From a virus, in the IMG/VR virus record IMGVR_UViG_3300030110_002342, positions 2,750 through 27,570 of that record: 24,821 nt of DNA. One strand, given 5' to 3'. Every line of letters starts with the position of its first letter. Positions within the stretch are counted from its first letter, which is position 1. Below the pieces are notes generated by a model. That model was given only the letters and a program-made list of their open reading frames with translations, had not been told where the DNA came from and did no database searches. The translations under genes and the position numbers were made by a program. This document shows positions 1-24,821 of the stretch, in pieces.

Positions 1-37
1 CTTCAACTACCACTTCTTCTTTTTTCTTTTTTGCCAT
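1..37 (-). CDS. Start of a truncated minus-strand gene, product unknown
   Basis: An ATG on the minus strand at 37-35 opens a frame reading MAKKKKEEVVVE before it leaves the window at position 1. Only the lysine- and glutamate-rich N-terminus is visible, so no function can be given. Its leader (33-57) is identical over 25 bp, including the first bases of the coding region, to that of the scaffold-like gene at 2794, which supports the start. It lies downstream of the capsid gene, beyond a strong hairpin. Confidence 0.6.
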   Translation of the reverse strand, partial: MAKKKKEEVVVE

Positions 38-57
38 AATATAATATAATTAAATAA
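33..57 (-). repeat. Duplicated A/T leader, copy 1
   Basis: These 25 bp recur exactly at 2790-2814. Both copies span the ATG plus a few coding bases and the A/T leader upstream (ATTATATTATATTATG on the minus strand). There is no Shine-Dalgarno sequence. It probably acts as the translation-initiation region for the gene at 37. Confidence 0.6.
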
Positions 58-62
58 GTTAA

Positions 63-96
63 AAAGGTATATGGGCGCCGAAGCGCCCTAACCTTT
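63..96 (-). terminator. Hairpin terminator with UUCG tetraloop after the capsid gene
   Basis: Read on the minus strand, GGGCGC-TTCG-GCGCCC forms a perfect six-pair stem (83-88 with 73-78) closed by a C(UUCG)G tetraloop. A second six-pair stem outside it (AAAGGT at 96-91 with ACCTTT at 68-63) is separated by a small internal loop. The outer 3' arm runs into a T tract (TTTTT, 65-61). It sits a few bases beyond the stop codon of the capsid gene, so it fits an intrinsic terminator or an mRNA 3'-end stabiliser that separates capsid message from the next gene. Confidence 0.75.
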
Positions 97-104
97 ATCA
101 ATAG

Positions 105-1553
105 TTATACACCTTTGAATAATACAAAGTTGTTAGCTGCTTGAGTTACAAGACATCTTTCTGAAAGGAAATTAACTTCCATTGCATCAAGATCACTAGT
201 GAAAGCTCCACCAGCTGAACCTGTTAACCAAGACTTCATTCTTCGGTCATCACCTTGAGAAGCTCTATATCTTACGTGTAAGAAAGGTCTTCTAATGTTA
301 GTACCTAAAATTTGATCATAAACTGTAGTTGTACCAGCTGGTATCAATACACCTTCTATAGAAGCAGGACCAGTCATACCACCACGCGTAGAAGCGTCGT
401 TAAGATATTTCCAATCTGTTTTATAGAAATCGTAAGAACCTCTTCTGAAACCGCTAAAACCTAAGTTTAAAGCCATTTCTTCAGAATTTTCGAATAAACC
501 GAAAGCAGTACCACCTGCAGCACCAGAAGATATAGAAGCTAGCATGTCATCAAAGCCTAAAGCCGTAGCTCTATCTAAGAATAGCATGTTTTCTTCAATA
601 GCTCCTTGAGTGTCAAGGTTTCTAAGAATATCATCAAAGTCAGCAATACCTGTTGCAGGAGCAAACCCAACCATTACATTACCTCTATCTTCGATAGCAG
701 CAAATAAACCTTGAGTACCTATTCCTGTAGCAATTGGAGATACAGCAGCATCAACTAGTTCACCTTCAACACACATCATCTCTAAGTAATCCTCAAATCT
801 AAGTCTTGTTTCAGACTCAGCTTTTAGATACCAAAGATAACCGCCTGTTCCGTCTTCAGTCGCAACTTCTACCCAACCAATCTGAGCCATATCTGAACCA
901 TTAACAACATATTTGTTTCTAATGATGATAGGGTTATTTTGGAATTGAGTAAATGAAGGATCAACACTGATGTACTGAGTTCCTGTTACAGCACCAGGAG
1001 CACCTGGAGCATTAGGAGTTACAGATCCTTTTTGATATTCAGAACCGTATACAAAAACTTTTACGTTTCCTACTATACCAGCCGTAGCTAATGAAGCAGC
1101 AGTATAAGGTTCAACAGTTAAAACAAATGTAGCAGTGTTTGAAGCTGTTACTAAACATTTTACTTCGTTACCAAAGTCATCCATTACTACAATAGTAGAT
1201 CTTGGAGACACAACGTTAGCAATGTTTGCAGCAGCACCTGGGTTTACATTAATTGTATTACCAGCACCTGTTTGCGTACAATCGTCATAAGCAATATGTA
1301 ATCTATTTTGTTCTGACCAGATTACTTGGTCACTTGTCATAGGAAGTTCTGCACCAACCATTCTCAAGAATCCAGATAAAGTTCTATTACCATATCTTTC
1401 AACTTCTTGTTCGTAGATTTCAGGTAAATACTGCTGTGCAAAATCTGCAAATGTAGCAGGAGTACCTGGATCTGTCCACTGTAAATAGTTAGAATTTAGA
1501 ATTTCCTGCACCTGACTTGGTACAATAGTACCAAATTGTGGGGTTAAAGCCAT
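105..1553 (-). CDS. Major capsid protein (probable)
   Basis: This 482-aa protein is the best candidate for the major capsid protein. The call comes mainly from context: it follows terminase, portal and a scaffold-like gene in the usual head-module order, has a suitable length, and is followed by a strong terminator. In composition it is globular and mixed alpha/beta, with Gly/Ala/Thr/Val-rich N-terminal and central stretches and few lysines, unlike the charged proteins around it. I see no motif that identifies an HK97-fold capsid directly. The head arrangement, with a very large terminase and an 800-aa portal carrying a Gln-rich tail, is reminiscent of crAss-like phages and relatives, but this cannot be settled by eye. 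The start is an ATG behind an A/T-only leader (AAAATTTAAAATT) with no Shine-Dalgarno sequence. A structural comparison with HK97-fold capsids would decide it. Confidence 0.75.
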   Translation of the reverse strand: MALTPQFGTIVPSQVQEILNSNYLQWTDPGTPATFADFAQQYLPEIYEQEVERYGNRTLSGFLRMVGAELPMTSDQVIWSEQNRLHIAYDDCTQTGAGNTINVNPGAAANIANVVSPRSTIVVMDDFGNEVKCLVTASNTATFVLTVEPYTAASLATAGIVGNVKVFVYGSEYQKGSVTPNAPGAPGAVTGTQYISVDPSFTQFQNNPIIIRNKYVVNGSDMAQIGWVEVATEDGTGGYLWYLKAESETRLRFEDYLEMMCVEGELVDAAVSPIATGIGTQGLFAAIEDRGNVMVGFAPATGIADFDDILRNLDTQGAIEENMLFLDRATALGFDDMLASISSGAAGGTAFGLFENSEEMALNLGFSGFRRGSYDFYKTDWKYLNDASTRGGMTGPASIEGVLIPAGTTTVYDQILGTNIRRPFLHVRYRASQGDDRRMKSWLTGSAGGAFTSDLDAMEVNFLSERCLVTQAANNFVLFKGV

Positions 1554-1564
1554 AATTTTAAATT

Positions 1565-2794
1565 TTAATTATTAAATGTTCGTCTTCTTATTTTCAATTT
1601 AGATGAATCTGCTCCACTAATAGATTTTACTTTTAATCCACCTACAAAAACATCCCCACCGGCAACTTGCCTCGGCGCTTCTGAAGCTGGGTTCTTGGAA
1701 TTTTTAACAACATCTTTGATGCCGTCTGCTTTTCCTTGTTCATAAAAGTGACTCGCTAGTTTGTCAGCATTCATAGCAGCATGTAAAGCTTTGTGATAAC
1801 CTTGAGCATCAATAATTTTTCCGTTTTCATCAACGTATTTGCTAATAAAATTGTCAATATTATTTTGCTTTTCAGCTGTCGCACCAGGATCCTGAACTTT
1901 ATACCTAAATTTCTTGTCTCCTAATGAATATTCAAAACCTTTGAAATCATTAGTAAATAGATCGTTAGTTTGAGTTTTAAAATGATCTTGATTCGACTTT
2001 ACAGTTTCTTGCTGTTTATTGTAACGATTGAAAAATTCTACCGCTTTCTGTTGTTCAGGATTAGTTCCAGGACGTTTTTTAATATCAGCATAATACTGAG
2101 TTTTTAAACGTTCTAAATTAGTTTTAGCTGTTGCAACTTCTTCCTTATACGCTAGCTTTTTTCTACGTGTTTCTTTTTCTGTATCAAGTTCCTCATCTAC
2201 TTGAAATCTATCTTCAATTAAAAAATTAATTTCATCTTGTGATAAATGAGGTTTTGATTGTTTATAATATTCTTTTAATAAAGTATCATCGTCTAGACCA
2301 GTATAGTCTTTATTTAACTTCACATAGTCTTCTACTGTTCCTCCAGTTTCGTCCATAAATTTTACTAATTTATCTACATTTTCTGGTAACTTGTATTCTT
2401 CTTTTGGTTGTTCGATTTCCTTTATTTCTGGTGTAGTTTTTTCTTCTACTTCTTCGATAATCTCTGTGATCGGAGTATCGCTATCTGTTTTGGACACGAC
2501 TTCCTGCTCACCGGATTTGACCCGTACTTCTCCGTCCACTCCTTTGCTATCTCCGGTTCGTTTGCCCACAGGTATCTCCTCTGTTTTTCGCTCTTGAACG
2601 GCATTATCTTCTTTTTTAGTTAAATCCATCTTCACAACATCAGGTGTAACCTCACCTTGTGCTTCTGGTTTAGTGAAATCCATTTTCACTGGTTCATCAT
2701 TTTTTGCACCTAAATTTTTAGGTTTTTTAGGTTTAGACTTTATTTTAAAGTCACCTTCTTGTTTGACCTCTACGGCCGCTTTTTGTTCTGCCAT
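1565..2794 (-). CDS. Scaffold-like head protein
   Basis: This 409-aa, highly charged Lys/Glu-rich protein lies between portal and capsid genes, where tailed phages usually encode the scaffolding protein. The N-terminal 130 residues look disordered and contain an imperfect repeat (VKMDFTKPE and VKMDLTKKE). The middle, from about residue 140, is predicted helical with long charged stretches (EKETRRKKLAYKEE, residues near 200), as expected of a scaffold. No Ser-His or other protease signature is visible, so a fused maturation protease is not supported. Residues about 72-111 are encoded by an unusually GC-rich stretch (see findings). The function is inferred from position and composition. Confidence 0.6.
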   Translation of the reverse strand: MAEQKAAVEVKQEGDFKIKSKPKKPKNLGAKNDEPVKMDFTKPEAQGEVTPDVVKMDLTKKEDNAVQERKTEEIPVGKRTGDSKGVDGEVRVKSGEQEVVSKTDSDTPITEIIEEVEEKTTPEIKEIEQPKEEYKLPENVDKLVKFMDETGGTVEDYVKLNKDYTGLDDDTLLKEYYKQSKPHLSQDEINFLIEDRFQVDEELDTEKETRRKKLAYKEEVATAKTNLERLKTQYYADIKKRPGTNPEQQKAVEFFNRYNKQQETVKSNQDHFKTQTNDLFTNDFKGFEYSLGDKKFRYKVQDPGATAEKQNNIDNFISKYVDENGKIIDAQGYHKALHAAMNADKLASHFYEQGKADGIKDVVKNSKNPASEAPRQVAGGDVFVGGLKVKSISGADSSKLKIRRRTFNN

Positions 2795-2814
2795 AATATA
2801 ATATAATTAAATAA
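2790..2814 (-). repeat. Duplicated A/T leader, copy 2
   Basis: Exact 25-bp match to 33-57, spanning the ATG of the scaffold-like gene and its A/T-only upstream leader. Shared start regions of two neighbouring head genes suggest either selection on the initiation region or a past duplication or recombination at gene boundaries. Confidence 0.6.
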
Positions 2815-2820
2815 TTAATG

Positions 2821-5226
2821 TTAAATAGGTAGTCCTGGTTCTGCAGGTCCACTCATTTCTTGTTCAAAATTTATAGGTAAAGATTTTGTATTTCTTTGTT
2901 CTATCATTTCACTTTGTTGAGTTCCTTGTAATTTTACTCTTTTATCTTTACGATCTTCTATATCTCTTTCTTTTTGTTTTTCAGCTTGCATTTTCATCTG
3001 CTCTAATTGAACTTGATAATTAAATTCTTCAGACATTAATTGTCTTTTGATTTCTGCTTCTGTTTGCATTCTTTGAATTTCAAATTGAGATTTACCTTGT
3101 TCAATTTGTAATTCTTTTTCTGCTAATGCATTTTGTTTTTGAACTTCTACTTCTGCAGCTTGTTGCGCTGCTTTAGCTTGCGCTTCAGCATTAGCTTGTA
3201 TTTGCTGCATTTGAATAGCTTGTTCTCTTTCTTGTTTCTTTCTACGTTTTACTTTAAGCATTTGATTTGCTAGCTTAATATTACGTATGTTTCTAATATC
3301 TATAGCGTCTTCTAAATCAATTCCACCAGCTTGTAATGCTACTTGAACATTTTGTTCTAATGAAGCTTTTTCTTCTTCGTCTGGTTCTAAATTTAAGAAA
3401 ATTCCAAAATCATGTAGTTGTAATGTAGTTAATTCTCTTAATGTTTCTACATCAAACATTGAAATACTTTGACGTAAAGCATTTGAAGTAAGAGGGTAAT
3501 TTAATAAATCTGCTATCTTTTTAGAAATATTTTCACAAACTCTTAACGTTAAGAATAAACTAGCATTGTTAACATGTTTAGTTGCTATATTAGATTGCTC
3601 TGCTGCAATCTTTTGTAATCCTACTAATGTGTCTCTATCAGGTAAACTACCATCTCTAGCTTCACTTAATCCGGTCACATCTCTTATCATTTGTAAATAA
3701 TAATTATAAGTAGATATAAGAGCTTGTATCTTTGCTTGTCCTGCAGATGATGTTAATTCTTGTACTGGTATTTTACCTCTATTAGGATCTCCATCTTGTG
3801 TTAAAGATCTACCAACAACAGAACCTGTTTGGAAATACATATTTAATGCTTCCTGTGGATTATAATTAGTACCATTACCTAAATCTACTTCAGCAAGCCC
3901 ATCCATATCTAAGAATACTCCATCTGGAACCATTCTTGCTAATACCTGTTGTAATTTTAAATGAGTTATTTGAATCATATCTGCAAACCCTGTAATTCTA
4001 CTTACAATAGATTCTATTCTACCCATATACATTCTAGGAGCACATATAGCATAATTCATTTCTACTTTAGTTGTATCAGCATAAGGTCTAGACATGTTCT
4101 CAGCTAATTTCCATTCTAATAACATATCCGTACCAAGTATTTTAACACCACTATATAATACTTCTACACTTCTTGATACTCTCTCAAAATTATCATTTAC
4201 AGGAGGATTAAAAGAATCATCTTTTATAATTGCTTTTTCTAATCCTTGATCTGTATATTTTATTTTATAAACCTGATCACTATAAGTTTTATATTCAAAG
4301 TATAAAACTTGTACAGTATTTTCATCATATGCACCACCGTATAAGTAATTTCTATTACCCTTAGTTTTTTGTATTTTATCTAATTCTTCATTAGGAATAT
4401 TAGGAAACTGCTTTCTTAATTCTGGAATAGTTATTGCCTTCACTTCCCCTACATAATATATATCTTCAAAATTTGGATCATCTGTATAAGAATATACTAA
4501 ATAAGCAGGGTCTACATAATCAACTTTTACACCATTAGCTATATTAAATGATGTTTTAACTGCACCAATACCACATGTAACTAAATCATAATTAATTCTA
4601 CGCTTAATTAAATCCCATTTGTTTTGATCTAAGACTTGATTAATAGCTTCTTCTTCTGCAATCTCTACTCCTTGTTTATAACTAAGCTGCATATGTAAAG
4701 ATAATTCATCTGCACTTGCTGGAAGTTGCTCTTCAGGAATACTAGTTCTTTGTAACGATGCTCCAATTTTAGCTTCCATTTGCTTCATTACATCTCTTGC
4801 AAACATATCTTCCGCTATAGCTTGAGCATAGTTAGTTCTTTGTTTTAAAGACTCTGGATCCTGTGCAAACGCATTTATATCATATTGTTTGTTAGAAATA
4901 CCATTAGTTAATATATCTACAAATTTAGATATAATAGGAACTGGTTTCCAATCTAAATTTAAATATGATAAATCACCGTTAATAGATAATTCATCTTTAT
5001 ATTTCTGCGTAGGTTGTTCACCTCTTGAATATAATCTTAATCTGTTATAGTTATTCCATGTAGTTAAATATCTATTACCATTAGTTCTACCTTGTGAAAA
5101 CCACTCGTATTCAATAGCTTGAGCAACTTGTTGACCATACTCCCAACTCGCTTTCTCAGCGTCACTAACCACTTGGCTAGGAAATGGTCCACCACCATTG
5201 GTAAACATATTTAGTTTATTTTTCAT
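2821..5226 (-). CDS. Portal protein
   Basis: This 801-aa protein is the probable portal, the twelve-subunit ring at the capsid vertex through which DNA is packaged and released. It begins immediately after the terminase stop codon. The first two thirds are mixed alpha/beta. A segment around residues 500-570 (MIRDVTGLSEARDGS, then a helical run with QSNIATKHVNN) resembles the wing/crown and stem helices of large podophage-type portals. About the last 150 residues form a long Gln/Glu/Lys-rich helix or coiled coil (AIQMQQIQANAEAQAKAAQQ), as in large portals with barrel extensions. Length, position and the C-terminal barrel support the call. No Shine-Dalgarno sequence is present: the ATG directly follows a TAA. 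Confidence 0.85.
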   Translation of the reverse strand: MKNKLNMFTNGGGPFPSQVVSDAEKASWEYGQQVAQAIEYEWFSQGRTNGNRYLTTWNNYNRLRLYSRGEQPTQKYKDELSINGDLSYLNLDWKPVPIISKFVDILTNGISNKQYDINAFAQDPESLKQRTNYAQAIAEDMFARDVMKQMEAKIGASLQRTSIPEEQLPASADELSLHMQLSYKQGVEIAEEEAINQVLDQNKWDLIKRRINYDLVTCGIGAVKTSFNIANGVKVDYVDPAYLVYSYTDDPNFEDIYYVGEVKAITIPELRKQFPNIPNEELDKIQKTKGNRNYLYGGAYDENTVQVLYFEYKTYSDQVYKIKYTDQGLEKAIIKDDSFNPPVNDNFERVSRSVEVLYSGVKILGTDMLLEWKLAENMSRPYADTTKVEMNYAICAPRMYMGRIESIVSRITGFADMIQITHLKLQQVLARMVPDGVFLDMDGLAEVDLGNGTNYNPQEALNMYFQTGSVVGRSLTQDGDPNRGKIPVQELTSSAGQAKIQALISTYNYYLQMIRDVTGLSEARDGSLPDRDTLVGLQKIAAEQSNIATKHVNNASLFLTLRVCENISKKIADLLNYPLTSNALRQSISMFDVETLRELTTLQLHDFGIFLNLEPDEEEKASLEQNVQVALQAGGIDLEDAIDIRNIRNIKLANQMLKVKRRKKQEREQAIQMQQIQANAEAQAKAAQQAAEVEVQKQNALAEKELQIEQGKSQFEIQRMQTEAEIKRQLMSEEFNYQVQLEQMKMQAEKQKERDIEDRKDKRVKLQGTQQSEMIEQRNTKSLPINFEQEMSGPAEPGLPI

Positions 5227-7443
5227 TTAATCTATAATTTTTGATAATTGACCAGTGTTATCATATTTTTTTATACCTAAATCATATTTTTGACGTATAA
5301 AATGTGGAACAGGTCTATATTTATTTTTATTGCAAGCCATTATTGCTAATCCTGAACTAATAGATGCATCATGAGTTGTTCTATTGTTTATATTAAACCT
5401 AGACCAATCTTCTAATGTTTTTTGGAAATACATATCTCCATATTCATTATTTTCTTTTAAACCTATATAAGAATCAATATAAGATTCTATAGCAGCTGCA
5501 TGGGCTTGTTTAACATCTTCACTAGAGTTTGGAATACCTCCAATTTCTTTTTCTGTAATTGATAATTTATTCCAAATTTTATCTGGTCGATTCATTGAAT
5601 AACCTCTATATCCTCTTCTTTTAAAATAATATAACAATCTAGGTTTGTTGTTTTCTGCAAGTATTGGCATACCGTAAAATATACAAGCCATTAATACATC
5701 TTCAAAAAATATCTCAGCTGTTTGCGGTCTAGCTATATATTCTAAAAAGAAATGATTAGGTGGAACATCTTCCATAGAAAACTTAGTTAATCCATGTAAA
5801 GCTCCATTTGATCCTCTACCATCTACTGTTCCTGATATATCATAACTATCACATCCAAAAGCACCTAATTCTTCATTGCCAGGATATTTACTTCCTCTTT
5901 TTAATAATACATTATTTTGTAATCTTTGAGGTGGTACCCAACTAACTAAGAATCTACCATTGTTATTAGGTACAAAAGTAACTGTAGTATCTTTAATTCC
6001 TCCAGCCCACTGAAAAGATCCTTTAGTTACAACAGCACTGTGTTTAATATCTTGATTCCAATCAATTTGTTGATAAATCTTTGTTAAGTTAAATAAAGAG
6101 TTCTTAGATTCATCTCTAAACGCGTGTTTAGTTGTACGTGGAAACTGTCTGTAAAATTCATTTAAAGCATCTTGATCTTCACTTAAACCATCTACTTCAT
6201 TTTTCCAATAATCTAAAACTCCGATTCTAATTTTTTGACCATGGGGATCTTCATCTGGCGTGTTGGGTGTGTCGAATACAGGTAAGCCATAAGCATTAAT
6301 GTATCCTTCGTAATTCCATTCCATAGGTATGAACAAACTATATAATCCTGAGCGAGTCTGTCCATTGGCGTTTCTTTTTGTAACATCGGAATCTTCATAT
6401 AATTTTTTAAAATTTGCACCTCCTTTATCTAAAGCGTTAGATGTAGAACCCATCATGCACTTACCTATAATTCTACTACCTAATCTTAAACATGTTTTAG
6501 TAACTCGCCAGTTATTTAAAATATTATTTGGTCTTTCCCATTTACCACTTTCATCATGTACTAATAATTTTAGTTTTTCACCATCATAACTGTTGTCTCC
6601 AGTATTTTTCCAATCAATTGTAGTATCTAATCCTTGTATTTCTGCAGCAACTTCACCTGTTACTATCTTTCTTCTAGTAAATTTAGAAGCTGGTACTCTA
6701 TATGCTAATTCTGTTTTAGGTCTATCCATACCATCTTGGATAGGTTTAAAAAAGAAAGGATAATTAACTGAAATAGGAACAACCTTATCAGTAAACATTG
6801 TTTTAGCATCAGGTCCAGTTTTAGATAATATACCATATCTTGAGTCACTTGATATTGTAGCTAAATTTACTACTTCACCAGAAGCCATAAACGAAAAACC
6901 AGATCTACGATTTTTAAGATAACACATACCGTAGCATCTATCATCAGCTTTACATGCCTCCCAAAATATAAAAAATAATCTATTTGCTTCTCTAAAATCT
7001 GGTGGTCCAACATCAATCTTAGACCATTGTAAATACATATAATGAGTTCCGGTTAAATAAGTAACTTTATTGCTGTTTTTAAACCAAAAACCATGTTCAC
7101 GTTTAGTAAATTCCACATCAATAAAATCATACCATTTTTCTTTGAAATCTTCTGGGTATTTATCCCATTCAAATACGCTTTTAATTTTACCTAAAACTTT
7201 AGGTAGTGGAGTTCTTTCCCATCTTCCAGATTCAAAATTATGAATTTCTTTAGGGGCTTTAGGTAAAGCTATTTTTAATCCTTGAATTTCATATACTTCA
7301 CCAATCATTCCGGATTTGCTAATTACAATAAAATCATGTTCTTCATTATAACCATATTCCCATTTTTTATACCTATTATTTCTTTTAAGCGTTTTAGCTT
7401 TTACATAATTAGGTAATATCTTATATAAAGTTTGTTCGTACAT
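5227..7443 (-). CDS. terL: Terminase large subunit (packaging ATPase-nuclease)
   Basis: A 738-aa terminase large subunit, the motor that pumps DNA into the capsid and cuts the concatemer. The N-terminal ATPase domain has a deviant Walker A candidate, KNRRSGFS (177-184), a Walker B LKLLVHDES (291-299, D297-E298) and a coupling-motif candidate GSTSNA (332-337). The C-terminal RNase H-like nuclease is supported by GCDSYD (D532), AENN (E597) and THDAS (D692), which give a plausible metal-binding acidic triad. It is longer than typical terminases (about 450-650 aa), as in some large Bacteroidota phages. Its ATG overlaps the stop codon of the preceding small gene (TAATG), which implies translational coupling. 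Confidence is high for the family. The exact P-loop is less certain because the usual GK[ST] is absent. Confidence 0.88.
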   Translation of the reverse strand: MYEQTLYKILPNYVKAKTLKRNNRYKKWEYGYNEEHDFIVISKSGMIGEVYEIQGLKIALPKAPKEIHNFESGRWERTPLPKVLGKIKSVFEWDKYPEDFKEKWYDFIDVEFTKREHGFWFKNSNKVTYLTGTHYMYLQWSKIDVGPPDFREANRLFFIFWEACKADDRCYGMCYLKNRRSGFSFMASGEVVNLATISSDSRYGILSKTGPDAKTMFTDKVVPISVNYPFFFKPIQDGMDRPKTELAYRVPASKFTRRKIVTGEVAAEIQGLDTTIDWKNTGDNSYDGEKLKLLVHDESGKWERPNNILNNWRVTKTCLRLGSRIIGKCMMGSTSNALDKGGANFKKLYEDSDVTKRNANGQTRSGLYSLFIPMEWNYEGYINAYGLPVFDTPNTPDEDPHGQKIRIGVLDYWKNEVDGLSEDQDALNEFYRQFPRTTKHAFRDESKNSLFNLTKIYQQIDWNQDIKHSAVVTKGSFQWAGGIKDTTVTFVPNNNGRFLVSWVPPQRLQNNVLLKRGSKYPGNEELGAFGCDSYDISGTVDGRGSNGALHGLTKFSMEDVPPNHFFLEYIARPQTAEIFFEDVLMACIFYGMPILAENNKPRLLYYFKRRGYRGYSMNRPDKIWNKLSITEKEIGGIPNSSEDVKQAHAAAIESYIDSYIGLKENNEYGDMYFQKTLEDWSRFNINNRTTHDASISSGLAIMACNKNKYRPVPHFIRQKYDLGIKKYDNTGQLSKIID

Positions 7444-7721
7444 TATTTAGACCTCCCTTCTGCAAAACCTTTAAAAGCTTTTTCTTTCTTTTCTTCTACT
7501 TTAGGTTTATCTTCTAATAAATTCTTTTCTTCTTCAATTCTATTTAAAATTTCAAAAGCATCAAATATAGCTAATTTTTTAGTAGCTGCAGCATTTTTTA
7601 ATCTATCTGCGGAAATATCTGGTCCATAATCTATAATTGGTTCTTTAGCAACTTTGATTAACTCATCTACTGCTACTTGTCCAGCTTGGATTATATTCTT
7701 TTTCGTTTCCTTGGTACTCAT
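7443..7721 (-). CDS. Small protein upstream of terL, candidate terminase small subunit
   Basis: A 92-aa mostly helical protein whose stop codon overlaps the terL start. Small terminase subunits, which recognise viral DNA, often lie directly upstream of terL and are this size. The helix-rich middle (residues 35-70, ADRLKNAAATKKLAIFDAFE) and charged C-terminus fit, but no clear helix-turn-helix is visible, so the role is an inference from position. Its only ATG overlaps the 3' end of the previous gene by 59 bp, a larger overlap than elsewhere. It contains no internal methionine, so a later start would need a non-ATG codon. Confidence 0.5.
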   Translation of the reverse strand: MSTKETKKNIIQAGQVAVDELIKVAKEPIIDYGPDISADRLKNAAATKKLAIFDAFEILNRIEEEKNLLEDKPKVEEKKEKAFKGFAEGRSK

Positions 7722-8271
7722 ACTTTATAACAATATCATTTGATTTCATACAATATAAACGTTCATCATCAATAATAAATTCCCATTCACCTCCAGGTTT
7801 AAAACCTATTTTATCTTGAGGATTAATATTTAATGCTTCTAAATTTTTATTACCTATTTTTAATATACCCACGTGAGGTTCTTCAGTTTTAACACTAAAG
7901 TCATCAGTGTTTTTAATAGGCTTTATAAAGCATCTATCATTGATAGCATTCCATTTATTCTTATTTTTATATAAATAAATTTGATCTAGACTAGCAAAAT
8001 AAAGATTATCTTTAAAATAACTTCTACTATTTTTTTGTCTTCCTTGCATATCATAAAATCTTCTAAAAATATTTTGATGTACAATAACAAAATCACCTTT
8101 TTTAATAGGTGTAGTAAATGCTAAAGGAATTTCTATTACTTTTGCTAATCTATTTACAAATTTAAAACTTTCAATATTAGTGTTTAAGATTAAATCTTTT
8201 TCACCTACTTTTGAATTATTTGCATATCTATCTCCAACAGGTTCTACAATAAAATCATATAAACTTTTCAT
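7663..8271 (-). CDS. Possible tandem GroES-fold protein beside the packaging genes
   Basis: A 202-aa protein of unknown role. By eye it reads as two beta-rich halves with a GroES-like layout. The first half has AKVIEIP, then IKKGDFVIVHQN (about residues 57-68). The second starts at RCFIKPI, continues with HVGILKIG and NPQDKIGFKPGGEWEF, and ends in a MKSNDIVIKYEY strand, like the closing strand of GroES. The pattern of a gly-lys-asp turn before a hydrophobic strand matches the GD(K/T)V turn of co-chaperonins. This is a fold guess, not a motif proof. The gene starts at an ATG that overlaps the stop region of the upstream gene, so they are probably co-translated. A separate, more canonical GroES is encoded at 15513-15776. 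Confidence 0.45.
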   Translation of the reverse strand: MKSLYDFIVEPVGDRYANNSKVGEKDLILNTNIESFKFVNRLAKVIEIPLAFTTPIKKGDFVIVHQNIFRRFYDMQGRQKNSRSYFKDNLYFASLDQIYLYKNKNKWNAINDRCFIKPIKNTDDFSVKTEEPHVGILKIGNKNLEALNINPQDKIGFKPGGEWEFIIDDERLYCMKSNDIVIKYEYQGNEKEYNPSWTSSSR

Positions 8272-8498
8272 TAATATTCTAAGTCGTATTCAATAGATAT
8301 AGCCATGTTAGAATTAAACTTCTTCCACGGTAATACCTCATTGTTTTTCTTTATATAAATATTATAAGAATTATCTTTTTCATCTAACAAGATATGAGAA
8401 ATTTCATGTCCTCCATATACTTGTTGACCTATAGAATAATGCATTGCTTCATTCTTATAATCAGCTCCAATACTGATTTTTCTTATTACATTACTCAT
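8271..8498 (-). CDS. Small conserved-looking protein, function unknown
   Basis: A 75-aa protein that I do not recognise at family level. It is rich in aromatic and charged residues and predicted beta (ISIGADYKNEAMHYSIGQQV, then SYNIYIKKN). The start overlaps the end of the upstream gene by 8 bp and its stop abuts the start of the GroES-like gene, so it belongs to the same translationally coupled chain between the holin and terminase genes. No signal peptide, membrane segment or zinc motif is present. Confidence 0.7.
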   Translation of the reverse strand: MSNVIRKISIGADYKNEAMHYSIGQQVYGGHEISHILLDEKDNSYNIYIKKNNEVLPWKKFNSNMAISIEYDLEY

Positions 8499-8730
8499 CT
8501 TCTTTTATAACTTCGTAAGTTCCATCTTCTAAATTAATATTGATTGAACCATACTGATCTTCTAGCTCTTTTTTAAACTCTTCTTGACCTTTATTAACTT
8601 CTGCTAATTTATGCAATGCTGCATGTTTTTCTGCTTCTTTAACTCCTACATCTACTAAAAGAGTTCTAATTTCTTTTTGAAAATCATGAATCTTATTCAA
8701 TTGATCTTCTGTAATTTTTGTTTCTGCCAT
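8491..8730 (-). CDS. Small helical protein, function unknown
   Basis: A 79-aa acidic protein with a long amphipathic helix (residues about 8-58, with heptad-like spacing of Leu/Ile/Val in KITEDQLNKIHDFQKEIRTL) and a short beta tail (INLEDGTYEVI). It resembles small coiled-coil proteins often encoded near phage structural genes, but nothing assigns a role. Its stop is overlapped by the next ATG, and its own ATG directly follows the previous gene's stop. Confidence 0.7.
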   Translation of the reverse strand: MAETKITEDQLNKIHDFQKEIRTLLVDVGVKEAEKHAALHKLAEVNKGQEEFKKELEDQYGSININLEDGTYEVIKEDE

Positions 8731-9081
8731 TTAATTTAATTTAACTCGTTTGTAATAATTTACTACATCTGTATCACCTGAAAATTCACATTTAATTGTG
8801 TTCTCATCAACTAAAGTATATTTCATTTCTACATTCCAATTATTTTTTTCATAATTAATTGTAGTAACAATATAATTTTTACCTATTTCTTTTACTTTTT
8901 CTTCTATAGATTGACCATCGTTAAAAGAAAAATCAACAAATTCTAATTCATCTCCATAATGTAAAATAGCAACATAATAAGTGCTTTCTTTACTTTTCCA
9001 TAATCCTTCAAAGTCTTTTAATTCGTTAGCTTGTAAAGTCAAGCTTACTAGCATAAAAATGCCTAATAATAATTTTTTCAT
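8731..9081 (-). CDS. Exported small beta-rich (lipocalin-like) protein
   Basis: A 116-aa protein with a clear type I signal peptide: MKK, a hydrophobic core (LLLGIFMLVSLTL) and an AxA-type end (LQANE), with cleavage likely near residue 18-19. The mature part starts ELKDFEGLWKSKESTYYVAI and ends in CEFSGDTDVVNYYKRV. A conserved G-x-W near the N-terminus followed by alternating beta strands is the pattern of small lipocalin-like domains. No lipobox cysteine follows the signal, so it is probably soluble in the periplasm. In a phage this could be a host-modifying or superinfection-exclusion protein, but that is speculation. The A/T leader (AAATTAAATTAAATATT) supports the start. Confidence 0.75.
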   Translation of the reverse strand: MKKLLLGIFMLVSLTLQANELKDFEGLWKSKESTYYVAILHYGDELEFVDFSFNDGQSIEEKVKEIGKNYIVTTINYEKNNWNVEMKYTLVDENTIKCEFSGDTDVVNYYKRVKLN

Positions 9082-9136
9082 AATATTTAATTTAATTTAA
9101 GTGTTCTAAAGTATAATCACCGATTTTTAATACTTT

Positions 9137-9592
9137 TTACTTTTTGAATATACTGCTCGCCTTTTCTGTCGTTCGTCCGCCGAAATAGGCTAAGATTACG
9201 GACATCATAACCTTCTCAAAAGTATCATTCCAAGTTTCATGTATTGTAAATGGTATGCTTTCTACACTATCTAATATACCCGCAAAAGAAAATACAACAA
9301 TACACCATATAAGAACTAAAGGACGTACGTTCTTAGACATCCAAGAATCTGACATAGAATCTGATTTCCATCTTGAAGTTATAGATTCTATTTCTTTATT
9401 CTGTTGTTCAAATATTAATTGTTGCAGTTTTATTTTATCCTCTAAAGGAGCATCAGATTTAGTTATTGCTTCTATTGCTTCTTTAGGAGAAGTTACTCCT
9501 TTTAATACATTTCCAAGAGTAGGATTAACCACTGAAGCAGCTCCAAATAGAAGCTGCCCTATAGTTGTGTCTTTGAATTTCTTTTTACTCAT
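9137..9592 (-). CDS. Holin, 3TM-superfamily type
   Basis: A 151-aa membrane protein resembling the 3-transmembrane holins of tailed phages and gene transfer agents. An N-terminal weakly hydrophobic segment (11-29, GQLLFGAASVVNPTLGNVL) precedes a charged helical linker (36-90). A strong membrane segment starts after NVRP (91-107, PLVLIWCIVVFSFAGIL). A second lies at about 124-138 and leads into AYFGGRTTEKASS, the typical C-terminal signature of this family. It would form holes in the inner membrane at lysis. No endolysin gene is next to it in this window. The start ATG is preceded by AATTTAACTCTT with no ribosome-binding motif. Confidence 0.75.
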   Translation of the reverse strand: MSKKKFKDTTIGQLLFGAASVVNPTLGNVLKGVTSPKEAIEAITKSDAPLEDKIKLQQLIFEQQNKEIESITSRWKSDSMSDSWMSKNVRPLVLIWCIVVFSFAGILDSVESIPFTIHETWNDTFEKVMMSVILAYFGGRTTEKASSIFKK

Positions 9593-9597
9593 AAGAG

Positions 9598-10551
9598 TTA
9601 AATTCTTCGCATTCTTGTTTTAGTCTTAGTCTTTGTAACCGTAGGTCTTGGTCCAGCATCACTTCTGCTTTCTCCTTGACCACTACCTCTTTCTACCCAT
9701 TCCCAGTTAGTACAAACTTTTTGCATGCCTGGTTTTCTTCTTTCAACGTCTTTAGTTGTAGTTACTGGAACTTTTTCATTTATTCTTCTTTCTGATTTTC
9801 CAATTTGAATTTGCTCTTCAGTTGGAGTTGGGCCATTAACAACAGGAATTATTGGAGGAGGTGGAGGAGGTGGATCTAATTCAACAACTGGTTCACTTGG
9901 AATATCGGTTTCAATTGGATCTTTAATAAATCTTGTTCTAGTGTCTTCAGCAGTATTCACTGTATCGTCCCAGCTACAACCAGGAACATTAGTCAATCTT
10001 TCACCATTAGGTCCAATACATCTAGATTTAAACTCAGCTAATTGTTCAGCAGTAGCCTGTTCATCTGTAGTAGCAGCAATTGTTTGCGTGACAGGTCTAC
10101 TTTGGTTAACATTTACACCACCTTCAACATTTTCTCTAGTTTCATTTCCCCAGTCACCAACAACAACTTCCCCAGTTTTAGGATCTATAGTAGTATTAAG
10201 TGTTTCGTCCCAATTATATTCATCTTGATGTAATGGAGATGAGCTCATTCTGTTAATACCTTCTCTTACAAGTTCAGTAGTTCTGTGACCTTTCTGATCA
10301 TAATTTTGAATTGGATCACCCATGTCTTCTCCACGAGCTTCTCTTCTAATGTCTCTTCTAGCTTGTCTATTTAATTTTTGTTCCCCTTCATTTGGTCCAC
10401 CTGCTTTATAACTAACAGTTCCATCAGCTTCAGTGACTCTAGTAGGTTGATAATAACCTTGCTTATATAAAGACTTTAATTGTCTTTTAGCTTCTCTTTT
10501 TGCTTTACCTCTTCTACGTGAAAAAGGATTTGCACCTTGTATATATGCCAT
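9598..10551 (-). CDS. Disordered virion-associated protein with NPFSR tag
   Basis: A 317-aa hydrophilic protein of unknown function. The N-terminus MAYIQGANPFSRRRG is followed by a basic stretch to residue about 75. RMSSSPLHQDEYNWDETLNT (101-120) has a partial internal repeat at 193-206 (SWDDTVNTAEDTRT). A polyproline run lies at 227-233, and the C-terminus is basic (KTKTKTRMRRI). The N-terminal tag and SPL motif recur in proteins at 10915-11472 and 12754-13779, suggesting a common docking partner. Its composition, with no predicted enzymatic core, fits an internal or minor virion protein. The ATG follows an AAATAAATAAATAA leader. Confidence 0.75.
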   Translation of the reverse strand: MAYIQGANPFSRRRGKAKREAKRQLKSLYKQGYYQPTRVTEADGTVSYKAGGPNEGEQKLNRQARRDIRREARGEDMGDPIQNYDQKGHRTTELVREGINRMSSSPLHQDEYNWDETLNTTIDPKTGEVVVGDWGNETRENVEGGVNVNQSRPVTQTIAATTDEQATAEQLAEFKSRCIGPNGERLTNVPGCSWDDTVNTAEDTRTRFIKDPIETDIPSEPVVELDPPPPPPPIIPVVNGPTPTEEQIQIGKSERRINEKVPVTTTKDVERRKPGMQKVCTNWEWVERGSGQGESRSDAGPRPTVTKTKTKTRMRRI

Positions 10552-10564
10552 TTTATTTATTTAT

Positions 10565-10912
10565 TTATAATGTTTCGTAATCGTCTGTTTTTTTATATGC
10601 TTCTTTTTCCCATGGAAGATTTGGATTACCTTCATCCATTTCGTCTCTACTCCAACACTTACCTTTCCAATACACACAGTCTTCATCATAAGAAAGATCA
10701 CCTCTTTTAATCTGATCTAAATGAACTTTTTCATGTTCAGTGACACTTTCTCTTTCCGAGTTGTTATTTAATTCTTCAGATAATAAAATCGTACCATTTA
10801 AATTACCTTTACCTAAACAACCTGGTTCTAGCTTGCTAGTATAAATTGGAGTCCAATCAATATTGACAGGTGCTTCAATTTTAAATCCTGTATTTGGTTT
10901 GAAAGTAGGCAT
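10565..10912 (-). CDS. Small HExxH metalloprotease-like protein
   Basis: A 115-aa protein with the zinc-binding motif HEKVH (60-64) inside SVTEHEKVHLDQIKRGD. A Glu in WEKEAY (E104, or E102) could serve as the third ligand, as in gluzincin-type peptidases. The N-terminal 55 residues would form the preceding beta sheet, ending in an edge strand (GTILLSEELN). The domain is very small for an active peptidase, so a bare catalytic helix pair or a non-proteolytic zinc protein is possible. It sits between disordered virion proteins, so a role in prohead maturation or in cutting structural proteins is conceivable but unproven. Confidence 0.7.
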   Translation of the reverse strand: MPTFKPNTGFKIEAPVNIDWTPIYTSKLEPGCLGKGNLNGTILLSEELNNNSERESVTEHEKVHLDQIKRGDLSYDEDCVYWKGKCWSRDEMDEGNPNLPWEKEAYKKTDDYETL

Positions 10913-10914
10913 CG

Positions 10915-11472
10915 TTATTTTCTAGAAGAATAAAAGTGTTTACCTATACTAGGTCTAATAGTATCTCTTGCTACTCTTACATTTGGACGAAGAGCATTAG
11001 GCATAATCGTTGAATCAGAGGAAAATTGTGCATTTTTTCCACCTAAAGATGGTGTTATTTCATCATCTCCTAATGTAGTTACAAATTGACCCTTGTCATC
11101 ACTTTGAACCTCACTAACATCTTGTATATTGTAATTTGATCCTTGCGATTCCCAATCAGCTTCACTTAATAAATCTCCTGTATTGTATTTTTTACTACCT
11201 TTCATATAAGTTCTATCAAACTTATCTCTTACGGCTTTAGATTCTTCTTCTGTAGCATCTGGAGTCATATTATAAGCTTCTTCTTCTTGATTTAATGGAG
11301 AAGGACAACCACAATTACCTAATGGTGATGGTGGTAGAATTTCTTCATCTATTCCTGCAAACTTAGTTTGCGATTGCTTTTCTAATCTATCCATGTGAGG
11401 CATTCTATTAATAGGAGAAGTATTACCTTGGTAATGTCTTCTACTTAATCCCCAATTTTGTTTATAAGCCAT
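10915..11472 (-). CDS. Hydrophilic virion-associated protein with SPL motifs
   Basis: A 185-aa protein, largely disordered, with no recognised domain. MAYKQNWGLSRRHYQGNTS is a variant of the MxYxQ...SR tag of its neighbours. SPINRMPHM (19-27) and LPPSPLGNCGCPSPLNQEEE (46-65) carry the repeated SPL/SPI motif and a CGC pair. The rest is acidic and Ser/Asp-rich, ending with basic residues (FYSSRK). The stop is just before the start of the HExxH gene. Function unknown; probably a minor structural or assembly protein, by analogy with its paralogous neighbours. Confidence 0.7.
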   Translation of the reverse strand: MAYKQNWGLSRRHYQGNTSPINRMPHMDRLEKQSQTKFAGIDEEILPPSPLGNCGCPSPLNQEEEAYNMTPDATEEESKAVRDKFDRTYMKGSKKYNTGDLLSEADWESQGSNYNIQDVSEVQSDDKGQFVTTLGDDEITPSLGGKNAQFSSDSTIMPNALRPNVRVARDTIRPSIGKHFYSSRK

Positions 11473-11475
11473 AAT

Positions 11476-11631
11476 TTAATTTTTTGAAGGAAACATTTTG
11501 TTTAAAGCAGTTTTTCTTTTATTACATCCACAAGGGACACCAGTTACTCTTGATATTCCATCAACAGCAGCTTTGATGCCCGTTGCTTTTGTAAAATTTT
11601 CAATTCTATCTCCTAAACCTTTAGGTTCCAT
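11476..11631 (-). CDS. 51-aa small protein with CGC motif
   Basis: A short frame (ATG at 11631, TAA at 11476) encodes a 51-aa basic protein beginning MEPKGLGDRIENFTKATGIK and containing GVPCGCNKRKTALNKMF near its C-terminus. It starts 2 bp after the stop of the upstream gene and its stop is 4 bp before the next ATG, so it fills an otherwise empty gap exactly and is very likely real. The helical N-terminus plus a Cys-Gly-Cys pair and basic C-terminus look like a compact conserved phage protein, perhaps metal-binding or a small connector. The function is unknown. Confidence 0.75.
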   Translation of the reverse strand: MEPKGLGDRIENFTKATGIKAAVDGISRVTGVPCGCNKRKTALNKMFPSKN

Positions 11632-11633
11632 GT

Positions 11634-12032
11634 TTAGCTGATAAGAATGTCTTTCCAGTATACTCTTAATGCTTGATCATAATGAGCATTTGGATCTAAA
11701 CTATCTTGTGGTAATAACACACTAGCTTTTACTCCACCTGGATTAGCTGTAATAGCTCTGTTAACTGCTTTCTTCATTAATGGAAGATAATCAGCACCTA
11801 CTGTAGGATTAACTGGAGGTACTGCGTCAGCATCTATAGAACAAGTTACTCTACAAGATAAACCTCCTGTTAATTGAAGAACAACATTGTATTCTCCACC
11901 TGCACCAGCTTCTGCTTTTACACTTAAAATGTTATCTACATTTACTAAATTATCTCCATCTAGTGATGAATCTGCACCCGCTGCTGCTAAGTCATATCCA
12001 CCAACTATGTTAAAGTTAATAAATTTTGCCAT
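11634..12032 (-). CDS. Probable minor structural protein, beta-rich
   Basis: A 132-aa protein, beta-rich, with Gly/Ala/Asp loops (YDLAAAGADSSLDGDN, 13-28; AEAGAGGEYNVVLQLTGG, 40-57) and a helical segment (LPLMKKAVNRAITANPGG). It lacks motifs for enzyme activity and looks like a small decoration or head/tail-joining protein, but that is inferred from composition. It starts at an ATG after a 72-bp gap that is A/T-rich and empty apart from a small hairpin-forming sequence (ACAGATCCATGACTGT, 12086-12101). Confidence 0.65.
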   Translation of the reverse strand: MAKFINFNIVGGYDLAAAGADSSLDGDNLVNVDNILSVKAEAGAGGEYNVVLQLTGGLSCRVTCSIDADAVPPVNPTVGADYLPLMKKAVNRAITANPGGVKASVLLPQDSLDPNAHYDQALRVYWKDILIS

Positions 12033-12104
12033 GATTTTTTGTTTTTAATTATTAATATTTATTTATTTTCTCTTGGTTTTATACAGATCCATGACTGTTT
12101 ATTT

Positions 12105-12752
12105 TTAACAAATCGCTTTACCACCTATTGAATTTTTAAAACCAGGGTCATCACAAGGATTAGATTTTGTATTTTTGTTAGTACTTACTTTACTTGGATT
12201 ATTTTTTTGCCATGTTGCATATGCTACAGCTGCTTCATCTTTTGCTCGTTCTATATCAGCACCTGATACATCACTATATTGTCCAGTGTTAATGTCAGCA
12301 ACAATATTTCCTGATTTTGTTTCTAAATCGGTAGCTTTACCTCTTAATGTAGCTAAACGTTCTTTTTGTTTTTCAGTTCCTCCGCCACGCTTAGTCATTC
12401 TTTTTTCTTTCTTATCTGCTTTAAGGTTTTTATTATCAGCTCTATTTTGAATTCTTAAAGCTTTTTCTGTAGCTATATCTTGATCAGAATATTTCTTCTT
12501 TTCTTCTTGAATAGCTGTTGAAGCAACATCACTAAATGTTTTAAGCATTGAAGATGTAGCATCTGCTTGAGCTTTAATTCTTTCTACAGTTCCATCATTC
12601 ATATCTGGTGGATCTATAGGTGTAACACCTGAGTTAGGATCAGCACTAGGTAACTGATAACTAAAAGGAGATCTATTAGAAAACCCAATATTAAAGCTAT
12701 TCTTCTTATTATTTAAGAGATTTGTTTTAATACCTTTTAATAATTCTCCCAT
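12105..12752 (-). CDS. Helical hydrophilic protein, function unknown
   Basis: A 215-aa protein with a basic N-terminus, an NRSPF motif (26-30) and a Pro/Asp linker, then a long helical region (about residues 50-170, KIQ/RADNKNLKADKKEKR-like charged stretches) that could form a coiled coil. The C-terminus ends NPCDDPGFKNSIGGKAIC with two cysteines. The order, with the tagged 341-aa protein just upstream, suggests an internal virion or assembly protein. Upstream AAAGGAGG is part of the coding end of the previous gene (KGGKK) rather than a selected ribosome-binding site. Confidence 0.65.
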   Translation of the reverse strand: MGELLKGIKTNLLNNKKNSFNIGFSNRSPFSYQLPSADPNSGVTPIDPPDMNDGTVERIKAQADATSSMLKTFSDVASTAIQEEKKKYSDQDIATEKALRIQNRADNKNLKADKKEKRMTKRGGGTEKQKERLATLRGKATDLETKSGNIVADINTGQYSDVSGADIERAKDEAAVAYATWQKNNPSKVSTNKNTKSNPCDDPGFKNSIGGKAIC

Positions 12753-12753
12753 T

Positions 12754-13779
12754 TTATTTTTTTCCTCCTTTGTTTTGAATCATTTCCTGCATTACCTCGC
12801 TATATCCATCTGATCCAAATGTTGTACCATAGTGTTGTATATTACCACCTGTTCTTGGATCTATTTTATTAGCTCTATTAAGCCATTTCATTACTTTTGG
12901 ATCTTCATAATCATACTCATCTCCTCTTTCAGCTCCAGTTTCTTCAGATCTTGTTATAGCTTTTTCTCTTAACTTATCAGCTCTATTAGCTCTTCTTTCT
13001 TCTTTACTTTTTCTACTTGGTCCATGATGTTCTGCACCTGTAGAATTATGACCGTCCCAGTTATAACTACCATGTGCATCATCAAATAATGCTTCAGCGT
13101 GGCTATAATGACCTTCTTTTTTTAATTTCTTACCTCTTTTAACATCTTCTTCTTCCCAAGAATTTACCATGTGATGAGAGTGTCTTGATAATGGAGCTTT
13201 TTCCATTGGTCCAGTAGTATCATCATGTGCCCAACCTCTTTTATTGTATTCATCAAATCTTTCTTGACTACCTACAGGTAAATCTGCCATATTAGGTCTT
13301 GGTTCAGTTCTTGTGTTAAAACTTTCATCATATACATCAGAGTTATGATACATATCATTTTCATCTGTAGGATCTCCTTCAGCATCACCTTTTTCAATAT
13401 CTACTATAGGCATATCAGCTAATTCTGCAGACATTCTATTAACACCAGTTGAATTAGATTTTCTAATTCCATGTGTCGCGTCATAGTTAGACTCTCCTTT
13501 TCCTTCTTCTTCGTCCACTATCGTCATATCTGCGTGTAATGGAGAACTAGACATTCTTGAAGGTCCACCAGCATGATAAGCTCTTAAAGCAGCTTCCGCA
13601 TCAGCTTTAGATGAATAATTAGAGTCCCATAGTTTACCTGTTTTATTGCTTATTACTTTCCAGTTACCATCTTTTTGAGTAACACATCCACCTTTACCAG
13701 CAGATTTAGCACAATATCCTCCTTCATTTAATGGAGAAGTTTTTCGTGAGAAAGGATTATTTGTTTGATTATATCCCAT
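12754..13779 (-). CDS. Tagged virion-associated protein with internal repeats
   Basis: A 341-aa hydrophilic protein. It opens MGYNQTNNPFSRKTSPLNEG, the fullest form of the shared tag. Residues about 20-70 contain CAKSAGKGGC, then GNWKVISNKTGKLWDSNY and SKADAEAALRAYHA, a short domain resembling small phage beta-hairpin/helix modules. RMSSSPLHADMTIVDEEEG (75-93) recurs imperfectly as NRMSAELADMPIVDIEKG (114-131). The remainder is rich in Asp, Glu, His and Arg with few hydrophobic residues, so probably disordered. No enzymatic motif is present. It may bind a virion partner through the tag. The ATG lies behind an A/T-only leader of repeated TTAATAAAT-like units. Confidence 0.7.
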   Translation of the reverse strand: MGYNQTNNPFSRKTSPLNEGGYCAKSAGKGGCVTQKDGNWKVISNKTGKLWDSNYSSKADAEAALRAYHAGGPSRMSSSPLHADMTIVDEEEGKGESNYDATHGIRKSNSTGVNRMSAELADMPIVDIEKGDAEGDPTDENDMYHNSDVYDESFNTRTEPRPNMADLPVGSQERFDEYNKRGWAHDDTTGPMEKAPLSRHSHHMVNSWEEEDVKRGKKLKKEGHYSHAEALFDDAHGSYNWDGHNSTGAEHHGPSRKSKEERRANRADKLREKAITRSEETGAERGDEYDYEDPKVMKWLNRANKIDPRTGGNIQHYGTTFGSDGYSEVMQEMIQNKGGKK

Positions 13780-13806
13780 AATTTATTAATTTATTAATTT
13801 ATTTAT

Positions 13807-14301
13807 TTATTGTTGTACTTCTAAAGCTATTATACCTGTAGCGGTAGTACTAGTAGCATTAACTCTTTCTACTTGTAAATCTAAAGTTTGATTTGCAACC
13901 ACTGGAATTGTTATAGCTTGTTGTTCACTAACTGGAACTACTCTAACATTGCCAGCACCTGTAATATATAAACTATATCCTGGTGACGTACTATTTGTAA
14001 AAGCTCTATAATTGCCTTTATATATTTCATAAATACCAGCTGCTATTGCTCCTGATAATTCTATATTATCACTATCTGTAACACTTACTACTTCTACTAT
14101 AGCGCCTGCGCTATCATATACAACATCTCCACCATTTATATTAAAACCTTTTGGATTAGTTTCAGCGTTAGTAAATCCTTTACCAACGTCGGTTAATGTT
14201 GTTCCAGCACCTGTGTTAATACCAGCTACAATAACGCCCGGTTTAGGTATGTTTATTGCATCATCAGGTCTAACTTCTGTTGCGTTTATATATATTGCCA
14301 T
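13807..14301 (-). CDS. Beta-rich structural protein, candidate decoration or fibre-tip
   Basis: A 164-aa protein with alternating short strands and Gly/Asn/Asp turns (GINTGAGTTLTDVGKG, 28-43; GAGNVRVVPVSEQ), no cysteine and few lysines, typical of virion decoration or base-plate beta-sandwich proteins. It starts MAIYINATEVRPDDAI. The ATG is followed downstream by a translation stop that lies just before the gene at 12754, and its upstream leader is six TTTA units (14303-14326 on the plus strand). Function unknown; structural role inferred. Confidence 0.65.
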   Translation of the reverse strand: MAIYINATEVRPDDAINIPKPGVIVAGINTGAGTTLTDVGKGFTNAETNPKGFNINGGDVVYDSAGAIVEVVSVTDSDNIELSGAIAAGIYEIYKGNYRAFTNSTSPGYSLYITGAGNVRVVPVSEQQAITIPVVANQTLDLQVERVNATSTTATGIIALEVQQ

Positions 14302-14302
14302 T

Positions 14303-14326
14303 TTTATTTATTTATTTATTTATTTA
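14303..14326 (-). promoter_or_regulatory. Tandem TAAA leader ahead of a structural gene
   Basis: Six perfect TTTA units on the plus strand (TAAA on the minus strand) lie directly before the ATG at 14301. The last units also carry the stop codon of the upstream gene at 14322-14320. No Shine-Dalgarno sequence is present. Such A-rich leaders are the initiation signal in SD-independent Bacteroidota translation. Confidence 0.55.
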
Positions 14327-14538
14327 TATTCTTTTGCCACTTGAGTAATTGGATTTCCTCTATAAGATGCAACGTCTTTTAATATTTGCATTCCTTTAGG
14401 ACCTCTGCTTGAACCAAATTGATGAGGTCTTCCTACTTGATCTAGCGGCCCATCCCATATATGAGATTCTCCTACTATACCAACTTTACTTCCGGGTTTT
14501 AATCTTTCCATTGAAGGATCATATTTTTTATTATGCAT
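14320..14538 (-). CDS. Small basic protein, function unknown
   Basis: A 72-aa protein without a recognised family: MHNKKYDPSMERLKPGSKV, then VGESHIWDGPLDQVGRPHQF and a Gly-Ser-Arg stretch. It is rich in Gly, Pro, His and basic residues, so it is unlikely to be a compact enzyme. It is co-oriented and closely packed with the structural genes on both sides. Its stop overlaps the TAAA leader of the next gene. Small virion or assembly factor is the best guess. Confidence 0.65.
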   Translation of the reverse strand: MHNKKYDPSMERLKPGSKVGIVGESHIWDGPLDQVGRPHQFGSSRGPKGMQILKDVASYRGNPITQVAKEYK

Positions 14539-14555
14539 AATTTTTCTTTATTTAT

Positions 14556-15068
14556 TTATAAACCTGAAATTGCTGCGTCGTTCATCATTGATGCACCTGC
14601 AGCAGACATTCTTTCGTCTTCTGTACCGTAAATATCTTCAGCGGCTCCAACTGTTCCAGCATCAAAACCTCCTGCGGCTATAGCTCCTCCGCCAACACCA
14701 GCTCCTTCTGCTACACTTTCACCACCACCACCTTCTAAAGCAGCTAATCTGGATTCGATGTCTACTAGTCTATTATCACTGTCTCCACCTACTACATTGT
14801 TACCACCAGCTGCTTCCATTCCAAAGTTACCAAGAGTTTGTCTTCTTTGAATTTCACCCCAAGCTCCTTTAGATTTACGTCCTCCTTTTTCATATAAAGC
14901 ACGTACCTCAGCATCACTCATTTTATTCCATCTCTTTCTATTAGCTCTATTTCTAGCGTTTGATAGTTGTTGACCAAAAAATCCTAAACCTCCGTGTATG
15001 TTTCCTGCGGGTCCTCCGTTTTGATCATAGAAACCCGATGACGCCATTGCCGCTGTTGATGTTGCCAT
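14556..15068 (-). CDS. Gly/Ala-rich structural-like protein
   Basis: A 170-aa protein with a Gly/Asn-rich N-terminus (GFYDQNGGPAGNIHGGLGFF), a basic helical middle (LSNARNRANRKRWNKMSDAE, then GRKSKGAWGEIQRRQ) and a long Gly/Ala-rich C-terminal half that includes a coiled-coil stretch (NRLVDIESRLAALEG). It shows no enzyme motif. The coiled-coil trimer-like patch and Gly-rich tail suit a minor virion protein. It starts 1 bp after the stop of the winged-helix-like gene. Confidence 0.65.
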   Translation of the reverse strand: MATSTAAMASSGFYDQNGGPAGNIHGGLGFFGQQLSNARNRANRKRWNKMSDAEVRALYEKGGRKSKGAWGEIQRRQTLGNFGMEAAGGNNVVGGDSDNRLVDIESRLAALEGGGGESVAEGAGVGGGAIAAGGFDAGTVGAAEDIYGTEDERMSAAGASMMNDAAISGL

Positions 15069-15069
15069 A

Positions 15070-15516
15070 TTATCTGTTTTTATCTTTATTTACGTTTTTT
15101 ATTGAAGTTTGTAAAACTTTATCCATATATGTTTCACCCTTCATAATTTTGTTTCTTCTATAACTAGTAGGAATATCTTCTTCTCCTAGTAACATTCTGT
15201 ATATTCTTTGAATTAATGTTTTACCTTTAAAAGAAACTTTATATATATTGTATTTTTGAGTTGTTCTATTTCTATTACGCCATACAACAATCCAATTATT
15301 TTGAATTAATTTATTCCACCTTCTATTATCCCAACTATAAGAATAACTACCCATTTTAAAATCTTTAATTGTGAATAAATCTACACAATCTAAATATATG
15401 AGTAGTTCTAAATCAGCATCAGTTAAGTCGTTATTTTTGGAAGCCCATTTGCGTATTATACGGTAATGTTTAAGCAAGTTTATATTTTTAATATCACTTG
15501 CGGTTAGCCTTTTCAT
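15070..15516 (-). CDS. Winged-helix-like basic protein
   Basis: A 148-aa basic protein. LKHYRIIRKWASKNNDLTDA, a second helical segment (DLELLIYLDCVDLFTIKDFK), WDNRRWNKLIQNNWIVVWR and the YNIYKVSFKGKTL strand pair give a helix-helix-helix-wing order, as in MarR-like winged-helix domains. Recognition helix and wing carry many Arg/Lys/Trp. It may bind DNA and regulate late genes, or be a virion protein: both are inferences. Its start overlaps the GroES stop by 4 bp, so it is co-translated with the chaperonin genes. Confidence 0.6.
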   Translation of the reverse strand: MKRLTASDIKNINLLKHYRIIRKWASKNNDLTDADLELLIYLDCVDLFTIKDFKMGSYSYSWDNRRWNKLIQNNWIVVWRNRNRTTQKYNIYKVSFKGKTLIQRIYRMLLGEEDIPTSYRRNKIMKGETYMDKVLQTSIKNVNKDKNR

Positions 15517-15776
15517 AAAACAACGACCACATCACTTGATTTAATGACGTGAAATATATCTTTATTTATCTCTATCTGATGTCCAGCATGTTTATCATAG
15601 AAGATTTTATCATTCTTTTTTAATCCTTGAACTTCTTCTCCTACTGATAAAACTTGAGCTTCAATATATCTTATATCTTCTCTTGCTTGTTTATTAAGAA
15701 GCAAACCACCTTTTGATTTAGTAATTCCTTCTTGATTAGCTTTTTTAATTATTAAATTTCTACCTACTGCTTTCAT
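15513..15776 (-). CDS. groES: Phage co-chaperonin, GroES-type
   Basis: An 87-aa GroES-like co-chaperonin, slightly shorter than bacterial GroES (about 97 aa). It would cap the GroEL ring and close the folding chamber. It starts MKAVGRNLIIKKANQ. The mobile loop (about 14-32) reads EGITKSKGGLLLNK, with GG at 23-24 and LLL at 25-27, the positions of the GGIVL contact in E. coli GroES. AQVLSVG, then KKNDKIFYDK, give the central barrel strands, and DIFHVIKSSDVVVVL is the typical closing strand. It overlaps the end of groEL by 17 bp and is translated after it, the reverse of the bacterial groES-groEL order. The partner is the phage GroEL and possibly the host's. Confidence 0.88.
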   Translation of the reverse strand: MKAVGRNLIIKKANQEGITKSKGGLLLNKQAREDIRYIEAQVLSVGEEVQGLKKNDKIFYDKHAGHQIEINKDIFHVIKSSDVVVVL

Positions 15777-17304
15777 CTATTCTGATATTATTAATTACAC
15801 AATCAGTTGATAAAATAGTAGTAGCTACAGAAGCTGCGTTTTTTAAAGCACTTTTAGTAACAAGTAATGGATCAATAATACCTTCATTTATCATATGTAC
15901 CATATTTCCCGTAACCACGTTAATCCCAAAACCATCTTTTTCTAATACTTGAGGTTTTATTCCAGCATTATCTAGTATTGTTTTAAAGGGATATAATATA
16001 GATTTAGTTAATATTTCTTCACCTATATTTTCTTCCTTCATATTCATTGCTGCATTTAATAATGCAACTCCACCGCCTGAAACTATACCTTCTTTAATTG
16101 CAGCTTTTGTAGCACAAATAGCATCTTCAATTCTATCTTGTTTTTCTTTTAACTCAATGTCTGAATTAGCACCTACTTTTACTATTGCTACTTTAGCAGA
16201 TAATCTAGCTAATCTAGTTTCTAATCCAATTACTTCATGAGGTTTTAATTTCTTTTTTAAATCTTTTTTGATTTTAGAAATTATTTTTTCCACTTCTGGA
16301 CTTGTTTCTTCGATTTGAATAATTGTTTGATTTGCTGTAGTTGTTGTCTTTAAACAACTTCCTAAATAATCTAATTCTATTATATTTAAATCATCTCCTA
16401 AATCTTCATTAATTATTTGAGCATTGGTAAGCAAAGCTAAATCTTCTAAGATTTCTTTTCTTCTTAATCCATATGCTGGAGGATCTAATACATTTACTTT
16501 TATATTTCCTTTTACTTTATTCATTACTAAAGCTTGTAGAACAGGAACTTCTACTTCACCTATAATACATAAAGATTTATTCTTTTTAATGATATGCTCT
16601 AAAACATTTTGGATTTGTCTTATAGATTCAATCTTTGAATCAACAATCATTAGTAGAGGATTATCTAATTCACAAACTCCTTTTTCTTTATCGTTTATAA
16701 AATTAGGATTTAATAATCCTTTATCATATTCTACTCCTTCTAATATTTCCACTTCTGTTTGTCCCAGTGAAGAAGGTTCCATCATAACAACTCCAGTTTC
16801 TCCTACTGCTCTAAAAGCATCTCCAATTAATGTTCCTAGTTCTGGATCATTGTTTGTAGATATACTTGCTATCTGATCTATCATATCACCAGATACTGGA
16901 ATAGCTACTTTTTCTAAATAAGAAACTACTTTGTTTACTCCAGATAAAATACCTTCTTTTATATCTCTGGTATTAGTTTTATCTATATGTTTATAAGCTT
17001 CTTGTAATATAGCATGTGCTAAAATGGTAGCTGTTGTGGTACCATCACCCGCTTCTTTAACTGTTTTACGTGCTGCTTCTTTTAATAGCGTTGCACCCAT
17101 ATTTTCAACAGGATTTAAAAGAATTATTGAATCTGCAACGGTAACTCCATCTTTAGTAATAATAGGTTTACCATGCTCATCTTCAAGAATAACACATTTA
17201 CCGCTAGCTCCTAATGTAGAGCTAACAGCATTTGTGAGTTTTTCAATTCCTTTAAATACCTGATTTTTGGCTTCATTGCCAAAATTTAGATTTTTTACAA
17301 TCAT
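15760..17304 (-). CDS. groEL: Phage chaperonin GroEL
   Basis: A 514-aa group I chaperonin, the barrel that folds proteins with ATP. All three domains are present. The equatorial ATP site shows TKDGVTVA with D52, GDGTTTAT with the catalytic D87, and RIEDA with D394 (equivalent of E. coli D398), then GGGVALLNAA. The apical domain runs about residues 190-370 (NFINDKEKGV, VLEHIIKKN, LDPPAYGLRRKE). The C-terminus ends IDESSR and lacks the GGM repeat tail that bacterial GroELs carry, so it is 30-odd residues shorter than E. coli GroEL. It is preceded by a TTAAA-repeat leader and followed by an overlapping groES. It probably assists folding of phage capsid or fibre proteins. The host origin is uncertain, since composition matches its neighbours. 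Confidence 0.93.
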   Translation of the reverse strand: MIVKNLNFGNEAKNQVFKGIEKLTNAVSSTLGASGKCVILEDEHGKPIITKDGVTVADSIILLNPVENMGATLLKEAARKTVKEAGDGTTTATILAHAILQEAYKHIDKTNTRDIKEGILSGVNKVVSYLEKVAIPVSGDMIDQIASISTNNDPELGTLIGDAFRAVGETGVVMMEPSSLGQTEVEILEGVEYDKGLLNPNFINDKEKGVCELDNPLLMIVDSKIESIRQIQNVLEHIIKKNKSLCIIGEVEVPVLQALVMNKVKGNIKVNVLDPPAYGLRRKEILEDLALLTNAQIINEDLGDDLNIIELDYLGSCLKTTTTANQTIIQIEETSPEVEKIISKIKKDLKKKLKPHEVIGLETRLARLSAKVAIVKVGANSDIELKEKQDRIEDAICATKAAIKEGIVSGGGVALLNAAMNMKEENIGEEILTKSILYPFKTILDNAGIKPQVLEKDGFGINVVTGNMVHMINEGIIDPLLVTKSALKNAASVATTILSTDCVINNIRIDESSR

Positions 17305-17308
17305 AGTA

Positions 17309-17328
17309 TTTAATTTAATTTAATTTAA
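17309..17328 (-). promoter_or_regulatory. Tandem TTAAA leader of groEL
   Basis: Four tandem 5-bp units (TTTAA on the plus strand) just upstream of the groEL ATG, with no Shine-Dalgarno sequence. Like the TAAA tract at 14303, it is a simple A/T repeat used as leader. The repeated units could vary in number by slippage and so tune expression, which is an inference. Confidence 0.5.
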
Positions 17329-17613
17329 TTATTCGAATGTTTTAACTACTTTTGGTCCTTTAATGAATTCTAACTTTTTGTTATAATGCTCAATACTGCC
17401 ATCAATTGCAGCTTCTGCACCTTCTATAGTTTCTCTTCTTGTAACATCTATCCAAGTATCATCTTGGTCTTTGTATTCCGTTTGGTAAAAACCATTTGGT
17501 AGTTGTACAATCCTCCAGTTTTTCTTTTCTGCAAGATGTTTCCAAAGGTTTATTTGGTCTTCGGAAATTTGTGGTTGACTATTCCACGTTCTAGTCTGAT
17601 AATAAAACGTCAT
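17329..17613 (-). CDS. 94-aa protein, function unknown
   Basis: A 94-aa protein with no recognised family. It begins MTFYYQTRTWNSQPQISEDQ, then WKHLAEKKNWRIVQLPNGFY and ETIEGAEAAIDGSIEHYNKK. The pattern of helix, strand, turn, strand, then helix suggests a small alpha/beta domain, perhaps a decoration or assembly factor. It lies just upstream of groEL and ends within 25 bp of its start. The leader contains a short direct repeat (AAACCAAATAT at 17625-17615 and 17643-17633). Confidence 0.65.
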   Translation of the reverse strand: MTFYYQTRTWNSQPQISEDQINLWKHLAEKKNWRIVQLPNGFYQTEYKDQDDTWIDVTRRETIEGAEAAIDGSIEHYNKKLEFIKGPKVVKTFE

Positions 17614-17667
17614 AATATTTGGTTTTAAGTTTATATTTGGTTTATTGCTCTACCCGAGCAGGGTATG

Positions 17668-18150
17668 TTATCCGAAATGTTCAGGTATTCCAGGCATAAA
17701 TGCTTCTCCACCTTTTTCAAAACCTTCTCCAGGAACTTCTTTTTCATATGTTGGTGCAAGTGGACTTACATCAATAACTAACCCTGTGTTTATATTCCAT
17801 GGTGGATATACTGATATTACAGTAGTTCCAGGAGTTGTTAATGTTTTTTGACAACCTTCAACTATACTATTAACTAAAAAATTCATTACTTTAGTTCTAG
17901 TCTCTTCATCAGGATAAAGCTCAACCATATTTACATCAAATAAATTGGTAATATTTAATTCAAAATCTTTATCCAAGTCAGAACCATAATATGATCCTGA
18001 AATTTGATAATAATGATCATCAGTAGGTTCAGTAGCTATCCAATCTCTTTTATACCATTCTATATTTTCTAATCTATCTGCACAAAATACACCAGCAATT
18101 GAATTATCAGGTGTTCCTTTTGGAGCTTTATAAAGTTTTACGTATCTCAT
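17668..18150 (-). CDS. 160-aa protein, probable virion component
   Basis: A 160-aa protein, no family recognised. It starts MRYVKLYKAPKGTPDNSIAG and contains IEWYKRDWIATEPTDDHYYQ, aromatic-rich and beta-like, then a helical region (MNFLVNSIVEGCQKT) and a Pro/Gly-rich C-terminus (EKEVPGEGFEKGGEAFMPG). It is packed between the fibre-associated 454-aa gene and the 94-aa gene. A role in the tail or baseplate is inferred from position only. Confidence 0.65.
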   Translation of the reverse strand: MRYVKLYKAPKGTPDNSIAGVFCADRLENIEWYKRDWIATEPTDDHYYQISGSYYGSDLDKDFELNITNLFDVNMVELYPDEETRTKVMNFLVNSIVEGCQKTLTTPGTTVISVYPPWNINTGLVIDVSPLAPTYEKEVPGEGFEKGGEAFMPGIPEHFG

Positions 18151-18173
18151 TTTTATATTTATTTTTAAATTTA

Positions 18174-19538
18174 TTAAGATGGTTCACCGCCACCGCCACC
18201 AGCTTGGGTAATACATGGGAATTCAGCATATCCTGATACTGTTCCTGCAAAATTATCATTTAAGAAAGAAGCAAATGTTCCCATTGGTGGTGTAGTACAT
18301 CCTGGAACTAGTGGATCATATCTAAAATATGCTTGTGTTATAGGATTTCCTTCACAATCATTATATCCCTCAGCACCCCAATCTATTTCAAATACATATG
18401 TATTAACTGGTGAGTTAGTCGTATACATAGCTAGTCCGTTACTCATTAATGCAGCAACGCTTACAGTTATCGCTTCTGGACCAAGCATATCTACTGTAAT
18501 AACACTTCCATTTATTAAAGGTACATAATCAGTATCATAAAATCCTTTTATATAAGGTATTGCACCAACCGGTATCCATTGTTGCATAGCCTGAAAATTA
18601 CCACCATAATAAGGAGCATAACCACCTGGACAATCATCAGGCATTGGTGGTGATATATTATTAAATGCATATTTTACTGGATACCATGATCCTACTTGAT
18701 TACCTAGATCCCAAGCAGCTTCACTAAGATCACATCCATTACATATTGCAACTTGCGCACAAGTAGCCGCGCAATCTGGAGGAGCTCCCTCGAAATCAAA
18801 AATACTTCTTATCCAACCTTTGAGTTCAGATACTTGGAATACCATTGGACATACTTGCATAGCCTCAATTATTCCGCTTCTTACAACAATTCTATAAACA
18901 TCTCCAGATTGAGGAAATGTTGAGCCTTTTTCCGTAACTTGAGGTGCTCCATTTAAAAACGCATATGTTCCATTTGGTAACGCAGCGTTATTTGGAGAAG
19001 GAGTAGTAGAAAAAGTATCTATCATATCAAATGGACTATATCCTTGTTGACTGCTAATAAATATATGATCAAATACAGCCGGGGTAGGAACACCATTTGT
19101 TACTACATTTGTATAATTAGGACCTTCAGCTGTTGCGTTAGTATTAAATACTAATGCACACATGTCCTCCATAGATAGATCATCAGCTACTTGTATTACG
19201 TAACCCGTTGTTGGAGTTAAACCAGCAGAAGTTGTAATTGTTCCTACTACAGCTCCAATAACTACTCCTGATCCTAAAAATTGATTATAAGTTTTATTTT
19301 GCCCTGCGCTAACTGAATTAACCCATTCCCAAAATTTTTCAATAGGATATTGTAAGTTGTCATAAGCAGGAATATTTATAAATATATTTCCTGTACCAGT
19401 ACCACTGTTAGGTATGTATTTTATACCTAAAGACCCAGTATGATTTAATCCACCAGCGTTAGTAGTATATGTTACTTCTTCAATTCCATCTAAAAGAACA
19501 GGTCTTAAACCTGCTGTTGTTTTAATGAATCCTTGCAT
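18174..19538 (-). CDS. Tail-associated structural protein (454 aa)
   Basis: A 454-aa beta-rich protein next to the tail fibre gene. It opens MQGFIKTTAGLRPVLLDGIE, with long stretches rich in Gly, Asn, Thr and Val. A cysteine cluster (C256, C260, C266, C269 within PDCAATCAQVAICNGCDL) could bind metal or form disulfides, unusual in an otherwise cysteine-poor protein. The C-terminus is a Gly/Ser stretch (AGGGGGEPS). Candidate tail tip, fibre or adhesin component; the assignment is by composition and neighbourhood. Translation starts behind an A/T-only leader. Confidence 0.65.
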   Translation of the reverse strand: MQGFIKTTAGLRPVLLDGIEEVTYTTNAGGLNHTGSLGIKYIPNSGTGTGNIFINIPAYDNLQYPIEKFWEWVNSVSAGQNKTYNQFLGSGVVIGAVVGTITTSAGLTPTTGYVIQVADDLSMEDMCALVFNTNATAEGPNYTNVVTNGVPTPAVFDHIFISSQQGYSPFDMIDTFSTTPSPNNAALPNGTYAFLNGAPQVTEKGSTFPQSGDVYRIVVRSGIIEAMQVCPMVFQVSELKGWIRSIFDFEGAPPDCAATCAQVAICNGCDLSEAAWDLGNQVGSWYPVKYAFNNISPPMPDDCPGGYAPYYGGNFQAMQQWIPVGAIPYIKGFYDTDYVPLINGSVITVDMLGPEAITVSVAALMSNGLAMYTTNSPVNTYVFEIDWGAEGYNDCEGNPITQAYFRYDPLVPGCTTPPMGTFASFLNDNFAGTVSGYAEFPCITQAGGGGGEPS

Positions 19539-19593
19539 AATTTTATTTTTTTAATATTTTCTTAATCTTATTATTACTTGTTTTTCTTTATTT

Positions 19594-22101
19594 TTACACT
19601 ATTTTAGTAAAGGTAATTTCAATTGGTCTATTACCGGTGGCTGCTGGAAAAGGATTTGAACCAGTTCCGTTAGCAAATGTTACTTCTACTCGAACTGTAT
19701 TTCCTGCTGTAAATTCTCTTACTATGCTACCATAAAACAGTCTATCTCCTGCACCATCATTAACTCTTTCATTAATTACTGTATTAGCAACTGCATTAAT
19801 TCTAACATCTACGTTTACTTCAAGAAATTGATTTTGATCAAACCAGTGTTGAGCAACGTCTATTTGCCATGTACCCGCGGCCTGAGGTCCTACAATAAAT
19901 GATGAAAGTTGACCTGCAGTTCCACCAGCAATAAGTGAGTTTGTCCATGCAAAATCAGCTGCAGTACCCGAATAAGTACCTGTTTCTACTAAAGGTGTTG
20001 TGTCAAATGGTATAGCTGAAGTAGTACCTATTGGAAAATTAACATATGCTACTGGACTACCGTTGACCCATTGAAACACTTGTACTGATTTATAACCTAT
20101 ATCAGTCCATGTTGGTGTAGAACCAGCACCATCTGATGTTAATACATCTCCTGGATTTCCAACTGCACCATTAGCTCTAAGTTCGTCTCCTATATCAAAT
20201 ATATCATTTGTTTGAGCTTGTATATTAATTTCTATAAGAGCTCCATCATCTGTTATATTTGAATCACCAAGAATATTTGCTGCAGTCCAAACTGGAATAC
20301 TATTTGGATTTCCACCTCCACCAATAGCTCCACCACCTCCGGCTAATGGATCAACTACTGAACCACCGCCTCGGTTTATTTGAACTACACCGTTGTTTTG
20401 ATATAATCCTCCATCTGGAACACCTATTGCGTCTGCTGCTGCATCTGTATTAGCTGAGAATAATTTTACACTAGGTAAAAATACTCTAGGTACTTGTGTA
20501 ACAGTAGCTCTATTAACACCACCTTCAGTTATAATTAATGCGTTAGTATTATTAACTGATCCTACACCTATTGCGAATTTAGTATTACCTAATCCTAATG
20601 CATAATTAGTAGCTGGATAACCTGTAGTATCATTTCTAAAACCAATAACCATGTTACCATCTTGACCAGTAATTCCATTACCAATCATAAACACACCATT
20701 AGCGGTTGCATCGGCTAACGTATTAGATTCTCCTATAGCAAAAACATTATCTACACCATTAGTAGTATTATTATAACCTAATACCATCGCGTTTTGCTCT
20801 GTTGTAACTGTGTTACTACCACCAGCAATAAAACTAGCAAATGAACCAGTTAAACTATTGTTTAATCCTAATATATAAGATCTTGCTGTTGTTCCAGCAG
20901 GTAAACCTGTTCCATCTAAAGTGTTTAATTGACCTACAACTAACGATGCTGATGCATTATTAGATATTGTGTTGCCTAAACCAAAAGCTACTGAATGATC
21001 AGAGTTACTTAATATTTGATTACCATTACCAACTGTTAAACAGTTATCAGCTCCTGATACAACATCGTTGTTACCAGCTCCAATTACTACCGATGTATTA
21101 TCAACTTGTACACCGCTAGGATTATTCGAAACCACCACGCCATTTCGAAACCAAGCTGCGGGTATAGGGTTTCCAGGAATACCTACATCTAGTGAAGCTC
21201 CTGTTGCTTGACTTGATCTATCTACAGCTAAAGTACCAGTAAATCTAAAATTAGGATTATAAAATCCATCATTTTGAGGTTTAAATTCAAATTCATAGGA
21301 AGCACCTCCAGTATCAGTATACTTAAATGTACCACCTGGTGAAAAGTTCCACAATCTTCCAACACCTCCCGGCTCAACTGTTACACCATCTACCGCGCCA
21401 GTATCCCGAATTGTAGATGATCCTAATACTCCATTTGGTCCATCTGTCCAAAGTGGAACCTGGTTAGTTATACCGGTTCCTGTAACTGTACCAGATCCGT
21501 TTACAACCCATTGTACACCATTTCCAGCACCTAATGAAGATAATACTTCTCCAGCATTACCTACACTACCTGTTATATCAATTATATCAGCATCGAATTC
21601 AAAATCTGCAAATGTTATGTTCTTAATATCAGGATCAGTTAGTATTTCAAACTGAGGATACAATGCTGCTCCTCCAAGTTTGAATCCTTTACCTTCCCAA
21701 TTATATATGAAACCAAAACCGCCACCATCATCGTCCCAACCGAAAGAAGTTTTGTTTACACCATTTTGTGTAATTGCATATTCTGGGTCTCCAACTGTTG
21801 TTGCAGCGTCTCTATCTACTACAAATCTATAACCATCAGTTAATACAGCTTGTTTTAGTCCTGCACCACCATTAATTGTAAATATAGGAGAATCTCCTAA
21901 GATACTATTTGGACCATCAATCCATTTAGGTATATAATTAGTTGTTCCAAGTCCACCAGTCGGTGTTCCTTTGATAAAAGCAGTAAGTTGACTCAATGTG
22001 ACACTCTTAGTAGGATTGCCTTCTGTTTGCACATCTGATATAATCATTAGATCTTGTAAATCTAAAGTACCGATTCTAGGGTATGAATAAATTATCGCCA
22101 T
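19594..22101 (-). CDS. Tail fibre with YadA-head-like repeats
   Basis: An 835-aa fibre, probably the host-binding protein, forming a trimer at the tail. The N-terminal ~45 residues (MAIIYSYPRI...NPTKSVTL) resemble those of the neighbour at 22105 and so likely anchor it in the virion. Three repeats of a TN-x-x-P-x-W-x-DG-P-N-x-x-LGDS pattern lie at about residues 52-75, 210-233 and 597-620. Residues about 340-500 are tandem repeats with GxxN spacing (VAFGLGNTISNNASASLVVG, FIAGGSNTV, MVLGYNN), matching the left-handed beta-roll of YadA/Hia-type adhesin heads. GNPGDVLTSDGAG (648-660) repeats an earlier motif at 181-194. The C-terminal about 160 residues, beta-rich, end in an IEITFTKIV strand, resembling TNF/C1q-like knobs. 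Assignment is by motif and composition. Confidence 0.8.
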   Translation of the reverse strand: MAIIYSYPRIGTLDLQDLMIISDVQTEGNPTKSVTLSQLTAFIKGTPTGGLGTTNYIPKWIDGPNSILGDSPIFTINGGAGLKQAVLTDGYRFVVDRDAATTVGDPEYAITQNGVNKTSFGWDDDGGGFGFIYNWEGKGFKLGGAALYPQFEILTDPDIKNITFADFEFDADIIDITGSVGNAGEVLSSLGAGNGVQWVVNGSGTVTGTGITNQVPLWTDGPNGVLGSSTIRDTGAVDGVTVEPGGVGRLWNFSPGGTFKYTDTGGASYEFEFKPQNDGFYNPNFRFTGTLAVDRSSQATGASLDVGIPGNPIPAAWFRNGVVVSNNPSGVQVDNTSVVIGAGNNDVVSGADNCLTVGNGNQILSNSDHSVAFGLGNTISNNASASLVVGQLNTLDGTGLPAGTTARSYILGLNNSLTGSFASFIAGGSNTVTTEQNAMVLGYNNTTNGVDNVFAIGESNTLADATANGVFMIGNGITGQDGNMVIGFRNDTTGYPATNYALGLGNTKFAIGVGSVNNTNALIITEGGVNRATVTQVPRVFLPSVKLFSANTDAAADAIGVPDGGLYQNNGVVQINRGGGSVVDPLAGGGGAIGGGGNPNSIPVWTAANILGDSNITDDGALIEINIQAQTNDIFDIGDELRANGAVGNPGDVLTSDGAGSTPTWTDIGYKSVQVFQWVNGSPVAYVNFPIGTTSAIPFDTTPLVETGTYSGTAADFAWTNSLIAGGTAGQLSSFIVGPQAAGTWQIDVAQHWFDQNQFLEVNVDVRINAVANTVINERVNDGAGDRLFYGSIVREFTAGNTVRVEVTFANGTGSNPFPAATGNRPIEITFTKIV

Positions 22102-22104
22102 GTT

Positions 22105-22371
22105 TTATTGTACTATCATTACTATTCCGGCTGCATTTAGCGGAGCTGCACCTAATCCGTCTGTTTGATAAAGTTGTCCTGCTACCAAACCTCCAGCAAG
22201 AGCTGCTGCATTGTCTTGATAACTAGGAATAACTCCTAAACCTTTTTCTACCACAGCTTGAACTGTAAAGTTTTTGGTAGGGTTTCTACTAGCAGTAGCA
22301 TTTATCTTGCTTCCTACTAAATAATCTCCAGCTTCTGGAATTTCTAATGGATATGATGTTATTATTGCCAT
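22105..22371 (-). CDS. Short fibre-related protein
   Basis: An 88-aa protein whose N-terminus (MAIITSYPLEIPEAGDYLVG, then NPTKNFTVQAVV) resembles the fibre start (MAIIYSYPRI, NPTKSVTLSQ). It appears to share the virion-anchor segment, followed by a short Gly/Ala tail, AGGLVAGQLYQTDGLGAAPL, of a kind often found at the ends of small phage proteins. It may be an adaptor or capping subunit, or a remnant of a second fibre gene. It is the first gene of the leftward operon and starts beside the divergent intergenic region. Confidence 0.65.
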   Translation of the reverse strand: MAIITSYPLEIPEAGDYLVGSKINATASRNPTKNFTVQAVVEKGLGVIPSYQDNAAALAGGLVAGQLYQTDGLGAAPLNAAGIVMIVQ

Positions 22372-22392
22372 ATTTAATTTTTTTATTGTCTA

Positions 22393-22406
22393 TAAGTATA
22401 TACTTA
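22393..22406. promoter_or_regulatory. 14-bp perfect palindrome, possible operator
   Basis: TAAGTATATACTTA equals its own reverse complement. It lies 22-35 bp from the ATG of the leftward gene at 22371 and may be a dimeric repressor site. The binding protein is not known. Confidence 0.45.
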
Positions 22407-22480
22407 CACAAAAAAGAGTAAATTTACAAAATACTGTGTAATATAGTATATCTATTATATAATACCTTACTCCTATCTAG

Positions 22481-22501
22481 ATATTATACGTAGTATAATA
22501 T
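22481..22501. promoter_or_regulatory. 9-bp inverted repeat with 3-nt loop, possible operator
   Basis: ATATTATAC, then GTA, then GTATAATAT form a perfect inverted repeat. No T tract follows on either strand, so a terminator is unlikely. It could be an operator or a DNA cruciform. It stands just before the branched RNA structure. Confidence 0.45.
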
Positions 22502-22505
22502 CATT

Positions 22506-22577
22506 AAGGGGGAGAAGAGCTTTTAGAAAAGCACGTTACGTATAGAGAGGTACGGCGTTCCCCCTCCCTTTTTTTTT
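22506..22577 (+). ncRNA. Predicted branched RNA hairpin ending in T9 (terminator or small RNA)
   Basis: An outer stem AGGGGGA (22507-22513) pairs with TCCCCCT (22559-22565). Inside, GCTTTT-AG-AAAAGC (22519-22532) forms one hairpin, and CGTA (22539-22542) with TACG (22551-22554) a second, extended by ACG/CGT. Nine T follow (22569-22577). This three-way-junction shape, GC-rich in an A/T-rich region, fits a plus-strand intrinsic terminator or a small RNA ending in one. Which is right cannot be seen from sequence. Confidence 0.55.
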
Positions 22578-22705
22578 CGTATTTTCCTTCGTAAATCGTT
22601 TTTTTTGATGCCGGCGGCCTATTTTATATTGGATTTTTGCTATATATACAAGCTTTTTACCATGCTTACCAAAATACTTTTAGCATTTTATTCTGGCTAC
22701 CCTCT

Positions 22706-22745
22706 TCGAAAGTTAATACGAGTTTATCATGATAATAAAATAAAA
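22706..22745 (+). repeat. 40-bp element R1
   Basis: First of four copies with identical layout: TCGAAA, 2 bp, TAATACGA, 8 variable bp, then TGATAATAAAATAAAA. Here the core is intact. The copy ends 7 bp before the ATG of the 59-aa gene at 22753. The TGA, TAA and TAA are in frame with each other. Confidence 0.8.
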
Positions 22746-22752
22746 CAAAGAT

Positions 22753-22932
22753 ATGATTACATTAACTACAAACAAATATCAAACACAATTAATATCATCA
22801 CTCATTATTAATAACTTACATTATAACTTTATAATATTAAATAATAAATTAATATTTACTCATCAAATCAATACTGATTTATTAACTAAATTATTAAATA
22901 AACATTACTATAAATATAAACTATATAAATAA
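22753..22932 (+). CDS. 59-aa protein, function unknown
   Basis: An ATG seven bases after element R1 opens a frame of 59 codons, starting MITLTTNKYQTQLISSLI and ending KYKLYK. It is Ile/Asn/Lys-rich and unlike known families. The position right after a 40-bp element, like the genes at 23706 and 24469, supports it. A longer plus-strand frame starting at 22605 runs across it and is not preferred, because its start is not behind an element and it overlaps the structured region. Confidence 0.5.
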   Translation: MITLTTNKYQTQLISSLIINNLHYNFIILNNKLIFTHQINTDLLTKLLNKHYYKYKLYK

Positions 22933-22990
22933 TATGTCAATATGTCACATTATGACACTATGACCTATACTTATGACACTATGTCACATA
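22933..22990. repeat. Iteron-like cluster of ATGTCA/ATGACA motifs
   Basis: Within 58 bp, the hexamer pair ATGTCA or ATGACA occurs repeatedly in both orientations. TATGACACTATG appears twice (22951-22962 and 22972-22983), and TATGTCA stands at 22933 and 22941. No gene covers the region. Short clustered direct and inverted repeats suggest binding sites for a phage DNA-binding protein, or an origin. Confidence 0.5.
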
Positions 22991-23008
22991 ATAAACAATA
23001 ATACACTT

Positions 23009-23048
23009 TCGAATGTTAATACTAATTAATGTCGATAATATAATAAAC
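23009..23048 (+). repeat. 40-bp element R4 (degenerate)
   Basis: TCGAAT, GT, TAATACTA, 8 bp, then CGATAATATAATAAAC: the same 40-bp spacing as the other three copies, with substitutions in the core (G to T) and end. It lies 55 bp before the gene at 23104. A small palindrome, AGTTGATAATCAACT (23049-23063), follows directly. Confidence 0.6.
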
Positions 23049-23103
23049 AGTTGATAATCAACTAAATAAATAATAATTAATAACTTAAATTAAAATTAAA
23101 ACT

Positions 23104-23334
23104 ATGACTACACTAAATTTAAAAAGATTTGTGATTAGAAAATCACTAATCGGTAAAAACACAACTATCAATGTTGAATTCAAAAATGGTAAAACTTGCA
23201 CTTACAATCACGATAAAGTGTATGAAATCATGAAAGATAAATTAAATACTCTTCCGTGTTTCAAAAAGTACAACTCATACACTAGTTCAACTAATGTACC
23301 AGTGAGTGTTAGAGAAGTTGTTGAAGTACAGTAA
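23104..23334 (+). CDS. 76-aa protein, function unknown
   Basis: A 76-aa basic protein, MTTLNLKRFVIRKSLIGKNT at the start and SVREVVEVQ at the end. It reads as a short beta hairpin plus helix, with one internal CTYNHDKVYEIMKDKL segment. No family is recognised. The A/T-only leader (TTAAATTAAAATTAAAACT) supports the ATG. It is the first clear gene of the rightward cluster. Confidence 0.7.
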   Translation: MTTLNLKRFVIRKSLIGKNTTINVEFKNGKTCTYNHDKVYEIMKDKLNTLPCFKKYNSYTSSTNVPVSVREVVEVQ

Positions 23335-23349
23335 ACAACACTCTTAAAA

Positions 23350-23392
23350 TAACATAATGGTTCTAGTGAGAGTTCGATTCTCTCAATGTTAA
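23350..23392 (+). ncRNA. tRNA-like minihelix (acceptor stem plus T-arm)
   Basis: TAACAT (23350-23355) pairs with ATGTTA (23386-23391), and between them lie AATGGTTCTAGT and a perfect T-arm GAGAG-TTCGATT-CTCTC (23368-23384). The T-loop has the canonical T54 T55 C56 R57 A58 form. There is no anticodon stem, and the unpaired GG could mimic the D-loop pair. A discriminator-like A follows, but no CCA. This may be a degenerate tRNA, a tRNA-like RNA or chance pairing. No complete tRNA can be built around it. Confidence 0.45.
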
Positions 23393-23407
23393 CTAAATAT
23401 AATAACT

Positions 23408-23497
23408 ATGAATGATAAACTTGACTATTGGACTATGTTCGTTGAAGGCGACATAACACTTGAAACACTAATTGAATTAATAAATGACTATGTATAA
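23408..23497 (+). CDS. 29-aa protein, function unknown
   Basis: A short frame, MNDKLDYWTMFVEGDITLET then LIELINDYV, that overlaps the next start by 14 bp, as happens twice in this cluster (23857 over 23870). The overlap pattern and an AAT-rich leader suggest it is translated. It is very small, acidic, and of unknown function. Confidence 0.45.
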   Translation: MNDKLDYWTMFVEGDITLETLIELINDYV

Positions 23498-23687
23498 AGA
23501 TTATAACAAAGATAAAATTGCTGCAAAGCTAAAACAAGTACTAGAGTTCGAAGCTAAATATGGTGAGAATGATACTAGTAGAGGTTGGAAGAAATGGTGT
23601 AATGACATCAACTATCGCAAGCGTGAGTGGCAGTGGCGACAAAATATCGCTAAATGGAATTCGAAACATAATACGAATCACGTATGA
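23484..23687 (+). CDS. 67-aa protein ending in element R2, function unknown
   Basis: A 67-aa basic protein rich in Trp/Lys/Arg in its second half (WKKWCNDINYRKREWQWRQN), perhaps binding nucleic acid. Its last nine codons (NSKHNTNHV) and stop lie within element R2, so the C-terminus is shaped by the repeat. A second in-frame ATG six bases downstream (23490) could also be used. Confidence 0.65.
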   Translation: MTMYKDYNKDKIAAKLKQVLEFEAKYGENDTSRGWKKWCNDINYRKREWQWRQNIAKWNSKHNTNHV

Positions 23688-23700
23688 TAATAAAATAAAA
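23661..23700 (+). repeat. 40-bp element R2
   Basis: Same layout: TCGAAA, CA, TAATACGA, ATCACGTA, TGATAATAAAATAAAA. This copy matches the T7 class promoter consensus over TAATACGA-TCAC (12 of 13 positions from -17 to -5). It overlaps the end of the preceding gene and lies 5 bp before the ATG at 23706. Confidence 0.85.
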
Positions 23701-23705
23701 TTAAT

Positions 23706-23870
23706 ATGACAAAATTAAACTTAACTAATCAAGAATTATCTATATTGCACAGAGCAATAAAAGTATATCATATAGATTTGATAGAAAATAACTTAGATTT
23801 ACTCTTAGATTATCCAGACGCACTAGAATCAGTAAAAATTAAAATTAAAGACGCTTATGAAAACAATTAA
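23706..23870 (+). CDS. 54-aa protein, function unknown
   Basis: A 54-aa helical, acidic protein, MTKLNLTNQELSILHRAIKV then HIDLIENNLDLLLDYPDALE. It starts five bases after element R2 and overlaps the next gene by 14 bp. No domain is recognised, but the helical heptad-like pattern suggests a small regulatory or anti-host protein. Its position directly behind R2 supports the start. Confidence 0.65.
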   Translation: MTKLNLTNQELSILHRAIKVYHIDLIENNLDLLLDYPDALESVKIKIKDAYENN

Positions 23871-24069
23871 ATTTAAAGGTAAGAATACAATATTCTTAAA
23901 TGGAATCGAATACAAAGGCTATAATGTGGGTGACTTACCTCCATCATTTGGCTTTAAAAAGAAATATCTTGGTCAAGATGAAGATGGAAATGACCAATAT
24001 AAATATGGTAAATCACACTGGTTTAACTATAAAGGTTTAACATTCATAGAAGCTCCAATGAAATGGTAA
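23857..24069 (+). CDS. 70-aa protein, function unknown
   Basis: A 70-aa basic protein, MKTIKFKGKNTIFLNGIEYK then LPPSFGFKKKYLGQDEDGND, with repeated Gly-Lys turns and aromatic residues, predicted as a small beta-rich domain. It overlaps the preceding gene by 14 bp and the next by 7 bp. Function unknown; member of the rightward ORFan cluster. Confidence 0.65.
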   Translation: MKTIKFKGKNTIFLNGIEYKGYNVGDLPPSFGFKKKYLGQDEDGNDQYKYGKSHWFNYKGLTFIEAPMKW

Positions 24070-24251
24070 GTAATATGAAAGAGCTATGCGCTTACGTCGA
24101 AGCTAAAAGACGTAAACGTGCTCATGAGCATTATGAAATGGCTAAAGTATATGGTCCTTGTACAGGAATGGGTAATAAGATGTATAAATTGCAGCAAAAA
24201 TCTTCTTTCCCAAAACAATATAAAGCTGCGTATAATAAAATATGGAGATAA
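24063..24251 (+). CDS. 62-aa basic protein, function unknown
   Basis: A 62-aa basic helical protein, MVSNMKELCAYVEAKRRKRA then HEHYEMAKVYG and a Lys-rich C-terminus. Two starts are possible: ATG at 24063, overlapping the previous gene, or ATG at 24075 (MKELCAYVEA). The first gives the overlap style seen elsewhere in the cluster. It could bind nucleic acid, but no motif is clear. Confidence 0.6.
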   Translation: MVSNMKELCAYVEAKRRKRAHEHYEMAKVYGPCTGMGNKMYKLQQKSSFPKQYKAAYNKIWR

Positions 24252-24454
24252 AAGAATATATAAATAAAGAAATAGAAATGTTAGATAAAGGTCTTGTGGC
24301 TACGCCTACAGAACAATATCTTAATGATTTCTTAAACGCTAACAATGGAAGCAATGACTTCTTATTAACACAAATGGCTAAAAACTATGGTTATAAATTA
24401 GCGTTACTTAATATGTTAGATACAATATCGAAACATAATACGAATAAAGATTGA
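24242..24454 (+). CDS. 70-aa protein ending in element R3, function unknown
   Basis: A 70-aa acidic protein, MEIKEYINKEIEMLDKGLVA then LNDFLNANNGSNDFLLTQMA, ending ISKHNTNKD. Its last residues, SKHNTN, are the same as those of the gene at 23484 because both genes run into a 40-bp element. The rest of the two proteins is unrelated. It overlaps the preceding gene by 10 bp. Confidence 0.6.
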   Translation: MEIKEYINKEIEMLDKGLVATPTEQYLNDFLNANNGSNDFLLTQMAKNYGYKLALLNMLDTISKHNTNKD

Positions 24455-24467
24455 TAATAAAATAAAA
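24428..24467 (+). repeat. 40-bp element R3
   Basis: TCGAAA, CA, TAATACGA, ATAAAGAT, TGATAATAAAATAAAA, identical in layout to R1 and R2. Its TGA terminates the preceding gene and the ATG of the next gene follows one base after it. Confidence 0.85.
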
Positions 24468-24468
24468 A

Positions 24469-24657
24469 ATGTATTGTAAATGTGGAAACACTGTGCATCC
24501 AGTGAGATTAGAATTAGGTTATAAAAATTGTGTTAGTTGTAGTAATACTGAAACTTACTCATACGTACCTATTATCACCCATAAAACTGGTAACACTATA
24601 CAAATAGTGTCGCAGGAAGTTTCCGCATCAGTACATAAAGCATGGAGAAGAAAATAA
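24469..24657 (+). CDS. Small zinc-ribbon protein
   Basis: A 62-aa protein with CKC at C3 and C5 and CVSC at C21 and C24, a compact zinc-ribbon pattern (MYCKCGNTVHPVRLELG, then KNCVSCSNTE). The rest is beta-rich (YVPIITHKTGNTIQIVSQEV). Likely a small nucleic-acid- or protein-binding factor; the exact family is not recognised. It begins one base after element R3. Confidence 0.65.
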   Translation: MYCKCGNTVHPVRLELGYKNCVSCSNTETYSYVPIITHKTGNTIQIVSQEVSASVHKAWRRK

Positions 24658-24821
24658 ACATACTAGAAAGGCTATTTTATCTTACAATAATATGTGGTAT
24701 TTGTTTCTTTTGTGGCGTATTCTTTACGTTCTACAAAATAGACCAGCGAACATGGAATGAAGATATATTAAAAGCTAGAGATATAGAGACGAGGTATTTA
24801 AATTACCCAATTAAAAGAAAT
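24642..24821 (+). CDS. Membrane protein, runs off the window
   Basis: The frame starts at ATG 24642, overlapping the zinc-ribbon gene by 16 bp, and is open for 60 codons to the right edge. The N-terminus MEKKINILERLF is followed by one hydrophobic segment (YLTIICGICFFCGVFFTFYK, about 13-32) and a charged tail. It is probably a small single-pass inner-membrane protein. The product is incomplete and its role unknown. Confidence 0.65.
   Translation, partial: MEKKINILERLFYLTIICGICFFCGVFFTFYKIDQRTWNEDILKARDIETRYLNYPIKRN

Follow-up and report, generated by a model that had tools for sequence, protein, structure and literature searches.

A Repeated Three-Block Element, Probably the Promoter of a Large Group of Uncultured Marine Phages Encoding Their Own Sigma Factor

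Introduction

By analogy, the closest precedents for the element described here are Salmonella phage 7-11 and phage phiEco32. In phage 7-11, the sigma factor SaPh711_gp47 reads late promoters of the form GTAAtg-16-aCTA, and in phiEco32 gp36, a sigma without region 4, reads middle and late promoters made of the single block tAATGTAtA (PMC8948821). Phage 7-11 shares with the present phages a sigma with region 4, repeated bipartite promoters and early/middle genes divergent from the late genes; however, its promoters have another sequence and drive late genes, whereas an early/middle array with a third block in the spacer is found here, in uncultured marine phages, and the putative link between sigma and promoter comes from sequence comparison. 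The likeness to phiEco32 lies in a phage sigma, several promoter copies and a start, predicted in the present phages, 6–8 bp past a −10-like box, whereas its one-block promoter and its sigma lacking region 4 are different. Bacteroidota, the probable host group of the relatives, use sigma-ABfr promoters, TTTG/TAHHTTTG (PMC6847099). AT-rich leaders without a Shine-Dalgarno sequence are common to both, but the −10 of the element is GATAAT and TTTG is missing. The middle promoters of T4 consist of a MotA box and a −10, with MotA replacing the −35; they resemble the element in having a conserved box near −30 plus a sigma70 −10, and differ in the sequence and position of the box, and no MotA or AsiA homologue was identified in the phages studied here. 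Finally, mycobacteriophages of cluster K carry start-associated sequences, which are one-orientation repeats 5' of the start codons of small genes (PMC3203893); their sequence is another, and the spacing of the element is fixed to the inferred start and not to the ATG.

Almost nothing is known of how marine flavobacterial-type phages programme their transcription, and the promoter code of their probable hosts is unusual. A motif from which start sites, mRNAs without leaders and the cognate sigma can be predicted in more than 100 uncultured genomes would offer a testable regulatory logic, and the element is also an easy genomic marker of a common marine phage group.

The Window and Its Four Elements

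The window, the whole stretch of 24,821 nucleotides analysed, belongs to a 27.57-kb phage fragment (IMGVR_UViG_3300030110_002342). Its minus strand carries terminase, portal, capsid-type and GroEL/GroES-like genes, and on its plus strand a block of small genes begins. The nearest annotated relative was found to be MW202828 (terminase identity 63%), followed by Elemovirus phages of Flavobacterium (45%) and Cellulophaga phages (35–38%). The GroES- and GroEL-like genes are adjacent in the late block (15513–17304) and are annotated likewise in MW202828 and the Elemovirus relatives. A search for the host through the element pattern in bacterial genomes returned four MAG contigs of conflicting taxa, probably stray phage contigs, and was discarded. 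The elements and the open reading frames (ORFs) that follow them are listed below, the architecture of R1 being inferred from about 990 related copies.

22706–22745, plus strand: R1, predicted promoter element, read from sequence; −35 region about 22707–22713, spacer block AATACGA 22715–22721, −10 GATAAT 22731–22736, inferred start A22743
22753–22932, plus strand: 59-aa ORF 3' of R1, predicted leader of 10 nt, read from sequence
23009–23048, plus strand: R4, degenerate predicted promoter element; −10 GATAAT 23034–23039, inferred start A23046
23104–23334, plus strand: 76-aa early ORF 3' of R4, with a homologue in 77 of 84 compared genomes
23661–23700, plus strand: R2, predicted promoter element; −10 GATAAT 23686–23691, inferred start A23698
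23706–23870, plus strand: 54-aa ORF 3' of R2, predicted leader of 8 nt, read from sequence
24428–24467, plus strand: R3, predicted promoter element; −10 GATAAT 24453–24458, inferred start A24465
24469–24657, plus strand: 62-aa ORF 3' of R3, predicted leader of 4 nt, with a homologue in 62 of 84 genomes

The first-pass annotation had described four 40-bp elements of fixed spacing, and this description was confirmed, with three exact copies, one degenerate copy and none expected by chance. R1, R2 and R3 each match TCGAAA-N2-TAATACGA-N8-TGATAATAAAATAAAA with 0 mismatches, and dinucleotide shuffles yielded 0 matches to this pattern. The degenerate copy, R4 (TCGAATGTTAATACTAATTAATGTCGATAATATAATAAAC), scored 26 bits with the position weight matrix (PWM) of the family, compared with 27–37 bits for R1–R3. 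No further copy is present in the 27.57-kb record. The TGA within R2 is the stop codon of the preceding ORF (23484–23687), and that within R3 closes the ORF at 24242–24454. The literal comparison with T7 was also correct, TAATACGA being identical to positions −17 to −10 of the T7 promoter, with an agreement of 12 of 13 bases through TCAC in R2. Taken alone and at no more than one mismatch, TAATACGA shows no enrichment over the window (31 occurrences against 28.8 expected).

Rfam and tRNA scans of the element region gave no match. A tRNA-like minihelix is nevertheless present on the plus strand at 23350–23396, which ARAGORN and Rfam fail to detect, and consists of a 6-bp acceptor-like stem, an AATGGTT linker and a canonical T-arm (GAGAG-TTCGATT-CTCTC), with neither D arm nor anticodon arm and with ACTAA as its 3' end. 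When the window copy was aligned with 17 sequences from related loci (18 in all), 97% of the pair cells were paired, and changes on both sides were seen in 10 of 11 pairs. It is possibly a processing mark for RNase P/Z.

Distribution in Related Phages

A scan of IMG/VR with AATACGA-N9-GATAATAWAATAA retrieved at least 119 matching stretches from further viral contigs. Among the family copies, ACAAA at −24 to −20 is conserved in about 90%, which is no artefact of the search because ACAAA was absent from the search pattern. The 227 sigma-bearing loci were then rescanned with a PWM that ended at the GATAATA block and was therefore blind to downstream bases, yielding 992 non-redundant copies with the consensus TTACAAAcTAAATACGA-N9-GATAATA. 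Three blocks stand at constant spacing, namely ACAAAc in the −35 region (TCGAAA in the lineage of the window), the spacer block AATACGA, and GATAATA. Complete or long relatives contain about 4–11 copies, which without exception share the strand of the small early genes and are grouped within 5–8 kb adjoining the divergent late operon; across the 227 sigma loci, 1095 copies were forward and 4 reverse.

The bases at −24, −23, −11 and −1 are almost uniform inside one genome and divergent among genomes, while the adjacent N8 shows no such homogenisation, a pattern that suggests a reader acting in trans and not gene conversion. A promoter family sited at gene boundaries is well supported. The element is regarded as a real and widespread promoter family, probably in use by a large group of uncultured marine phages with a sigma factor of their own.

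Predicted Start Site and Promoter Geometry

The base 12 nt past the invariant G of the element was found to be A in 52% and G in 47% of the 992 copies (purine 98.9%), and the rule persisted in copies lacking a nearby ATG (98.3%); none of the other downstream positions was comparably restricted. The start codons of ORFs peaked at the same distance from G, with 100 at 12 nt, 2 at 11 nt and 7 at 13 nt. Since the strict purine and the start-codon peak coincide there, 7 nt beyond the GATAAT hexamer, transcription would start at this purine. GATAAT would then be a sigma70-type −10 box at −12 to −7, with A−11 and T−7 kept, and about 10% of the copies would yield leaderless mRNAs. In about 44 copies an ORF start codon lies 6–10 nt from G, that is, 5' of the inferred start, and these ORFs would be untranslatable from it because their start codons precede base 12.

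With a 17-bp spacer, the position of the −35 hexamer is occupied by CAAAC(T/A), giving CAAAC(T/A)-N17-GATAAT, and the T7-like AATACGA sits in the spacer at −28 to −22. An alternative −35, CACGGACT, was found exactly 17 bp from GATAAT in L262, L381, L425 and L450, and three of the four sigma loci that seemingly lacked the element carry this CACGGACT-N17-GATAAT variant, without AATACGA. Its exact distance is an independent sign of a −35/−10 architecture, and both −35 types fall in the spacing of 16–18 bp between the two parts of a phage-sigma bipartite promoter. A sigma-type geometry of the element family is considered highly likely from the sequence statistics. An initial covariation analysis of 67 genomes had hinted at a reversed orientation, which was dropped because the signals at +12 fit the forward direction only and the covariation weakened with 135 genomes.

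The asymmetric repeat directly 5' of start codons, comparable to the start-associated sequences of mycobacteriophages (PMC3203893), could also be an operator, a stoperator or a translation-start element and not a promoter. This is very unlikely, since the distance from element to ATG varies from about 4 to more than 50 nt whereas the purine is constant at +12 from G, and since the spacing of the element and the alternative −35 at 17 bp look promoter-like.

Comparison with T7 and T4 Promoters

The first-pass annotation had proposed promoters for a single-subunit, T7-type RNA polymerase, with the G at the T7 +1 position. The likeness is literal, as AATACGA equals T7 −16 to −10 and stands equally far from a G, and one copy in a related genome (G001; TAATACGAATTACTATAG) agrees with 16 of 18 T7 bases, which is unremarkable because the set holds about 1000 copies of AATACGA-N9-G. 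However, the element has no conserved CACTATA core and no GGGAGA. T7 bases at −9 to −1 occur in 14–59% of copies per position, as column composition predicts, so that the N9 is no closer to T7 than expected, while T7 +2, +3, +5 and +6 are never matched and what comes after the invariant G is ATAATA and in no case GGAGA. None of 58 related phage records contained a PF00940 gene (the T7 control was positive, E = 1e-109); the genome of the window is itself available as a fragment. A giant late protein (3300 aa, G002) was also considered as a virion RNA polymerase and rejected, with no Pfam or PHROG match and no RNA polymerase motif seen. Moreover, the G is the first base of the predicted −10 hexamer, and the purine and start-codon signals would set the start 12 nt beyond it. 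Initiation at the G by a single-subunit phage polymerase is therefore extremely improbable; the T7 likeness is a seven-base coincidence, and the case shows that no T7-type polymerase is needed for an almost perfect T7 core to appear.

The suggested analogy with the T4 promoter-stem-loop modules failed as well because a conserved stem-loop is absent from R1–R3, which folded no better than shuffles; only R4 deviated (z = −2.1).

Phage Sigma Factor

The relatives encode a 250-aa protein of the sigma70 family (phrog_351, 5e-18), region 2 of which aligns to E. coli sigma70 (E = 2e-8). Its predicted structure resembles sigmaA (Foldseek E = 2e-5), with a region 4 helix-turn-helix at residues 189–240. 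The relatives thus possess a factor of the sigma70 family in which regions 2 and 4 are both present, and the fragment containing the window ends before that gene. Phage residues K100/R101 and G104/R107 align with WW433/434 and Q437/T440 of sigma70, and these replacements make a different −10 plausible. In 177 of 181 testable loci (those of the 227 with at least 4 kb upstream of sigma), the gene lies 2–8 kb to the 3' side of the elements and has the same operon direction. The 11 element-bearing contigs without it all end about 2 kb or less past the last element, where sigma is expected. Both the sigma family and the element are absent from MW202828, an Elemovirus, phi18:3, phi38:1 and Gundel, and the family had no match among 50,697 annotated phage records. 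The beginning of the sigma gene in L325 coincides with the inferred start of an element, so autoregulation would be possible.

Two sigma genes were observed in G015 and likewise in a 129.5-kb contig (IMGVR_UViG_3300047157_000162, comprising L285 and L313), where two element clusters lie about 62 kb apart; the latter is perhaps two joined genomes.

Late-Type Promoter on the Opposite Strand

A second promoter type (class L) was read from the window sequence directly 5' of the first late gene (22105–22371).

22397–22428, minus strand: predicted late-type promoter; TGTAAA (22428–22423), N14, TGTAAGTATATA (22408–22397)

The motif is conserved in about 65–79 related genomes, with the consensus TGTAAA-N17-AAGTAT. 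Covariation was seen between its bases and sigma region 4.2 (familywise p 0.003–0.017), and control proteins were not significant at three of four late positions. Of 39 genomes with Glu228, 37 have G at late position 5, and all 26 genomes with Gln228 have a base other than G there; the rule holds in 63 of 65 genomes, over only 3–4 independent switches. The sigma may serve the late genes, the element or both.

A recurrent motif, TTTAATTATATTATATNATG, was noted immediately 5' of several structural genes, including late genes of the window whose starts lie near 2794 and 13779, as well as G000 positions 5544 and 2614, with counterparts in G001, G002, G003 and G006. A translation enhancer or an internal late promoter is possible.

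Recognition of the Element

On balance, the leading hypothesis, somewhat more likely than not, is that the element forms a phage-specific promoter array recognised by host RNA polymerase bound to the phage sigma. A promoter of sigma70 geometry would be repeated through the early/middle gene block, the phage sigma would redirect host polymerase to it, and the redirected polymerase would reinforce the early/middle block and the operon of sigma itself; the same factor would probably also read the late promoter, which stands apart on the opposite strand. The evidence for reading of this element class consists of co-occurrence and weak covariation, and the co-occurrence may reflect shared descent, as the phages used for comparison that lack sigma are less closely related. 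The covariation of sigma residues with element bases was exploratory (about 20 positions tried), with some signals in control proteins too. In tree fits, the sigma tree needed fewer changes at position −18 than 21 of 21 other families; at −11 it beat 19 of 21, and it also did well on control positions.

Covariation with region 4.2 is stronger for the late promoter than for the element, and residue 228 tracks late position 5, which favours a reading in which host polymerase with a host sigma, perhaps of an unusual host, reads the element and the phage sigma reads the late promoter only. In all genomes the sigma gene comes after the elements, as in a classic early-to-late cascade. Such a division is possible, if somewhat unlikely. 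The logo lacks the −7 TAHHTTTG and −33 TTTG of Bacteroidota housekeeping promoters (PMC6847099), with no enrichment of TAHHTTTG on the early strand nearby, and this difference from the probable host code favours a phage-supplied factor; a phage-borne reader also explains the genome-specific −1 and −24 bases more easily. With the phage sigma as reader, something else must start the cascade, since the element lies 5' of the sigma gene, and a search for a clear host-type early promoter found none.

A composite promoter, in which a phage or host sigma reads GATAAT and a separate phage activator binds ACAAAc-AATACGA in place of a −35, is quite unlikely. It would account for the long conserved block across the spacer (−28 to −22), where sigma contacts are normally few, for the exchange of the entire block for CACGGACT in some genomes, although the sigma recognition helix of L381 is that of ACAAA-type genomes, and for a −1 base that shifts while sigma 2.4/3.0 residues are almost constant. 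Against this, the block exchange was accompanied by no gain or loss of a gene in the neighbourhood of sigma, and no candidate activator was found. Joint reading of a three-block promoter class by the phage sigma and a second phage specificity factor is unlikely; −1 and −24/−23 would then be reset per genome, with the −10-reading residues of sigma constant, and related phages co-infecting one cell would not cross-activate early genes.

Motifs in Annotated Relatives

MW202828.1 (L085/L114), a sister phage without the sigma family and the element, has a different regulatory circuit; it carries 14 copies of a 16-bp palindrome, GTGTCGTTAACGACAC, and an annotated repressor gene. In phi38:1 (L321), the 12-mers TTTGATAGTGTT/TTGATAGTGTTT were counted eight times and are possibly a promoter or operator motif of that phage.
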